Notes under the pieces: generated by a model
The model's input: the letters and a program-made list of their open reading frames with translations, nothing else
Databases searched by the model: none
What the model was told of the DNA's origin: nothing
Translations under genes and position numbers: made by a program
Shown: positions 1 through 64,000 of the stretch, one piece after another
Layout of the letters: each line of letters starts with the position of its first letter
Numbering within the stretch: position 1 is the first letter of the stretch
Assembly: GCF_003148665.1 (NCBI RefSeq)
Contig: NZ_QGGQ01000001.1
Location: 389,762-453,761 of the forward strand
Length of the DNA stretch: 64,000 nucleotides
Reading direction: 5' to 3'
From: Maribacter polysiphoniae
GTDB taxonomy: Bacteria; Bacteroidota; Bacteroidia; Flavobacteriales; Flavobacteriaceae

Positions 1-247
1 GAAAAGGTATTTTTTCCAAGTAGCCAAAAGTGGTGATATTCTGTTCCTTGACCCAAGCTTCGGTTTCGGGACTACGATCATCCTCTAACCAACGATAGGG
101 ATCTTTTACTTCGGTTCCAAAATAAGTGTCTACGGAATCGGCTTTATGGGTAGTAGGGTAATTCACTGTTATGGGTTCTTTTTGGGTTGTGGTATTGCAT
201 GCACCAAGGAGTAGGGCAGCAACCGGAAATAACATGTATTTTTTCAT
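1..247 (-). CDS. Prolyl oligopeptidase family (S9A) lipoprotein, N-terminal part
   Basis: Only the first 82 codons are inside the window; the gene continues past base 1. The start is the ATG read from 247. The N-terminus is a short hydrophobic signal ending in a lipobox (LLGAC, Cys17), so the protein is probably a lipoprotein of the cell envelope. After a short linker the sequence [16 protein letters not shown] followed by [12 protein letters not shown] is the hallmark start of the prolyl oligopeptidase propeller domain. The family cleaves peptides after proline. The catalytic Ser/Asp/His lie in the missing C-terminal part, so activity cannot be judged here. Confidence 0.88.
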
Positions 248-348
248 GGACCATGAGATTAATTGGTCCTAAAATTAATACAAAAAAACCTTTGGAACTA
301 ATTCGTATCCAAAGGTTTTAAGCGTTAAGGTTATCTAGAAACTTGGTT

Positions 349-1338
349 CTAGACCAATTTGTTTTCGACCAAATATTCCGCAATTTGTACGGCATTCGTT
401 GCGGCCCCTTTTCTAAGGTTATCGGCAACAATCCACATGTTCAAGGTGTTTCTTTGGGTTTCATCCCTACGAATACGACCTACGAACACCTCGTCCTTAT
501 CATGGGCGTATATGGGCATGGGGTAGGTGTTGGTATCAGGATTATCCTGTACGGTTACCCCAGGGGTGTTGTTCAATAATTGACGGACTTCGTTCAAATC
601 AAAATCGTTTAGAAACTCAACGTTTACCGATTCTGAATGGCCACCGGCCGTAGGAATACGTACCGCGGTTGCCGAAACGGAGAAAGTTCTGTCATTGAAT
701 ATTTTCTGGGGCTCTTGGGCCAATTTCATTTCTTCCTTGGTATATCCATTTTCCAGGAATACGTCGCAATGCGGCAAAGCGTTGCGACCTATGGGATAGG
801 GATATGCCATTTCACCCTTAATTCCGGCAATCTCATTCTCCAATTGTTGAACGGCTTTTACGCCGGTTCCTGAAACGGATTGGTAGGTAGAAACCACAAC
901 ACGTTTCATTTTATACTTATTATGAAGAGGTGCCAAGGCCATCACCATTTGAATGGTAGAGCAATTGGGGTTGGCTATGATCTTATCTTCTGCAGTCAAT
1001 TCGTTGGCATTGATCTCGGGTACGATCAATTTTTTTGTAGGATCCATACGCCAAGCAGAGGAATTGTCCACTACGGTGGTACCTACTGCGGCAAATTTTG
1101 GGGCCCATTCGGTGGAAGTATCCCCGCCTGCCGAGAATATGGCGACATCAGGCTTGGCTGCGACAGCATCGGAAAGACCGATAACCGTATGTTCTACTCC
1201 CTTATATTTTAATTTTTTACCTACAGAACGTTCTGACGCTACCAATAATAATTCGGTAATAGGGAAATTTCGTTCTGCCAATACTTTTAGCATTACTTCG
1301 CCAACCATTCCGGTGGCCCCGACAACTGCAACTTTCAT
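349..1338 (-). CDS. asd: Aspartate-semialdehyde dehydrogenase
   Basis: This 329-aa cytoplasmic enzyme reduces aspartyl-4-phosphate to aspartate semialdehyde with NADPH, the branch point to lysine/diaminopimelate, threonine and methionine. The N-terminal Rossmann motif VGATGMVG (residues 6-13) binds NADP. The catalytic cysteine is Cys126 in NPNCSTIQ, and the substrate/catalytic segment RIPTAGGHSES supplies the general-base histidine. The length is typical of the bacterial family. It stands alone, with a canonical Bacteroidota promoter 20 bp upstream of the ATG, so it is probably monocistronic. Confidence 0.97.
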   Translation of the reverse strand: MKVAVVGATGMVGEVMLKVLAERNFPITELLLVASERSVGKKLKYKGVEHTVIGLSDAVAAKPDVAIFSAGGDTSTEWAPKFAAVGTTVVDNSSAWRMDPTKKLIVPEINANELTAEDKIIANPNCSTIQMVMALAPLHNKYKMKRVVVSTYQSVSGTGVKAVQQLENEIAGIKGEMAYPYPIGRNALPHCDVFLENGYTKEEMKLAQEPQKIFNDRTFSVSATAVRIPTAGGHSESVNVEFLNDFDLNEVRQLLNNTPGVTVQDNPDTNTYPMPIYAHDKDEVFVGRIRRDETQRNTLNMWIVADNLRKGAATNAVQIAEYLVENKLV

Positions 1339-1357
1339 ATTAATTTAATTTAGAAGG

Positions 1358-1388
1358 CAAATGTAGTTCATGCGATCAGATCGAACAA
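1358..1388 (-). promoter_or_regulatory. Bacteroidota-type sigma promoter of asd
   Basis: Read on the reverse strand, TTG (1388-1386), a 20-nt spacer and TACATTTG (1365-1358) match the Bacteroidota consensus TTG-N17-23-TAnnTTTG exactly at the -7 box. It lies about 20 bases upstream of the asd start. Confidence 0.7.
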
Positions 1389-1492
1389 GACAAATCAGTT
1401 CTATTAATCAAAATATAACATAATGTTACAAATATAACAATTGTTTGATTCACGTTAATTAGGTTTCCCAATAAGGCGCTAATATCCATGAA

Positions 1493-1525
1493 TAAAAAAA
1501 ACCGGCCCTTGCATAAGGACCGGTT
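1493..1525 (-). terminator. Rho-independent terminator of mscL
   Basis: Reverse-strand stem AACCGGTCC / GGGCCGGTT (1525-1517 with 1508-1500, one G-U pair), loop TTATGCAA, followed by a run of T on the reverse strand (1499-1493). It lies 54 bases downstream of the mscL stop. Confidence 0.8.
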
Positions 1526-1578
1526 GAGTTAGTTTCCAGTGTAGCGGTTGCCAGTAGTACAACTGGCATATATGTAGA

Positions 1579-1983
1579 CTATTGTTTTTTCAACAAGTCC
1601 CTGATTTCAGCCAATAAATCTTCTTGACTTGGACCTGCTGGTGCAGCTGGTGCTGGAGGGGTTTTTGTTTTGTTGTAAGCCTTAACGATGATAAACATTA
1701 CAAAACCTACGATCAATAAGTTAACGATAGTGTTTACCCATTTACCCCAACGAATTGCATTTTCAGCAACAAAACCTTCTGTTCCTTCAACTCCGGTAGC
1801 CTCGGTCAATACTATTTTTAAGTTGGCAAAGTCCATACCTCCTGCGAAGTGACCAACAATCGGCATAATGATATCTGCCACAAATCCGTTCACTACAAGG
1901 CCTACGGCTCCTGCAAGAATAACAGCAACTGCAAAATCAATTACATTGCCTGTCATAATAAAATTCTTGAATTCTTTTAACAT
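1579..1983 (-). CDS. mscL: Large-conductance mechanosensitive channel MscL
   Basis: A 134-aa inner-membrane channel that opens under membrane tension and releases solutes during hypo-osmotic shock. Residues 1-15 (MLKEFKNFIMTGNVID) are the amphipathic N-terminal helix. TM1 follows (VIDFAVAVILAGAVGLVVNGF), then a periplasmic loop containing PIVGHFAGGMDF and TM2 (TIVNLLIVGFVMFIIVKAYN). The C-terminal helix ends with an Ala/Pro-rich linker and EDLLAEIRDLL, the usual cytoplasmic bundle. Flanked by its own promoter and terminator, it looks monocistronic. Confidence 0.97.
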   Translation of the reverse strand: MLKEFKNFIMTGNVIDFAVAVILAGAVGLVVNGFVADIIMPIVGHFAGGMDFANLKIVLTEATGVEGTEGFVAENAIRWGKWVNTIVNLLIVGFVMFIIVKAYNKTKTPPAPAAPAGPSQEDLLAEIRDLLKKQ

Positions 1984-2021
1984 TTTAAGTGTTTTTTTAT
2001 AGTTAATTATTAATGTGCCTG

Positions 2022-2051
2022 CAATGTAGGTAAAAAAAGGATTGCTAACAA
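2022..2051 (-). promoter_or_regulatory. Probable promoter of mscL
   Basis: Reverse strand: TTG (2051-2049), 20-nt spacer, then TACATTG (2028-2022), a near match to the Bacteroidota TAnnTTTG box. It is about 40 bases upstream of the mscL ATG. Confidence 0.5.
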
Positions 2052-2067
2052 AATGTTAAATAGGATT

Positions 2068-3177
2068 TTATACCCCCTTGATTACCCTAGTAACCCGTTG
2101 TGAGATGGCGGTTAACAATTCATAGGAAATGGTATTGGCATATGCCGCAAAGGTATCTGCGTTGGGGTGTTCCCCGAAAATGACGACCTCATCCCCTTCT
2201 GAGCATTGAATATCGGTTACATCGATCATGATCATATCCATACAGACATTGCCTATAATGGGTGCCATTTTCCCATGTACATTGACAAAAGCCTTTCCAT
2301 TACCGTATTGTCGGCCAATGCCGTCGGCATGCCCAATGGGGAGTGTTGCTGTTACCCGTTGGGTATTGGAGGAATAGGCCCTGTTGTACCCTACACTTTC
2401 ATGGGGTTCTATTTTGTGGATTTGGGAAATGACCGTTTTTAAGGCGACAACGGGCTTTAATTGTGAATCAATTTCAGGTTCATTGCCTAAACCATAAAGT
2501 CCGATACCACTACGGACCATGTTAAACTGGGCTTCCGGATAATTGATGATACCAGAGGTGTTGAGGATATGTTTAAGTGGACTATAGCCCAGTTTTTCCT
2601 CAAAATCCAACACGATGTCAGTGAATGTATCAATCTGTTTGAGGGTAAACTCCCTTTCATTGGGATCTTCGGTGGCGGCCAAATGGGAAAGTAAGGATGT
2701 TATTTTCAGTTCCTCCCTATCCTTGAGCAGATTTAGGATATGATCAACATCATTCCTTGAAAACCCCAAACGATTCAAACCGGTATTGAATTTTATATGA
2801 ACCGGGTAATTCTTTTGATTGTTCTGTTTTGCGGCCGCTATGAACTCTTGTAAGATTTTGGGGGAATATAGGCTTGGCTCCAAACAATTTTCGATAAGCG
2901 CATCAAAATGTATGGGTTGTGGGTGCAATACCAGTATAGGTTTGCCGATGCCGGCTTTGCGCAGGGCAATCCCTTCCTTAGTGTAAGCTACAGCAAAATA
3001 ATCAATCCCTAAAGCCTCCATTTTTTTGGCAATACTAATTGCTTCGGAACCATAGGCAAAAGCCTTGACTACGGCTAAAAATTTAGTATTTGGTCTTAAT
3101 CGGGATTTTAGGTACTTAAAATTATGTTCAAGAGCGTTAAGATCTATCTCTAAAACGGTTTCAAGGGTTTTTGGCAT
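2068..3177 (-). CDS. alr: Alanine racemase
   Basis: PLP-dependent racemase that makes D-alanine for peptidoglycan. I place the start at the ATG read from 3177 ([19 protein letters not shown]), giving 369 aa. A longer frame begins at 3222 but would add a lysine-rich extension inside the upstream tdk gene. Visible motifs are VVKAFAYG with the PLP lysine Lys38 (family form KANAYGHG; here Phe and Ser-Glu follow), [10 protein letters not shown] in the C-terminal half of the barrel, and VGYNRAY with the second catalytic tyrosine in the C-terminal domain. The gene overlaps the end of tdk by 17 bases, so the two are probably co-transcribed and translationally coupled. Confidence 0.95.
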
Positions 3178-3814
3178 TGGTGTCTTTTTTAGTTTTAGGG
3201 ATTTCCTCAACATCCACATCAATATCCCTTACCCTTTCCTTTAGCATTGCCTTGTAATAGGCGGCCCTGCTCAAAGGTTCATATTCGTTGGTTTCCCCCA
3301 GCATGACCAAGTCATCACTACTAGCTTTCCTAAAACTATAGTTCGCTAAATTTCCTGTTCGTGTACAAACGGCATGTACTTTGGTCACATATTCGGCGGT
3401 TGCCATTAAAGCGGGCATAGGACCAAAGGGATTGCCTTTAAAATCCATGTCAAGACCAGCAACGATAACACGTATCCCTTTGTTGGCCAGATCATTACAT
3501 ACAGTTACGATTTCATCATCAAAAAATTGGGCTTCATCAATACCAATAACATCGCAGGTGTCAGCCAAAATACGGATATTGGCAGCGGCAGGTACCGGGG
3601 TAGAACGTATTTCGTTCGCATCGTGGGAGACCACCATCTCTTCATCGTATCGCGTATCGATCATAGGTTTAAAGATCTCAACCTTTTGTTTTGCGAATTG
3701 TGCACGCTTTAGCCGACGGATCAATTCCTCGGTCTTACCGGAGAACATAGAGCCACAGATAACCTCGATCCAGCCGAATTGTTCTTCATGATTAACGGTA
3801 TTTTCGAGAAACAT
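3161..3814 (-). CDS. tdk: Thymidine kinase (type II)
   Basis: Salvage enzyme phosphorylating thymidine with ATP. Walker A is GSMFSGKT (residues 21-28). [15 protein letters not shown] carries the Walker-B-like Asp/Glu catalytic motif, and [11 protein letters not shown] belongs to the lasso loop that covers thymidine. The usual pair of CxxC zinc ligands of type II kinases is absent: only one Cys (VHAVCTRTG) lies in that segment, a variant I associate with Bacteroidota orthologues. 217 aa, normal length. The gene reads divergently from the hypothetical gene at 3917 and overlaps alr at its 3' end. Confidence 0.95.
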
Positions 3815-3916
3815 TTTGTAATTTTAAGACGAAAATAAGGTCTTTTTTCGTTGTTTATAAATAGAAGGATAAAGTTATTCAAAATTGACCCACTTTTTTC
3901 CAAAAGAAAATAAAAG

Positions 3917-4606
3917 ATGAAAAGAAAATTGAAAGAGGAATTGGTGAAAATGTCGAAGGACATAATCAATTCCAATAATTTAAATGAAATCAGTGAACTG
4001 TATGAGACCGCAAAGAGCCTCTATGAAAAATTGGCGGTATTGAAATTCATTGAAGAAGAATTGAACGATATAGAGGTAGATGTAACAAAGAATGTAATAG
4101 CAGCCAAGTTTGAAAAGATGGCAAATGCGGTGTTGAGCGCCAATTCATCGGTACCTGAAAGTAATCCGCATGAAGAGGATATCATTACCCCAGGGATGCA
4201 GACTATAAAGGATATGGTCTCTGAGATGCCCAGTGGTGAAGGCCTTGAAGAGGTCTTGAAAGAGTTTATGGGCAAACCCCAAGTAATGAAGGGCGACAAG
4301 GAGTTGTTTACGCCTACTGCGGATAGTGGCATACATAAGGATACAAAAGTAAAATCACTAAACGATAAGTTGGCAGAAAAGGAGTTGAAGATTGATTTGA
4401 ATAATCGCCTAGCCTTTGTAAAGCATCTTTTTAATGATAGCACGGAAGATTACAACAGGGTATTGTCGCAATTGAACACCATAGATTCAGAGGAACGTAG
4501 TATTGCCTTTATTGATAATATGGTGAAACCGGATTATAACAACTGGAAAGGCAAGGAAGAATATGAGGAGCGATTTAAGGCTTTAATAGCCCGTAAATTC
4601 TCTTAG
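3917..4606 (+). CDS. Conserved hypothetical protein, flavobacterial
   Basis: A 229-aa acidic, helix-rich soluble protein without signal peptide or membrane segment. I recognise no catalytic motif. The N-terminal 60 residues (ISELYETAKSLYEKLAVLKFIEEEL) look like a coiled-coil. The middle is a variable linker rich in Pro, Glu and Met. The C-terminal 80 residues (LAFVKHLFNDSTEDYNRVLSQLNT onward) are amphipathic helices. The ATG at 3917 gives the longest product; an internal ATG 33 bases later (MSKDIINS) is an alternative. A strong terminator follows, so it is a separate unit from rsmI. I recall similar proteins at the same tdk-rsmI position in other Flavobacteriaceae, but that needs a search. 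Confidence 0.8.
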   Translation: MKRKLKEELVKMSKDIINSNNLNEISELYETAKSLYEKLAVLKFIEEELNDIEVDVTKNVIAAKFEKMANAVLSANSSVPESNPHEEDIITPGMQTIKDMVSEMPSGEGLEEVLKEFMGKPQVMKGDKELFTPTADSGIHKDTKVKSLNDKLAEKELKIDLNNRLAFVKHLFNDSTEDYNRVLSQLNTIDSEERSIAFIDNMVKPDYNNWKGKEEYEERFKALIARKFS

Positions 4607-4633
4607 ATTGTTCAAATAAAGATTAATACTTTG

Positions 4634-4670
4634 GCCGAAAGTTGGTTTGGTGACTTTCGGCTATTTATTT
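4634..4670 (+). terminator. Rho-independent terminator
   Basis: Perfect 9-bp stem GCCGAAAGT (4634-4642) / ACTTTCGGC (4653-4661) with a 10-nt loop, followed by a T-rich tail. It separates the hypothetical gene at 3917-4606 from rsmI; the rsmI ATG begins 17 bases after the stem, so rsmI must be transcribed from within or just before this element, or by read-through. Confidence 0.8.
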
Positions 4671-4677
4671 TTAGTGC

Positions 4678-5352
4678 ATGGGTAAACTGTATATTGTACC
4701 GACCCCGATTGGGAATCTTGAGGATATCACCTTACGGGCCATACGGGTTTTAAAGGAAGTTGAACTGGTCTTGGCGGAAGATACCCGTACCAGTGGTAAA
4801 CTGCTACACCATTTTGAAATTGGCACCCCAATGCAAAGTCACCATATGCACAATGAGCATAAAACGGTTGATAACCTAGTACAACGACTAAAAAATAGTC
4901 TAGGTGACATCGCCTTGATTTCGGATGCGGGTACACCGGCAATCTCTGATCCGGGATTTTTATTGACAAGGGCTTGTTTGGAGCATGGTATTGACGTTGA
5001 ATGTCTTCCTGGGCCAACTGCATTCGTACCGGCCTTGGTGAACAGTGGGTTGCCCAATGACCGATTTGTATTCGAAGGCTTTCTCCCGGTAAAAAAAGGA
5101 AGACAGACCCGATTGAAACTTTTGGCAGAGGAATCGCGTACGATGATTTATTATGAATCGCCCCATAAATTGGTAAAGACCTTGACCCATTTTGCGGAGT
5201 ATTTTGGGGAGGATCGATTGATTTCCGTTTCACGTGAACTGACCAAACTCTATGAGGAGACCATTCGGGGTACGGTTAAGGAAGTCCTCGGGTATTATAC
5301 CGAAAAGCCCCCCAAAGGTGAAATTGTAATTGTGGTTTCGGGAAAAAAATAA
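4678..5352 (+). CDS. rsmI: 16S rRNA (cytidine-1402 2'-O)-methyltransferase RsmI
   Basis: SAM-dependent tetrapyrrole-methylase-fold enzyme that methylates C1402 of 16S rRNA in the P site. Diagnostic motifs are LYIVPTPIGNLEDITLRA (residues 3-20), LAEDTRTSGKLL, ISDAGTPAISDPG (SAM-binding loop), LPGPTAFVPALVNSGLP and FVFEGFLP, then YESPHKLVKTL. The 224-aa length is that of the short forms lacking an extended C-terminus. The stop overlaps the start of the next gene by one base (TAATG), so it is translationally coupled to the uracil-DNA glycosylase. Confidence 0.97.
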   Translation: MGKLYIVPTPIGNLEDITLRAIRVLKEVELVLAEDTRTSGKLLHHFEIGTPMQSHHMHNEHKTVDNLVQRLKNSLGDIALISDAGTPAISDPGFLLTRACLEHGIDVECLPGPTAFVPALVNSGLPNDRFVFEGFLPVKKGRQTRLKLLAEESRTMIYYESPHKLVKTLTHFAEYFGEDRLISVSRELTKLYEETIRGTVKEVLGYYTEKPPKGEIVIVVSGKK

Positions 5353-5921
5353 TGCAAAAATTACTTTCGGAAATACGAAGTTGCGAACTGTGTAAGGCCC
5401 ATTTGCCATTGGGGCCTAACCCTATCGTGACCGCAGATCCAGCGTCCAAAATCGTGATCATTGGGCAGGCCCCGGGTATAAAGGTGCATAAAACGGGAGT
5501 GCCTTGGGATGACCCCAGCGGTAAACAACTTCGAAAGTGGTTGGGTGTATCGGATCGGGACTTTTATGATCCCACAAAAGTAGCGCTGATTCCAATGGGT
5601 TTTTGTTACCCTGGAAAAGGCAAGTCCGGAGATTTGCCTCCCAGACCCGAATGTGCTCCGCTTTGGCATAAACCATTGCTTTCTAAAATGCCCAATGTGG
5701 AATTGGTCGTTGTTATTGGTATGTATGCGCAAAAATACTATTTGGGTAGTGAAGCCAAAAGAACGCTTACTGAAACGGTGGGGGCATATAAAACCTACCT
5801 CCCTGATTTTTTTCCTTTACCCCATCCATCCCCAAGGAACCGATTCTGGTTGACAAAGAACCCTTGGTTTGAAGAAACGGTCATTCCTGAATTACAACAT
5901 AGGGTTTCAAAATTGGTATAG
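5352..5921 (+). CDS. Uracil-DNA glycosylase family protein (family 4-like, Fe-S type)
   Basis: A 189-aa protein of the UDG superfamily, which removes uracil or related bases from DNA. Motif 1 is IIGQAPG with the following HKTGVPWDDPSGKQL, and the late motif is PHPSPRN, corresponding to the HPSP loop that enters the minor groove. Cysteines Cys11 and Cys14 (SCELC) and a second pair spaced by 15 residues (GFCYPG to PECAP) match the C-x2-C ... C-x14-17-C layout of the 4Fe-4S cluster in family 4/5 enzymes. The protein is slightly shorter than typical family 4 members. It is coupled to rsmI. Confidence 0.85.
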   Translation: MQKLLSEIRSCELCKAHLPLGPNPIVTADPASKIVIIGQAPGIKVHKTGVPWDDPSGKQLRKWLGVSDRDFYDPTKVALIPMGFCYPGKGKSGDLPPRPECAPLWHKPLLSKMPNVELVVVIGMYAQKYYLGSEAKRTLTETVGAYKTYLPDFFPLPHPSPRNRFWLTKNPWFEETVIPELQHRVSKLV

Positions 5922-5940
5922 TGTTGGGTCAGGGGCTCAT

Positions 5941-6021
5941 GTCATTTCGACCAAAGGGAGCAATGGCATCCTGTGAATGGAAAAATGGGATTTCTCCTCA
6001 CTGTTGTTCGTTCGAAATGAC
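5941..6021. repeat. Dispersed imperfect palindrome, copy 1
   Basis: Ends are perfect 10-bp inverted arms GTCATTTCGA (5941-5950) and TCGAAATGAC (6012-6021). The interior is also partly self-complementary (GGGAGCAATGGCATCC with GGGATTTCTCC). It resembles the abundant GTCATTTCGAnC..AGGGAGAAAT repeats I know from intergenic regions of Bacteroidota genomes; it lies just after the UDG gene and could also end transcription. Confidence 0.75.
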
Positions 6022-6113
6022 TTATGGTTTTTTTAATTCCAACTTAGGAGGTACATTCTGACCATTGCGTTGCCCATGATTCCTGCCGTCCACTAAAGTC
6101 GTTATGTATGGTG

Positions 6114-6180
6114 GTCATTTCGACCAAAGGGAGAAATCGCATCCCGCTGGTCATAGTATGGGATTTCTTCTCACGGTCAT
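6114..6180. repeat. Dispersed imperfect palindrome, copy 2 (degenerate right arm)
   Basis: Shares GTCATTTCGACCAAAGGGAG (6114-6133) exactly with copy 1, and GGGATTTCTtCTCAC corresponds to the right half, but the closing TCGAAATGAC arm is missing. It runs up to the 3' end of the reverse-strand gene at 6184. Confidence 0.7.
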
Positions 6181-6183
6181 GGT

Positions 6184-6786
6184 CTAATAGCTAGACCCAT
6201 CATGTTTCCCTTTTTCCCAGCCATATTTCCCCAGATACTGTTCACCACTTTCCACGGCGCCATCTTCAATGGAGGTTCCCATAGAATCGTTCCAACGGTT
6301 TAGGTAACCAAAGAGGGAAATAACCCCGAGCATTTCCACAATCTCCCCTTCATCCCAATACTGATAAAGTCGTTCCTTTATCTCGGCATTCATCGCATTC
6401 GGTACTTGGGATGCAGCCAGGGAAAAGTCCAACGCAGCCCGTTCCGCTTCCGAAAAAGCGGAATGGGTCCGGTACTCCCAAATATGGTCCAGTTGTTCCT
6501 GTTCCGCCCCATAACGTTCAGCAGCGCGTATGGCATGTGCCTGACAATAACGGCACCCGGCGGCATTGCTGCTTACCCAAGCGATCATTCGCTTCAGTGC
6601 GGATGTCACCTTGCCTTCATTGGCCATTACCGCCTTGTTCAAGGTGATGAACGCCTTTGAAATGGCAGGCCGATGCTGCATCGTTAGAACGGAATTGGGG
6701 CAAAAGCCCAAGGTCTCGTTAAAGAACTCGGCTAGCTTTTTGGTCTCAGGATCATGCTGTGGGTCAAGGGGTGTTACGAGTGGCAT
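6184..6786 (-). CDS. Carboxymuconolactone decarboxylase / AhpD-like peroxidase-related protein
   Basis: A 200-aa cytoplasmic all-helical AhpD-fold protein. The redox motif is AAGCRYCQAHAIRAAERYG, i.e. the CxxC plus downstream His of the alkylhydroperoxidase family, preceded by a conserved acidic helix. Members reduce peroxides or act as thiol-dependent partners; the precise substrate is not visible. It is divergent from an OsmC-family gene (50 bp between starts), which fits a shared role in hydroperoxide or thiol stress. Confidence 0.88.
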   Translation of the reverse strand: MPLVTPLDPQHDPETKKLAEFFNETLGFCPNSVLTMQHRPAISKAFITLNKAVMANEGKVTSALKRMIAWVSSNAAGCRYCQAHAIRAAERYGAEQEQLDHIWEYRTHSAFSEAERAALDFSLAASQVPNAMNAEIKERLYQYWDEGEIVEMLGVISLFGYLNRWNDSMGTSIEDGAVESGEQYLGKYGWEKGKHDGSSY

Positions 6787-6835
6787 ATTTTTGTATTAAT
6801 ATCGTATTTTTACACTTTACAAGAAACGAAAAATT

Positions 6836-7261
6836 ATGGGTACTACAAATCATATTACCACCAAATGGTTGGGCGGAATGGCCTTCGAAAGTAATAATCC
6901 CTCAGGACATGATCTTCGAATCGATGCGGGGCCCGATAATGGTGGGGAAGGTAATGGCTTTCGACCTAAAGCCCTGATGTTATCGGCATTGGCCGGATGT
7001 TCAGGATTGGATGTTGCCTCACTTATAAAAAAGATGAAATTAAAGGTCGACGATTTCCAGATTGATACCATTGCCAATTTGACCGACGAACATCCAAAAT
7101 ATTACGATGCGGTGACGGTGGAATATCATTTTCATGGCAAGGATTTGGATGAAAAAAAATTGCAAAGGGCGGTTGACCTTTCTGTGGAAAAATACTGTGG
7201 GGTAATGGAAATGTTTCGACAATTTGCTAAGTTAGAGATCAAAACTATTTTTCATTCGTAG
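6836..7261 (+). CDS. OsmC/Ohr family peroxiredoxin-like protein
   Basis: A 141-aa protein of the OsmC family, thiol-dependent hydroperoxide reductases acting as dimers in the cytoplasm. The two conserved cysteines are in LAGCSGLDV and in EKYCGVMEMF, the standard spacing for the family. The N-terminal strand-rich half (RIDAGPDNGGEGNGFRPKALML) is also typical. It reads divergently from the AhpD-like gene at 6184-6786. Confidence 0.92.
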   Translation: MGTTNHITTKWLGGMAFESNNPSGHDLRIDAGPDNGGEGNGFRPKALMLSALAGCSGLDVASLIKKMKLKVDDFQIDTIANLTDEHPKYYDAVTVEYHFHGKDLDEKKLQRAVDLSVEKYCGVMEMFRQFAKLEIKTIFHS

Positions 7262-7472
7262 GGCTATCCCGTCACTTCACGTGATTTCGATTTAAACCGA
7301 AATAGTCTAGGGAAGTTCATAAAAATAGTCGAGGGCAAAAAAGGAAACCTTAATTAAAGGCGATTAAAAGGTTTTGTCCTATTTGGCCAAAAAGAAATTT
7401 CAATAACTTGTTCTCGGAACAATCGAACAGACGTTATTGATATAAACCCATTATTTGAACCCAAATAAAAGT

Positions 7473-9185
7473 ATGCGTTGGACGCTTAAACCAAAACCGG
7501 AACCACAACAAATAGAACAACTTGCGAAAGCGTTGAAGGTTGATGGGTTGGTGGCACAATTATTAGTGCAACGAGGAATTACAACCTATGAGGAAGCCAA
7601 GAAGTTCTTTCGACCGGAGTTGACCGATTTACATGACCCCTTCTTAATGAAGGATATGGATTTGGCAGTGGCCAGGATCGAAAAAGCGATTGCCGCAGGT
7701 GAGAATATTCTGATCTATGGTGATTACGATGTGGACGGGACTACCTCCGTAGCTTTGGTCTCTTCTTATTTGTTGACCTATTATCCGAATGTAGCCACCT
7801 ATATCCCCGATAGATATGATGAAGGTTATGGTGTTTCCTATAAGGGAATTGATTTTGCCCATGATAATGGTTTTTCTTTGATTATCGCTCTGGATTGTGG
7901 GATAAAGGCCATCGATAAAGTCGATTACGCTAAAGAGAAAGGAATCGATTTCATTATTTGTGACCATCACCGACCCGGGAGCCAATTACCCAATGCCATC
8001 GCAATCTTGGATGCAAAAAGGGACGATTGCTCCTATCCTTATGATGAACTTTGCGGTTGTGGGGTGGGATTTAAATTAATTCAGGCTTTGGGTTCCCGTC
8101 GTGGCGAAACCATTGATGATTTAGTCTATTATCTTGATTTAGTGGCTACTGCGATAGGTGCAGACATTGTGCCGATAACTGGGGAGAATCGAATATTGGC
8201 TTTTTATGGACTGAAAGTTATCAACGAACAACCTAGGATAGGGTTTAAGGCCATCATTAATCAGATCAAAAAAAAGGAATTGACCATTACCGATGTGGTA
8301 TTCGTTATAGCACCACGGATAAATGCTGCCGGGCGGATGAAGCATGGGCAACATGCGGTTAATTTACTTGTAGCGGAACATTTGGATGCGGCTGAAAAAT
8401 TCGCTAAGGAAATTGAACAATTCAATTTTGATAGAAAAAATCTTGATCAGGAAATAACGGCCGAGGCCTTGGCGCAGATTACGGAAAACGGGGAAGAAAA
8501 GCGATTTACCTCAGTGGTCTTCAAAGACACTTGGCACAAAGGAGTAATCGGAATCGTTGCCTCCCGTTTGATCGAGACCTTTTATAGGCCAACCTTGGTT
8601 TTTACCAAAAGCGGTGATCGGCTGGCAGCCTCTGCACGTTCGGTCAAAGGTTTCGATGTTTATAACGCCCTACAGGAGTGTGCCGATTGTATTGAACAGT
8701 TCGGGGGCCATAAATATGCGGCTGGGTTGACCTTGTTGCCAGAGCAGTACCTTCCTTTCAAGGAAAAGTTTGAGAAAGTGGTGACCGAGACCATTGCACC
8801 TCATTTGTTGACACCTGAGATTTTGGTAGACGCGACGATCCCCTTAAATGACATTACCCCTAAATTACTTCGAATCATTCAGCAATTCGCACCATTTGGC
8901 CCAGGTAATATGACCCCTGTTTTTATGGCGGAAGGGTTGTGTGATACAGGTTATGCCAAAGGGGTGGGGGAAGATGGGAAACATTTGAAATGTAGGGTGA
9001 TCCAAAACAGTAATGTTTCCTCGAGCACGGTTGAGAGGTCCATTAATGCCATTGGTTTTGGTTTGGGGGACAAATTGCCGGCTGTACAAAATGGAAGGAA
9101 CTTCAGTGCCGTTTTCTCCATCGAGGAAAACGAATGGAATGGCAACGTAAGCCTCCAATTAAAGTTAAAGGACATTAAAGAATAG
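7473..9185 (+). CDS. recJ: Single-stranded-DNA-specific exonuclease RecJ
   Basis: A 570-aa 5'-to-3' ssDNA exonuclease used in recombination and mismatch repair. I start it at the ATG at 7473 (MRWTLKPKPEPQ); a TTG at 7455 in frame would add six residues. DHH-family motifs: IYGDYDVDGTTS (motif I), ALDCGI (II) and IICDHHRPG (III). The DHHA1 domain has RINAAGRMKHG and FGGHKYAAGLTL, the usual GGH motif. A C-terminal OB-fold ends the protein. Length is normal for Bacteroidota. It is followed after 4 bases by a VOC protein gene. Confidence 0.97.
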   Translation: MRWTLKPKPEPQQIEQLAKALKVDGLVAQLLVQRGITTYEEAKKFFRPELTDLHDPFLMKDMDLAVARIEKAIAAGENILIYGDYDVDGTTSVALVSSYLLTYYPNVATYIPDRYDEGYGVSYKGIDFAHDNGFSLIIALDCGIKAIDKVDYAKEKGIDFIICDHHRPGSQLPNAIAILDAKRDDCSYPYDELCGCGVGFKLIQALGSRRGETIDDLVYYLDLVATAIGADIVPITGENRILAFYGLKVINEQPRIGFKAIINQIKKKELTITDVVFVIAPRINAAGRMKHGQHAVNLLVAEHLDAAEKFAKEIEQFNFDRKNLDQEITAEALAQITENGEEKRFTSVVFKDTWHKGVIGIVASRLIETFYRPTLVFTKSGDRLAASARSVKGFDVYNALQECADCIEQFGGHKYAAGLTLLPEQYLPFKEKFEKVVTETIAPHLLTPEILVDATIPLNDITPKLLRIIQQFAPFGPGNMTPVFMAEGLCDTGYAKGVGEDGKHLKCRVIQNSNVSSSTVERSINAIGFGLGDKLPAVQNGRNFSAVFSIEENEWNGNVSLQLKLKDIKE

Positions 9186-9189
9186 TAGC

Positions 9190-9576
9190 ATGAAAATCGA
9201 ACATCTTGCTGTTTGGGTAAGGGATTTGGAAAGGATGAAGGATTTCTATGGCACTTATTTTGAGGCTGTCGCAGGAGAAAAGTATCACAATCCAAATAAA
9301 AATTTCACTTCTTATTTCTTAAGCTTTGACGAAGGTCCCCGATTGGAATTGATGTACAACCCCAATATTTCCGAGAACTTACCTGGGGATGTGGTACATT
9401 TGGGACTTGTTCATTTTGCCATATCCGTGGGGTCAAGGAAAAAGGTAGTTGAACTGACCGAAAAATTGAGAAATTCGGGTTTTGAAATAGTAGGAGAACC
9501 GAGGACCACTGGTGATGGTTATTACGAAAGTGTGGTCTTGGATCCTGAAAACAACAGAATTGAAATTACAGAATAA
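9190..9576 (+). CDS. VOC (glyoxalase/bleomycin-resistance) family protein
   Basis: 128 aa with two beta-alpha-beta-beta-beta modules of the vicinal oxygen chelate fold. IEHLAVWVRDLERMKDFYGTYF opens module 1 (metal ligand His5) and PENNRIEITE closes module 2 (metal-ligand Glu near residue 125). LVHFAISVGSRKKV supplies another His. Families range from glyoxalase I to dioxygenases and resistance proteins; no specific substrate can be assigned. It follows recJ with a 4-base gap and precedes the MFS gene by 22 bases, so the three are probably one operon. Confidence 0.88.
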   Translation: MKIEHLAVWVRDLERMKDFYGTYFEAVAGEKYHNPNKNFTSYFLSFDEGPRLELMYNPNISENLPGDVVHLGLVHFAISVGSRKKVVELTEKLRNSGFEIVGEPRTTGDGYYESVVLDPENNRIEITE

Positions 9577-9598
9577 TTAGCGATACCTTTTTTAGTCA

Positions 9599-10858
9599 AT
9601 GGATCCGTATGCTGCTTTAAGGATTAAAGAGTTCAATGTTTTTTTGGGAGCTCGTTTTGCCATGGTTTTTGCATGGGCCATGCAATTTATCGTTATAGAA
9701 TGGCAGGTCTATTCGCTAACCAAGGATCCTTTGTCATTAGGGATTATCGGACTAATGGAGGTGATTCCCGCTGTGTCCATGGCCTTGTTTGCGGGTCATA
9801 TCGTTGATCAGAAAGAGAAACGGAACTTATTGGTAAAATGTCTTTTAGGTTTTTCCGTTATCAGTCTTGGACTTTTTATTTTAAGTTGGCCCGATCTTTC
9901 CACCCAGGTATCTTCCAAAACTATTCTCTGGTCTATCTATGTCCTCGTATTTTTGGGAGGTATCGTCAGGGCTTTTTTAGGGCCAACGATTTTCTCGTTG
10001 ATGGCTTTGATCGTGCCGAAGAAATTATATCCGAACGCGGCGACCTGGAGCAGTACGACCTGGCAGTTTGCGTCGGTCCTAGGACCGGCCACAGCAGGAT
10101 TTTCAATTGGCCTGATTGGGGTTCACTGGTCTATGTGCCTTATTTTTATATGTACGTTAATCGCCTTAACGGCCATATCCCGGATTTCCCGGAAACCAAT
10201 TTTAAACCCTAAGATAGGGGAGCCTGTTTTTCAGAGTTTAAAGGAAGGGATTCGGTTTGTGTATAAGACAAAGGCTATACTCGGTGCACTTACCCTGGAT
10301 ATGATTGCCGTTCTTTTTGGTGGGGCTATAGCACTTCTCCCGATTTATGCACAGGATATTCTTAACGTGGGTGCTGAAGGGTTTGGTATTTTAAGGGCGG
10401 CCCCGGCAGTAGGGGCAGCGCTGACCATGGTTGGTTCAACCCGTTTCCCACTGCATAAGAATGCAGGTAAAAAGTTATTGTTGGCCATTTTTCTATTCGG
10501 TTGCTGTATCATTGTTTTTGGGTTGTCTACGTCATTTTGGTTGTCGGTGGGCGCCTTGTTTATAAGTGGGGCCGTTGATGGTGTTTCGATGATCATTCGC
10601 CAGACCATATTACAATTAAAGACACCCGATCATATGAGGGGTAGGGTGGCATCGGTCAACTCAATGTTCGTTGGGTCCTCAAATGAGCTTGGGGCTTTTG
10701 AAAGCGGGGCAACGGCAAAACTTATGGGAACGGTTACGGCAGTTGTTTTTGGTGGTTGTATGACCATATTCACCGTCGGGATTACAACACTGGCTTTACC
10801 TTCATTTAGAAGATTGGATCTACGAAAGGATATTGAAGAGCATGAAGAGGAAAAATAA
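9599..10858 (+). CDS. MFS transporter (MFS_3/EntS-like)
   Basis: 419-aa inner-membrane carrier with about 11-12 hydrophobic segments in two six-helix halves. The start MDPYAALRIKEFNVFLGARFAM and the loop after TM2, GHIVDQKEKRNLL, are typical of the PF05977 group, which contains the enterobactin exporter EntS and putative drug or metabolite exporters. It reads DQKEKR in the position of the usual MFS A-motif. Substrate is unknown. The stop is one base short of the convergent lpxH stop. Confidence 0.88.
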   Translation: MDPYAALRIKEFNVFLGARFAMVFAWAMQFIVIEWQVYSLTKDPLSLGIIGLMEVIPAVSMALFAGHIVDQKEKRNLLVKCLLGFSVISLGLFILSWPDLSTQVSSKTILWSIYVLVFLGGIVRAFLGPTIFSLMALIVPKKLYPNAATWSSTTWQFASVLGPATAGFSIGLIGVHWSMCLIFICTLIALTAISRISRKPILNPKIGEPVFQSLKEGIRFVYKTKAILGALTLDMIAVLFGGAIALLPIYAQDILNVGAEGFGILRAAPAVGAALTMVGSTRFPLHKNAGKKLLLAIFLFGCCIIVFGLSTSFWLSVGALFISGAVDGVSMIIRQTILQLKTPDHMRGRVASVNSMFVGSSNELGAFESGATAKLMGTVTAVVFGGCMTIFTVGITTLALPSFRRLDLRKDIEEHEEEK

Positions 10859-10859
10859 C

Positions 10860-11621
10860 CTATTGTTTTTCCAGTGTGAATTTTTCGCCATCGAAAACGC
10901 CATAAGTAAAGAAAGATAGCCAATCCCCTAGGTTGATGTACTTGGATTTTTCATTCAGGTCAATTTCCAATGGTAGATGGCGATGCCCGAACACAAAATA
11001 GTCGTAATGGTTTTGCTCCAATTTTCGGTGGCAATACTGTACCAACCATTCTTTGTCCTCCCCAAGAAATTTGACATCCTCATCACCGGAAATCAATTTG
11101 TTCTTTACCGAAAGGTGTTGGCCCAAACGTACTCCCAAATCGGGATGTAACCATTTGAAAAACCATTTGGCCACAGGATTGGTAAACACTTTTTTCATGC
11201 GTTTGAATCCTAAATCGCCAGGTCCCAATCCATCACCATGGCCAATAAAAACTTTGCGGTCATTAAATGTGAATTGTTGGGGTTTGTGATACACTGGAAT
11301 ATTCAGTTCTTCCTCGAAGTAGCCGTTCATCCAAAGGTCATGGTTTCCAACAAAATAGAAGACAGGTATGCCCGAATCCGTAATTTCGGCAAGCTTGCCC
11401 AACGTACGGGTAAAACCTTTGGGGACAACGGTTTTATATTCAAACCAAAAATCAAAAAGATCTCCCAGTAAAAATATCGCTGCTGCATCCTTCTTGACCA
11501 CGTCTAACCAAGCCACGAATTTCTTTTCGCGTACCAAACTTTTTTCCATGGTCGGGGCTCCCAGATGGTTATCACTGGCGAAGTAGACTTTTTTGCCTTT
11601 GAGGATGTCGATAGATTTCAT
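10860..11621 (-). CDS. lpxH: UDP-2,3-diacylglucosamine diphosphatase LpxH
   Basis: A 253-aa peripheral membrane metallophosphoesterase that makes lipid X in lipid A biosynthesis. Motifs are in order: ASDNHLG (Asp17, His19), GDLFDFWFEY (Asp54, Asp57), GNHD (92-95), GHGDG and a late GHRH. These are the calcineurin-type metal ligands. The family normally has DxHL; here DNH matches. It is 35 bases downstream of queD on the same strand and may share its transcript. Confidence 0.93.
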   Translation of the reverse strand: MKSIDILKGKKVYFASDNHLGAPTMEKSLVREKKFVAWLDVVKKDAAAIFLLGDLFDFWFEYKTVVPKGFTRTLGKLAEITDSGIPVFYFVGNHDLWMNGYFEEELNIPVYHKPQQFTFNDRKVFIGHGDGLGPGDLGFKRMKKVFTNPVAKWFFKWLHPDLGVRLGQHLSVKNKLISGDEDVKFLGEDKEWLVQYCHRKLEQNHYDYFVFGHRHLPLEIDLNEKSKYINLGDWLSFFTYGVFDGEKFTLEKQ

Positions 11622-11656
11622 TAGTGTTGTAAATATAGGAAAATCCCGTTGCCCTA

Positions 11657-12106
11657 CTAATTGTCAGAGGCATACCATTCCGCAAAGGAAGACTCGGTCT
11701 CCTGAAGTTTCAATGAATGTAGCTTAATGGATTCAGGAAGTCTGGCCTTGATTTTTTCTGCAAAATCGATGACCATATTTTCGCTTGTCGGTTGGTAATC
11801 CGCGAGGATTACATTATGGTCACGACGCATTAATTCCTTGGCCAATTCGAGATGTGGCGTGTTTTTGTTAAAAATGGTGGCGTGGTCAAAAGGGTCCACG
11901 ATTTCTTCTTTTACGATTTTCTTTAAATCACCAAAATCGATGACCATACCCAATTTAACATGGGAAGTATCAGTAATCGGGGTGCCGATTACCGTGACGG
12001 ATAGTTTATAACTGTGTCCGTGAACATTCCTGCATTTGCCATCATACCCATATAATGCATGGCCCGACTCAAAAGTGAATTGCTTGGTGATCCTAATATT
12101 GCTCAT
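11657..12106 (-). CDS. queD: 6-carboxy-5,6,7,8-tetrahydropterin synthase
   Basis: 149-aa PTPS-fold enzyme of queuosine/7-deazapurine synthesis, converting dihydroneopterin triphosphate to carboxytetrahydropterin. Zinc ligands His16, His29 and His31 (FESGHALYG, NVHGHSYKL) and catalytic Cys25 (GKCRN) are all present. FDHATIFN and PTSENMVIDFAEKI complete the family signature. No other que genes are in the window. Confidence 0.93.
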   Translation of the reverse strand: MSNIRITKQFTFESGHALYGYDGKCRNVHGHSYKLSVTVIGTPITDTSHVKLGMVIDFGDLKKIVKEEIVDPFDHATIFNKNTPHLELAKELMRRDHNVILADYQPTSENMVIDFAEKIKARLPESIKLHSLKLQETESSFAEWYASDN

Positions 12107-12200
12107 TGCTATGAATTACGGCGCGAAGTTAATCAATATCAAACATTTTTTTCCTTCATAATTGAATTGATTCGGTACAATCAAGAAATAAGTTTCTAAA

Positions 12201-13367
12201 TTATTCTGGCTTGAAATATTCATTCCAAACGACGGTTTGTCCTGTTTTGGCAGCCTGTTTCGCCGCTTCCAAGATTTGAACCACAATCAAATTGTTTTCC
12301 ATGGAGCCCAAATCATATCTTTTGAGCGGAAAGTCTTCCCTTACCAGTTTTGAAAAATAGGCAAAAGGATCATGTACTCCTTTGGGCAGGGGGTCGGCTT
12401 TTATCGATTTTGGACCATCTTTTTCATTGGCCATGATTTTCATGTCTTCGTTGTTTTCACAAATCACATAACCGTGTTTGCCATAGATCGCCATATCTTT
12501 TCTGCTGTGCGACCAATTCCATGAAGCCTGGATAACGACTTGGGTTTTAGGGTAGGTCAAGACAATGATTGCATCATCCTCTACCTTTGGGTATAGGTCA
12601 GGTTTTGTTTGTTGGGTTATGCAGGTAACCGTTTCCGGGGTTTCTCCCTTCATAATGTATGTGGATAGGTTTGCCCCATAACAACCAAAATCGGGTAAGG
12701 CTCCCCCACCATTCAATACGGGGTCGGTCAACCACGCTAAAAATTCCTTACTACAGCCTATTTCCTTTGGACCCGGATGACCCGTATTAAAAACGATTTT
12801 CCCTATTCCACCAATAGTATTGCCTTTATCGATAATCTCGAAGGCCTTGGCATTACTGGCATACCAGGAAGTCTCATAATTGGTCATTAAATGAATTTGG
12901 TGCTTTTTTGCCAAGGCAATCATTTTCTTGGCGTGGGCAACATTGACGGCCATGGGTTTTTCAACCATAATATCGATTCCTTTGGGGGCAAAGAATTCGA
13001 CGACTTTCAAATGATCGTAAACCGAATTGAAGGCCATGACGGCTTCCGGTTTTCTGGCTTTGGCCATTTCTTGCATCGAAGCAAAAACCAAATCCATCGA
13101 AAATCCGTATTGCTTACTGTATTTAATGGCTAATGCCGTGTTGGGCTCAACAATGCCTACTATTTCAATATCCCCAATCTTTTCCCTACCTAATACCCAG
13201 TGTACATGATCATGCACCAACCCAATAATGCCAACTTTTAGTGGTTTGGTTTCATTATGGATTTGGGGATGAGTTGCACTATCTTTTGGAAAACCAGAAC
13301 CAGTTGTGATCATCAGGATAAAAAAGGGAATTGTCTTTAGAAGTAGGCTGGAAGAATACATGGTCAT
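12201..13367 (-). CDS. Exported Gfo/Idh/MocA family oxidoreductase
   Basis: 388 aa. Residues 1-27 form a hydrophobic signal sequence (SSLLLKTIPFFILMITTGSGF) without a twin-arginine pair. The Rossmann fold follows: VGIIGLVHDHVHWV (residues 44-57), which lacks the second glycine of the classic GxGxxG, then the family signature MVEKPMAVN. The C-terminal half carries DPVLNGGGALPDFGCYGANL, the usual substrate-domain hallmark with a catalytic-type Asp. A periplasmic NAD(P)-dependent or cofactor-retaining glycosidase/oxidoreductase role is possible. A perfect TATATTTG box lies at 13392-13385 upstream. Confidence 0.85.
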   Translation of the reverse strand: MTMYSSSLLLKTIPFFILMITTGSGFPKDSATHPQIHNETKPLKVGIIGLVHDHVHWVLGREKIGDIEIVGIVEPNTALAIKYSKQYGFSMDLVFASMQEMAKARKPEAVMAFNSVYDHLKVVEFFAPKGIDIMVEKPMAVNVAHAKKMIALAKKHQIHLMTNYETSWYASNAKAFEIIDKGNTIGGIGKIVFNTGHPGPKEIGCSKEFLAWLTDPVLNGGGALPDFGCYGANLSTYIMKGETPETVTCITQQTKPDLYPKVEDDAIIVLTYPKTQVVIQASWNWSHSRKDMAIYGKHGYVICENNEDMKIMANEKDGPKSIKADPLPKGVHDPFAYFSKLVREDFPLKRYDLGSMENNLIVVQILEAAKQAAKTGQTVVWNEYFKPE

Positions 13368-13430
13368 TTAGTTATTGATGTAACCAAATATACTGAAGTA
13401 TTGGTGCAATCTGAACCTATTGCGATAATA

Positions 13431-13859
13431 TCAGCCCCTACTATACAACAAATAACTACCACCAAGTATCAAAAAGGGAGCTGCAATCATAAAACAAATG
13501 ACGCTCCAACGGTATAACCCCCAGAAGGAAATGGTTTTTACGTCTTCGCTATTTTTCGGGTTATAGGTAATCTTTATCCTATCCCCAATTTTATACGGGG
13601 CTGGGTAAGAGCTAATGGAACTGATATAGGTGTGCTTGATCTGGGATCTATCCAAAAACTCAAAAACCGGTTTGTACATGGTGTTGTTTTCGCTTTGGGT
13701 TTCGATAAAGCCAACAACGGTAGCCATTGTTTTTGTGCCTTTAGCCAATAACCCCTGTGTTTGTCGGTATTGGGAATAGGCCAGATAGGATAATGAAGCC
13801 CCTATTAAAAAAAGGAATGCGTAGAAAAATACCCACATAGCATGGGAGTTAGTGGTCAT
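13431..13859 (-). CDS. DUF3592 domain membrane protein
   Basis: 142 aa with one TM at residues 8-28, a beta-rich soluble domain of about 70 residues (ATVVGFIETQSENNTMYKPVFEF to RIKITYNPKNSEDV), and a second TM near the C-terminus (SVICFMIAAPFLILGGSYLLY). This TM-beta-TM layout with KGTKTMATVVGF and YNPKNSEDVK is DUF3592. Function is unknown. It is the last gene of the reverse-strand cluster that starts with the GNAT gene at 16680. Confidence 0.85.
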   Translation of the reverse strand: MTTNSHAMWVFFYAFLFLIGASLSYLAYSQYRQTQGLLAKGTKTMATVVGFIETQSENNTMYKPVFEFLDRSQIKHTYISSISSYPAPYKIGDRIKITYNPKNSEDVKTISFWGLYRWSVICFMIAAPFLILGGSYLLYSRG

Positions 13860-13882
13860 GGCCAGCGTTGGTTAAAACGGAA

Positions 13883-13996
13883 TTACCTTTTGTATTTTCT
13901 TCGGGAACGGATACGATTCACAAAATAGATCACCACAATAAAAAATGCCAATAAGGGAAAAACAAGGTTCCCGTTTAGGAAGTTCAATATCTCCAT
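13883..13996 (-). CDS. 37-residue single-pass membrane peptide
   Basis: A short frame starting at the ATG read from 13996: MEILNFLNG, then a hydrophobic stretch NLVFPLLAFFIVVIYFV and a strongly basic tail RIRSRRKYKR. The shape (short N-out segment, one TM, positive C-terminus inside) is that of genuine small membrane proteins. It lies between a crotonase gene and the DUF3592 gene, in the same orientation, with 23- and 43-base gaps. A longer reading of the frame would run into the crotonase gene and is not credible. No function can be assigned. Confidence 0.55.
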   Translation of the reverse strand: MEILNFLNGNLVFPLLAFFIVVIYFVNRIRSRRKYKR

Positions 13997-14039
13997 GTCG
14001 ATGTTTTTTGATAAATAAAACGGATATACGTAAGGTTTA

Positions 14040-14807
14040 TTATTTCTTGTATTTGGATAGAGCTTTTGATGTGAAATCGGATAATACCAATGATCCGGAA
14101 ATTGCTGCCCTTTCGGTAAGTAGCTTATCCCAGTGGTCGGTATCTTCCCAAAGTACTTTTTTCCATTTATACAATGCTTCAGGATTGTAGTTGGATAATT
14201 GATGGGTAAAGAAATCGATCTCTTTGTCCATTTCCTTGATAGAATCGAAGACCTTGGCAAACAATCCTTTTTCTTTGGCCCAATAGGCATTTTGCCATTC
14301 TGTTGGGGCCAACGAGAGTTCGGATAAGGCCGCTGTCCCTATTTTACGTTGTACTGCAGGTGCAATCACCAATGGCGCTATGCCAATGGTTAATTCAGAC
14401 AGTCGAATAGAAGCTTCAATCGAAGCGAAAACGTAGTCGCAGGCCGCTGCAAGACCAACCCCGCCCCCAACCGTTTTCCCTTGGACACGACCAATAATGA
14501 CCTTTTTGCATTTGCGCATGGCATTGATGACATGGGCAAAGCCACTAAAGAATTTTTCGCCTTCTTCCAGATTTTCTATGGCTGTCAGTTCATCAAAGGA
14601 TGCCCCCCCGCAGAAGGCCCGTTTGCCTTCAGAACGCAGGATAATGACGGAAATGTTTTCATTGTTGGACAAGGTGTTGATTTCAGTGGTAAGGCGATCC
14701 AATAATTCAGTAACAAATGAATTGCCCGCAGGATGGCCAAATTCAACTGTAGCCACTTTATTGTCAATTGTGGTATAAAGGCTTCCGTTTGCTCTGTCAG
14801 TACCCAT
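14040..14807 (-). CDS. Enoyl-CoA hydratase/isomerase (crotonase) family protein
   Basis: 255-aa crotonase-fold protein acting on acyl-CoA thioesters. Oxyanion-hole segments are KRAFCGGASFDEL and VQGKTVGGGVGLAAACDYV. The segment that usually holds the catalytic Glu reads SELTIGIAPLVIAP, so one hydratase glutamate (the PE of PExxxGxxP) appears to be shifted or absent; isomerase, or methylglutaconyl-CoA hydratase-like, activity is possible. It lies 22 bases after the MATE gene and is probably co-transcribed. Confidence 0.87.
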   Translation of the reverse strand: MGTDRANGSLYTTIDNKVATVEFGHPAGNSFVTELLDRLTTEINTLSNNENISVIILRSEGKRAFCGGASFDELTAIENLEEGEKFFSGFAHVINAMRKCKKVIIGRVQGKTVGGGVGLAAACDYVFASIEASIRLSELTIGIAPLVIAPAVQRKIGTAALSELSLAPTEWQNAYWAKEKGLFAKVFDSIKEMDKEIDFFTHQLSNYNPEALYKWKKVLWEDTDHWDKLLTERAAISGSLVLSDFTSKALSKYKK

Positions 14808-14829
14808 ATATATTATATTTTATTCAAAA

Positions 14830-16164
14830 TTAGGTGTTTTGCAACAAGGGACGAAACTTTCTTCTAAACTTCCAAACCAATGCACCACCACGGATGACCA
14901 TCCATACGGTAAGTGCTATCCATATTCCATATAAGCCCCAATGTGCATATTTGGTCAAGAACAATGTCGGTACAAAACCAAGGAAGGTTGCTGCCAACAA
15001 TACATTCCTAAGATATTTCATTTCACCCAAACCTTTAAAAACACCATCAAAAACAAAGGCCATGGTGTTAATGGGCAGTCCAATGATCACAATGAAAAAG
15101 ATACTGTAGAATGTTTGGAGCACAGCTGTCTCATTTGAGAAAATATGGCCGATAGGAGTATAAAACGCGAATCCCAAAAGCATCAATAGGATGCTTACTA
15201 TAAAGCCATATTTCATTATTTTCTTTGCGAGTAACCAGAGTCCATCATAATTTCCTGCCCCAAACAAACGTCCTCCCATAATGTTGCCCGCCGCACCATA
15301 ACCATCAATAAAAAAGGCAGAAAAAAGCCAAAGGTTTATGGCAATGGTATGTGCACCGATATAGTTGTCACCAAGAGCCGTTGCTTCCCTTACCGCTAAA
15401 ATCAGGGCAACATTCAAGGCTATTGCCCGAACAAAAAGATTAAGGCTCATGAATATTAATCGATTTAATTCCTTGTGCAATGGAAATCGGATTTTCAGGC
15501 TTATATCCGTTTTGGTCAATAAAAGAACAAAAGCCATGATGGCCATGATTCCTTGGGCAATTAAACTGGCCCATGCGGCACCTTCCAGGTACATAGCCTC
15601 TACGATGCCATCTATGCCATATACCAACATAAAATCCAGGCCTATATTAAGTACGGCCCCTACAATGGCTATCAACATGGGATAATAGGTGTTTTGTAGG
15701 CCTCGAAATATGCCCATGACGGCAAACACGAATAATGTTAGGGGGAATCCCCATACCCGTATGGAATAATAGGAAATGCAATAGTTCAGTATTTTTCCAG
15801 AGGCGTTCATCAACTGAAAGATTTCGTCAACAATGAAAATGGTCGATAAGAGGATGATGATACTCAAAACGATATTCAAAAATATGGCCTGCGCGGGCAA
15901 GGTCTTTACCTCTTCCAATTTGCCGGCACCCAAATATTGGGAGATAATGGCAGAAATGGCACTGCGTGTCTGTCCCAAAATCCATATCAACATCGATAAA
16001 AAAGAACCTACGATTCCGGCAGCGGCAAGGGACTCGACACCGTCAACAGGGATGTTGCCTACGATGGCAGTATCGGTAATAGAGAGAATGGGTTCGGCAA
16101 TACCCGCTATGGTGGCAGGAATCGCCAGTTTGTTGATTGTTTTAAAGTTTACGACTGTTTTCAA
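14830..16164 (-). CDS. MATE family efflux transporter
   Basis: 444-aa inner-membrane protein with about 12 TM helices, arranged as two six-helix bundles of the multidrug and toxic compound extrusion family. The N-terminal signature NKLAIPATIAGIAEPILSITDTAIVG is characteristic of the DinF-like branch, which usually exports cationic compounds by Na+ or H+ exchange. Only 15 bases separate it from the GNAT gene upstream, so they form an operon. Confidence 0.93.
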   Translation of the reverse strand: MKTVVNFKTINKLAIPATIAGIAEPILSITDTAIVGNIPVDGVESLAAAGIVGSFLSMLIWILGQTRSAISAIISQYLGAGKLEEVKTLPAQAIFLNIVLSIIILLSTIFIVDEIFQLMNASGKILNYCISYYSIRVWGFPLTLFVFAVMGIFRGLQNTYYPMLIAIVGAVLNIGLDFMLVYGIDGIVEAMYLEGAAWASLIAQGIMAIMAFVLLLTKTDISLKIRFPLHKELNRLIFMSLNLFVRAIALNVALILAVREATALGDNYIGAHTIAINLWLFSAFFIDGYGAAGNIMGGRLFGAGNYDGLWLLAKKIMKYGFIVSILLMLLGFAFYTPIGHIFSNETAVLQTFYSIFFIVIIGLPINTMAFVFDGVFKGLGEMKYLRNVLLAATFLGFVPTLFLTKYAHWGLYGIWIALTVWMVIRGGALVWKFRRKFRPLLQNT

Positions 16165-16179
16165 AAGTATATTTTGGGA

Positions 16180-16680
16180 TTATAATACCAATTCATAACA
16201 ATGAAATGGATGTTCACTTTGTTTGGGGAAATAAATGTCTGCAAGTTTACGATATCCACGGGCTTCATAAAACCTTTGGTTGCGTTTGTTTTGGCTGAAT
16301 GTATCTAAACGAACAGATATAAATCCGTGTTCTCGGGCATGGTTCTCGGCATGGTCCATCAATTTTTGGGCAAAACCTTTCCCTTGTTGCCCGGGAAGTA
16401 TGGCCAATCTGTGGATATAAATGTTCTTGTTGTTGGGGGTGAGCCATTGAATGGGGCGATATTCCTCGTCCATTAAAGTCGAGATAACGAGTGTGCCGAT
16501 GATACGTTCTTCTTTCTCGAGCACATACAATTCGGAGCGTTCGATGTCTTTTTCAAAGGCTTTTTTAGAGGGGTAATTCCCATTCCATTGGTAAATGCCG
16601 TTTTGGATCATATATGCCGCACATTCCTTGGTAACATTTAAAATGTCATGAATTTCCGATATCTTTGCACGACGAATCAC
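16180..16680 (-). CDS. GNAT family N-acetyltransferase
   Basis: 166-aa acetyl-CoA-dependent acyltransferase. The pyrophosphate-binding loop is ILPGQQGKGFAQKLM (Q/RxxGxG/A), followed by AREHGFISVRLDTFSQNKRNQRFYEARGYRKL, the motif B end of the fold. The start codon is GTG (16680-16678); no in-frame ATG lies close upstream. Substrate unknown. First gene of a reverse-strand operon with the MATE transporter. Confidence 0.88.
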   Translation of the reverse strand: MIRRAKISEIHDILNVTKECAAYMIQNGIYQWNGNYPSKKAFEKDIERSELYVLEKEERIIGTLVISTLMDEEYRPIQWLTPNNKNIYIHRLAILPGQQGKGFAQKLMDHAENHAREHGFISVRLDTFSQNKRNQRFYEARGYRKLADIYFPKQSEHPFHCYELVL

Positions 16681-16733
16681 AAATAGGATTTATTTTAATT
16701 GTAAATTTAAAGTATTAATCAATAATTGCCGCT

Positions 16734-17531
16734 ATGCGAAATATTCTTGTCCCCATTGGTACCTTACCCAACGTTACGGAAACATTACAATATGCTGTTG
16801 ATTTTGCCGCTGATTTTTCGGCAAAAATATATGTGATGGATGCTTTTAATATTAGTGCAAAGGCGGGTAGCCTGGCCAATATTTCCGAAAGATTGGCGAA
16901 GAGCGGTAAAGAGCGGATCAAGGGCGTTATCGATCAAGTGGATTCCCGAAATGTTGATATCAAAATCGCAACATTCAATGGGGAGTTGGTCGATGGCATC
17001 ATGAAAATAAACAAGGAACTAGGTATCGACCTGATCATACTTTCTCCCAAGAGTAACCATGTCCATGAAGGTCTTTATCTTGGCAACACCTCGGGTAAAA
17101 TAATTAAAAGGACCGATATTCCTGCGTTGATTGTTCCTCAAGGCGCCAAATACATACCCTTTAAAAGTATCCTGACCGCATTTAAATCCGGTGTCTTAAA
17201 ACGTAAGCGGATTTTGAATCCATTAATAACGATTCAGAAAAAACATGATGCGACAGTAAATTTGTTGTTGGTTAAAACACCCGAGTATACTGATGACGAT
17301 TTAAAGGTGAATACGGCATTGATGGATTTATGTTCTAATCTTACCGTAACAGAGAATGCTACTACATATCTTGGTGTCATGGAGCATTTTCAGTCCAAAC
17401 ATCCCGATTTACTTTGTGTTTTCAGAAGAAAAAGGGGCTTTTTCGTTAAGCTATGGGAAAAGAATACCATCAGTAAATCTGAATTCTCGGTACCGATTCC
17501 GGTTTTGATCCTGAGTGTCAAGAAATATTGA
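16734..17531 (+). CDS. Universal stress protein (UspA) family
   Basis: 265 aa. The N-terminal Usp domain (NILVPIGTLPNVTETLQYAVDFAADFSAKIYVM) is clear and ends with the nucleotide-loop motif GLYLGNTSGKIIKRTDIPALIVPQGAKY. The C-terminal half is a second, degenerate Usp-like domain without a recognisable loop. Bacteroidota Usp proteins of this two-domain type are linked to stress and stationary phase. It is convergent with the LacI gene (3 bases between stops). Confidence 0.85.
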   Translation: MRNILVPIGTLPNVTETLQYAVDFAADFSAKIYVMDAFNISAKAGSLANISERLAKSGKERIKGVIDQVDSRNVDIKIATFNGELVDGIMKINKELGIDLIILSPKSNHVHEGLYLGNTSGKIIKRTDIPALIVPQGAKYIPFKSILTAFKSGVLKRKRILNPLITIQKKHDATVNLLLVKTPEYTDDDLKVNTALMDLCSNLTVTENATTYLGVMEHFQSKHPDLLCVFRRKRGFFVKLWEKNTISKSEFSVPIPVLILSVKKY

Positions 17532-17534
17532 TTT

Positions 17535-18560
17535 TTAGGCGGTAAAGGATGAATCGCGAACCAATAGGCTGGTTTTGATTTCTACCGTTTTGATCGCTTC
17601 ATCATTATCTGGGTTTTCTATTTCTTTAATCAGGTATGCAACGGCAGTACGCCCAATTCTATCACCAGGTTGGTCCACAGTGGTCAAGGCAGGTTGTATG
17701 ATTGTGGAATTTACCGAATTGCTGAATCCCACCACGGCGATTTCCTGGGGTATCTTTACATTGAATTTATGAAGTGCTTTAATGGCCCCTATGGCTGCGT
17801 TGTCGGTAATGGCAAAAATGGCGTCGGGCCTTTTCTTTAAACTTAGGAGCATTCTGGTTAGTCTACTGCCATTCTTTAATGAAATGTCCTCAGTGCTGAG
17901 TATTATCTTTTCATCGATGGCTATTTCGTTGTTTCGCAAAGCTCTTAAATAGCCGGCATATCTTTTTTCAGAATTAAAGGAGTTTTCAGTTTCCTTAAGG
18001 ATGGCAATCCTTTTTTTTCCTAGGTTGATAAGATGTTCAACGGCATTGTAAGCAGCTTCTTCTTCGTCGATTACAATTTGGGTACAGGGTATTTTATCAG
18101 AAACTTTATCAAAAAGGACCATAGGTTTATGGTTCAGGATTTGTAGAATGGCATCCAAGGCAGCGGTTTTTTTCGCTAATGACATTAAAATGCCGTCTAC
18201 ACCGAACTGGGTCATCGTTTTTAACATCTCAATTTGTTTGGATTCATTGTTCTGTGATTCGGAGATAATGACACGATAGCCTCTAAATTCGGCTTCTTCT
18301 AAAATACCTTTTAAAATTGTTGAGGTGAACAAGTGGGATATGTTTGGTACGATAACCCCTAAAATATGGGTTTCCTGCGACCGGAAACCCCTTGCAAAAA
18401 GATTCGGTGCGTAATGCTTTTTTTTCGCCAAATTTTTTACGATTTCCTTTGTGGCGGGACTAATATCAGGATGATCATTCAAAGCCCTGGATACTGTGGA
18501 AATGGAGAGCTTTAGTTCGTTTGCCAATTCTTTTAGGGTTGTAGTTCTTTTTTTGGCCAT
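17535..18560 (-). CDS. LacI family transcriptional regulator
   Basis: 341 aa from the ATG at 18560 (MAKKRTTTLKELANEL); an ATG 15 bases upstream would add MNYKI. The HTH is TLKELANELKLSISTVSRALNDHPDIS, followed by the hinge and the periplasmic-binding-type ligand domain (ILGVIVPNISHLFTSTILKGI, then AVVGFSNSVNSTIIQPALTTVDQPGDRIG). It is divergent from the TonB-dependent receptor gene and two LacI-type operator sites lie between them, so it likely represses the glycosyl-glycerate locus and probably itself, with the sugar or its breakdown product as inducer. Confidence 0.93.
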   Translation of the reverse strand: MAKKRTTTLKELANELKLSISTVSRALNDHPDISPATKEIVKNLAKKKHYAPNLFARGFRSQETHILGVIVPNISHLFTSTILKGILEEAEFRGYRVIISESQNNESKQIEMLKTMTQFGVDGILMSLAKKTAALDAILQILNHKPMVLFDKVSDKIPCTQIVIDEEEAAYNAVEHLINLGKKRIAILKETENSFNSEKRYAGYLRALRNNEIAIDEKIILSTEDISLKNGSRLTRMLLSLKKRPDAIFAITDNAAIGAIKALHKFNVKIPQEIAVVGFSNSVNSTIIQPALTTVDQPGDRIGRTAVAYLIKEIENPDNDEAIKTVEIKTSLLVRDSSFTA

Positions 18561-18622
18561 AATCTTATAATTCAAGGGTTTATGTGTTTTTAGGGCAGGA
18601 AAACTAAGTTACAAAACAAATT

Positions 18623-18646
18623 GCAAACGTTGTCGCAAACGTTTGC
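18623..18646. promoter_or_regulatory. Tandem LacI-type operators
   Basis: GCAAACGTTTGC at 18635-18646 is a perfect 12-bp palindrome of the LacI family type (central CG). Directly left of it GCAAACGTTGTC (18623-18634) is the same sequence with two swapped bases. The sites are 12 bases apart, centred between lacI-type gene start (18560) and receptor start (18760). On the forward strand TTG (18643-18645) followed after 16 bases by TAAATTAG may be the receptor promoter, so the operator would overlap its -33 box. No other copy was noticed in the window. Confidence 0.75.
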
Positions 18647-18759
18647 ATAAGAATATGGCAATAAATTAGCATCAATAATGCGATATACCAATAAATTTAC
18701 CGTCAGATTGTAGATATAGTAATATAACAGTCGAACTAATCACTATAAACTCAATAATT

Positions 18760-21354
18760 ATGAAGAAAATTATTTTTGCGGTAATCGGTCTTCTAATAGG
18801 GACAATTAGCTTTGCCCAGACCGAAATCACAGGGAACGTAACTGACAGTTCAGGAGAGCCCATACCAGGGGCGAACATTATTCTAGTTGGAAGTACTTCG
18901 GGAACCACATCGGATTTTGATGGTAATTTTAGTTTTAATACCGATGCAGAAGGTGAACAAACCATTAGGATATCCTATCTGGGATATTTAACCGTTTCAA
19001 AAAGTATTCTACTTACCGGTTCCACGGTTAATATGGATTTTATTTTGGAAGAGGGAGGGGAACAATTGGATGAGGTTCTTTTAACGGCTACCTCCACAAG
19101 AAGATCACAAAAGGAAACACCATTATCTGTTACTTCATTGGGAGCGAAACAATTGGCGAAGGTGAATACGAGTAGTCAGGCCGATGTACTAAGAAGTGTG
19201 CCGGGAATCACCGCAGAGGGCGGCGGTGGTGAAGTGGCCTCCAATATTTTTGTGAGGGGTCTTCCCTCTGGTGGTCAGTATCAATTTAATCCTTTACAAA
19301 TAGATGGAATGCCCGTACTGAGTACTTTTGGGTTAAATTCCTCAGCTCATGATGTTTATTTCAGAAATGACATCGGTATGAAAAGCTTGGAATTTGTCCG
19401 TGGTGGTTCCTCCATTTTGTATGGCGTTGGTTCTGTTGCGGGAATTATTAACTACACAAGTATTACAGGTACCGTTCAGCAAAAAACCACGATAAGGACC
19501 GAAGTGGCTTCCAATTCGAGGTATAAGGCTGATTTTGTTACCAGTGGCCCTCTTGGAGGCGGGGATTCCAAAACATTTTATGCGCTTTCCGGTTTTTACC
19601 GTTATGATGAAGGTCCACTTATCACAGGATTACCCACTGAAGGGTTCCAGTTAAGAGGTAATCTTAAACATATGACCGAAAAGGGCTCGATCACGATTTC
19701 AGGTCAGTTTATCGATGATCAGGTACAATTTTTCCTTCCTTATCCATTGGAAGGAGGTACCCGTAAACGACCCGTAGGCAATGATGGCAATAAAATATTT
19801 ACGTTACAGACAGCGGAAGCCTCTGATATTTCCTATCAAACCCCCGATGGAATTTATAGTTCCCCAATTGAAGAAGGTGTGGCTACACAGGGGTCCTATG
19901 TTATGGCTAATTTTAAACATGGTTTTGACAATGACCTGAAGTTGGATGCCAAGTTGCGCTATTCAAAATATGAGCATCAGTTCAATTTATTTTTGGATGG
20001 TAGTGGGGTAGGCGGTGCCAAGGTAGTAGAGACCCAGCAAGAATATTTAGATGCAAGGGGATTGGCATCTGGGGATTTTACTTTTCTGAATGGCGAAGCC
20101 TTAGATTCCGATGCACTTCTTTTTGAAAATCGAATTTTAGATAGACAAAGGCCATTGAAAGAGCTGATGGCAGATATTAAGTTGACAAAAACAGCCGGGA
20201 ACCACAATATTACACTGGGTACCTTTATGTCCCGTTCAAGTGCTGGGGATTTTAATGTAATCACCAATTATCTAGGGGAGTATAGCAATAGGCCAAGAAT
20301 GGTGAATGTTTCTGATTATAGTATTAATGGTGTAACCAATAGGGGAACCGCATATACAAACAGAAATATTTCCAGCAATAAAATCGCAGCTTTTATTGCT
20401 GATGAGATTAAGTTGGACCGTTGGAATCTGGATTTTGGTTTGCGCTATGAAAGGGCTTCAGGGGATATTGAGAACGAAGGTACTGCTTCCTATGAAGTTG
20501 ATGATACCGGAATTGCCAACTTGGATAATGTCACCTGGGGTAACGGTAGTTTTACAAGAGGTCATGTTTCAGCGAATGATTTTGCCCTGGCCGCTGCCGC
20601 ATTATATAAGGTAAATGACAATTTGAGTGCATATGGTAACTTTTCCAGAGGGTATTTCTTTCCTGAATTAAGGGGTACCAAGTTTGATGCTTTAGGAAAT
20701 CCTGCCTCTTATGAAACTGAGAAAATCCTTCAAGGAGAGTTAGGTGTAAAATATGGCAAGGGAAGTTTTTCAGGTACGGCTGCAGTATATTCAGTTAGTT
20801 TGAAGGATAGAAGGTCAATAAGCTTTGTGAATGCGCCTGGAGGGGGCTTCATAGAGGAAGTAGATACGCAGGACACAAGTACCATTGGTTTTGAAGGAAC
20901 TTGGAATTGGAGATTGCTTGATGACCTTTCCTTTAATGGATCTTTTACCTACCAAGATCATGAAGTAACAAAGTCGGAAAATGACCCTTCAATTGAAGGA
21001 AATCAATTGAGAAGACAGCCAAAAGTAGTCAGTTCTTTCGGGTTTGATTATGATAATGCCATAGTTGATGCTGGCTTTAATTACAATTATACCGGTAAAA
21101 AGTTCACGAATGAAACCAATGCCATAGAATTGGATGCCATTGGGATAGCCAACCTTAACCTTGGGTATACTTTTGATCTGGGTGAAGATGGGGAAACATT
21201 ACGGGTAGGTACACAAGTCTTCAATTTGTTCGATTCTGACGGTATTACAGAAGGTTCACCAAGATTAGGCAATAATCAGACCGAAGAAGAATTCTTTGTT
21301 GGCAGACCTGTTTTACCTACGCGTTTATTCTTTAATGTAACATTCACTTTTTAA
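18760..21354 (+). CDS. TonB-dependent receptor with CarboxypepD_reg domain (putative glycosyl-glycerate uptake)
   Basis: 864 aa outer-membrane receptor. Signal peptide MKKIIFAVIGLLIGTISFAQ; then the carboxypeptidase-regulatory domain (EITGNVTDSSGEPIPGANI, residues about 21-100); the plug (RRSQKETPLSVTSLGAKQLA, VLRSVPGITAEGGGGEVASNIFVRG); and a beta-barrel ending in Phe (LPTRLFFNVTFTF), as outer-membrane barrels do. No SusD partner lies beside it, unlike polysaccharide loci, which suits a small soluble substrate. It heads the putative glycerate-glycoside operon; a hairpin follows the stop. Substrate is inferred from neighbours only. Confidence 0.9.
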   Translation: MKKIIFAVIGLLIGTISFAQTEITGNVTDSSGEPIPGANIILVGSTSGTTSDFDGNFSFNTDAEGEQTIRISYLGYLTVSKSILLTGSTVNMDFILEEGGEQLDEVLLTATSTRRSQKETPLSVTSLGAKQLAKVNTSSQADVLRSVPGITAEGGGGEVASNIFVRGLPSGGQYQFNPLQIDGMPVLSTFGLNSSAHDVYFRNDIGMKSLEFVRGGSSILYGVGSVAGIINYTSITGTVQQKTTIRTEVASNSRYKADFVTSGPLGGGDSKTFYALSGFYRYDEGPLITGLPTEGFQLRGNLKHMTEKGSITISGQFIDDQVQFFLPYPLEGGTRKRPVGNDGNKIFTLQTAEASDISYQTPDGIYSSPIEEGVATQGSYVMANFKHGFDNDLKLDAKLRYSKYEHQFNLFLDGSGVGGAKVVETQQEYLDARGLASGDFTFLNGEALDSDALLFENRILDRQRPLKELMADIKLTKTAGNHNITLGTFMSRSSAGDFNVITNYLGEYSNRPRMVNVSDYSINGVTNRGTAYTNRNISSNKIAAFIADEIKLDRWNLDFGLRYERASGDIENEGTASYEVDDTGIANLDNVTWGNGSFTRGHVSANDFALAAAALYKVNDNLSAYGNFSRGYFFPELRGTKFDALGNPASYETEKILQGELGVKYGKGSFSGTAAVYSVSLKDRRSISFVNAPGGGFIEEVDTQDTSTIGFEGTWNWRLLDDLSFNGSFTYQDHEVTKSENDPSIEGNQLRRQPKVVSSFGFDYDNAIVDAGFNYNYTGKKFTNETNAIELDAIGIANLNLGYTFDLGEDGETLRVGTQVFNLFDSDGITEGSPRLGNNQTEEEFFVGRPVLPTRLFFNVTFTF

Positions 21355-21398
21355 AAATAGTTCCTGTTAGTTTAAGTTAGTTTTTTTAATTCTAAAGT

Positions 21399-21428
21399 CA
21401 TTGGCGGTCTAAAGCCGCCAATGTTTTT
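21399..21428 (+). terminator. Hairpin terminator/attenuator between receptor and hydrolase
   Basis: Perfect 9-bp stem CATTGGCGG (21399-21407) / CCGCCAATG (21415-21423), 7-nt loop, then TTTTTA. It is inside the presumed operon, 20 bases before the hydrolase ATG, and would lower downstream expression relative to the receptor, or protect the receptor mRNA. Confidence 0.7.
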
Positions 21429-21442
21429 ATCAGATTCAATTT

Positions 21443-22756
21443 ATGAAAGAAAATTTAAGAAAGAGGGCCATTGAGGTATTGGATGCCAATTTTCAAGAAG
21501 GTGGCTTTACAATTCCAAGTAAGGGACTTTATCCTTTTCAATGGAAATGGGATTCAGGGTTTATAGCCATAGGCTTTGCCCATTATGATGTTGAAAAGGC
21601 AAAAACAGAGATTCATTCGTTGCTGGATGCCCAATGGGAAAATGGTTTTATACCCCATATTGTTTTTCACAGTGATAATGACTCTTATTTTCCAGGACCC
21701 GATTTTCATCAGTCAGAACGGCACCCACTTTCCTCAAAAAAGTATAGGTCTACCGGGATGACACAACCACCGGTAACCGGTTTCGTTTTACAGGAAATGT
21801 ATCGAATTGCTGAAGACAAGCAAGATATGCTGGCTTTTGTCAAGGACCATATTGATAAGGTTTATGCTAACCATGTTTATTTTTATGAAAATAGAGACCC
21901 CCATAACGAGGGTCTGGTCTATATATACCATAATTGGGAGTCAGGCACGGATAATTCCCCCGTTTGGGATGATATATGGAGTACGATGAATCCGCCAGAA
22001 TACACTTTTGAACGTAGGGACACTACCCATGTAGATGCCTCCCAAAGACCAACAAAACGTGAATATGATCATTATTTATATCTTATTGATATTGCGAAGG
22101 AACATAATTATGATGATGCAAGAATTGCGGAATTATCACCTTTTTTAGTACAAGATCCATTGTTCAATGCCATGTTGATCAAATCTAATGAAGCTTTATT
22201 GGAACTTTATAAGCTTATAGGGGGTAATGGGGATAAAGAAAAGACCTTGCAACAATGGCAGAAAATGAGTATCCGAAATTTTAATAATAAATTGTTCGAC
22301 TCAGAGCTTGGAGCTTACGTGCACTATGATTTAAGAAATGGCAAGCCTATTCGTTTTGTTTCTTCCTCCTCCTTTTCACCTTTGTTCGCCAATATACCGG
22401 ATCAAGAAAGAGCTGAAATTTTGGTGAAAACCATGATGGAGAGGTTTGGGGGTGAGGGTAAATACCTCTGTGCTTCTTTTGACCCTACCAATGAACGGTT
22501 CAATCCCAAAAAGTATTGGCGGGGACCCGTATGGATCAATATGAACTGGGTTTTGTATTATGGACTGAAAAATTACCGTTTTGATGAAATTGCGGAACGT
22601 GTGAGACAAGATTCCATAGCTTTGATAGAACGTGATGGGTTTTTTGAATATTTCGATTGCAGAAAAGATACAGGGGAATCTCAGCGAACAGGCTATGGGG
22701 GCAATAATTTCTCGTGGAGTGCAGCATTGCTATTGGATCTTTTAAAAGAGGGATAA
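21443..22756 (+). CDS. MGH1/GH63-like glycoside hydrolase, putative mannosyl- or glucosylglycerate hydrolase
   Basis: 437-aa (alpha/alpha)6-barrel glycosidase without signal peptide, thus cytoplasmic. YPFQWKWDSGFIAIGFAHYD near the N-terminus, WESGTDNSPVWDD (165-177, Asp170 as candidate general acid), RGPVWINMNWVLYYGLKNY and a C-terminal NNFSWSAALLLD are the pattern of trehalase-like GH63/GH37 and mannosylglycerate hydrolase (MGH1-like) proteins. The catalytic base may be Glu402 or Glu412. Such enzymes split mannosylglycerate or glucosylglycerate to hexose and glycerate. The glycerate kinase two genes downstream strongly supports this reading. Alpha-glucosidase or trehalase activity is the alternative. 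Confidence 0.8.
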   Translation: MKENLRKRAIEVLDANFQEGGFTIPSKGLYPFQWKWDSGFIAIGFAHYDVEKAKTEIHSLLDAQWENGFIPHIVFHSDNDSYFPGPDFHQSERHPLSSKKYRSTGMTQPPVTGFVLQEMYRIAEDKQDMLAFVKDHIDKVYANHVYFYENRDPHNEGLVYIYHNWESGTDNSPVWDDIWSTMNPPEYTFERRDTTHVDASQRPTKREYDHYLYLIDIAKEHNYDDARIAELSPFLVQDPLFNAMLIKSNEALLELYKLIGGNGDKEKTLQQWQKMSIRNFNNKLFDSELGAYVHYDLRNGKPIRFVSSSSFSPLFANIPDQERAEILVKTMMERFGGEGKYLCASFDPTNERFNPKKYWRGPVWINMNWVLYYGLKNYRFDEIAERVRQDSIALIERDGFFEYFDCRKDTGESQRTGYGGNNFSWSAALLLDLLKEG

Positions 22757-22863
22757 TAGTGTCATGACCCACAATTATGCAGACCCTCATTTCACTAAGG
22801 ATTGTATTTTAAGGATTAATTGCACGAAAAGAAGAAAACCGAATTAGTATTACAAATTAAGGT

Positions 22864-24468
22864 ATGAACTATTTAGATTACATCATCATCGTCGTTTACC
22901 TTGTTGCATTTCTAGGAATAGGGTACTTTTTTAAAGAGAATAAGAATTCAGGTGATTATTTCTTAGGTGGTAGAAGTATGGGATGGTTGCCGTTAAGTTT
23001 ATCCACGATGGCCACACAATTGTCTGCCATCAGTTTTATTTCCGCACCTGCATTCGTAGGATTAAAGGAAGGCGGGGGAATGCAATGGTTAACCTATGAG
23101 TTTGGGGTGCCGTTGGCGATGGCATTTTTATTGATTGCCATAATCCCCACCCTGTATAAATCAGGAATCGTAAGTGTTTATGAATATTTGGAAAAAAGAT
23201 TTGATGCTTCCTCACGTTTGTTGATCAGTTTGGTCTTTCAAATCAGTAGGTCTGTGGCTACGGGGGTAATGGTCTATACTATGGCGTTGATTTTACAAGC
23301 GACCATTGGGGTCGACTTTTGGATTTCGGTATTGATCATTGGGGTAATTACCCTGATATATTCTTTTCAAGGGGGTATGAAAGCCGTCATTTGGGGTGAT
23401 GTCATCCAAATGGTGATATTGTTTATGGGCATCGTTATTTGTTTGGTTTATGGTATTAGTGAGCTTGGGGGTTTTGAGAATTTCCTTACCCATGTAGACA
23501 AAGACCGTCTTACCGCCGTTGACTTTACCAAGTGGGGCTTTAGCAATGGGGATAAAAATGATGAATTCGGTTTTTGGCCTATGGCCATTGGTGGTTTTTT
23601 CCTTTATGCGTCCTATTATGGTACCGATCAGACACAATCACAACGCTTATTATCCGCTAAGGATATGCCAACCATAAAAAAGTTGTTGCTTGCCAATGGA
23701 TTGGTGCGTTTTCCATTAACGTTGACCTATTGTATTATGGGGCTGGTATTGGGTACCTTATTGATGCAAGATGCGAATTTTCAGGAATTGATCAATAGTG
23801 TTTACCAGAGTAACATAAGTTCTTTAGAGGGTAAAAAGGCCGATTTAATGGTTCCTGTCTTCATTATAAAATATTTACCAAATGGCATTATCGGTATTCT
23901 GATCGTTGCGATCATGTCCGCAGCCATGTCTTCATTGAGTTCAACGGTAAATTCGCTTTCCGCAGTCACCATGGAAGATTTTGTTAAACGTTTTAAACCC
24001 GAAATGGAAGGTGACCAATATGTGCGTACATCCAGGTTTCTATCCATCTTTTGGGGACTGGTCTGTTTGTTTTTCGCTTTTTTTGCTGGTAATATAGAAG
24101 GAACGGTAATCGAAGTGATCAACAAGATAAGCTCTGTTTTCTATGGTCCTATCTTGGCTGCCTTTATCTTGGCAATCCTAACCAAAAGAACACATGCACT
24201 TGGTGCCAATATTGGTATCGTAGTAGGTGTGTTGTTCAATATTTATCTTTGGTTATATGTGCCCGAGATATTCTGGTTTTGGTGGAATGCACTAGGGTGT
24301 ATTATGACCTTGGTAGTTGCTTATGTTATAAGTTTGGTGGTTAAAAGAAACGTCAACCAAGGCTTGGAGGTGGTTTATTATTCTGGGCGAAAGGAAGTGC
24401 TTATCTTGGTAGGGTTTTTTATTGCCATTGTCCTATTCAGTATTTTTCTACCTGAATTATTGCATTAA
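22864..24468 (+). CDS. Sodium:solute symporter (SSS family)
   Basis: 534-aa inner-membrane protein of the SSS/SLC5 family (about 13-14 TM). Signature: DYFLGGRSMGWLPLSLSTMATQLSAISFI near the N-terminus (the xGGR and the unwound TM1 Na+ site), YYGTDQTQSQRLLSAKD in the middle and IMSAAMSSLSSTVNSLSAVT (SSxxSS sodium-site helix). Typical substrates are sugars, sialic acid or carboxylates. In this operon it would carry the intact glycosyl-glycerate or released sugar across the inner membrane with Na+, which suits a marine organism. It sits between the hydrolase and the glycerate kinase. Confidence 0.93.
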   Translation: MNYLDYIIIVVYLVAFLGIGYFFKENKNSGDYFLGGRSMGWLPLSLSTMATQLSAISFISAPAFVGLKEGGGMQWLTYEFGVPLAMAFLLIAIIPTLYKSGIVSVYEYLEKRFDASSRLLISLVFQISRSVATGVMVYTMALILQATIGVDFWISVLIIGVITLIYSFQGGMKAVIWGDVIQMVILFMGIVICLVYGISELGGFENFLTHVDKDRLTAVDFTKWGFSNGDKNDEFGFWPMAIGGFFLYASYYGTDQTQSQRLLSAKDMPTIKKLLLANGLVRFPLTLTYCIMGLVLGTLLMQDANFQELINSVYQSNISSLEGKKADLMVPVFIIKYLPNGIIGILIVAIMSAAMSSLSSTVNSLSAVTMEDFVKRFKPEMEGDQYVRTSRFLSIFWGLVCLFFAFFAGNIEGTVIEVINKISSVFYGPILAAFILAILTKRTHALGANIGIVVGVLFNIYLWLYVPEIFWFWWNALGCIMTLVVAYVISLVVKRNVNQGLEVVYYSGRKEVLILVGFFIAIVLFSIFLPELLH

Positions 24469-24477
24469 TTTTAACCT

Positions 24478-25617
24478 ATGAAATTTATAATCGCTCCAGA
24501 CAAATTTAAAGGGTCCTTAACCGGATTCGAATTCTGCGATGCCGTGGAAGAAGGTCTTCTTATGGTATTCAAGGAAGCCGAAATCCTAAAAATGCCCTTA
24601 GCCGATGGGGGTGACGGAACCATGGAAGTCGCACGGCATTATATCAAGGGCGATAGGGTCTCGGTAACGGTTAATGACCCACTTTTTCGGCCTATTGGGG
24701 CATCCTATCTTTATTCCAGGAGTACCAAGATTGCCTATATTGAAATGGCCGAGGCATCCGGACTCAAGTTACTTCAAGAGGGTGAACGCAATTGTATGCA
24801 TACGACCACATTGGGTACGGGCGAACTAATTGTCGATGCATTGGAAAAGGGCGCCAAGGAAATTATACTGGGTATCGGAGGAAGTGCCACCAATGATGGG
24901 GGTATGGGAATGGCAAATGCCTTGGGATATGGATTCTTGGATGATAAGGGGAAAGAATTGAAACCCATAGGAAGTAATCTTTCCGCGGTACGGAAAATCG
25001 ATGATTCGAACAAAAACCCTAAACTCAATGGAGTAAAGGTAAAGGTCGCTTGCGACGTTACGAATCCGTTTTATGGCAAAAATGGTGCGGCCTATGTATA
25101 TGCTGGGCAAAAAGGGGCATCAGACAATGAAATTGCACTATTGGATCAAGGGCTGAACAATTTTGCCAAGGTTATTGAAAAGCAGTACAATATAAATTTA
25201 CAGGAATTGGGCGGCGTCGGTGCAGCCGGTGGGGTTGGAGGCGGTGCCCTCATTTTCCTTAATGGTGATTTGACTTCAGGTATTGATCTGATCAAGGAAT
25301 TGGCGGACTTTGATAAAACAATCGAAGGTGCTGACTGGATTATCACAGGGGAAGGTCAGTTAGATGAACAAACACTCTCTGGGAAGACCATCGATGGGGT
25401 CGTTACCTCGGCAACATTAAAACAGATACCCGTAGCTGCCTTATGCGGATCGGTCAGTATATCCATAACACAACAACAAGCATTTAAACTCGATTATGTA
25501 GTTTCTATAGTGAGAGGAATATCCAATTTGAAGGAAGCTATGGAGAAGAGTTATGACAATCTCGTCAATGCCAGTTATAACTTTGCCAATCTTATAAAAC
25601 AAAAGACCTCGAAATGA
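24478..25617 (+). CDS. Glycerate kinase (GarK/GlxK family)
   Basis: 379 aa, PF02595 family, phosphorylates D-glycerate with ATP (2-phosphoglycerate in GarK-like enzymes) into lower glycolysis. Motifs: FIIAPDKFKGSLTG at the N-terminus, KMPLADGGDGTMEVA, IGIGGSATNDGGMGMANALGYGF, and DWIITGEGQLDEQTLSGKT near the C-terminus. Start is 9 bases after the symporter stop. Together with the hydrolase it gives a complete route from glycosyl-glycerate to central metabolism. The tail overlaps an ATG of a short broken frame (ATGA). Confidence 0.95.
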   Translation: MKFIIAPDKFKGSLTGFEFCDAVEEGLLMVFKEAEILKMPLADGGDGTMEVARHYIKGDRVSVTVNDPLFRPIGASYLYSRSTKIAYIEMAEASGLKLLQEGERNCMHTTTLGTGELIVDALEKGAKEIILGIGGSATNDGGMGMANALGYGFLDDKGKELKPIGSNLSAVRKIDDSNKNPKLNGVKVKVACDVTNPFYGKNGAAYVYAGQKGASDNEIALLDQGLNNFAKVIEKQYNINLQELGGVGAAGGVGGGALIFLNGDLTSGIDLIKELADFDKTIEGADWIITGEGQLDEQTLSGKTIDGVVTSATLKQIPVAALCGSVSISITQQQAFKLDYVVSIVRGISNLKEAMEKSYDNLVNASYNFANLIKQKTSK

Positions 25618-25736
25618 ATTTGGAGGAGTATAAAAAGAATGCGATAGGCTTTTACAAAATGGCGTACGAAGGTAATCCCAGATAGGCTATTCAACAGATA
25701 ATGGAAAAGGTCTTGAACAACAATAAAATGTATTGA
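25614..25736 (+). pseudogene. Remnant of a SnoaL/NTF2-like protein
   Basis: Starts at the ATG overlapping the glycerate-kinase stop (ATGA). The first 23 codons (MNLEEYKKNAIGFYKMAYEGN) resemble the N-terminus of flavobacterial SnoaL-like (NTF2-fold) proteins, but a TAG at 25683 interrupts the frame; reading on gives about 16 more residues before TGA. The rest of the expected 130-aa domain is absent. Either a decayed operon gene or chance; no function. Confidence 0.45.
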
Positions 25737-25837
25737 TTGAATTCAATGAAAAAGGTCAAAAGCAATTCACAAATCGATTATTGGGTCAGCCCATTTGATT
25801 TATAAAATACATCAATCAACTTTTTTCCAAAATCAGT

Positions 25838-27373
25838 TCATTTTTTAGGTTTTTCGATCACCTGTACTTCTTTATTTATTGGAAACAAGAAGAACATTAT
25901 TAAGATAATCGCGGTGAGCAAAAACAATCCTATTAACCAATTGGACACTATTGGAAATACCGAAAAGACAAAAAAATAGGATTGGTTTTTGGCCCACAGA
26001 ACGGCAAGAACAAGTAGTATCGATGAACTAAATTGTATCCATCGCAGCCCTAAGTGATTACCTGATCGTACTGTTAGTCTTCGTTTTTTCAAAGCGATTT
26101 CCTGTACGAAACTTCGCATTCGCCAGGCTAAAAAGAATAAGTAAGAACCAATAAATATCCATAGCACCCTTATTACCTGAACAATCTTACCCATTCCTAT
26201 TGACGGAAATCCGTTCCATTCGGCCCAATCTGTCAAGACATAACCAAAAAAGGGCCAACTCCGCTGGCTATTGGTCAAGATAACAATACCATCGCCAGTT
26301 TGGGGAACGGATTGAAAATGGGTCATCCAGCCAGAACCTTGACCGCCATGTGATACTGATTTTAAACCATTTGGCAGGGTTTCTATAAAGTGGCCAAAGC
26401 CATAATAATCAAACACAAAGCCATAATATCCAGATAGTTCCACTTCGGGTTCGTAAAGTTTTTCTATACTTTGTACACGCAACACTTGGAGTCTTTTTTC
26501 GGAAAAGGCTGGCATTCCGGCAATAATAAAATTAGCAATATCATCAACCGTTGCGAAAAGTCCACCCGAGGCTTTATCAGGATATACATAGACAGGGATG
26601 GGTTTATTGTTCGAATCATAACCATTGGGGACTTCCGGTTTAAAATTATCGCTCCAAGAATAACTGGAATGGTGCATGCCTAAAGGAATTAAAACATTCT
26701 CCCTCATATAGGTATTAAAGTCTTGGGCAGTAAGCTCTTCTATGAGTAGTTCAAGAAGATTGAATCCGGTATTGGAATAGGAAAATGATTGTCCGGGCTC
26801 TTGGAATAATATGGCATCTTTGGACAATTGCTCTTTTAAGGAAGGCTTCTCGGCCGTTGGGGAATATCGTACGCCTATCGTACCTAATGGCATGCCAGAT
26901 TGCTGACTTAGAAGTTGCCGTATGGTTATTTTTTCTTCGGAAAACTTAGATTCGGGAAGTTTCCAGCTTTTTTGATAATCGACAAGGGGACTGTCCAAGT
27001 TTATTCTGCCCTGTTCTGCCAATTTCATAACGCCCCATGCCGTAACCGATTTTGATATGGATTCAACCCTACAATAGGTATCATTGGTCATTCTACGTCC
27101 TTTTTCCAAGTCGGCATAACCATAGGCATGAGTCCAAACAATATCACCTTTCTTTACAACAGCTATGGTAGCACCTGGAATCCCATATTCCCTCATTAGG
27201 GAGGGAATACGTCTATTCATATAATCCGTAAATTCTTCCAAGGTAGTATCTGTATCAATTTTTTGCTTGGTGCACCCCATGAATGAGAAAATAAATAAGC
27301 ACGATAACAATATGTTGAAATAAGAAGGTGGTTTTCTTTTCAAAGCGTATGGTATGGAATATTTGTCGTTCAT
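25838..27373 (-). CDS. Membrane-anchored serine hydrolase (beta-lactamase class C / D-Ala-D-Ala carboxypeptidase family)
   Basis: 511 aa. An extended N-terminus leads to a hydrophobic stretch ending in a lipobox (FMGC, Cys34), so a lipoprotein is likely. PF00144 domain: SxxK as SISK (Ser105, Lys108), Tyr-x-Asn as YSNTGFN, and HGGQGSGW as the third motif. The last 110 residues add about three TM helices (VLWIFIGSYLFFLAWRM, FSSSILLVLAVLWA, NWLIGLFLLTAIILIMFF), unusual for secreted esterases but known in Bacteroidota members. Substrates may be peptides, esters or peptidoglycan; true beta-lactamase action is uncertain. It follows the Omp85-type gene by 12 bases and they may be co-transcribed. Confidence 0.88.
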   Translation of the reverse strand: MNDKYSIPYALKRKPPSYFNILLSCLFIFSFMGCTKQKIDTDTTLEEFTDYMNRRIPSLMREYGIPGATIAVVKKGDIVWTHAYGYADLEKGRRMTNDTYCRVESISKSVTAWGVMKLAEQGRINLDSPLVDYQKSWKLPESKFSEEKITIRQLLSQQSGMPLGTIGVRYSPTAEKPSLKEQLSKDAILFQEPGQSFSYSNTGFNLLELLIEELTAQDFNTYMRENVLIPLGMHHSSYSWSDNFKPEVPNGYDSNNKPIPVYVYPDKASGGLFATVDDIANFIIAGMPAFSEKRLQVLRVQSIEKLYEPEVELSGYYGFVFDYYGFGHFIETLPNGLKSVSHGGQGSGWMTHFQSVPQTGDGIVILTNSQRSWPFFGYVLTDWAEWNGFPSIGMGKIVQVIRVLWIFIGSYLFFLAWRMRSFVQEIALKKRRLTVRSGNHLGLRWIQFSSSILLVLAVLWAKNQSYFFVFSVFPIVSNWLIGLFLLTAIILIMFFLFPINKEVQVIEKPKK

Positions 27374-27385
27374 ATTTTTTCTGGC

Positions 27386-28498
27386 TTAAAAGGCCTCACC
27401 CAATGTCAAATAGAATCCACTGGTGTCTTTCCCAAATCCGAAATCGACCCGTATAAATGTTGAGTCTGCCTTATTGATATTGTATCGTAATCCAGTACCC
27501 AAAGTCCATTTTGCTTGGCTAAACGTTATATCGCCTAACTTAGGGGCAATGTTTCCTGTAGCCGCGAATAAAACCATCCCGAAACGACCTTTGATGAATT
27601 GGCGATATTCTGTTTGTATTTGAAGGCCCACTTTGTCCCTAAACCGACCTTCCATATATCCGCGCATCATCTTATTACCTCCCAAAAGGGACATATCTTG
27701 AAAAGGGACCTCCCCGATATTCAATTTTGAAAAAAATTGGAATGCGAGTACCCTTTTCCCATGGGTGTCAAAGTCAAAATATTTCCTAACATCCAAGGTG
27801 TAGGTTTGAAAGGAAAAATCGCTAAGCCAGTTTTTAGCATAGAACAACGCGGAAAATTCCACAAAATGGTTTTCCGTGGGGGTTAGGATACTGTTTCGTT
27901 TGTCCCATGTGCCACCAAAACCGATACCGATATTAGTGCCTCCGTCACCACCGGGTATATCGGAAATATCCAAGGGCTTCCCATCATCAACATTTTTAAG
28001 GTTGATATCGTACATGCTCCTGAAGTTGACTTTCGGTCCAATGTAGAAGCCATTATTTATATTTCTGTACAAACTTTGTTCAAAAGCGATATTCCTGTAG
28101 TCGATTGTAATTTCATCATCATCTTTGGTATTCGGGCCCACTCCCCAATAACGTATTGGCCATCTTTGAAAATAAACGGCCCCGTTCCATAGCCATTTCT
28201 CTTTTGGGAAAACAATATTGTAGTAAGTCTCTATACTGGTCTGTTTTTCAAAAGTGAAGGCCGCTGAGGCCATTAAATTTGATGGACGTGTCTCCAAGTC
28301 GGACTTTTTTGGCTTGAATTGGGCCAACATAAACGCACCTAACACCAGTCTGGTATCAGGGGAATAACCAATGTTGGGTAGGGGAGTGATTTTGGTTTTA
28401 TAAACAGTGGAGTCTGTTGATACTTGGGCATCTACCGTCAGTACCACCGATAATAATAGTATCAGGAAAATACCGTTCACATTTTTCATGAGTCCCAA
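27386..28498 (-). CDS. Omp85/BamA-type outer membrane barrel protein
   Basis: 370 aa. Signal sequence (IFLILLLSVVLTVDA; ATG at 28498, or the second Met three residues on) then a beta-barrel with alternating hydrophobic strands and a C-terminal Phe (TSGFYLTLGEAF). MMRGYMEGRFRD is the L6 signature (V/MRGY/F) of the Omp85 superfamily. There are no POTRA domains, so it is a stand-alone surface antigen D15-like barrel, as in patatin-linked or single-barrel Bacteroidota proteins. Function unknown: possibly lipid or protein insertion. Confidence 0.85.
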   Translation of the reverse strand: MGLMKNVNGIFLILLLSVVLTVDAQVSTDSTVYKTKITPLPNIGYSPDTRLVLGAFMLAQFKPKKSDLETRPSNLMASAAFTFEKQTSIETYYNIVFPKEKWLWNGAVYFQRWPIRYWGVGPNTKDDDEITIDYRNIAFEQSLYRNINNGFYIGPKVNFRSMYDINLKNVDDGKPLDISDIPGGDGGTNIGIGFGGTWDKRNSILTPTENHFVEFSALFYAKNWLSDFSFQTYTLDVRKYFDFDTHGKRVLAFQFFSKLNIGEVPFQDMSLLGGNKMMRGYMEGRFRDKVGLQIQTEYRQFIKGRFGMVLFAATGNIAPKLGDITFSQAKWTLGTGLRYNINKADSTFIRVDFGFGKDTSGFYLTLGEAF

Positions 28499-28537
28499 TC
28501 AATTTTTATCCCATACTTTTTATTTCAATCGTAAGAC

Positions 28538-28573
28538 ACCCAAAATGGGGTTATAGCTACCATTTTTTTGGGT
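28538..28573 (-). terminator. Possible terminator of the DUF6544 gene
   Basis: Imperfect hairpin ACCCAAAATGG (28538-28548) with CCATTTTTTTGGGT (28560-28573), 11-nt loop. It lies 47 bases downstream of the DUF6544 stop on the reverse strand. The uneven A/T part makes this tentative. Confidence 0.35.
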
Positions 28574-28619
28574 TTATAATTCAATGGGTTTTTTGGCATG
28601 TGAAAATGTGGCGTTTTGT

Positions 28620-29732
28620 TTACTGAATGTTTTCATCTTCTTTACTTATTTGGTTTGAAACATTATAATCAATATGCTTCACATTGAATTTCCCATATAT
28701 AAATTCCCCGTCGGGATAATGCCAAATGGCCTCTCCGTAAGTTGGGAGATTGTAGCCGTTGATGTTTTGATAATTCTTTACAGGAGTGGAAAACGGAAAG
28801 GTTTTCATTTCCGAAACGGAGTAACGGTCGTTGGAAACAAAATTGACCAGTTGTCCTTTTTCATTAAAGTGTAAAATCGCGGAAATGCTTGTTCCGTTCG
28901 TGGTAAACGAAGCTCTGACCGATAGTTCGTCAATCGTTTCCCAGCGTATGCGGTCATCAATTAGTGCGGCCGGTGCAAAAAGGCATAGGTCATTGAGGAA
29001 AGTGACCGTCTCTGTAGGAAACATTTTGGGTCCATCGATATCGACCACCGGAAATAACGATAGTAATTTAATATGCATTCGGGCACCTTCGATATTGTAT
29101 TTATGATACCCATTTATAGGTAGTCCTTTTATTTTGGCTTTCATAAAGAAAAAACGCGAGGGTGGTCGTATAAAATTGTATTGTTTCGAAGTGAAGTTGA
29201 ACCAATCCTTTCCCTTATCCCTCATTTCTCCCTCAAATACAATTCTGACGTTGTTTATTTTGGGCATGTCCACTACCCCCACATACCTCAAATAATCTTG
29301 AACGATCTTGGGCAGCCCTATCAGGTCATTTTCAGAAACCGTTTTATTGGCCATAGTGGAATTATCCATTACGGACAGGACATCTTTTCTAAATGAATTA
29401 TGGAAATTTTGGGTACCTAGACCAATGATCGCTGCCATCAGGATCATCATATTGGCAATGGTACCGAATTTGGCATCCTTCCAGGCTATAATGATCAAGA
29501 TTTGTGATATGAGAACGGCGATGAGGGCGAGGATTGGCCATACGTCTTTTTTAAATACAATGAGTACAGAAGACAGCACGAACAATAATCCTGTTACCAA
29601 CCATATAACACCCATGGGTAATGAAATCTGCTTGGAAAATTGCGTTAAATTTCCAAAATCGATGGCTTTGGCAAAGCCCAATACATGGATAAGGCCATGC
29701 ATAAAAAGAAGAAAGGTCAGTACAGTTTTCAT
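28620..29732 (-). CDS. DUF6544 family membrane protein
   Basis: 370 aa. N-terminal third has four TM helices (MKTVLTFLLFMHGLIHVLGFAKA, SLPMGVIWLVTGLLFVLSS, WPILALIAVLISQILIIIAW, NMMILMAAIIGLGTQ). The soluble rest begins LPKIVQDYLRYVGVVDMPKINNVRI and contains GEMRDKGKDWFNFTSKQYNF, which I recognise as DUF6544. Function unknown. It is monocistronic or first of a set with the Omp85 gene. Confidence 0.7.
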   Translation of the reverse strand: MKTVLTFLLFMHGLIHVLGFAKAIDFGNLTQFSKQISLPMGVIWLVTGLLFVLSSVLIVFKKDVWPILALIAVLISQILIIIAWKDAKFGTIANMMILMAAIIGLGTQNFHNSFRKDVLSVMDNSTMANKTVSENDLIGLPKIVQDYLRYVGVVDMPKINNVRIVFEGEMRDKGKDWFNFTSKQYNFIRPPSRFFFMKAKIKGLPINGYHKYNIEGARMHIKLLSLFPVVDIDGPKMFPTETVTFLNDLCLFAPAALIDDRIRWETIDELSVRASFTTNGTSISAILHFNEKGQLVNFVSNDRYSVSEMKTFPFSTPVKNYQNINGYNLPTYGEAIWHYPDGEFIYGKFNVKHIDYNVSNQISKEDENIQ

Positions 29733-30424
29733 AATTTTTCAGAAAGCTATAGCTATTTCTACTCCAATAATCATATAATTCAAGTTTGGATCAAAAGTCC
29801 CAAAGCCATTTTTTTGGTTCTGGAAAAGGGTGTTTTGGCTGCATGCTGTCTTTAAAACCCGTAATTCCCTCACTGACATTGGTACCGTGTTGTCCATAAC
29901 TATTTGTCCAAGCCAAAAGGAGTATGAACCCCGCTAAAACTTACTTGTATGGTTTTACATAGCAAGAATTGAAATTTCATTATAAAAATATTTTGACCTC
30001 GGTGGATTTGCAATGACGAATATCATGATGTCATATGTAGTTAACAACAATCTGATAATCAGGTGGTTAAAAAAACCTAGTTATGGATATGCCTGCTAAA
30101 AATTCCGTCACCGTCTTTATGGGTGGTCTTTTTCATTTGTTAAGTCCGCTTCATTCGCCATGAAAATTCATATACCGTCGTATTTTGCTGACGGTTGCCA
30201 GAGTAAAGGAAGCTGCCCAGAAAATATAGGTACGCGAGTCATGTTTTTTTATTTACATCATTGCCGTTCCCTCCCAAAAGGCAACCTAGCATTAAAAAAA
30301 ACAAAGTCGCTGTAGGTGTATAATTTGTTTTGATAATTGAAAGTAGAAAAGGGGAGGTACAAAATATTGCGCCTCCCCATTGTTTATTTTTATGTCCTCG
30401 TAACCGTTATATGTGTTTTCTATA
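29733..30424. other. Non-coding 690-bp gap with a decayed frame
   Basis: No full gene. On the reverse strand an open stretch at 29940-29791 encodes about 49 residues starting with a signal-like run (VLAGFILLLAWTNSYGQ) and ending KKWLWDF, but there is a TAA directly upstream and no ATG at its start, so it is probably the remnant of a small exported protein. The rest (29941-30350) shows no coding signal, tRNA or riboswitch that I can identify. Confidence 0.5.
30339..30378 (-). terminator. Rho-independent terminator of the DUF4374 operon
   Basis: Stem GGGGAGG (30351-30357) / CCTCCCC (30372-30378). On the reverse strand it is followed by TTTTCTACTTTC, a U-rich tail. It is 46 bases downstream of the DUF4374 stop. 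Confidence 0.7.
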
Positions 30425-31771
30425 TTAAAATACACCGATAAAGTGACTTCCTTCTACATTCACCAATTCCGCACCTTTAGTTACTTCTCCAGTTTCAGTA
30501 TCTACAACGTAAATGTTTCCGTTTTGCCCTACAGCGCCTTGGGTGAGGTATATGTCTGTTCCATCAACCACAAAACCTTGGTATTGGAATAAGTAAAAGT
30601 CTGGATCATAAGGAATGGCATCAATTTTCTGAGCGGTTTTGGCGTTCAAATCAGCAAGGGCAAAAAATCCTTGGGCACCTGCTACACCTTCTGCAGACCC
30701 TGAATGACGGTACGCTATTACAGCTTTTCCGTTTCCTGCTGGTCTCCAAGCAAGAATATATGCCTCTTCTATGCCTAAAGCATCGTCTAGATTAAACACA
30801 TAAGAATCGTCATATTGGTTGTCTGCATCAATTTTCAAAATATGAGATCCTTCTGGATCACTTTGATTTGCTTGATAAACACTTCCGTTTAAAAGGAAAG
30901 CATTGATACTTCGGTATCCATTCGTATTTCCGTGTCCAACGGTAGAGGTAATCACTGACGGATTCAATAAAGAAGGGTAATCCAATACAATGGTTTTAGA
31001 ACCTAAAATAACGTAATTACTGTCACTTTCCGCAGTAGCGGGGTCCACCTTGCTTAAACGCGCACCGATATATAATTTATCTCCTGCAGCATTTAAAACG
31101 GGCATATCAATTCTAGAGATATAATAGCCGTTGGCTTCTTCCTCTGCACTTAAAGCTACACTGTGTTCTTGGAATTCCTTTATTGAAGAATTTACTAAAT
31201 CCAAAGTCACTACACCGATGGTAGCCTCCGTACGCGTGTAATTATCGTCTTCGTCAAATTCGTTTTCTGTAGACACATATACGGCAGCACCTGTTTGATC
31301 TCCGTCAAATAGTTTTATCCATCTTGGAGCAGTACCTACGTATGGTGCAATACTGACTTCTGAACCTGTAGGGGTGAATGTTTGCCCACCCTCTACGGTG
31401 TATTTAGTATAGTTACCCCCCGTATCCCCTGCGTAGCTAATATTGAAAATAGTATTGCCATCTTCGGAAGATTGCAACCGTGCAGTTCTGTTCGAAGGTG
31501 CGATAAAGCCATTTTCAAAGGGTGCTATGGATACCGAAGGATCTTTGGCATCATCGCTAGTAACGGAATATATTAAAGTTCCTCCGTTACCGTCACCAGG
31601 GTTATCTCCCATTTTTGCTCCGGCAACGGTAATCCATCTAGCTTCTTCCGGTTCCTCAGTACCTGGTTCTGGGGTCACAACTGGATCATCATCACTGCTG
31701 CAAGCGGTCATTAGTCCGGCTGTTAGTATTAGGGTAGCAAAGGTTTTAAGGGTAAAAAGAATTCGTTTCAT
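30425..31771 (-). CDS. DUF4374 domain lipoprotein
   Basis: 448 aa. Lipobox LMTAC (Cys24) followed by an SSDDDP acidic linker typical of surface-exposed lipoproteins in Bacteroidota. The body repeats beta-strand units with WITVAGAKMGDNPGDGNGGTLIYSVTSDD and RWIKLFDGDQTGAAVYVSTE, a DUF4374 beta-propeller-like pattern. DUF4374 genes usually accompany TonB receptors for siderophores or haem. It begins 20 bases after the receptor stop and is in the same operon. Confidence 0.88.
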   Translation of the reverse strand: MKRILFTLKTFATLILTAGLMTACSSDDDPVVTPEPGTEEPEEARWITVAGAKMGDNPGDGNGGTLIYSVTSDDAKDPSVSIAPFENGFIAPSNRTARLQSSEDGNTIFNISYAGDTGGNYTKYTVEGGQTFTPTGSEVSIAPYVGTAPRWIKLFDGDQTGAAVYVSTENEFDEDDNYTRTEATIGVVTLDLVNSSIKEFQEHSVALSAEEEANGYYISRIDMPVLNAAGDKLYIGARLSKVDPATAESDSNYVILGSKTIVLDYPSLLNPSVITSTVGHGNTNGYRSINAFLLNGSVYQANQSDPEGSHILKIDADNQYDDSYVFNLDDALGIEEAYILAWRPAGNGKAVIAYRHSGSAEGVAGAQGFFALADLNAKTAQKIDAIPYDPDFYLFQYQGFVVDGTDIYLTQGAVGQNGNIYVVDTETGEVTKGAELVNVEGSHFIGVF

Positions 31772-31791
31772 TTTTGGTATTGTTTAAAGAA

Positions 31792-34209
31792 TTAGAATTT
31801 ATTTAGTGTGTAATTTAATTTTAGGTAGAAAGCTCTTCCTGGTTTTTGTACGGATAAATTATCATAAACGGGTTCATCAAAAATATTTTTGATATCAAAA
31901 CTCATCACGAACTTGTTGTTTGGGAATGTGTAACTAAGTCCGAAATCTTGTGCTAATTGTTGGGGCACGTCAAAAAATTCGTTTCCCACGGTATTTGATC
32001 CTTGTGCAGTCAAGAATGAAAATTTATCAGTGAAATAGATATTATAGAATAGATTTAATCGTGATTTCTTTTGAATCAAATTTTTTAAAGAGTAGCGTAA
32101 ACCACCATTCATGGTGAAAAAAGGTGTGTTTGGAACGTCTATTTCCACTCCTTGATTGACAATCTTTAAATCGAAACGGGAAACATTAAAATTGAGGGTA
32201 AAATTGTTGTTGTAGGTATAATTCAATTGGGCGTCGATTCCTTTGGATGTGCCACTACCTTGATTTACATATACGATTAATTCATCATCAACATTTAATG
32301 ATGTTTCAATGGGTAAGCCAATTCTATCTTTAATATTTCGAGTGAAAACATTTGTTGATACGGTAAAACTGTGCTTTTTGATATTAAATGATCCAAATCT
32401 GAATCCTAAGTTGTAGTTGTCACTACTTTCTGGATTAATACTTGAATTGGCCACTACATTATCTCCGTCATTACCAAATACCTCTGTTTCGTTAGGGAGT
32501 CTTATGGCTTTTTCCGCCGAAGTTAGAAGCGTAATATTTGGAATTATCACATAAGAAGCCGCAAGGCCATATCCGTCATACTTTTTATTGCTGATTACCA
32601 CTTCATCCACTATCACATCGTTTCCATCTGTGTCTGATTCAATAGCAGGGTCACTACTTATCGTTTTTTGTTGATAATGCTTTCCAAATAAACTCGCTTT
32701 TAATTTTTCATTGAAAGCCGTTAACTCATAGGTTAAGGAATATATGTTTTTGTGTAAATCCCGTGTTCCAAGAAATGTGTTTTCCAATACAGATCTCAGG
32801 GCATCACTGTCTTCCCTGTCAATACCACTATATACATGATTCACTAATACCTTGTGATGGTCATTAATAGCGTAAGAAACCCCTGTTCTAATGGATGCAA
32901 CATTTCTTTTGGTTTTAGCTAGTGTAGGGCCTCCTTCTTGTTGAGAACCCCATGTGTATTGGTATTCATCTCCCCTAAAATCAATAGCAGGTTCTCCGTT
33001 CCAACTATATGCCCAAGCAACGGTATCGTTTACCGCGCGGTTTCTTTTACCATATAAGCCGTTTACATTTACATCAAGTCCTTTGGTGAAAAGGTCTTTC
33101 TTTTGATAATTTAAACTTGCCAGTAGCGCATCAGATTCCAGGAACCTGTCTTTATAGGGAGTAATTGTCATAAAAGCACCGTGTTGTACCTCTTTATAAT
33201 CATCTGAACCGGTAAGGCCAATGAAAAATTGGTCCGCCCATTTTACATCGGTATAACCTATTTGGGCCATTCCACCTGTAGACCTATAAGCGTCATTAAA
33301 CCTTCTAGCGGTAATAGGAGTTTGTACACCTCCTAAACCGGTAACCACAACACTTCTGCCTGATACTTTATAGTCATTATCAGAGTAGTTATGGAAAAGG
33401 GATGCTTTTACTGTAAATCCTGATTTTTCGAAACGATAAAGCCCATTAACGCTGGTTTGTAGTGTGTTGAACGATCCATAGGAAACCGAAGCATTGAAAT
33501 TGGTTTTTGCATCATTATGTAACACTATGTTGATGGCTCCACCTAAAGCGTCGTCTGCCAGATGCCCTGGAACAACTCCTTTGTACACTTCAATATTCTT
33601 GATCATTGAAGGAGGGATGCTGTTTAGGTTAAATGAATTACCATAAGTGGAGATTGGGATTCCGTCGATAAAAATGCGTACTGAGTTACCTGATAATCCA
33701 TTTAAACTATAGCTGACATCAGAACCTAAGCCTCCATTCTGACGAATTTTAACACCAACTGTAGTATTTAACAATTCGTTGGTTTGGATATTTCGTAGAC
33801 TAGCTTCCTCTGTTTTTATGGCATTTATGGCAAAGCCTTTGGTCTCAAGCACTGTCTCCTTGGTCTTACCGTTGACAATTACCTCATCTAGGTTCTCTAC
33901 GGTTTCCTGTAGGGTAAAATCGATATTGATGTTACTTATGCTTTTGTTGACTTCAATGGTCTTTGAGCGTCTACCGTATCCGATAAATGAAACTACTACC
34001 CTGTATTTTCCGCGGGGTACCTTACTTATGGAGTATGCACCATTATCGTCTGTAAGAACACCAAGTTTTAGACCTTCTACCAAAACGTTTGCATAGGGTA
34101 ATGGTTTCCCGGAAGCATCACTTACCGTTCCTGATATTGTACCGAAAGCTTCTTGACCTTGGGCAGACAAGAAAATAAAGAATAATGATGCTGAGAGTAG
34201 TTTTTTCAT
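31792..34209 (-). CDS. TonB-dependent receptor (siderophore/iron-complex type)
   Basis: 805 aa. Signal MKKLLSASLFFIFLSAQGQ, then a CarboxypepD_reg domain (GTISGTVSDASGKPLPYANV), plug with NELLNTTVGVKIRQNGGLGSDVSYSLNGLSGNSVRIFIDG, and a barrel whose last strand ends in LNYTLNKF. The C-terminal region around NLSVQKPGRAFYLKLNY has the usual TonB receptor end. Pairing with DUF4374 and a divergent AraC regulator of PchR shape suggests import of a siderophore or similar chelate. Ligand not determinable. A TAGATTTG promoter box lies upstream. Confidence 0.9.
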   Translation of the reverse strand: MKKLLSASLFFIFLSAQGQEAFGTISGTVSDASGKPLPYANVLVEGLKLGVLTDDNGAYSISKVPRGKYRVVVSFIGYGRRSKTIEVNKSISNINIDFTLQETVENLDEVIVNGKTKETVLETKGFAINAIKTEEASLRNIQTNELLNTTVGVKIRQNGGLGSDVSYSLNGLSGNSVRIFIDGIPISTYGNSFNLNSIPPSMIKNIEVYKGVVPGHLADDALGGAINIVLHNDAKTNFNASVSYGSFNTLQTSVNGLYRFEKSGFTVKASLFHNYSDNDYKVSGRSVVVTGLGGVQTPITARRFNDAYRSTGGMAQIGYTDVKWADQFFIGLTGSDDYKEVQHGAFMTITPYKDRFLESDALLASLNYQKKDLFTKGLDVNVNGLYGKRNRAVNDTVAWAYSWNGEPAIDFRGDEYQYTWGSQQEGGPTLAKTKRNVASIRTGVSYAINDHHKVLVNHVYSGIDREDSDALRSVLENTFLGTRDLHKNIYSLTYELTAFNEKLKASLFGKHYQQKTISSDPAIESDTDGNDVIVDEVVISNKKYDGYGLAASYVIIPNITLLTSAEKAIRLPNETEVFGNDGDNVVANSSINPESSDNYNLGFRFGSFNIKKHSFTVSTNVFTRNIKDRIGLPIETSLNVDDELIVYVNQGSGTSKGIDAQLNYTYNNNFTLNFNVSRFDLKIVNQGVEIDVPNTPFFTMNGGLRYSLKNLIQKKSRLNLFYNIYFTDKFSFLTAQGSNTVGNEFFDVPQQLAQDFGLSYTFPNNKFVMSFDIKNIFDEPVYDNLSVQKPGRAFYLKLNYTLNKF

Positions 34210-34257
34210 TAAATAGCCACTATATTAATTAAGATTAAGTCTAAATAAGTAACTTTA

Positions 34258-34265
34258 CAAATCTA
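34258..34265 (-). promoter_or_regulatory. -7 box of the TonB receptor operon
   Basis: Reverse strand TAGATTTG (34265-34258) is a perfect TAnnTTTG match, 49 bases upstream of the receptor ATG. No convincing TTG -33 box is seen at the right distance, consistent with activation by the divergent AraC regulator. Confidence 0.45.
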
Positions 34266-34324
34266 AAACAGCATTGTGCGGCGAAGTACCGTAAAAGGAA
34301 TTTTTATATACGCAAAAGGAAGTA

Positions 34325-35368
34325 ATGAGGTTAGGAGCGGAAAATGGTAATAGCAGACAATTATTACACAAGGAAATATATGTTGATAAACTGTTTAAAG
34401 ACGGTTATATTGAAAATTCTGTTCAATTCAATAATGTTGAGGTCACCAACAAAGATGGTATCGCATTAATAAGCGGGATTGATTTTTCCAACACAAAACG
34501 GCTCTTTGAATTCGATTCGGAAATAGTTGTCACCAGTGATGAGCACTTGATAAAACTACACTTTTCCCTCGAAGGCACGTACTCTTATCAGCCTTTGAGC
34601 CATATAAAATATTTGGTTCAAATTCCTGAGAATCACTGCAACATGTTTTATTATCCGACTTCTGAGGGGCGGGATGTTTTTTTTAATGGTAATGCCAAGG
34701 TATTTGAGGTATATATTAAGCCCAATTTGTTGCAGAAACTCTTGGGTGCCGAATATAGAAGTTCATTCGGTAAATTAAAGGATGCAATTTCCAATTCCAA
34801 CTCCTTTGTATTATGGGATAAAAGTAAGTTTATACCCCCTCATATACGAAGTAAGATCAATGAGATATTACTGTGCCCGTATAAAGGAGCGGTTCGAAAA
34901 AGATATTTGGAAAGCAGCTTGACCGTATTGCTTCTTGATTTTTTGCTGGGAAGACAAACTTCCAAAATTTCAAAAGGCAAAGTTAAATTACTAAATTCAG
35001 ATTATTTGGCGCTTGTTAAGGTTGAGGCCTATATCAGGAATAATTTGAAGGAACCACTTAAGATTTCAGAACTTTCAGAAATAGCCGGATTCAATGCGAC
35101 TAAACTTAAAAGGGATTTTAAAAAGGTATATGGCATCCCTGTTTTTAAATACATCACTGCGTTGAGAATGGAATTTGCTAAAACTTTAATTACCCAAGAA
35201 GGAGCATCTATCGCGCATGCAGCATACGAAGTAGGTTATGCAAATCCGCAGCATTTTACCACGGCCTTTAAAAGAACAATGGGGTATCTGCCAAGTCAGC
35301 TTAAGTATATCGTTTATTTTACATGCTCGTTTTTGTTGGAAGAGCCTATTTGTTTTATGGGGTTTTAA
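34325..35368 (+). CDS. AraC family transcriptional regulator (PchR-like)
   Basis: 347 aa. The C-terminal HTH_18 region is complete: VEAYIRNNLKEPLKISELSEIAGFNATKLKRDFKKVYGIPVFKYI (first HTH) and AHAAYEVGYANPQHFTTAFKRTMGYLPSQL (second HTH). The N-terminal 230 residues are a poorly conserved ligand-binding domain without a clear cupin signature, as in PchR-type siderophore-responsive activators. The C-terminal 19 residues after SQL are hydrophobic (IVYFTCSFLLEEPICFMGF), an unusual extension. It is divergent from the TonB receptor gene, 115 bases away, and likely activates it. Confidence 0.88.
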   Translation: MRLGAENGNSRQLLHKEIYVDKLFKDGYIENSVQFNNVEVTNKDGIALISGIDFSNTKRLFEFDSEIVVTSDEHLIKLHFSLEGTYSYQPLSHIKYLVQIPENHCNMFYYPTSEGRDVFFNGNAKVFEVYIKPNLLQKLLGAEYRSSFGKLKDAISNSNSFVLWDKSKFIPPHIRSKINEILLCPYKGAVRKRYLESSLTVLLLDFLLGRQTSKISKGKVKLLNSDYLALVKVEAYIRNNLKEPLKISELSEIAGFNATKLKRDFKKVYGIPVFKYITALRMEFAKTLITQEGASIAHAAYEVGYANPQHFTTAFKRTMGYLPSQLKYIVYFTCSFLLEEPICFMGF

Positions 35369-35697
35369 GAACTGTTGTTAATAAGTGACAAGTTGTAGAA
35401 CCATATGCCCTATGTTTTGTTCTTGATTGCTTAGAGGGCTGAAATCAACTGTTTTCTTGATATTTGGATGTGCATTTTCCATAGCGAAACCAACATCTGG
35501 ATAAGCGAACATTTCAAGATTAGTTTAAAAATAGCGAGGATCATTACTTCGTTGTATTTAAAACGCAGAAAAGCATTTCTTTAAAAGTCCCATTTGTCGT
35601 CTCGTTAACTGACTTTTAAAGAAATTGGATTTTTTAGTTGGGAATGGGGAAACATCAATTACAACAAAATGCATCAATCTTGATTCATAACTGGATG
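35369..35697. other. Gene-free 330-bp stretch left of the att site
   Basis: No ORF, RNA gene or clear hairpin recognised. The 3' part leads into the arm-type sequence TGCGTGCAAAT and tRNA-like repeat at 35698, so part of it may be a relic of an earlier element end (see findings). Confidence 0.5.
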
Positions 35698-35798
<101 letters not shown>

Positions 35799-35902
35799 CA
35801 AGAGGATTAGCATACCAAATAGAACCAAGACAACACATAACAGATTATAAATCAATATCTTAAATAAATATGTATTCGTTTGATATCAAACAAAACCATC
35901 TA

Positions 35903-35926
35903 TTTGCGTGCAAATTGCGTGCAAAT
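35903..35926. promoter_or_regulatory. Integrase arm-type sites, left end
   Basis: Tandem TTTGCGTGCAAA-TTGCGTGCAAAT, two copies of TGCGTGCAAAT 11 bases apart. The identical 24-bp sequence is at the right end (58061-58084), and a single copy lies outside the left att at 35698-35708. Position about 20 bases before the integrase ATG also suits autoregulation. Confidence 0.6.
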
Positions 35927-35946
35927 TTTTTTTACCTTTGATTAGG

Positions 35947-37164
35947 ATGAACACTAATGTAAAACTTTCTTTGGATACCCGCAGGCAGAAAAAGGATGCC
36001 TCTTATCCAGTTATTTTACGATTGACTCATTTTCGCAAAACAACGTCAATAAGTTTAGGCCAATCTGTGCAAAAGGAGTTTTGGGACAATAAAAACGAGA
36101 AGATAAAAAGAGCGTTTAAAGGCACTTCATCCGTTAGTAAATTGAATAATCAGCTCTTGAAAGAAAAAACAAGAGCCGTAGATATAATTAATGATCTTCA
36201 CGAAAAAGATGAGCTTAACTATTTATCAATCTTACAGCTTAAAAGTAAGATTATAAGAACTGCCTCATTTGATTCATTTTTTGAATTTAGCAAGAGTATT
36301 GTATTAGAGTTAAAGAAAGCAGAACGTTTTGGAAATGCTAATACATACTATGCTGTAATTAAAGTTTTGGAAAAATTTACTAGTGGAAATGATATTAAAT
36401 TCAATGAAATAAATTATGATTTTCTCAAAAGATTTGAGAGCTGGCATTTTTCTAGAGGAAATTCTGTAAACGGCCTTTCAGCTTATATGAGAACAATAAA
36501 AGCCATTTTAAACAGGGCCATCAAAGCTGATGTCATTTCCTTGGATGCTTATCCCTTTACTAATTATAGAATTAAAACAACTCCCACCGAAAAAAGAGCT
36601 CTTGACATCAAAAGCATCAAATCTATAATGCTTTTAAAACTGGAAGAAACCGATAGCCTGTTTCATTACAGAAACTACTTCTTAGCATCTTACATGCTCT
36701 ATGGTGTTTCATTTATGGACTTGGCTTTTTTAAAAGTTGAAAATATCATTGATAACCGCATTAAATTCCAGAGGAAAAAAACATCCAAACCCTATGATAT
36801 AAATATAACATCACAGTTAATGGCGATACTTTCATTTTATCTTAAGAACAAGAGAAAATCAGATTTCATATTTCCGATAGTTAAAAGGGACACCTTTGAA
36901 CTTCAGTATAAGGATGTGTTGTGGGCTCGGAAGAGATATAATAAGGGTTTAAAAAAGATTGCAAAAAAATGTAAGATAGACCAACGGTTGACATCGTATG
37001 TGTCACGCCATAGCTTCGCAACCCAAGCGATGTTACAAGATGTTCCTTTACAAGCAATTTCGGCCATGCTTGGCCATAATCGTTTATCCACTACCCAAAT
37101 ATATCTTAAGTCCTTGCCGAGTGAGATATTAGATGATTACAATAAAAAATTGGTTGAAATATAG
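35947..37164 (+). CDS. Tyrosine-type site-specific integrase
   Basis: 405 aa from the ATG at 35947 (MNTNVKLSLDTRRQKK); a GTG at 35908 in frame would start inside the arm sites. N-terminal arm-binding and SAM-like core-binding domains precede the catalytic domain. Tyr386 in STTQIYLKS is the nucleophile, Arg354 in SYVSRHSFAT the second catalytic Arg, and His377 in LGHNR the next. In place of the first Arg (usual TGLR/RGM) the sequence reads YMLYGVSFMDL, and Tyr replaces the first His, as in some other Bacteroidota integrases. First gene inside the left att; integrates the element at tRNA-Ala. Confidence 0.92.
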   Translation: MNTNVKLSLDTRRQKKDASYPVILRLTHFRKTTSISLGQSVQKEFWDNKNEKIKRAFKGTSSVSKLNNQLLKEKTRAVDIINDLHEKDELNYLSILQLKSKIIRTASFDSFFEFSKSIVLELKKAERFGNANTYYAVIKVLEKFTSGNDIKFNEINYDFLKRFESWHFSRGNSVNGLSAYMRTIKAILNRAIKADVISLDAYPFTNYRIKTTPTEKRALDIKSIKSIMLLKLEETDSLFHYRNYFLASYMLYGVSFMDLAFLKVENIIDNRIKFQRKKTSKPYDINITSQLMAILSFYLKNKRKSDFIFPIVKRDTFELQYKDVLWARKRYNKGLKKIAKKCKIDQRLTSYVSRHSFATQAMLQDVPLQAISAMLGHNRLSTTQIYLKSLPSEILDDYNKKLVEI

Positions 37165-37216
37165 ATTTTAAGTAATAAGCCCCCCAAATCTTACCCTTAA
37201 ACTTTGCGCATGGATT

Positions 37217-37270
37217 CTATGGAATTTTTGTAGTGTTCCAGTAGATAAGCGTCAAGCAAAAATTCCATAG
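37217..37270. terminator. Perfect 14-bp inverted repeat between convergent genes
   Basis: CTATGGAATTTTTG (37217-37230) and CAAAAATTCCATAG (37257-37270), 26-nt spacer. It lies between the integrase stop and the stop of the convergent DUF6730 gene, so a bidirectional transcription stop is likely; the long loop is unusual and another role (protein site) is possible. Confidence 0.5.
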
Positions 37271-37278
37271 GGCGCACC

Positions 37279-37761
37279 CTACTGTTTCTTTGGAACGCTA
37301 TCTTTTTCTTTTATCCATTTCCGGTATGATTCGTAATGCTCGGGGTTTTGGTCAAAATATCCTTTTAGGTTTGAAATTACTTCTTGCTCACCTTCGGCGA
37401 AGGCCTTTTCTTTTAAATCATCTATTCGAGATACTTTGAAAGCTAAATAGCCGATAATAATCAAGGAAGTTATCCAGATAGAATAGTGGAGCCATACCTG
37501 TACTTTCGGAACCAATATTGCTTTTGAAATCTTCTCGGTAATACCTCGAACGGATTCATCAAGCCTTGAATTATTCGCCTTCTCGGAATTCAAATGTTCA
37601 CGGAGCAACCTTTCTATTTCGGTGGTATCCGGTTTAATCTTGAGGTTATCCGTGTTTTGGGTCAACCGTTCCAGTCTGACAAGCGACTTGTTAAACCCGT
37701 CCAGCTCGTCGGTGAGCAGTTCCATTACTTCATCCAGTTTTTTATACCCCATAGTTTTCAA
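37279..37761 (-). CDS. Mobilisation-associated protein, DUF6730-like
   Basis: 160 aa. Residues 1-75 form helical segments with many Leu/Glu (coiled-coil: MGYKKLDEVMELLTDELDGFNKSLVRLERL). A TM helix follows (WLHYSIWITSLIIIGYLAFKV) and then a charged C-terminal helix. Its place right after the relaxase gene and this layout match DUF6730 proteins I know from Bacteroidota mobile elements. It overlaps the relaxase gene by 20 bases. Function: perhaps membrane anchoring of the relaxosome (inference). Confidence 0.65.
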   Translation of the reverse strand: MKTMGYKKLDEVMELLTDELDGFNKSLVRLERLTQNTDNLKIKPDTTEIERLLREHLNSEKANNSRLDESVRGITEKISKAILVPKVQVWLHYSIWITSLIIIGYLAFKVSRIDDLKEKAFAEGEQEVISNLKGYFDQNPEHYESYRKWIKEKDSVPKKQ

Positions 37762-38632
37762 TTTTAAATTCCGATTCCTGTATCAATGGCCTTCTTGATT
37801 GTTTTTTTATGATGTTTTTGGCGATGCTCGTAGCAAGATTGGTGCTCATTTCCACGGTTTTCCCCAATAACTGTATGGACTTGCCAACCTCTACTGGTTT
37901 TGTTATACCTCTATTTTGGGTAAGTTGCGCCATTATTCTTCCTCCGGACATGGGGCGGTGTACTTCGCTTGCCTTGAAGCTATGTCCCTGGTATTGAAAC
38001 CGGAATCCTTGCAACTTATTAGATTTATTTATGCTTGGGATGACTTCCACATTCCTTTCCTGCATGGCCTTGATATAACTATCCAAGGTTTTTGGTCTTT
38101 GGTTCTCCATTACCCTCTGATGAATGTTTTTTATTTCTAGGCGTACTTTTATGGAATCCAGTTCCTTTTCCAATTGCACTTCCTTGACCGTGGTCAGCCC
38201 CATTTCCTTGGCCACGTTCTCGGCTGCCAGTTGACTCCGCTTTCCGATAAAACTGTCATTGTAGGCCTTACCATCGAATCCAATCCGGTTTACGTAGAGA
38301 TGCACATGGGTATGCGCCTTGTCCCGATGCACGAATGCGATGGCCTGCCGTTCCTTCAGCTGCATTTCCTTAATGAACTTTTGGGTCAGCTCCCCTAGTT
38401 GTTCCGTGGATAGGTTTTTACCATCTTCCTGTGTCGGACTAAGAATAAAGCTCAGGGTGTTCTTTTGGCAACGGGTATTTTCTTCTTGGATAAGTCTGAA
38501 CTCCTCGGTTATCTCTTGGGTATCGGTTCCCGCCAGATGTTGGCTAAAGACGATTTCCGCATCCTTCTCCTGGTTCCAACCGTATTCGATACTTGTCCCC
38601 GTGTGCGCTATGGAGGTTCCCTTTCCTATCAT
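37742..38632 (-). CDS. Relaxase/mobilisation nuclease (MobB-type)
   Basis: 296 aa. Nicks the transfer origin and pilots the DNA strand. The three-histidine metal motif is in HRDKAHTHVHLYVNRIG (HxHxH). An N-terminal basic start MIGKGTSIAHTGTSIEYGWN and a middle segment with MENQRPKTLDSYIKAMQERNVEV match MobB-type relaxases of flavobacterial elements. A candidate nucleophile tyrosine is near the N-terminus (Tyr17). It overlaps MobC by one base (TAATG type) and DUF6730 by 20 bases. Confidence 0.88.
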   Translation of the reverse strand: MIGKGTSIAHTGTSIEYGWNQEKDAEIVFSQHLAGTDTQEITEEFRLIQEENTRCQKNTLSFILSPTQEDGKNLSTEQLGELTQKFIKEMQLKERQAIAFVHRDKAHTHVHLYVNRIGFDGKAYNDSFIGKRSQLAAENVAKEMGLTTVKEVQLEKELDSIKVRLEIKNIHQRVMENQRPKTLDSYIKAMQERNVEVIPSINKSNKLQGFRFQYQGHSFKASEVHRPMSGGRIMAQLTQNRGITKPVEVGKSIQLLGKTVEMSTNLATSIAKNIIKKQSRRPLIQESEFKIENYGV

Positions 38633-38934
38633 TACTTTGTTCTTTTGAAATTATAAAGGTGTGTGCGTATTTCCTCAGCCAATTGCTCGACCTCGCTTGC
38701 CAGTTTCGGGTTGTGTTTTTTGAACATATTTCCGATACGGGTAAAGTTGCTCTTGTACTTCACTAGCATTTTATAATGTGTCAATTGTTCGTCCGTCAAC
38801 CGTTCGATGACGGAATTGCCGAAAGCGGAGTTACGGCAATATTCGGAAAGGGAAATACCCGCCCGTTCAGCTCTTTTTTTTAGCAGCTTTTTCTCATAGA
38901 TAGAGCACCGGAACTTGATGTAGGTCCTTTTCAT
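38632..38934 (-). CDS. Relaxosome accessory protein MobC
   Basis: 100 aa with an N-terminal ribbon-helix-helix-like stretch (RTYIKFRCSIYEKKLLKKRAE, GISLSEYCRNSAFG) and C-terminal helices, typical of MobC/plasmid mobilisation proteins that open DNA at oriT for the relaxase. It overlaps the primase stop by 4 bases (ATGA) and the relaxase start by 1 base, making one translationally coupled set. Confidence 0.8.
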   Translation of the reverse strand: MKRTYIKFRCSIYEKKLLKKRAERAGISLSEYCRNSAFGNSVIERLTDEQLTHYKMLVKYKSNFTRIGNMFKKHNPKLASEVEQLAEEIRTHLYNFKRTK

Positions 38935-39887
38935 TTCTTTTTTACTTTGCGACCGCCGGGAGTAAAGCGAGTTTGTTTTTGTGGCAACAAAAACACATCT
39001 CGCGCTTCCTGACCAAGTCCCTTTTTAGCAATAGATATGAGCCATTCGTTCATATCCTTAAATCCTTTGCATATGGTTGATTTGTCAATGCAGTTATTCG
39101 AATGGGCAATCAAGTGTCCGGTGGTTTCCTTTCCATTTTTGTCATTATCCAAATAGAGGTCGATTTCGTTATATCCATCAATGACTTTTATCGCTTTCCG
39201 TAGAAACGCCGTAGAGTTTAAGACTAGAAAATCATATTCCAATTTTAAATCTTTAGTACTCTCCAAAATCGATAACAGGTCGAACATCCCTTCGGTAACG
39301 ATAAGTTTTTTATTACCGTTTTTGATATGGGTGGTATCTTTCGGGGAACTGGAACTCTTATAGTATTTGTTCCGTAGTTCCCATCCTCCCGAATCATTCT
39401 TCAAACCGATGGCGAAGTATCGTCTTCCTTTATGTAGATAGTGGACTTCCTTACAAATGGTCGATGCCGTAGCAATGGAAATTTTTCGTTCAAAAAGATA
39501 TCTTAACAGACCGTAATGCCGAATCGGTCGTACATGGAGAATCTGTAGGCCATTGCTGTTATCATTTATTAAAACTGGCCGCTGTTGAAAAGAGAAAGAG
39601 GTCTGGTCTTGTCCAATAAACTTTAAAGCTTCCTTTACTGACGATTTGTTTATCAGGCATATCAAGTCGATAACATTTCCACCTTTTCCAGCTCCATGGT
39701 CGTACCATCTATTGAGCTTCTTGGCCACCTTGAAAGAGGCTTGGGTCTCGAGCCGGAACGGACTCAGGAACCAAGCTTCTTTTTCGGTTGATTTGGTCGG
39801 AAAGTGCCCTAGTTTTGCCAGCGCTTTTTCGATGGGAAAAGCTCGGGCTCTTTCACACGATAATCCAATTGTTCTTTCTTTTTTCAT
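38931..39887 (-). CDS. Toprim/CHC2-like DNA primase
   Basis: 318 aa from the ATG at 39887 (MKKERTIGLSCERARAFPI); a longer frame from 39935 adds 16 residues and is less likely. N-terminal part has the degenerate CHC2 zinc-finger region (FPIEKALAKLGHFPTKST, SFKVAKKLNRWYDHGAGKGGNVIDLICL). The Toprim domain has LIVTEGMFDLLSIL and DLYLDNDKNGKE. Bacteroidota mobile elements use such primases for replication of the transferred strand. In the same reverse-strand set as MobC and the relaxase. Confidence 0.85.
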   Translation of the reverse strand: MKKERTIGLSCERARAFPIEKALAKLGHFPTKSTEKEAWFLSPFRLETQASFKVAKKLNRWYDHGAGKGGNVIDLICLINKSSVKEALKFIGQDQTSFSFQQRPVLINDNSNGLQILHVRPIRHYGLLRYLFERKISIATASTICKEVHYLHKGRRYFAIGLKNDSGGWELRNKYYKSSSSPKDTTHIKNGNKKLIVTEGMFDLLSILESTKDLKLEYDFLVLNSTAFLRKAIKVIDGYNEIDLYLDNDKNGKETTGHLIAHSNNCIDKSTICKGFKDMNEWLISIAKKGLGQEARDVFLLPQKQTRFTPGGRKVKKK

Positions 39888-39968
39888 AAGCCAAATAGTT
39901 TTGAGCAAAAAATTGATGTTTTGATGACAGAACATGGGAAAGCCTTTCTTTACTTAGGTTTCCGTAGC

Positions 39969-40116
39969 ATCGTTTTCTTCATCGATTCATCATTTTTATA
40001 TTTTTTCTATGTTTTCTTGTCATCGTTTTATTTTTTGATGAACAAATGATGATATAATGATGACAGCCCTGGCATCGATAGATATTAAGAAAAGTTCAAT
40101 CTGTCATCGTTTCATC
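39969..40116. repeat. Cluster of GATGA/TCATC short repeats, possible origin region
   Basis: About ten TCATC or GATGA pentamers in 150 bases (for example CATCGTTTT at 39969 and 40021, CATCGTTTC at 40105, TGATGA at 40035-40059), on both strands. Most of it is the 208-bp gap between the primase start and the helicase stop; the last 20 bases encode the helicase C-terminus. Suggests iterons or an oriT/replication origin; not proven. Confidence 0.35.
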
Positions 40117-41301
40117 GAAATTGTCAAGCAAAAAGGATTTTTTCACAGTAAAATACCTCCCCTTGGCATCCAATAATTGCATGGAGGCATCCTGCCAGAT
40201 TACCAGTTTTTGATAGCTCAGGGAGTTGTCCTTGTTCTCCAGTTTCCAATCCCTCTTCAGCAGTCTTCTGAGTTGTGTCAAATCGGTCTTTATCCGTGTC
40301 CTGTTCAACAGCTGTAATGCATCCAAAGGGCAAAGGTGTATTTCTTCGGTATCAAACTGTTCCATGGCCCCAAGCAGAATCGTGGCAAGTTCCTTTTCGA
40401 CCCTATTGCGATTATTCTGTACCAACTTTTTCAAGGCTGGTGTCCGTATCTGTTTTGGAGTGAACCACATCCTTGTAGTATGCTTACTTGATAACTGTCG
40501 CTTTTGCAGGTGATGCAAAAAAGCCGGTATTTCCGACATCAATCGGTTCAAGAAATCGGTCTCCTCTTTTTTGAGCACGGGTATTTTCAGTACCCAAAAA
40601 CGGGTCTCGTTCCCGTCTATCTTGATGAAATTGTCCTCATTGTTGCTGCATAGGACGAACTTGCCAAAGAACTCCACTTCCCGTTTATCCTTTCCCTTCG
40701 CCTCCAACTTGTTGATATTGGTGGTGCTCAGGTATTTGATACGTTCGGTCAGCTCTTCCTTGTTGAACAGTACTTCGTCTATACAGATGAGCAGCTTGTT
40801 CGCCCAGTCCGCATTGAACTGGCTACTAAAACTGTCATTGGTCAGATAGGTCATATTGTTATCGAAGATGGCCTTCAGCCATTTCAGAAAGGTGCTCTTG
40901 CCCGTGGAACGTTCCTTGGACACCAAACATAGGATTGGCAATACCTGTACCGGTTTTGTGTACAGTAATTGCAGGTAGTCCAATCCCAGATCATAGTGCT
41001 TACCAAAAATATGTTCGATGAAACTCAATGACGTACTGCATTCGCCTTCTTTGGGAATTGTGGGCAAAGGAGAATAGGTGTTATAGAACCCTTTATACTC
41101 CTGTTTAAAATCGACGTGGCTAGGGATGCAGGTAAAGCCATCATATTTTGGAACTTTGCTCAGGTAATCCTTGCCATGATCTTGGCGGATGGTCTCTATG
41201 TTCCAGTGTACCAGAATCTCATTGAAATGTCCGGCGATGGTCGGTGCCTGCACCAATTTATAGTACGAAGTGCCCACTCGTAAGTATGGTACTGTTTTCA
41301 T
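40096..41301 (-). CDS. Primase-helicase family protein (DUF5906, superfamily 3-like ATPase)
   Basis: 401 aa. Walker A SKERSTGKST (128-137) and Walker B LLICIDE (170-176), then NNEDNFIKIDGNETRFWVLKI as the arginine-finger-like region: the pattern of D5/VirE-like replicative helicases. No N-terminal primase domain is visible, so it may work with the Toprim primase downstream. Likely unwinds the element during replication or transfer. It is separated by 86 bases from the HTH gene upstream. Confidence 0.85.
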   Translation of the reverse strand: MKTVPYLRVGTSYYKLVQAPTIAGHFNEILVHWNIETIRQDHGKDYLSKVPKYDGFTCIPSHVDFKQEYKGFYNTYSPLPTIPKEGECSTSLSFIEHIFGKHYDLGLDYLQLLYTKPVQVLPILCLVSKERSTGKSTFLKWLKAIFDNNMTYLTNDSFSSQFNADWANKLLICIDEVLFNKEELTERIKYLSTTNINKLEAKGKDKREVEFFGKFVLCSNNEDNFIKIDGNETRFWVLKIPVLKKEETDFLNRLMSEIPAFLHHLQKRQLSSKHTTRMWFTPKQIRTPALKKLVQNNRNRVEKELATILLGAMEQFDTEEIHLCPLDALQLLNRTRIKTDLTQLRRLLKRDWKLENKDNSLSYQKLVIWQDASMQLLDAKGRYFTVKKSFLLDNFDETMTD

Positions 41302-41387
41302 AGAATAACGTTTTGAACACCAAGAGGATTCCCAAGATGTAGTTGTGAGTTGATAAAAAATTCAGAAATGGTATCGCCAGCTATTAC

Positions 41388-41657
41388 CTAACGAACGGGC
41401 TCCGCTATCACTTCGATTTCCGGTATGGGTTTTCGTTCGTTTTGGAGTAGCCAATTGACGATCTTCTTCTTTTCGAAAAAAATCAGTTTTCCGTTGGGTT
41501 TTGAGTGGGGAATATTTCCCGCAGCGGTAAGTTTGTACAGATAGCTCCTGGATATCCCTGTATAGTCACAGGTTTCCTCAAAGGTCAGTACCTCTTTATT
41601 GGCAATCAACAGTTTTTCCAAACGGTCTAGCCGTTCGAGTATTAAAAAATTGTCCAT
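41388..41657 (-). CDS. Helix-turn-helix excisionase-like protein
   Basis: 89 aa from the ATG at 41657 (MDNFLILERLDRLEKLL). VLTFEETCDYTGISRSYLYKLTAAGNIPHSKPNGKLIFFEKKKIVNWL is the winged MerR/excisionase (Xis) HTH_17 motif. In Bacteroidota integrative elements such genes direct excision and switch on the mobilisation genes downstream. A perfect 18-bp palindrome lies 28 bases upstream. Confidence 0.85.
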   Translation of the reverse strand: MDNFLILERLDRLEKLLIANKEVLTFEETCDYTGISRSYLYKLTAAGNIPHSKPNGKLIFFEKKKIVNWLLQNERKPIPEIEVIAEPVR

Positions 41658-41684
41658 TTTGTTTCTTTTTAGGGTTACGAAATG

Positions 41685-41702
41685 AACAAAAGCGCTTTTG
41701 TT
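41685..41702. promoter_or_regulatory. Perfect 18-bp palindrome upstream of the HTH gene
   Basis: AACAAAAGCGCTTTTGTT at 41685-41702 is fully self-complementary. Its position 28 bases before the excisionase-like start makes it a candidate repressor/autoregulatory operator for the mobilisation operon. Confidence 0.55.
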
Positions 41703-42107
41703 TTCTTTCAATATTGCTATTGGATAAATGTATGAAAATAGGCAAACGGAGAAGTAGGAAAAAACAAATAGTTATTCACAAATAACTGATATACAACAAA
41801 TTAAATTAAATATTGCCAAACTAGATAGTGCTAATGGACCGGAAGTTTTATTTGGTTTCATTTGATGCCAAAGGACACCAATCTAAATAAGGGTTTAGTT
41901 TGGGGTTTAGCAGAAAATTGTGGGTTATCAACAATGGGAACAGCAAAAACAAGAAAATAATAGCTTTAGAAAGGCAGGTTTTAAGATTTGGGTTATCTAA
42001 ATCATGGTTCGATATTTTGTTACTGCGTGAAGAAAGATTGGCATTCTATGTAAAAATACTGTTTCAAAAAACCTTCCTTTTACAAAACTGTTGGCATAGA
42101 GGAGCTT
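41703..42107. other. AT-rich gene-free gap between mobilisation and cargo units
   Basis: No convincing gene. AGTTATT (41770-41776) and AATAACT (41781-41787) form a perfect 7-bp inverted repeat with a 4-base loop CACA. A forward frame of about 100 codons ending at 42214 has no recognisable protein features. The divergent promoters of the two units must lie here. Confidence 0.5.
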
Positions 42108-42122
42108 TGCAACACAGTTGCA
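42108..42122. promoter_or_regulatory. Candidate Fur-family operator 1 (metal cargo)
   Basis: TGCAACACAGTTGCA, a perfect inverted repeat (arms TGCAAC/GTTGCA, 3-base spacer), 24 bases before the DUF6660 start. TATCTTCG (42135-42142), a near -7 box, follows, so the site overlaps the promoter. Matches 11 of 15 bases with the site at 45136. Confidence 0.6.
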
Positions 42123-42146
42123 TGTATTTCTTGCTATCTTCGCAAA

Positions 42147-42464
42147 GTGAAAATAATCGCAGTCATACTATCCTTATATTTTTTGGCACTCAACTTAGTG
42201 CCTTGCGGCGATGATGCTCAAATTTCCGATTCGGAAACAACCGAGTTTCAAGTGGGTTTGGACCATAATCAAAATCACGGCGATTGTGAACTTTGCTCAC
42301 CTTTTTGTCAATGCCATTGCTGTCATTCGCACACCATTGTCTTTGATTTGGACATCTATGAGCCTATCGAACCTATGGTCATGCAAGAAAGTTTTTCCCA
42401 TTTTGAAAGCGTAAGCGAAGACCCGGTATTTACCCTCTTTCAACCTCCGAAGATTATTGGCTAA
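42147..42464 (+). CDS. DUF6660-like Cys/His-rich exported protein
   Basis: 105 aa, start GTG at 42147 (MKIIAVILSLYFLALNLVPCGD). A signal sequence is followed by a short acidic segment with HNQNHGDCELCSPFCQCHCCHSHT, seven Cys and several His, so the mature protein is a small metal-binding periplasmic or envelope factor. The family (DUF6660 as I recall) sits beside metal TonB receptors. First cargo gene; precedes the TonB receptor by 61 bases. Function: metal sensing or scavenging (inference). Confidence 0.7.
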   Translation: MKIIAVILSLYFLALNLVPCGDDAQISDSETTEFQVGLDHNQNHGDCELCSPFCQCHCCHSHTIVFDLDIYEPIEPMVMQESFSHFESVSEDPVFTLFQPPKIIG

Positions 42465-42525
42465 TTACATATGCGATGACATCATCGCCCTCCAAAAAAA
42501 ATTAGTCAATTAAATTCAAATTACA

Positions 42526-44706
42526 ATGAATAAATATGCAATAAGCCTTTGGCTTATGCTCATTTGCTGTGCATTCGGTTATGCGCAGAATACGCTGAAA
42601 ATCAATATTTTTACAGCAGAAGAAAAAGAACCTTTATTCGGGGCGACCATTTTCATTGTGAGCCTGAACAAGGGAGTTACCACCGATTTTGATGGTATAG
42701 CCCTATTGGAGGATGTACCCGATGGTCAATACAATCTCCAAATCTCGTACTTGGGCTTCGAGACTTTGGAAACCAATATTGTTGTACCTACGGGAGACGA
42801 TTTGGTATTTTATCTGAAGGAAAGTGCAAACGCCTTGGATGAAGTGGTAGTACAGTCCTCAAGAAGCACTCGAACCATACAAAGGATACCCACCCGAATA
42901 GAGTATGTCGGGGTTGAGGAATTAGGGGAAAAAGCGATAATGAACCCAACGAATATTTCCATGGTACTCCGTGAAAGTACGGGAATCCAGATGCAACAGA
43001 CCTCGTTGAGTAGTGCCAACACCAATATTCGGATACAAGGTTTGGACGGTCGTTACACCCAGCTCCTTCGAGATGGTTTTCCCCTCTACGGAGGTTTTTC
43101 AAGCGGTTTGAGTATTCTACAAATACCACCGTTAGATTTGAGACAGTTTGAAATTACAAAGGGAAGTTCTTCCACATTGTACGGTGGTGGAGCCATAGCA
43201 GGTTTGGTCAATATGGTTTCCAAGACTCCAAACGAAGAACCTGAACTGGATATCATGCTTACCCAGACCCAGGCATTGGGAAGCACGGCCAATGTTTTCT
43301 ATAGTGAACGTAATGATAAATGGGGATGGACACTTTACGGCTCTGGTCATTTACAAAAAGCTTTTGACCCTGAAGATGATGGATTTAGTAACCTTCCTCG
43401 TACCCGTTCCTTAAGTTTCAACCCCAAATTGTTCTATTATCCTTCTGAAAAAACTACGGTGTGGTTTGGTGTCAACGGAACCTACGATGATAGAAAAGGA
43501 GGTGATATTACTAAGATTGAAGAGGGTGAAAATGGAATTCATCAGTATACCGAAGAAAACCTGTCAAAGCGAATCAGTACACAAGCTGTTTTCGAAACCC
43601 ATATGGATTCGACCCAATCCATTTCGATCAAGAACAGCGTTGCGTTTTTTGATAGAAGTCTTGAAATCCCTGACCTTTCTTTCAAAGGAACGCAATGGAA
43701 CACTTTTTCGGAGGCTACATATCAGAAACAGGGCTTAACATCAGATTGGGTCTTGGGAGCCAACCTTTACACTACTTCTTTTTATGAAATGGAGAATCCC
43801 GTTGAACGTGATCAACGCGATATTACATACGGACTATTTCTAAATAGCATCCATGATCTTTCGGACCGATGGATTCTTGAAACAGGTGTTCGAACGGATT
43901 ATGCTGAGGATTGGGGATTCTTTCCACTCCCAAGGGTCTCCTTGCTTTACAAATCAAACACTAGTTTTTCAAGTAGGCTCGGTGGTGGACTAGGGTATAA
44001 AATCCCTGATATTTTTACGGAAGAAGCAGAGTTCATCAATTTCAAGGATGTACTTCCCATTGATAGGGAAACTATGAAAGCCGAACGGTCGTACGGTCTG
44101 AACCTTGATTTTAACTATCAAACGCGATTATCTGACGAGCTGGGCTTTTCTATCAATCAATTGTTTTATTTGACCGCTATCAGAAATGGCCTATTGCTCA
44201 ACTCTTTGGGTAATGGTTTGTTCCAGTTTGAAAATGCAACAGGGGAAATCTTGAGCAAAGGCTCAGAGACGAATATCAAATTCAATTTCAGGGATTTTCG
44301 ATGGTTTTTAAATTACGCGCTTATCGACGCGAGATTGAATTATTTACCTGGCAATCCTCAAAAACCTTTGACCGCCAAGCATAATGCGGGAAGTATTTTA
44401 ATGTATGAATCCGAAAAATGGCGTATTGGGTATGAGACCTATTACACAGGAAAACAATTACTATCAAATGGAACGGAAACTACTGATTTCGTAACCATGG
44501 GGCTCTTGTTGATGCGCAACTTTAAATGGGGAAGCACATTCATTAATTTTGAAAATTTCACGGACAGGAGGCAGAGCCGTTTTTCACCTTTGGTATTGCC
44601 CCCACACGAAAACCCTACCTTTCCAGAAATCTATGCCCCCACGGACGGATTTATCTTTAGCGTAGGCCTTATTTTTAAACCATTTGGAAACGAAGACAAC
44701 GATTAA
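42526..44706 (+). CDS. TonB-dependent receptor, metal-locus type
   Basis: 726 aa. Signal MNKYAISLWLMLICCAFGYAQ, CarboxypepD_reg domain (LKINIFTAEEKEPLFGATIF), plug (RIPTRIEYVGVEELGEKAIMNPTN, QLLRDGFPLYGG) and beta-barrel ending PTDGFIFSVGLIFKPFG, followed by a short polar tail. Lacking a nearby SusD and next to Fur and metal-export genes, it may take up a metal chelate or respond to copper/zinc, as in OprC/NosA-type receptors. Between DUF6660 and the Fur regulator. Confidence 0.88.
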   Translation: MNKYAISLWLMLICCAFGYAQNTLKINIFTAEEKEPLFGATIFIVSLNKGVTTDFDGIALLEDVPDGQYNLQISYLGFETLETNIVVPTGDDLVFYLKESANALDEVVVQSSRSTRTIQRIPTRIEYVGVEELGEKAIMNPTNISMVLRESTGIQMQQTSLSSANTNIRIQGLDGRYTQLLRDGFPLYGGFSSGLSILQIPPLDLRQFEITKGSSSTLYGGGAIAGLVNMVSKTPNEEPELDIMLTQTQALGSTANVFYSERNDKWGWTLYGSGHLQKAFDPEDDGFSNLPRTRSLSFNPKLFYYPSEKTTVWFGVNGTYDDRKGGDITKIEEGENGIHQYTEENLSKRISTQAVFETHMDSTQSISIKNSVAFFDRSLEIPDLSFKGTQWNTFSEATYQKQGLTSDWVLGANLYTTSFYEMENPVERDQRDITYGLFLNSIHDLSDRWILETGVRTDYAEDWGFFPLPRVSLLYKSNTSFSSRLGGGLGYKIPDIFTEEAEFINFKDVLPIDRETMKAERSYGLNLDFNYQTRLSDELGFSINQLFYLTAIRNGLLLNSLGNGLFQFENATGEILSKGSETNIKFNFRDFRWFLNYALIDARLNYLPGNPQKPLTAKHNAGSILMYESEKWRIGYETYYTGKQLLSNGTETTDFVTMGLLLMRNFKWGSTFINFENFTDRRQSRFSPLVLPPHENPTFPEIYAPTDGFIFSVGLIFKPFGNEDND

Positions 44707-44717
44707 TTGAAAATACA

Positions 44718-45134
44718 ATGATACAAGCAGATAAATTTATGGAAGAAAAAGGGGTTCGCCCTACGGCAATGCGTTTGTTGGTCTTCCGGTTCTTGGCGGA
44801 AAGCAAAGCTGCGAAAACGCTATCGGATATTGAAAACACATTTGCAAAGGCGGATAGGACCACTTTGTATAGAACCCTCAAAACCTTTGAGGATAAAGCG
44901 ATAGTACATCAGATAGATGATGGTACGGGCATGACCAAATATGCACTATGTGAAGAAGGCTGTAATTGCGAACTCGAACAGGATTTGCACCTTCATTTCC
45001 ATTGTAACAACTGTAAGGAGACGGTCTGTCTTACGGAACATAAAATTCCATATATCAATCTTCCGGACGGTTACGTTGCAGAAGATGCGAATTTGGTATT
45101 GAAGGGAATCTGTGACAAATGTAGCGGACAATAA
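44718..45134 (+). CDS. Fur/Zur family metal-responsive repressor
   Basis: 138 aa. Winged-helix: MEEKGVRPTAMRLLVFRFLAES, SDIENTFAKADRTTLYRTLKTFEDKAIVHQI. Regulatory metal ligands HLHFHCNNCKETVCL, with CNNC and C-terminal CDKCSG as the structural zinc site. The metal to which it responds (Zn, Fe, Cu) is not readable; the cargo suggests Zn/Cu. It starts 11 bases after the receptor stop and likely controls the two 15-bp sites described. Confidence 0.9.
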   Translation: MIQADKFMEEKGVRPTAMRLLVFRFLAESKAAKTLSDIENTFAKADRTTLYRTLKTFEDKAIVHQIDDGTGMTKYALCEEGCNCELEQDLHLHFHCNNCKETVCLTEHKIPYINLPDGYVAEDANLVLKGICDKCSGQ

Positions 45135-45135
45135 A

Positions 45136-45150
45136 TGCACTTCTGTTGCA
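45136..45150. promoter_or_regulatory. Candidate Fur-family operator 2
   Basis: TGCACTTCTGTTGCA, 11/15 identical to the site at 42108-42122, and both continue into ATG[GT]. A TACCTTGC box (45164-45171) follows with the same spacing as at site 1. It lies directly after the Fur stop and before the DUF3703-ATPase unit. Confidence 0.6.
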
Positions 45151-45190
45151 TGGTTCCATAATGTACCTTGCATTAAAAAAGTAGTAATCC

Positions 45191-45565
45191 ATGAAATTCA
45201 ACACAACTATACCAAGCGGACTCAAAGGACATTACTTAAAAGAGATTGAACTGTATCGTTCATGCCTTCAAAAGAATGATTTAACAAGGGCATGGCATCA
45301 TCTTGAACGTTCGCATGTTTTGGGGCAATCTTTTCCTTTGGAGCATACATATTCCCATTGGCTGATGCTTAAATTTGGTTTCAGACAGAGAAACCTAATA
45401 GAAGTCTTGGGACAACTACTTCGGTTGCTCGTTGGCGGTTGGAAATCGTTCATTGACCATGTTCCGCTTGGAAATACAGGTGGAAGTAATGTGCCACCTA
45501 TGAAGATGATGGAAATACCACCAGACTTAACTCTTATTTTGAATAATCACGGAAAAGGTCAATGA
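45191..45565 (+). CDS. DUF3703 protein
   Basis: 124 aa, soluble. ARAWHHLERSHVLGQ-like segment (TRAWHHLERSHVLGQSF), HWLMLKFG, and GGWKSFIDHVPLGNTGGSNV with several His, matching DUF3703. The family is found in metal-resistance operons, and the clustered His residues would suit metal binding or assistance to the P-type ATPase. Its 3' end overlaps the ATPase start by 4 bases (ATGA), so the two are coupled. Confidence 0.8.
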   Translation: MKFNTTIPSGLKGHYLKEIELYRSCLQKNDLTRAWHHLERSHVLGQSFPLEHTYSHWLMLKFGFRQRNLIEVLGQLLRLLVGGWKSFIDHVPLGNTGGSNVPPMKMMEIPPDLTLILNNHGKGQ

Positions 45566-47523
45566 AAAAGCTAAACATAAGAGACCTTGATACCCAAGAA
45601 CATTTAGGGGAGCACAGTCATGATGACGGACACAATCACAGCAGTCCAGAAGAAGCATCCAATTTCAGAACGTATCTGCCTGCGATTTTCAGCTTCGTAA
45701 TGCTAATGATAGGTATTGCGGTTGATTATTTCGATGCTATTCCTTTTTTCAAGGGATGGGTCAGAATTGTTTGGTACACGATAGCTTACATTCCAGTAGG
45801 GTTTCCAGTAATCAAGGAAGGATGGAATAGTATCAAAAATGGAGATTTCTTTACGGAATTTTTACTGATGTCCATTGCCACTTTGGGAGCTTTTGCGATA
45901 GGCGAATATCCCGAAGGCGTGGCCGTAATGTTATTCTATGCTGTAGGCGAATTATTCCAACAAGCAGCCGTTAATCGGGCGAAAGGGAACATCAAGGCAT
46001 TATTAGATGTACGACCTAATGAAGCTCTGGTATCCCGCAATGGCGACTTCATTTCTGTTCATCCTGAAACTGTAGCGATAGGCGAAAAAATTCAAGTACG
46101 TGTGGGCGAGAAAGTACCTCTAGATGGAATTCTACTTTCAGATAAAGGTTCTTTTAATACTGCAGCCCTTACGGGAGAAAGCAAACCCGATACCCTCCAG
46201 AAAGGCGCATCTGTGTTTGCTGGAAGTATTAATCTCGATGGGGTAATAGAATTGGAAACTTCGAAAGAGTTCAAGGACAGTTCCATTGCGCGTATTCTCG
46301 ATATGGTTCAAAATGCAACCGCTCGCAAATCTAAAACCGAACTTTTCATTAGAAAATTTGCTCGTGTTTATACACCTATCGTTGTTTTTCTCGCTATAGG
46401 TCTAACGTTGCTTCCCTATTTCTTTGTTGATGATTATGTATTAAGAGATTGGCTTTATAGGGCTTTGATATTCCTTGTGATTTCCTGTCCCTGTGCATTG
46501 GTCATTTCTATTCCTTTGGGTTATTTCGGTGGTTTGGGTGCAGCGTCCCGAAACGGTATCCTTTTCAAGGGCGCGTCCTTTCTCGATGCAATGACAAAGG
46601 TAAATACCGTAGTGATGGACAAAACAGGAACCGTTACCAAAGGTGTCTTTAAAATCAAGGAAGTGGTAAATAGTTCCACTTTCCCTGAGACGGAATTTAT
46701 GCAATACCTGATGGCTATGGAAGAACAATCCAACCATCCGATTGCAAAAGCAATTTTGGAATATAAAGCCGAAGGTGCGGATTTTGAAGCGACTGATGTC
46801 TCAGAAGTTGCTGGAAAGGGATTGAAAGGAACTGTTAATGGGAAAACAGTTTTGGTTGGCAACAAAGCCCTAATGGCCTCGAACAATATAGAGGTGCCTT
46901 CAGAAACGGATAATATCATAGAATCAATTGTAATGGTCGCCATTGAAGGAAAATTTGCGGGTTACGTTACTATAGCAGACGAGTTGAAAGAAGATGCCCA
47001 TCAAGCCATCAAACAAATTAGGGAATCGGGAATTTCCAAAATCATTATGCTTTCTGGGGATAAAGATTCCATTACCCAAAAAGTCGCCAAAGAATTAGGT
47101 GTCGATTGGGCAAAGGGTGGCTTATTACCTGAAGATAAACTCAATGAAGTAGAAAAGCTCAAAGAGCAACCAGATACAAAGGTTGCCTTTATAGGCGATG
47201 GTATCAACGATGCTCCCGTTTTAGCGGCAAGCGGCGTAGGTATAGCAATGGGGGGCTTAGGAAGTGATGTGGCTATTGAAACAGCTGACGTTATCATTCA
47301 AAATGACCAACCATCAAAGATTGCACGGGCAATTAAAATAGGTCGCTCAACAAGAAGTATCGTATGGCAGAATATTGCCTTAGCTTTTGGAGTTAAAATC
47401 ATAGTACTTATTTTGGGTGCAGGTGGTCTCGCAACAATGTGGGAAGCTGTTTTTGCCGATGTGGGTGTGGCATTACTTGCAATTCTCAACGCGGTGCGAT
47501 TGCAGAAGATGAAGTGGAATTAA
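45562..47523 (+). CDS. Heavy-metal P-type ATPase (Zn/Cd type, P1B)
   Basis: 653 aa inner-membrane cation exporter. There is no HMA domain; instead the N-terminus is His-rich (HLGEHSHDDGHNHSS, residues 12-26). TM region, actuator GLTGESKPDT-like ALTGESKPDT, the metal-site CPCALVIS in TM6, phosphorylation DKTGTVTKG, SNHPIAKA and GDGINDAPVLAASGVGIAMGG. CPC with this P1B-2 context points to Zn2+/Cd2+/Pb2+ export rather than Cu+. Coupled to DUF3703. Confidence 0.93.
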   Translation: MKKLNIRDLDTQEHLGEHSHDDGHNHSSPEEASNFRTYLPAIFSFVMLMIGIAVDYFDAIPFFKGWVRIVWYTIAYIPVGFPVIKEGWNSIKNGDFFTEFLLMSIATLGAFAIGEYPEGVAVMLFYAVGELFQQAAVNRAKGNIKALLDVRPNEALVSRNGDFISVHPETVAIGEKIQVRVGEKVPLDGILLSDKGSFNTAALTGESKPDTLQKGASVFAGSINLDGVIELETSKEFKDSSIARILDMVQNATARKSKTELFIRKFARVYTPIVVFLAIGLTLLPYFFVDDYVLRDWLYRALIFLVISCPCALVISIPLGYFGGLGAASRNGILFKGASFLDAMTKVNTVVMDKTGTVTKGVFKIKEVVNSSTFPETEFMQYLMAMEEQSNHPIAKAILEYKAEGADFEATDVSEVAGKGLKGTVNGKTVLVGNKALMASNNIEVPSETDNIIESIVMVAIEGKFAGYVTIADELKEDAHQAIKQIRESGISKIIMLSGDKDSITQKVAKELGVDWAKGGLLPEDKLNEVEKLKEQPDTKVAFIGDGINDAPVLAASGVGIAMGGLGSDVAIETADVIIQNDQPSKIARAIKIGRSTRSIVWQNIALAFGVKIIVLILGAGGLATMWEAVFADVGVALLAILNAVRLQKMKWN

Positions 47524-47582
47524 ATGTAAAGTATTGTTAAAGGGTACAACAAATTGTAATATTTCGTAGTTTTGTTTAACGA

Positions 47583-48011
47583 ATGAAAGAAACACTACAT
47601 AAAATCACCTCTACTTTAATGGCACTTATTGTGCTATTATCCACATTGTCTTTCTCTGTGGATATGCATTACTGTGGTGACCATTTGGTAGATTTCAGTA
47701 TGTTCGACAAGGTAGACACCTGCATGATGAAAGCAGAAAAGTCGAAAGACTCTAATTCCTGTGAAGTTATGGAAATGGAGACCGAGACAAGCTGTTGTTC
47801 CGATATAGAAGTTACAATTGAGGGTCAAGATGATTTAAAAATCTCATTCGACAACCTTACTTTTGAACAGCAACAATTTGTTTATTCTTTTGCTTATTCC
47901 TTTATAAATCTCTTTGATGCGGTAGACGAAAATATAACTCCGTTTAGAGACTATGTCCCGCCTCCACTATTACGGGATGTTCAAATTTTAGACCAGACTT
48001 TCCTTATTTGA
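47583..48011 (+). CDS. HYC_CC_PP family exported protein
   Basis: 142 aa. Signal sequence (TLMALIVLLSTLSFSV), then HYCGDHL (HYC), ETSCCSDIE (CC) and DYVPPPLL (PP), the three motifs that name the family. Almost always found in metal-efflux clusters of Bacteroidota; the role (perhaps metal capture in the periplasm) is unproven. TAGTTTTG (47567-47574), a perfect -7 box, lies 9 bases before the ATG, so it may have its own promoter. A hairpin follows the stop. Confidence 0.85.
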   Translation: MKETLHKITSTLMALIVLLSTLSFSVDMHYCGDHLVDFSMFDKVDTCMMKAEKSKDSNSCEVMEMETETSCCSDIEVTIEGQDDLKISFDNLTFEQQQFVYSFAYSFINLFDAVDENITPFRDYVPPPLLRDVQILDQTFLI

Positions 48012-48032
48012 TTATTAGACAGTATTAAGTGT

Positions 48033-48085
48033 GCCCTACGATAACTATCGTTTAGGGCTCAATTTGTTGTGTTTGTTTTTCTGTT
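48033..48085 (+). terminator. Terminator after the HYC_CC_PP gene
   Basis: GCCCTACGAT (48033-48042) pairs with ATCGTTTAGGGC (48047-48058) with a 2-base bulge; downstream sequence is T-rich. It separates this gene from cusA. Confidence 0.6.
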
Positions 48086-48130
48086 TTCTAGAATTTCAAA
48101 TCTTTCATAACTGTTTAATTATCAAATCAC

Positions 48131-51100
48131 ATGCTTAATAAAGCTATCAAATTCCTTATCGAGAACAAACTCGTTGCAGTATTAATGCTCGCCTTATTTG
48201 TAGGTTGGGGTATCGTAAATGCACCGTTTGGTTGGAATACAGGCTTTCTGCCTTCAAACCCCGTGGCCGTAGATGCTATTCCGGATATTGGTGAAAACCA
48301 ACAAATTGTTTTTACGAAATGGGAAGGCCGTTCTCCACAAGACATTGAGGACCAGATTACGTATCCGTTAACCACTTCTTTGCTCGGTATACCAGGGGTA
48401 AAAACTATCCGTAGTTCTTCTATGTTCGGTTTTTCGAGCATCTATATCATTTTTGAGGAAGACATCGAGTTCTATTGGTCACGTAGTCGGATTTTAGAAA
48501 AGCTAAATTCATTGCCGGCTAATCTATTGCCAGAAGGTTTAAACCCAGCCCTGGGGCCTGATGCGACAGGATTGGGTCAAATCTATTGGTACACTTTAGA
48601 AGGGCGTGATGAAAATGGAATTGTAACTGGTGGATGGGATTTACAGGAACTACGCAGCATTCAAGACTACTATGTGAAATATGCGCTTTCAGGTGCTAGT
48701 GGTGTCTCGGAGGTCGCCTCTATTGGTGGTTATGTACAGGAATATCAAGTTGATGTGAATCCTGAGAAAATGCGCCAATATAAAATAAGTCTAAGCCAAA
48801 TTGTAAAGGCAGTAAAGGAGAGCAATCAGGATATAGGAGCGCAGACCTTAGAAATAAACCAAGCTGAATATTTAGTTCGCGGATTGGGATATGTCAAGTC
48901 TATTGCGGATTTAGAAAATGCAGTTGTTTCTTCTGAAAATTTCACATCCTTACGTATTAAAGATGTAGCCAACGTAACACTTGGCCCTGCAACTAGGCGT
49001 GGCATTTTAGATAAAGAAGGAGCAGAAGTTGTTGGTGGTGTCGTTGTTGCTCGCTACGGTGCAAACCCAATGGAAGTCATCACGAATGTAAAGGCACAGA
49101 TTGATGAGCTTAAAGATGGCCTGCCTTCAAAAGTACTGGCAGATGGCCGTACATCTCAACTTACCGTAGTTCCTTTTTACGACCGTACAGAGCTGATTGA
49201 AGAAACACTCGATACACTTAATGAAGCATTGACATTAGAAATTCTAATTACCATTTTGGTAATTATCATAATGGTCTTCAATTTAAGGGCGTCTATCTTA
49301 ATTTCTGGATTATTACCCGTCGCTGTTTTGATGGTTTTTGTTGCCATGAAAATCTTTAATGTAGATGCGAATATAGTGGCGCTTTCAGGTATCGCCATCG
49401 CTATTGGTACCATGGTCGATGTTGGTGTTATTCTAGCCGAAAACATGATACGGCATATGGATGATAAAAAGTTGCGTTTTAGCGAAAACGGAACTGAATA
49501 CACCACAAATGAAATTATCTATAATGCCACGTCTGAAGTTTCTGGAGCAATCTTAACTGCAGTCCTAACTACCATTATAAGTTTTGTGCCAGTATTTACG
49601 ATGATTGGTGCAGAAGGAAAGCTATTCCGTCCCCTTGCTTTTACTAAAACAATGGCACTTTCGGCTTCATTGGTTATCGCCTTGTTCATAATCCCACCAT
49701 TGGCGGCATATTTATTTAGAAAGCAGAACATAAAATCTTCGTTTAGCTATGTACTTCAAATTTCGCTTTTAGTATTGGGAGCAATCGCAATGTTTTCAGG
49801 CTATTGGTTAGGGATTGTTTTGATTGCTTTTGGTGTAACGGGACTTTTAAATTTAAGGGGTAATCTTAACAAGAAGAAAGTAAATCTGATTAACATTATT
49901 ATATCGTCAACTGCTATAATATTTATGCTAGCAGAATATTGGAGACCCTTAGGCTTTGATAGAAGTGTATTTGTCAACCTGATTTTTGTAGCGTTAATTT
50001 GCTTTGGAGTTCTAGGGATATTTTCTGTACTGAGAAGGTATTATGGTCAGATTTTGGAATGGGCATTAGCGAATAAACTCTTGTTCCTAATCATTCCTGC
50101 AACAGTACTTATTTCTGGTGTCTGGATTATGAACAACACCGGAAAGGAATTTATGCCATCCCTAAACGAAGGCTCGTTCCTTTTAATGCCCACCTCTTTA
50201 CCTCACGCTGGTGTAGAAGAAAACAAACGGGTATTGCAACAACTGGATATGGCAGTTGCTACTATTCCAGAAATAGAAACGGTGGTTGGTAAATCTGGCA
50301 GAACAGAATCCGCACTCGACCCGGCACCGCTATCCATGTATGAAAATATGATTCAGTATAAATCTGAATACATGCATAATACAAAAGGTAAAAAGCAACG
50401 CTATAAAATAAATGACGACGGGCTTTTTGTGCTGAAAGATGGTAATCTTGTTATCAACCCAAATACGGATATAGATAGTGAAAATTCGAGTTACGATGCA
50501 TCAAGATTAAGAGACCCATTTGCTATTCATTCGAAGCATTTGGTTGAAGATGACGATGGCGAATTCTACCGTAACTGGCGACCAGAAATTAATAACCCAG
50601 ATGATATATGGAATGAAATAGTTAAGGTGACCAAATTACCAGGGGTAACTTCCGCACCGAAATTACAACCCATTGAAACCCGATTGGTAATGCTACAAAC
50701 AGGAATGCGAGCACCTATGGGAATCAAGGTTAAAGGGCAAGATTTAGCCCAAATAGAGGCCTTTGGTTTACAGTTAGAAGGTATTCTGAAACAAGCCGAA
50801 GGTGTTAAGGAGCAGGCTGTTTTTGCAGACCGTATTGTGGGTAAACCTTACTTATTAATTGATATCAAACGAGAGCAACTAGCGCGATATGGAATATCCA
50901 TTATGGATGTTCAGCAAGTTCTAAAAGTAGCTGTTGGCGGAATGCCTTTGACGCAGACAGTTGAAGGTCGTGAGCGTTATGGAGTTCGTGTGCGTTACCC
51001 AAGAGAATTACGTGGGAATGAAGAAGACCTTAAAAACATTTATGTTCCTGTAGAAAAGGGAAGTCCCGTGCCATTGGGCGAACTCGTTGACATACGTTAC

Positions 51101-51889
51101 GAACAAGGTCCACAAGTGATTAAAAGTGAAGATACCTTCCTAATCGGATATGTACTATTCGATAAGCTTGACGGTTTTGCTGAAGTAGATGTCGTAGAAA
51201 ATGCTCAGGCTTTAATCAAGGCAAAAATCGCTGCAGGGGAATTAACCGTACCTAAAGGAATCAGTTATCAATTTACTGGAACCTATGAAAATCAGTTGCG
51301 AGCTGAGAAAACACTTTCAGTTGTAGTTCCGTTGGCACTAGCAATCATTTTCTTGATTTTGTATTTCCAGTTCAAATCTTTTTCTACTTCACTTATGGTC
51401 TTTACAGGAATAACGGTGGCTTTTGCAGGTGGTTTCATTATGATTTGGTTGTATGGTCAAGACTGGTTCTTCAATTTCAACCTGTTCGGAGAGAACATGC
51501 GTGACCTATTCAATATGAAAACCATCAATCTGAGTGTGGCGGTATGGGTCGGGTTTATTGCACTATTTGGTATTGCTACCGATGACGGAGTAGTAATGGC
51601 AACCTACCTCACACAAACCTTTGACCGCGATAAACCAACAGATAAAAAGGGTATCAGGCATTCAGCATTAGAAGCTGCGAAAAAGCGAATACGTCCTTGT
51701 CTGATGACCACGGTAACTACAATTCTTGCCTTACTTCCCGTATTGACATCCACAGGAAAGGGGAGTGATATTATGATACCAATGGCCATCCCAATTTTTG
51801 GGGGAATGGTGATTGATATTACCTCCTATTTCATTGTACCGGTATTGTACAGTTGGAAGGAAGAATTCAAACTAAAAAGAGCAAACTAA
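48131..51889 (+). CDS. CusA/CzcA family heavy-metal RND efflux pump
   Basis: 1252 aa inner-membrane proton-driven pump, larger than the usual ~1040. RND features: INAPFGWNTGFLPSNPVAVDAIPDIGENQ, TM4 GIAIAIGTMVDVGVILAENM with the proton-relay Asp, and the C-terminal GIATDDGVVMATYL. Two insertions explain the extra length: about 100 aa with additional TM helices (49735-50040) and a periplasmic stretch (50364-50620). The second is in the pore domain before RAPMGIKVKG. The partners are TolC (next) and CusB. Substrate Cu/Ag or Zn/Co; neighbours favour copper. Stop overlaps the next start by one base. Confidence 0.93.
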   Translation: MLNKAIKFLIENKLVAVLMLALFVGWGIVNAPFGWNTGFLPSNPVAVDAIPDIGENQQIVFTKWEGRSPQDIEDQITYPLTTSLLGIPGVKTIRSSSMFGFSSIYIIFEEDIEFYWSRSRILEKLNSLPANLLPEGLNPALGPDATGLGQIYWYTLEGRDENGIVTGGWDLQELRSIQDYYVKYALSGASGVSEVASIGGYVQEYQVDVNPEKMRQYKISLSQIVKAVKESNQDIGAQTLEINQAEYLVRGLGYVKSIADLENAVVSSENFTSLRIKDVANVTLGPATRRGILDKEGAEVVGGVVVARYGANPMEVITNVKAQIDELKDGLPSKVLADGRTSQLTVVPFYDRTELIEETLDTLNEALTLEILITILVIIIMVFNLRASILISGLLPVAVLMVFVAMKIFNVDANIVALSGIAIAIGTMVDVGVILAENMIRHMDDKKLRFSENGTEYTTNEIIYNATSEVSGAILTAVLTTIISFVPVFTMIGAEGKLFRPLAFTKTMALSASLVIALFIIPPLAAYLFRKQNIKSSFSYVLQISLLVLGAIAMFSGYWLGIVLIAFGVTGLLNLRGNLNKKKVNLINIIISSTAIIFMLAEYWRPLGFDRSVFVNLIFVALICFGVLGIFSVLRRYYGQILEWALANKLLFLIIPATVLISGVWIMNNTGKEFMPSLNEGSFLLMPTSLPHAGVEENKRVLQQLDMAVATIPEIETVVGKSGRTESALDPAPLSMYENMIQYKSEYMHNTKGKKQRYKINDDGLFVLKDGNLVINPNTDIDSENSSYDASRLRDPFAIHSKHLVEDDDGEFYRNWRPEINNPDDIWNEIVKVTKLPGVTSAPKLQPIETRLVMLQTGMRAPMGIKVKGQDLAQIEAFGLQLEGILKQAEGVKEQAVFADRIVGKPYLLIDIKREQLARYGISIMDVQQVLKVAVGGMPLTQTVEGRERYGVRVRYPRELRGNEEDLKNIYVPVEKGSPVPLGELVDIRYEQGPQVIKSEDTFLIGYVLFDKLDGFAEVDVVENAQALIKAKIAAGELTVPKGISYQFTGTYENQLRAEKTLSVVVPLALAIIFLILYFQFKSFSTSLMVFTGITVAFAGGFIMIWLYGQDWFFNFNLFGENMRDLFNMKTINLSVAVWVGFIALFGIATDDGVVMATYLTQTFDRDKPTDKKGIRHSALEAAKKRIRPCLMTTVTTILALLPVLTSTGKGSDIMIPMAIPIFGGMVIDITSYFIVPVLYSWKEEFKLKRAN

Positions 51890-53109
51890 TGAGAAATATA
51901 AATATGGTTATCTGTCTTTTGTTTGTTTCCGCTTTTGCGAAAGCGCAACAATTACAATCATTTATTAGCGAGGCGGTAGCTAATAGCCCTGAGATTAAGG
52001 CGTACAATCTTCGTCATAACATAGCTGAAGAAAAAGTAAACGAAGCCGACTGGATTCCGAATACAGAATTCAGCGCAGGCTATTTTGTGAGTGAACCTGA
52101 AACTAGAACAGGTGCGCAACGTGCTCGATTTTCGGCGAGACAAATGTTGCCTTGGTTCGGTACGATTACGGCTAGAGAAAATTACGCGAGCGCAATGGCA
52201 GATTCAGAATATGTAGAAGTCGTGATTGCAAGACGTAAACTGGCACTTGCGGTTTCTCAATCCTATTATAGACTCTATAGTATAAAGGAGAAACAAAAAG
52301 TACTTGATGAGAATATTCAGTTATTAAAAAACTATGAAAAACTGGCACTTACTTCTGTAGAAGTTGGAAAGGCATCTGCAGTAGACGTATTACGGTTGCA
52401 GATTAGACAAAATGAGTTGCAGCAGCAAAAAGAAGTATTAGATGAAGGGTATTTAGGCGAGCAAACATCCCTTAATAAATTTCTTAATCGAGATGGGAAC
52501 ACAGAAGTAGTTATTCTTGAAAAATTAATGCTCCCACATGAAGATGGCGTGTTTGCTGAGGATGCTTTAACACTTAATCCGGAATTGCTCAAATATGACA
52601 AACTCTATGAATCCGTAGTACAATCAGAAGAATTAAATCAAGCAGAACGCAATCCTATGATTGGCTTTGGATTGGATTATGTGCCAGTTTCCGAGCGACC
52701 TGATATGAGTTTTAGTGATAATGGTAAGGATATTTTTATGCCCATGGTCTCTGTTTCTGTACCCCTTTTCAATAATAAGTACAAGTCTACTTCAAAACAG
52801 AACGAACTGAGACAGCTTGAAATAACATCTCAAAAAGACAAACGCCAGAATGTTTTAGAGTCTGCTTTTGCTCAAGCGATATCACAACGCAATCAGGCTA
52901 GGATTAAATACAATACACAAGAGAAAAACTTGAAGCAGGCTAATGATGCGGAAGAAATCCTAATTAAGAATTATGAGACCGGTACTATCGATTTTAATGA
53001 TGTACTCGATATTCAAGAACTACAATTAAAGTTTCAAATCAATCAGATAAGTGCCATCACAACTTACTATGCCCAAAGTGCAGTAGTCAATTATTTAATA
53101 ACTCAATAA
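51889..53109 (+). CDS. TolC family outer-membrane efflux channel (CusC)
   Basis: 406 aa from the ATG at 51889 (MRNINMVICLLFVSAFAKAQ); a frame start 36 bases upstream lies within cusA. Signal peptide then two OEP repeats with long alpha-helical hairpins (INLALGVSxx-like VEVGKASAVDVLRLQIRQNELQQQKE and the later ILIKNYETGTIDFNDVLDIQELQLKFQINQ). It forms the outer-membrane exit duct for the CusA pump. Overlaps cusA by one base (TAATG). Confidence 0.92.
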   Translation: MRNINMVICLLFVSAFAKAQQLQSFISEAVANSPEIKAYNLRHNIAEEKVNEADWIPNTEFSAGYFVSEPETRTGAQRARFSARQMLPWFGTITARENYASAMADSEYVEVVIARRKLALAVSQSYYRLYSIKEKQKVLDENIQLLKNYEKLALTSVEVGKASAVDVLRLQIRQNELQQQKEVLDEGYLGEQTSLNKFLNRDGNTEVVILEKLMLPHEDGVFAEDALTLNPELLKYDKLYESVVQSEELNQAERNPMIGFGLDYVPVSERPDMSFSDNGKDIFMPMVSVSVPLFNNKYKSTSKQNELRQLEITSQKDKRQNVLESAFAQAISQRNQARIKYNTQEKNLKQANDAEEILIKNYETGTIDFNDVLDIQELQLKFQINQISAITTYYAQSAVVNYLITQ

Positions 53110-53119
53110 ACACAAAAAA

Positions 53120-53374
53120 ATGAAAAAATTCAGAACAATTTTAGGAGCAATGTTAGTAATAGCCTCAATTGCAATGGTCTCCTGTAAGGACAATAAAAAA
53201 GAGGTGATAACGGAAACAAACGCCGAGAACCAAGGTAAGGAATATACTTCGGCTTATGTATGCCCTATGCATTGCGAAGATAGTGGTAGCGATAAAGAAG
53301 GAAAATGTGGTACCTGCGGAATGACACTAGTAAAAAACGAAGACCATAAATCAAACGGTCATAAGCACGAATAA
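53120..53374 (+). CDS. Metal-binding lipoprotein (HMBD domain)
   Basis: 84 aa. Lipobox MVSC (Cys22) and, at residues 46-71, YVCPMHCEDSG and GKCGTCGMTLV, the heavy-metal-binding domain (CPMH..CGxCGMxL). A His-rich tail (HKSNGHKHE) follows. It probably catches Cu+/Zn2+ in the periplasm for the CusCBA complex. Directly after tolC (10 bases) and before copA. Confidence 0.85.
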   Translation: MKKFRTILGAMLVIASIAMVSCKDNKKEVITETNAENQGKEYTSAYVCPMHCEDSGSDKEGKCGTCGMTLVKNEDHKSNGHKHE

Positions 53375-53395
53375 ATTTTGTTAAAAGTATATCAG

Positions 53396-55786
53396 ATGAA
53401 ACACACCTTTCACATAGACGGTATGACCTGTAACGGTTGCCGTAATCACGTAGAGCGAACACTTTCTAAAGTGGAAGGTGTGACTAATGTTTCGGTAGAT
53501 TTAGAGAAAGCAGAAGCAACTATCGAAATGGATTCACACATTGCTATTGAGACTTTTCAGAAAACGATGAAGAATGATGGCGGTGCATACAGCATTCATA
53601 AGCTTGGAGAGCATCATAAAACAACGGAGTCAAAAAAGGAAAAGTCCGTGGGCAAAGGAACAGGAACGTTTTATTGCCCAATGCATTGTGAGGGCGATAA
53701 GACCTACGATAAACCTGGCGATTGCCTTGTGTGCGGAATGGATTTAGTACCAATGCAGCCAGACCTTTCTTCAGAAGAGAAGACCTATAAAAAGTTACTC
53801 AAGAAATTCTGGATAGCTGTAGCTTTTATGCTGCCTATCTTCATAATCGCAATGAGTGAGATGATTCCTCACAATCCATTATACGATATAATGGAACAAA
53901 AATCGTGGAATTGGATTCAGTTTGCACTTTCTATCCCAGTCGTATTCTATGCAACTTGGATGTTCTTTGAACGTGCCTTTAAAAGTATAAAAACATGGAA
54001 TCTCAATATGTTTACGCTGATTGGTATCGGTGCAGGTGTAGCTTGGCTATTTAGTGTTTTTGGGATGTTGTTTCCTGATTTCTTTCCTGAGCAATTCAAG
54101 ACCGAATCAGAAGCCGTACATGTTTATTTTGAAGCTGCAACGGTAATACTTACTCTCGTATTAATGGGTCAGGTTTTAGAAGCTAGAGCACATAGTAGAA
54201 CCAATTCAGCCCTAAAAGAATTATTGAAATTGGCACCTAATAAAGCAATACGAGTTGTTGATGGATATGAAGAAGAGGTTTCGATAGACCAAATTCAAAA
54301 AGGCGATGTACTACGTGTTAAACCAGGCGATAAAATTCCTGTGGATGGTTCAATTACAGAAGGTCATACAACAGTAGATGAATCTATGATTTCGGGCGAA
54401 CCTATCCCTATGAACAAAGCTGAAGATGATAAAGTAAGTAGCGGAACTATCAACGGCAATCAATCCTTTTTAATGAAAGCCGAAAAAGTAGGTAGTGATA
54501 CTTTGCTCTCCCAAATCATACATATGGTAAACGATGCTAGTCGTAGTCGTGCACCTATTCAGAACCTAGCAGATACTGTTTCAGGCTATTTTGTGCCTGT
54601 AGTAGTAATTATAGCTTTAATAACCTTTGGTGTTTGGGCGATTTGGGGTCCACAACCAGCATATGTATATGCGCTTGTAAATGCGATTGCAGTATTGATT
54701 ATAGCTTGTCCTTGTGCTTTAGGGTTGGCAACACCTATGTCAGTAATGGTAGGCGTCGGTAAAGGGGCGCAGAACGGTGTTCTAATTAAGAATGCCGAAG
54801 CCTTAGAGAAAATGGACAAGGTAGATACTTTGATAGTTGATAAGACAGGAACGATAACAGAAGGAAAACCAACTGTTGAAAAAATGGGGTCGTTCAATGA
54901 TTTATTTTCTGAAATTGAGATAACGCAACTTATAGCTTCCTTGAACAGTTCTAGCGAACATCCACTGGCCGAAGCTACCGTCAAGTATGGGAAAGAACAA
55001 AAAATAGAAATTCGTAAAGTGGATGGTTTTAGTGCCGTTACGGGAAAAGGAGTCGAAGGAAAAGTAGATGGTAAAAAGCTGGACTTAGGAAATGCCAAAA
55101 TGATGGAGTATGCCAATGCAGCTAGATCATCAGCAATGGAAGCCGAAGCGCAATCATTTCAAAAACAAGGAAAAACCGTTTCCTATCTGGCAGTAGATGG
55201 CCATGTGTCTGGTTATGTAGTGATACGCGATAAAATAAAAGGTACAAGTGCCAAAGCCATTGCAGCACTTCAAAATAGAGGAATTTCAGTAATAATGCTT
55301 ACTGGCGATAATCACGATACTGCACAAGCCGTTGCCACCGAACTCAACTTAGCAAACTTCAAGGCTGGAATGTTACCAGAAAATAAATTGGAAGAGGTAA
55401 AGAAACTACAAGACGAAGGTCATGTCGTAGCAATGGCAGGAGATGGAATCAATGATGCCCCAGCCCTCGCAAAAAGTGACGTAGGTATCGCAATGGGTAC
55501 GGGAACAGATGTTGCAATTGAGAGTGCAATGATTACCCTAATAAAAGGGGATTTACATGGTATTGTAAAAGCAAGAAATTTAAGTGATAAAGTAATGCGG
55601 AATATAAAACAAAATCTATTTTTCGCTTTGATATATAACACTCTAGGTATACCCATAGCGGCAGGGGTTTTATTTCCTGTTTTTGGAATTCTCTTATCAC
55701 CAATGATTGCCGCATTAGCAATGAGTTTTAGTTCAGTTTCGGTAATTGTAAATGCACTCAGACTCAAAACAAAATCAATTAATTAA
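53396..55786 (+). CDS. copA: Copper-exporting P1B-type ATPase CopA
   Basis: 796 aa from the ATG at 53396 (a TTG at 53378 is in frame but upstream). Domains: HMA with GMTCNGC (9-15); a second metal-binding HMBD (FYCPMHCEG ... CLVCGMDLVP); transmembrane core with IIACPCALGLATP, the Cu+ (P1B-1) signature; phosphorylation DKTGTITEG; SSEHPLAEA; GDGINDAPALAKSDVGIAMGTG; and C-terminal MSFSSVSVIVNALRLK. Exports Cu+ from cytoplasm to periplasm for CusCBA. 9 bases after the lipoprotein gene stop; part of one unit. Confidence 0.95.
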   Translation: MKHTFHIDGMTCNGCRNHVERTLSKVEGVTNVSVDLEKAEATIEMDSHIAIETFQKTMKNDGGAYSIHKLGEHHKTTESKKEKSVGKGTGTFYCPMHCEGDKTYDKPGDCLVCGMDLVPMQPDLSSEEKTYKKLLKKFWIAVAFMLPIFIIAMSEMIPHNPLYDIMEQKSWNWIQFALSIPVVFYATWMFFERAFKSIKTWNLNMFTLIGIGAGVAWLFSVFGMLFPDFFPEQFKTESEAVHVYFEAATVILTLVLMGQVLEARAHSRTNSALKELLKLAPNKAIRVVDGYEEEVSIDQIQKGDVLRVKPGDKIPVDGSITEGHTTVDESMISGEPIPMNKAEDDKVSSGTINGNQSFLMKAEKVGSDTLLSQIIHMVNDASRSRAPIQNLADTVSGYFVPVVVIIALITFGVWAIWGPQPAYVYALVNAIAVLIIACPCALGLATPMSVMVGVGKGAQNGVLIKNAEALEKMDKVDTLIVDKTGTITEGKPTVEKMGSFNDLFSEIEITQLIASLNSSSEHPLAEATVKYGKEQKIEIRKVDGFSAVTGKGVEGKVDGKKLDLGNAKMMEYANAARSSAMEAEAQSFQKQGKTVSYLAVDGHVSGYVVIRDKIKGTSAKAIAALQNRGISVIMLTGDNHDTAQAVATELNLANFKAGMLPENKLEEVKKLQDEGHVVAMAGDGINDAPALAKSDVGIAMGTGTDVAIESAMITLIKGDLHGIVKARNLSDKVMRNIKQNLFFALIYNTLGIPIAAGVLFPVFGILLSPMIAALAMSFSSVSVIVNALRLKTKSIN

Positions 55787-55792
55787 TTAGTT

Positions 55793-57568
55793 ATGAAAAA
55801 GAACATCTTATATCTCAGTATTGCAGTAATTATTGGACTAATAGGAGGTTACTTAATATTCGGCAATAGCTCGGATTCAAGCAATCAAAAAATAACAGAA
55901 GTCCATGACCATTCTGAGGATTCAACGAATGAAATGTGGACCTGTTCAATGCATCCGCAGATTATGCAGCAAGAACCCGGTGATTGCCCAATTTGTGGTA
56001 TGGAATTGATTCCTGCAGAGGCAAGTTCTGAAGGTCTATTGGCAAACCAAATTCAGATGACAGAAAATGCAATGGCATTAGCGAATATTGAAACTACCAT
56101 TGTTGGAAACCTTATGGAAGGTAATGATGATGGGGTAATTTCACTATCTGGTAAAATTGCTACAAATGAGGAAAACAATGCTATTCAAGCAAGTTATTTT
56201 GATGGTCGTTTGGAGAAATTAAATGTAAGCTTTGAAGGGCAAGTAGTAAAAAGAGGGCAATTATTAGCAACAATCTATTCACCTAATCTTGTAGCTGCTC
56301 AACAGGAATTAATTACAGCGACTTCTTTAAAACAATCTCAACCGGCTTTATATAAAGCTGTTCGTAATAAGTTGAAACTATGGAAGCTTTCTGCAAGTCA
56401 AATCGACAATATAGAGTCAACGGGAGAAGTACGTGAAAACTTCCCCTTATACGCAACGGTTTCAGGAACAGTAGCGATGGTAATGGCGGCAGAAGGTGAT
56501 TATTTAAAACAAGGTCAGCCTATTCTAAAAGTAAGTAACCTTAATTCAGTTTGGGCAGAATTTGATGCTTATGAAAATCAAATTTCACAGTTTAAAAAAG
56601 GGCAGAAAATAAAGGTTGCCACTAGCGCATATCCTAAAAAGGAATTTGATGCGGTCATATCATTTATTGACCCTGTGTTGAATAGTAGTACAAGAACTGT
56701 GACGGTGCGCTCAACCTTAAAAAACAATGAAAATTTATTCAAGCCTGGGATGTTTGTTTCTGGAAAGATAAAAGGCACAGCCCAATCTGCGGAAGAATCA
56801 TTGAATATTCCAGCAAGTGCTGTATTATGGACGGGGGAACGCTCTTTGGTATATGTAAAACCAAATCCAAATAGGCCTGTTTTTGAAATGCGAGAAGTTA
56901 CTGTTGGTCTTCGTAACGGAGATAATTTTACGGTTGTTTCAGGATTGGAAAATGGAGAGGAAATTGTAACCAATGGTACATTTACTGTAGATGCAGCGGC
57001 GCAATTACAGGGCAAGAAGTCAATGATGAACAAGTCTGGTGAGAAAACAATGACGGGTCACGAAGGTCATTTAGGAATGCAAGGAGATTCAGAAAATAAA
57101 TCTGATGCTATTTCAACAATGAAAATGAAACTACCAATGGCATTTCAAACAGCTTTTCAAGCTGCATTAAAACCGTATTTTAAAATGGGGGATGCCTTTG
57201 TAGCAAGTGATGCGAGTCAAGTATCTGCTTTAGCAAAAACGGTATTAGCAAAAATGAAAGCGATAGAAGTGGGTGGTTTGGGCAAAATGGAAAAGTCTCA
57301 TTTATCGAAAAGCATTGCAATGTTAGATGCAATTTCATCTAGTTCTGATTTAGAAAAACAAAGAGCTCAATTGGTTGTTTTAAATGAAAATACTGTGGCC
57401 CTTGCAATGAATATCAAATCACCTACAGAAACATTGTATGTTCAAAAATGTCCTATGGCCAATGGCAACAAAGGTGCAATTTGGTTAAGCACCGAAAAAG
57501 AAATCAAAAATCCATATTATGGGGATGATATGTTGACCTGTGGTAGTGTAATTGATAGTTTGAAATAA
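55793..57568 (+). CDS. CusB-type RND periplasmic adaptor with HMBD and DUF3347
   Basis: 591 aa. N-terminal membrane anchor (ILYLSIAVIIGLIGGYLIFG), an HMBD with WTCSMHPQI ... CPICGMELIPA (about 48-75), then the adaptor body: GRLEKLNVSFEGQVVKRGQLLATIYSPNLVAAQQEL (lipoyl/hairpin) and beta-barrel segments (GMFVSGKIKG). The C-terminal extension from about residue 440 (AFQTAFQAALKPYFKMGDAFVASDASQV ... CPMANGNKGAIWLS) is DUF3347, also linked to copper. It closes the operon after copA (6 bases) and joins CusA to CusC. Confidence 0.92.
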   Translation: MKKNILYLSIAVIIGLIGGYLIFGNSSDSSNQKITEVHDHSEDSTNEMWTCSMHPQIMQQEPGDCPICGMELIPAEASSEGLLANQIQMTENAMALANIETTIVGNLMEGNDDGVISLSGKIATNEENNAIQASYFDGRLEKLNVSFEGQVVKRGQLLATIYSPNLVAAQQELITATSLKQSQPALYKAVRNKLKLWKLSASQIDNIESTGEVRENFPLYATVSGTVAMVMAAEGDYLKQGQPILKVSNLNSVWAEFDAYENQISQFKKGQKIKVATSAYPKKEFDAVISFIDPVLNSSTRTVTVRSTLKNNENLFKPGMFVSGKIKGTAQSAEESLNIPASAVLWTGERSLVYVKPNPNRPVFEMREVTVGLRNGDNFTVVSGLENGEEIVTNGTFTVDAAAQLQGKKSMMNKSGEKTMTGHEGHLGMQGDSENKSDAISTMKMKLPMAFQTAFQAALKPYFKMGDAFVASDASQVSALAKTVLAKMKAIEVGGLGKMEKSHLSKSIAMLDAISSSSDLEKQRAQLVVLNENTVALAMNIKSPTETLYVQKCPMANGNKGAIWLSTEKEIKNPYYGDDMLTCGSVIDSLK

Positions 57569-57611
57569 AAGGAATTTCTGTTGATAAACTTTTAGAGTTA
57601 ATAAAGAATTT

Positions 57612-57640
57612 GACCATACAATTATGGTCTAGTTTTAAGA
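57612..57640 (+). terminator. Hairpin after cusB
   Basis: Perfect stem GACCATA (57612-57618) / TATGGTC (57623-57629), 4-base loop CAAT, short T-rich tail TAGTTTT. Likely end of the cus/cop transcript; moderately strong. Confidence 0.5.
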
Positions 57641-58060
57641 GAAAATCTTAATCCCCAAAGATGAAGAGGCTATGCCTCAATCAATATCCACTTATTTGCA
57701 AAATGGCGAAAATGCTTATGAAGGAGTTATTGAATTACAAGTTTTGAACTACAATTCGATTTCTATTATTTAACTCTTACACAAAATATCAATTTTTATT
57801 AATGTAAGGTCCTTTAAAACGGCCGTTTCGTAGGACACTTTTACAAAATGAAAACTCTTTTCTAAAAGATTCCCATTCTTGATCTCTTTTAGTATTCTCG
57901 TTAATTAACCTTTTGTAGGACATAAATTCCTTTATCTAATACTGAAGTTAAAGTATCTATTGGATGTGATACTTTTTCAAAAAAATATTCTGTAAAGGGT
58001 AAAGAAGTATTAAAATAGAACAATTTGTATCAAACAATACCAAGCTTAATTTAAAACCTG
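57641..58060. other. Gene-free right end of the element
   Basis: A 33-codon forward frame (57671 onward) has no recognisable features. The rest up to the arm-type sites is AT-rich and shows no gene, which suits a terminal region of the element. Confidence 0.5.
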
Positions 58061-58073
58061 TTTGCGTGCAAAT

Positions 58074-58084
<11 letters not shown>
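58061..58084. promoter_or_regulatory. Integrase arm-type sites, right end
   Basis: Same tandem TGCGTGCAAAT pair as at 35903-35926, base for base (24 bp). Lies 40 bases inside the right att core. Confidence 0.6.
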
Positions 58085-58207
<123 letters not shown>

Positions 58208-58300
58208 TGGCTTTAAGACGTCAAAGGAAATACTTTTTGTTCAAGTATCAAAATAGTATATTCGTTTTCTTTAACGGGTTCTAATAAAAAAAACAAAAAT

Positions 58301-59014
58301 ATGTCAAATTTAAGAGGAAAAGTAGCTTATATCACGGGTGGTTCCAAAGGAATAGGGTTCAGCGTGGCCAAAACATTGTTGGATGCGGGAATGAAAGTGG
58401 CCATTAGTGGTAGAAATATGGAAACAGTTGAATCCGCGGCCAAACAATTGAATGATGGGAATAACGTCCTTGCCTTACAATCCGATGTGTCCCAACTTGG
58501 GGATGAGCAGCGCGCTGTAAAGGAAATTTTGGATACGTGGGGGCAATTGGATGTTGTTTTGGCCAATGCGGGCGTAGGGCATTTTGCGCCTGTGGATGAG
58601 ATGTCGGAGGATCAGTGGAACAGTATGATCAATACCAACTTATCCGGTGTGTTCCATACCTTAAAAGCCTCTGTGGAGGCCCTAAAGGAGTCTAAAGGGT
58701 ATTATATGACCTTGGCGAGTTTGGCAGGAACGAATTTCTTTGCCAATGGAGCGGGCTACAACGCAACAAAGTTTGGTGTTGTGGGCTTTACACAAGCGGT
58801 GATGCTCGATCTGCGAAAATATGATATCAAAGTTTCTACCATAATGCCGGGATCCGTGGCTACCCATTTTAACAATAATGAGCCTTCGGATAAGGATGCG
58901 TGGAAAATACAGCCTGAGGATATTGGAAAATTGGTATTGGATCTATTAAAAATGCATCCACGTACGCTGCCAAGCAAAATAGAGGTAAGACCGACAAGGC
59001 CCGACAAAAAGTAA
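58301..59014 (+). CDS. Short-chain dehydrogenase/reductase (SDR)
   Basis: 237-aa classical SDR: TGGSKGIGFSVA (13-20 is the NAD(P) loop), NAG in LANAGVGHF, catalytic Ser in LASLAG and YNATKFG (Tyr and Lys). 3-oxoacyl or sugar-alcohol reduction is possible; substrate unknown. Monocistronic or with tRNA upstream; convergent with the AddB-like gene (2 bases between stops). Confidence 0.93.
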   Translation: MSNLRGKVAYITGGSKGIGFSVAKTLLDAGMKVAISGRNMETVESAAKQLNDGNNVLALQSDVSQLGDEQRAVKEILDTWGQLDVVLANAGVGHFAPVDEMSEDQWNSMINTNLSGVFHTLKASVEALKESKGYYMTLASLAGTNFFANGAGYNATKFGVVGFTQAVMLDLRKYDIKVSTIMPGSVATHFNNNEPSDKDAWKIQPEDIGKLVLDLLKMHPRTLPSKIEVRPTRPDKK

Positions 59015-59016
59015 TG

Positions 59017-61770
59017 TCATACTTCTTTTTCGATAAAGGGGATGTTGGGATTACAGATTTCCAGGACAAGTCGTTTTAATTCCTTGGTGAAATCGGAAAG
59101 GGTGTCGGGGGTAATGGCAATGTTTTTACCGGATCTGCTGTTTTTACTCGATTTTACCGCGAAATTCAATAATCCGGCACTAAGGTTCTTAAAGGAAATG
59201 ATGCCAGCCTCAATCTCGTAGTCTTTTTTTCCTTCGGTGTACATCAAGGCATAACATAACAATTGGAAGGCCTTGCTGTATTTGTAATCTTCGGTAAGTA
59301 TGGTCCAGTCAAATATTTCTACTTGATTGGCCAATACTTTACCGGATTTATAATCGATGATACGGAGTCTACCATCAATTTCGTCAATGCGATCCAATTT
59401 GCCTTTGAGATGTACTGGAAATCCCACTTCGGTAAAGCTCAAGGCGATTTCCATTTTTTGTTCCAGGCCAAGGATTTTGATCGCGTGATTTTCGCTTTCG
59501 CGGATCTCATAGTCGATAAAAGACTGTATGTATTTGAGAATAACATTGTATGCGATGAGGTTCTTGCCACGTAGCACTTCTATAGCGGCATACGACTTTG
59601 CGAAATGGTGTTGTACCAAGCCTTCTATTTGGCCTTTCATTTTTGTCAGAAGCTCTTTGTTCAAAAATTTACCGATCAGGGGGGTATAAAGGTCCTCCAA
59701 AGTGTCGTGGATAATAGTACCGAAAGTATTGGCGGCTACCGTTTCCTCAACTTCGGGAAGGTCATTGATCTTTAAAAGGTTCTGTTTATAAAAATCCAAG
59801 GGGTTTCTGATATAGTTACTTAGGGAGGAGGGGGAGAAACCTTTAAGGGCATGCCCTTGTATAAGCTGCAGTAACGCTTGATCCTTTTGAATACGGATTT
59901 CCTTTTCAGGTTCCACCTTTATATCCGGTATGGCAACATATTCGGTAATGTTGTTTTTAATATTTTCATCGGTTAATAGTTGTGTAATAAGGCGACTTCT
60001 TTCACCACCTTCCAATACATCGGGTTCTGTGTTGTAAATGAGGTAAATGTGTTTGGCACGCTGTAATAGGCGATAGAAATGATAGGTATAGACGGCGTCC
60101 TTTTCTTTAAACGTGGGAAGACCGAAATTTCTTTTTAAATCGAAGGGGATGAATGAGTTGTTCGATTTTCCAGCCGGAAGGATCCCCTCATTGACAGAAG
60201 AGAGTATGACGGTTTCAAAGTCGAGGTTTCTACTTTCGAGCATTCCCATAATCTGTAATCCTTCAATGGGATCACCTTTAAAATCAAGCGTTTCCATGGA
60301 TACCAATTCCTGAAAAAGGGTTTGTAACGATTTCAGGTCGTTTATGAACTCGTGCTCTTCGAGTATCATGGCAATTTGATTAAAGATGCCATAAAAACGA
60401 TACAATTCTTCCAATGCCAGTGAATTGTTATTGTTTTGGAGCTTGGTCTTTAAAATGGCCGTGATCTCTAGACAATGTCTTATGAATTCAATGGGGGAAG
60501 GAATAGGCTCGTAAAACAAGGTACCCAAAAAAGGGTGATCAATTTTTATGAGGGATAACAACTGGTGTCGGGTTAAAAAAGAGAGATTGTGTGTTGTTAT
60601 TTCTTGTACTAAAACCTCGGATAGGGCGATATGATCATCATTTAACAATAAATGGGTGTACGGGTCGGAAAGGAATGACAAAATATTCTTGTAGTACCAG
60701 CCATGGGGTTGTTTATGTACGTAAAGATCAAAGAATTGGTTAAAGAAATTTTTAAATGAAGTCTTGTCCAACGGGAAACCCATTGTAATATTGACCTTTT
60801 CGATTTCTTTGGGTATCGAATTCAATAAAGGATTCAGTAATGACTCGTCATTGAGTACAACGGCCGTACTGCTTAGCTTACCATTTGTATTCAAGGCCAT
60901 TTGCTTCAACAGCGAGCCAATATACTTGGTTTGGGATATATTCTTTGGTACCCCGATGATCTCAATCCTTTTGTCCTGGATAAAAGAGCTGCTTATGCCT
61001 TTAAGGGCGTGCTGTTCTAAATAAGGCCAGGTCTTTTTATGATTTCGTATAAAATATCCGGCGTCGTGTATTTGGTCTTTCAGGAAATACGAATCCAAAT
61101 CCCAAAAAATATCGGCATTACCGGTTTGTAATATACTTTGAATTATAGTGCTCTCTGCCGTATTTAAGGCGTTGAAACCAATAAAAACATGGCGTTTGTG
61201 TTTCTGTGCAAGGATATAATCCTTTAATTTTTCATTCGCCTTACGGTATACTAGTCCTTGATGCCCAATATCTTTTTTGAGTAATCTTTTATTGAAGGAA
61301 TGATAAAGCTGGTCAAGGGTATTCCAGAAATTGACATAGTCTTGCACCATTTTGGTTTTTTCCGCAGCGAGATACCAATGGTTTATTTCCTGTATGGCCG
61401 ATAAGTTGGAAAAGAGGGACTTTTCATCAATAAGGTATCTATCGATTTCATTGAAATCCTGTAAGAGTGTTTGTCCCCATTTAGAGAAATCTAGAAAACT
61501 GTCCTGGTCTTTTTCCGGTTGCTCTAAGTAAGCGTAGTATAGTTCAAAAAGTTGCTGGGTGTTTGTTGCGGTGGAGAGGCCTGAGATCTCTGAAACAAAT
61601 TCTTCGATACTATAGATGATCGGTGCGAATATAGGATTCTGCGTGATTTTCGCAATGCCCTTCTTTAAGTATGAACCGGCCCTCTTACTGGGAAGGACAA
61701 AAATGGTATTTTCAAAAGAACCTTGGTCCTTGTATATTGTAGATAAAACCTGTTCTAGAAAACTTTGCAT
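59017..61770 (-). CDS. AddB-like PD-(D/E)XK nuclease family protein
   Basis: 917 aa from the ATG at 61770 (MQSFLEQVLSTIYKDQG); a TTG 6 bases upstream is in frame. N-terminal part resembles an inactive UvrD-like helicase (FVLPSKRAGSYLKKGIA). The C-terminal PD-(D/E)XK nuclease has GKLDRIDEIDGRLRIIDYKSGKV, with Asp and the DYK element as catalytic residues. Bacteroidota use this AddB-type partner for double-strand break repair, but its AddA is not in the window. Confidence 0.85.
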   Translation of the reverse strand: MQSFLEQVLSTIYKDQGSFENTIFVLPSKRAGSYLKKGIAKITQNPIFAPIIYSIEEFVSEISGLSTATNTQQLFELYYAYLEQPEKDQDSFLDFSKWGQTLLQDFNEIDRYLIDEKSLFSNLSAIQEINHWYLAAEKTKMVQDYVNFWNTLDQLYHSFNKRLLKKDIGHQGLVYRKANEKLKDYILAQKHKRHVFIGFNALNTAESTIIQSILQTGNADIFWDLDSYFLKDQIHDAGYFIRNHKKTWPYLEQHALKGISSSFIQDKRIEIIGVPKNISQTKYIGSLLKQMALNTNGKLSSTAVVLNDESLLNPLLNSIPKEIEKVNITMGFPLDKTSFKNFFNQFFDLYVHKQPHGWYYKNILSFLSDPYTHLLLNDDHIALSEVLVQEITTHNLSFLTRHQLLSLIKIDHPFLGTLFYEPIPSPIEFIRHCLEITAILKTKLQNNNNSLALEELYRFYGIFNQIAMILEEHEFINDLKSLQTLFQELVSMETLDFKGDPIEGLQIMGMLESRNLDFETVILSSVNEGILPAGKSNNSFIPFDLKRNFGLPTFKEKDAVYTYHFYRLLQRAKHIYLIYNTEPDVLEGGERSRLITQLLTDENIKNNITEYVAIPDIKVEPEKEIRIQKDQALLQLIQGHALKGFSPSSLSNYIRNPLDFYKQNLLKINDLPEVEETVAANTFGTIIHDTLEDLYTPLIGKFLNKELLTKMKGQIEGLVQHHFAKSYAAIEVLRGKNLIAYNVILKYIQSFIDYEIRESENHAIKILGLEQKMEIALSFTEVGFPVHLKGKLDRIDEIDGRLRIIDYKSGKVLANQVEIFDWTILTEDYKYSKAFQLLCYALMYTEGKKDYEIEAGIISFKNLSAGLLNFAVKSSKNSRSGKNIAITPDTLSDFTKELKRLVLEICNPNIPFIEKEV

Positions 61771-61778
61771 GACCAAAA

Positions 61779-61810
61779 ATAAAAAAAGCCCTGACGATAT
61801 CGTCAGGGCT
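61779..61810 (-). terminator. Terminator of the OmpA-family gene
   Basis: Perfect 12-bp stem with AGCCCTGACGAT (61787-61798) and ATCGTCAGGGCT (61799-61810). On the reverse strand it is followed by a TTTTTTTATTTTT run. It lies 38 bases after the OmpA stop and 17 bases before the AddB start. Confidence 0.85.
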
Positions 61811-61847
61811 TTCCAAAATTATTTTTGAAATAATGTCTATAGAAGAA

Positions 61848-63194
61848 TTATTTGATCAAGTTGATTTCAACCCTTCTGTTTTGTTTTCTACCGCTTCTAG
61901 TATTGTTTGTAGCGATAGGTTTTTCTTCACCGTAACCTACAGCAGACAATCTGAATGCATCGATACCTTTTTCTACTAAGAAGTCTTTTACAGAAAGAGC
62001 TCTTGATTCAGAAAGACTTTGGTTCAATTTAGCACTACCAACACTATCAGTGTGACCTTCAACAGCAAACTTAGCAGTTGGGTACTCTTTCAAGATTTGG
62101 ATAATGTCAACCATTACTGAAGTAGACTCAGCTTTGATAGAAGATTTACCAGTGTCGAACAAGATAGTTCTTGCATAGTCGTTCAATTGTTTTTGAACTT
62201 CCTCAGTAACTTCAGGACAACCTTGGTTAGCAACAGTACCTGCTACTTCTGGACATTTATCATCTTTATCCAATACACCGTCGTTATCTTTGTCAGTCCA
62301 AGGACAACCTTTGTTTTCAGCAGGACCAGCTTCGTTAGGACAAGCATCATCTTTGTCAGCTACACCGTCACCGTCAGCATCAGGACAACCAGCAAGAGCG
62401 GCTACACCAGCTTCGTTAGGACAAGCATCATCTTTATCAGCTACACCGTCACCATCAGCATCAGGACAACCGTTCATTTCTTTAGAACCGGCAGCGTTAG
62501 GACAAGCATCCTTGCTATCTTCGATACCATCACCGTCAGCATCAGGACAACCGTTGAAAGCTTCAAGACCAGCAACTTCTGGACAAGCATCATCTTTGTC
62601 ATAAACACCATCACCGTCAGTATCAGTTCCACCAAATTTAACAGAGATACCTGCTAGGTGTTGCATATGAGGTGCAAGATAATCTTCGAAAGCATGTTTG
62701 TATTGAGTCTGTAAAGTAAGACCAATGTTTTCTGTAAACCAGATATTAACACCAATTCCACCGTTAGCAGTACCAGCACCGATTTCGTCGATCCAAGTAT
62801 ATCCACCACCGATTTCTACGAAAGGATCGATAACCGTGTTTTTCAAAATGTTATATTTAATCGTACCATCAATAGAGTAGTATGATAAATCATCAACATC
62901 ATTATCACCCCATTTGTCGATTTTATTTAAAGAACCTCTAGCACCTACAGAGAAACCATCTCCTACAGATTTAGATACACCAACGTAAGAAATAGAAGGA
63001 AGAATGTTCCAATGGTCAGTCGCATTAAAGTATTCATTCCCGAAAGAACTGCCTGGGAAGTCACCAGTAGGATACACATCAACGGCATTCACCCCAAAAC
63101 TAATCTGCCAAGGGTTATTCTCGTCTTGCGCTTGTAAGTTGTTAACTCCTACAAAAAGTAGGGCAACAACCAATAATTTGCTAAGATGTTTCAT
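61848..63194 (-). CDS. OmpA family outer membrane protein with TSP3 repeats
   Basis: 448 aa from the ATG at 63194 (a TTG 6 bases upstream is in frame). Signal [23 protein letters not shown]; an OmpA-like beta-barrel of about 180 residues; then five or so calcium-binding thrombospondin type 3 repeats ([19 protein letters not shown] and [19 protein letters not shown]); and the C-terminal peptidoglycan-binding OmpA domain ([22 protein letters not shown], Asp and Arg for diaminopimelate). Abundant structural protein linking outer membrane to cell wall. Own promoter and terminator. Confidence 0.96.
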
Positions 63195-63228
63195 GTTCAA
63201 AATTTTAAGTTTAAGTGTTTATTAGCTG

Positions 63229-63258
63229 CAAATGTAAGTTGTTAAATATTATTAACAA
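63229..63258 (-). promoter_or_regulatory. Strong Bacteroidota promoter of the OmpA-family gene
   Basis: Reverse strand TTG (63258-63256), 19-nt spacer, TACATTTG (63236-63229): consensus at every base. The ATG is 35 bases downstream. Confidence 0.8.
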
Positions 63259-63307
63259 AAATAAATTCCTATTTTTTTTAACGTTTTTAATAGATAAAAT
63301 AGCGCAT

Positions 63308-64000
63308 TTAAACGATATTTAGTTGTTGCCCTACCTTGATGAAAGCTTTTATGGCCTTATTTAAATGCTCAATTTCATGTGCGGCGGATAGTTGAACACG
63401 AATCCGTGCCTTGCCTTTAGGGACTACCGGATAATAAAATCCGATTACATAAATACCCTCTTCAAGAAGTAAGTCTGCCATTCGTTGTGATAATTTGGCA
63501 TCATATAACATTACCGGTACTATGGCGGAATCTCCATCTATAATGTCAAATCCTGCTTCTTTCATGCCTTTTTTAAAATATTCCGTGTTCGATTGTAGCT
63601 TGTCACGTAACGCGGTGTCATTGGCGAGCATTTCAAATACCTTTATAGAGGCCCCTACGATAGATGGCGCCAGGGAATTGGAAAATAGATAAGGTCTGGA
63701 TCGTTGTCTCAGGAGTTCAATGATTTCTTTTTTCCCTGTTGTATAACCACCCATTGCACCGCCGAGGGCTTTTCCCAAGGTACCTGTAATGATATCTACC
63801 CGGCCCATTACCCCTTTTTCCTCCAAGGTGCCCTTGCCATGCTTACCGATGAAACCAGCGGCATGGCATTCATCTACCATGACCAAAGCATCATATTTAT
63901 CGGCCAAGTCACAGATTTTATCCAAGGGGGCCAATAGTCCATCCATAGAGAACACCCCATCGGTAACAATGATCTTGAACCGAACCTTGTCTTTTTGGGT
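63308..64000 (-). CDS. kbl: Glycine C-acetyltransferase (2-amino-3-ketobutyrate CoA ligase), C-terminal part
   Basis: 231 codons are present and the frame is open at the right edge ([16 protein letters not shown] at the start of the visible part). PLP enzyme of fold type I that splits 2-amino-3-ketobutyrate to glycine and acetyl-CoA in threonine breakdown. [19 protein letters not shown] holds the PLP-ring Asp and His. [15 protein letters not shown] carries the PLP lysine. The C-terminal end is complete. The N-terminus (about 160 residues) lies outside the window. Confidence 0.93.

Follow-up and report, generated by a model that had tools for sequence, protein, structure and literature searches.

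The window, a stretch of 64,000 nucleotides from Maribacter polysiphoniae, contains a five-gene cluster that probably (with a probability of about 0.75, as judged from sequence) serves the catabolism of the red-algal solute mannosylglycerate (digeneaside) under the control of LacI. The sequence shows what the genes are, how they are ordered and conserved, the active-site residues and the operator, and from these we infer the substrate, the transport steps, the inducer and the mannose-acting kinase as follows. The anionic solute would cross the outer membrane through the TonB receptor and be carried intact into the cytoplasm by the sodium symporter. There, the GH63 hydrolase would cleave mannosylglycerate to mannose and D-glycerate. 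Glycerate would then be phosphorylated by the glycerate kinase, to 2-phosphoglycerate if the enzyme is like other class I glycerate kinases, which yield this product. Mannose would be converted to fructose-6-phosphate by a ROK kinase and a phosphomannose isomerase encoded elsewhere in the genome, and the solute or one of its products would free LacI from its tandem operator.

Gene set and its conservation

The preliminary description had named a LacI regulator, a TonB receptor, a hydrolase, a Na+ symporter and a glycerate kinase as contiguous genes, and all of them were indeed found by profile searches (Table 1). The glycerate kinase, which starts 9 bases after the symporter, scored 453.1 bits on PF02595 (cut-off, 23.3) and 427.6 bits on TIGR00045 (cut-off, 168.45), and the top solved relatives of the symporter are iodide, multivitamin and monocarboxylate cotransporters and 5nv9. 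The receptor reached 101.1 bits on the SusC model TIGR04056 (cut-off, 368.25), and no SusD gene is present among the genes of the cluster, which thus has no SusC/SusD pair. Read by eye, the ATG at 18560 is the likelier start of the LacI gene.

Table 1. Features of the cluster (positions in the window)
Feature	Position	Strand	Basis
LacI-family regulator	17535..18575	-	PF00356 plus PF00532/PF13377
Tandem LacI operator (predicted)	18623..18646		Partial copy 18623-18634 and perfect palindrome 18635-18646
TonB-dependent receptor, CarboxypepD_reg domain	18760..21354	+	PF13715, PF07715, PF00593
Terminator-like hairpin, receptor-hydrolase gap	21399..21423	+	10 pairs, then TTTTT
GH63, MGH1-like hydrolase (mannosylglycerate/glucosylglycerate, predicted)	21443..22756	+	PF22422 1.7e-94
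Sodium:solute symporter (SSF)	22864..24468	+	PF00474 7.8e-50; TIGR00813 over cut-off
Class I glycerate kinase	24478..25617	+	PF02595 8.9e-136; TIGR00045 over cut-off

The gene set is not assembled by chance, since its order is kept in related loci: hydrolase, symporter and kinase follow each other on one strand in 72 of 80 loci, and 58 of the 80 also have a TonB gene upstream and a divergent LacI gene. These loci are the best 80 of the 149 found, a sample that leans to close relatives. The five-gene order is also present in Zobellia (loci L021, L025, L027, L029 and L030), and some relatives, such as L011, L026 and L067, have no receptor beside the hydrolase. A fairer count is given by a sample of 299 genomes of the family, in which the hydrolase was called at E <= 1e-60 and the kinase at E <= 1e-40. 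The hydrolase was present in 43 of them, and all 43 also had the kinase, compared with 92 of the 256 genomes without hydrolase (p = 1.8e-17, uncorrected for relatedness), two of the 92 being from the genus of the window. In 37 of the 43 genomes, the two genes were within 6 kb of each other. The co-occurrence that the preliminary description had proposed to look for is therefore found in the family. As far as tested, the link to the kinase does not extend beyond this family: none of 10 loci from outside it had a glycerate kinase match (the symporter was found in 3 and the receptor in 2). A second glycerate kinase in the M. polysiphoniae genome was considered and rejected: in profile searches, the window kinase was the only PF02595 gene, and PF13660 had no match.

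Active site of the hydrolase and nature of the substrate

The closest solved structure is that of Thermus TTHA0978 (2z07, 4wva), with 333 bits and an alignment that spans residues 5-431 of the window protein; mycobacterial chains scored 213-221 bits. The contact residues of glucosylglycerate hydrolase are named in an excerpt of PMC6608630, and since all 20 of them fit 5ohc_A at an offset of 2, this chain, labeled just "Hydrolase" in the PDB, was taken as the Mycolicibacterium hassiacum enzyme. Of these substrate-contact positions, 19 of 20 are identical in the window hydrolase and 18 of 20 are invariant across 98 family sequences. In M. hassiacum numbering, the catalytic residues D182 (acid) and E419 (base) correspond to D170 and E402 of the window protein, both invariant in the 98 sequences; the glycerate-binding residues Y36, W40, Y88, R216 and Y375 correspond to Y30, W34, Y82, R202 and Y358, and the water-linked Y222 corresponds to Y208. 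The sole change is that from Q434 to F423, as in the Thermus mannosylglycerate hydrolase (MgH). No signal peptide was seen by eye. The NCBIfam equivalog model for glucosylglycerate hydrolase, NF047898, gave 336.9 bits, which is below its cut-off of 550, and no NCBIfam model for mannosylglycerate hydrolase matched the protein. A second MGH1-like gene of the genome (C8:199694-201016) was rejected as a functional duplicate because it lacks the counterparts of Q115, R216, Y222 and Y375; inspected by eye, its neighbors are SusC/D-like and sulfatase genes, and its protein starts like a lipoprotein. Two more weak PF22422 matches are located on C6 and at C1:351428.

The route put forward in the preliminary description, with a glycosyl-glycerate taken up and split and the glycerate phosphorylated, gains support from the active-site residues, from the kinase link in the family and from the presence of a sole PF02595 kinase. 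A trehalase or general alpha-glucosidase cluster, with the kinase as a chance neighbor, has in its favor the scores over the cut-offs on PF01204 (trehalase, 52.3 bits) and PF03200 (32.2 bits), but PF22422 scored far better (317.8 bits), the residues that bind glycerate are kept in the window protein and invariant in 98 sequences, and the kinase accompanies the hydrolase in 43 of 43 genomes. We therefore regard a trehalase as highly improbable and rejected this identity. Nearly as improbable is turnover of a mannosyl- or glucosylglycerate osmolyte made by the cell itself. The mycobacterial glucosylglycerate hydrolase acts on an internal store, according to a part of PMC6608630, and a homologue of the hydrolase (44% identical), found in a genome from a different family, is encoded next to a mannosyl-3-phosphoglycerate synthase. 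However, the window hydrolase gene is accompanied by those for a TonB receptor and a symporter, and a profile search of the genome for the synthase (PF09488 only) found none, which makes an external source likely.

Unlikely, but less so than the two former explanations, is the same cluster and mechanism with glucosylglycerate (for example, from marine picocyanobacteria) as the main natural substrate, which would release glucose and glycerate. Sequence does not fix the hexose because characterized relatives cleave both glycosylglycerates, the MgH enzymes of Thermus and Selaginella with similar efficiency (excerpt of PMC6608630). For glucosylglycerate speak the best NCBIfam model, although under its cut-off, and the fact that glucose needs no isomerase: 63 of 73 relatives, the window cluster included, have none directly after the kinase. 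In the other 10 of the 73, however, the kinase is directly followed, at a distance of no more than 15 bases, by a gene for a mannose-6-phosphate isomerase, which belongs to either of two families, and F423 is shared with Thermus MgH and not with the mycobacterial enzyme. These isomerases, 4 of type I and 6 of the cupin type (3 of the 4 and 3 of the 6 checked with Pfam, the rest assigned by clustering), make up 10 of the 11 cases in which the gap after the kinase is under 20 bases; one of them (L042), entered by hand, stands behind symporter and kinase fragments with no intact kinase. Isomerase matches were absent from another 17 loci of the family (L093-L109), of which 12 included the kinase and downstream sequence, and from the 10 loci outside the family. 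The cluster of the window itself contains no mannose gene, and the single PF20511 isomerase of the genome is encoded on another contig. The isomerase genes that end the cluster in these 10 relatives, evidence that was not available to the preliminary description, favor mannosylglycerate over glucosylglycerate as the substrate, in line with its suggestion of digeneaside.

Operator and receptor-hydrolase hairpin

The LacI operator named in the preliminary description was found upstream of the receptor gene. The perfect palindrome (GCAAACGTTTGC) has a single exact occurrence in the 5.13-Mb genome, and its center is 12 bases from that of the partial copy. At least one operator site was present in 63 of 66 upstream regions, and the 12-base pair was present in 47 of 66 (window included). 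A wider LacI regulon was considered and rejected: one exact operator exists genome-wide, and one-mismatch matches, found in five places, are at chance level, as a control with the reversed pattern gave 8 matches a strand versus 6. Likewise rejected was an operator at the genome's own phosphomannose isomerase, where the surrounding 12 kb had five weak matches, none of them convincing. It is possible, but we consider it doubtful, that many Flavobacteriaceae have dedicated, TonB-dependent uptake of mannosylglycerate as food and that LacI reads two overlapping palindromes with centers exactly 12 bases apart. If so, two ordinary LacI dimers on the 12-base tandem would compete for the shared middle or bind with unusual cooperativity, and operators would then be recognized in a way that is new for the LacI family.

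Hairpins like that between receptor and hydrolase genes were found in 23 of 64 such gaps (window included), compared with a mean of 0.5 in shuffled sequences. The hairpin is probably a partial terminator, which argues against a single uniform transcript of the cluster. In scans of the whole window, terminators numbered 12 versus 8.0 in shuffles; a promoter scan (27 versus 23.6 in shuffles) was uninformative.

Relation to known systems

The preliminary description hinted that no such locus had been described in Bacteroidota, and this does not hold: a passage of PMC8072126 reports predicted digeneaside degradation genes in the alga-associated flavobacteria Zobellia galactanivorans and Maribacter dokdonensis 62-1, citing Barbeyron et al. 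2016, and part of PMC6298971 lists digeneaside as a predicted substrate of a polysaccharide utilization locus. These printed genes may be those of our cluster, whose five-gene order is present in the Zobellia loci. In PMC5507952, glucosylglycerate is named once, as a putative osmolyte; words starting with digeneaside or glycerate are absent from the main text of PMC9296495. Among the literature matches listed (titles and abstract openings), there was no experimental study of the cluster in Bacteroidota. Digeneaside use had thus been proposed in the literature for relatives of this bacterium, and the present analysis mainly strengthens that idea.

In our judgment, genome annotation covers small algal solutes as carbon sources less well than algal polysaccharides. 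A firm signature composed of the hydrolase, the symporter and the glycerate kinase, in some cases a mannose-6-phosphate isomerase, and the tandem operator should allow digeneaside users to be recognized in genomes and metagenomes, and it can be tested simply in cultivable strains of Zobellia or Maribacter.

Escherichia coli uses 2-O-alpha-mannosylglycerate as food by means of mngAB, with mngR, by phosphotransferase system (PTS) uptake with phosphorylation and a GH38 mannosidase, whereas the window cluster combines a symporter, a GH63 hydrolase and a glycerate kinase. With SusCD polysaccharide utilization loci, it shares the occurrence in Bacteroidota, TonB-linked uptake and a nearby regulator but differs in having no SusD, a receptor under the SusC cut-off, a hydrolase with no visible signal peptide and a small predicted substrate. 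Glucosylglycerate phosphorylases such as E. coli YcjM (GH13_18) likewise convert a glycosylglycerate to sugar and glycerate, but by phosphorolysis to glucose-1-phosphate and with an enzyme of a different family (excerpt of PMC8950772). The M. hassiacum hydrolase, which prefers glucosylglycerate and acts in recovery from nitrogen starvation (in part of PMC6608630), shares the contacts of the window protein except for its Q434, and Thermus thermophilus MgH (TTHA0978; 2z07, 4wva-4wvc) has F at this position, like the window protein.

Gene order in the window and in related loci

The preliminary description had called five genes in the window, and all five were located, with calls and coordinates correct. 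The plus-strand genes are separated, from receptor to kinase, by 88, 107 and 9 bases. The set is flanked by a universal stress protein gene (plus strand) before the LacI gene and by a beta-lactamase-family gene (minus strand) beyond the kinase gene.

Genes of the cluster, in window coordinates
Gene product	Position	Strand
LacI regulator	17535-18575	minus
TonB-dependent receptor	18760-21354	plus
MGH1-like glycoside hydrolase	21443-22756	plus
Sodium:solute symporter	22864-24468	plus
Glycerate kinase	24478-25617	plus

The cluster is real and well conserved within Flavobacteriaceae. The order hydrolase-symporter-kinase is retained in 72 of the 80 best related loci (of 149 found; L numbers). In the exceptions, a contig end cuts the locus (L043, L071), the symporter is fragmented (L042, L083), the kinase is absent from the stretch (L079, L086, L087) or neither symporter nor kinase lies within the 6-kb record (L085). 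Symporter, kinase and receptor each occur as at least two sequence types occupying the same slot (symporters, for example, with ~83% and ~55% identity to that of the window); thus, within the family, the combination is maintained and its parts are swapped. A clustered receptor was found in 63 of the best 80 loci; a contig end cuts the receptor in L028, L031 and L032, and the LacI gene immediately adjoins the hydrolase gene in L011, L026 and L067.

The window receptor is 75 to 81% identical to receptors of five Cellulophaga loci and only ~50% identical to those from genera with closer hydrolases, a mismatch which suggests that the receptor gene was exchanged. In Frigoriflavimonas asaccharolytica (L042:8331-9747), both symporter and kinase are reduced to fragments beside retained neighboring genes, and the pathway appears broken in this locus. 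Wenyingzhuangia heitensis (L072:8269-10272) carries an inserted GH97 enzyme between its hydrolase and its symporter. In Allomuricauda and related loci (L051, L066, L076, L081, L082), symporter and kinase are separated by an LD-carboxypeptidase-like gene, which matched PF02016 in L051, the one tested. A GNAT acetyltransferase gene is located 3' of the hydrolase in 21 of the 80 loci (e.g., L012:5431-6039) and also behind that of L127 (8379-8981), from a genome of another family; both genes tested matched PF13302.

Hydrolase and glycerate kinase

The top Pfam match of the hydrolase was PF22422 (317.8 bits), with trehalase far lower (52.3 bits), and its top PDB match was Thermus TTHA0978 (333 bits), followed by mycobacterial hydrolase chains (213 to 221 bits) and YgjK (42 bits). 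PMC6608630 names the entry 4wva as the Thermus mannosylglycerate hydrolase and also gives the substrate-holding residues. We transferred its 20 substrate-contact positions to the window protein through the printed alignment and found 19 to be identical, including both catalytic residues and those binding glycerate. The one difference is Q434 (numbering of the Mycolicibacterium hassiacum enzyme), which is F423 in the window protein and likewise F in the Thermus enzyme. Across 98 family sequences (window, 80 best and 17 further loci), 18 of the 20 positions were invariant, the variable ones being H78 (Q in 2) and F89 (Y in 7). This test is able to fail, since the genome's other clear MGH1-like protein has gaps or different residues at Q115, R216, Y222 and Y375. 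No signal sequence was visible by eye in the window hydrolase, and therefore the glycoside should enter the cell whole. An MGH1-type hydrolase with lipoprotein-like character lies elsewhere in this genome (C8:194000-207000, L091), in a separate cluster that, as read by eye, also holds SusC/D-like genes and sulfatases.

The genome has no PF02595 gene besides that of the window glycerate kinase, and a profile search revealed no PF13660 kinase in it. The database check of hydrolase-kinase co-occurrence that the preliminary description had proposed was run on 299 Flavobacteriaceae genomes (E up to 1e-60 for the hydrolase and 1e-40 for the kinase), of which 43 had the hydrolase and 135 the kinase. 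It bore out the link within the family: the kinase was present in 43/43 hydrolase genomes, versus 92/256 without hydrolase (Fisher p = 1.8e-17, relatedness ignored), and lay within 6 kb of the hydrolase in 37 of the 43; at least two of the other six have the kinase at the extreme end of a contig. Loci from outside the family speak against the link: of 10 hydrolase loci (9 genomes), none had a kinase match, 3 had the symporter and 2 the receptor. Judged from sequence, the substrate of the cluster would be a glycosyl-glycerate, with a probability of about 0.93.

Mannose or glucose as the sugar

Since the Thermus and Selaginella enzymes cleave mannosyl- and glucosylglycerate with similar efficiency, according to PMC6608630, the hydrolase sequence cannot settle the sugar. 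In 73 loci, we listed same-strand genes of at least 80 residues starting no more than 150 bases past the kinase and found 27. Eleven followed with a gap of <20 bases, 10 encoding a mannose-6-phosphate isomerase and 1 a DUF819 protein. Four isomerases are of type I (PF20511; two from Lutibacter, one each from Aquimarina and Spongiivirga) and six are small cupin proteins (PF01050; three from Flavobacterium, one from Frigoriflavimonas, two from metagenome genomes). Two isomerase families doing the same job in the same position indicate mannose, and the gene neighbours thus give a hint in its favor. A ROK sugar kinase lies 61 bases past the kinase in L032, and the remaining followers have no clear tie to either sugar. 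Against mannose speaks that no isomerase match was found in the 17 additional loci from the family, of which 12 include the kinase and sequence beyond it, or in the 10 loci outside the family. The window's genome has a single type I isomerase gene, on another contig, and seven ROK match stretches, none close to the ROK protein of L032.

Of 395 genomes sampled across the phylum, the hydrolase was present in 19, including 12 outside Flavobacteriaceae. In L131, from outside the family, the homologue has a mannosyl-3-phosphoglycerate synthase (PF09488, 522 bits) and a phosphatase of HAD type as neighbors, an arrangement that connects hydrolases of this type with mannosylglycerate. A profile search found no PF09488 gene in the window's genome, and thus the solute should have an external origin. 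Among solved structures, the symporter comes closest to the sodium/iodide, multivitamin and monocarboxylate cotransporters and to 5nv9, a sialic acid carrier; glucose carriers rank behind. These relatives carry anions and mannosylglycerate is also an anion, a weak analogy. The receptor is not SusC-like at the curated cutoff. Mannosylglycerate is the probable main substrate.

Regulatory sequences and published loci

A LacI operator, GCAAACGTTTGC, is predicted at 18635-18646, and its exact match is unique in the genome. Among 66 upstream regions (window and 65 relatives), 63 contained a site with no more than one mismatch and 47 a pair of such sites with centers exactly 12 bases apart, the only other spacings being 97 and 109, once each; GCAAACGTT occurred in 58 of the 66, versus 0.1 on average in base shuffles. 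At 18623-18646, two putative LacI palindromes form an overlapping tandem, 12 bases from center to center, and no other short spacing was found in the 66 regions. A terminator-like hairpin with a T tail is located at 21399-21423, between receptor and hydrolase. Such hairpins were found in 23 of 64 receptor-hydrolase gaps, versus 0.5 in base shuffles, and not in the other 41. Only 19 bases separate the hairpin from the hydrolase start, too few to hold a promoter, and we therefore read it as a putative partial terminator that may hold the receptor transcript in excess.

The preliminary description had hinted that no such Bacteroidota locus was described. That hint does not hold: PMC8072126, with reference to Barbeyron et al. 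2016, reports that Maribacter dokdonensis 62-1 has homologues of Zobellia galactanivorans digeneaside (mannosylglycerate) degradation genes, and PMC6298971 includes digeneaside among additional substrates that PULs of North Sea Flavobacteriia may have, so that the idea is already published. The co-occurrence count, the isomerase neighbors, the mapping of contact residues and the tandem operator are added here, none of which we met in a limited literature search. In the five Zobellia loci fetched, the gene order is that of the window cluster.
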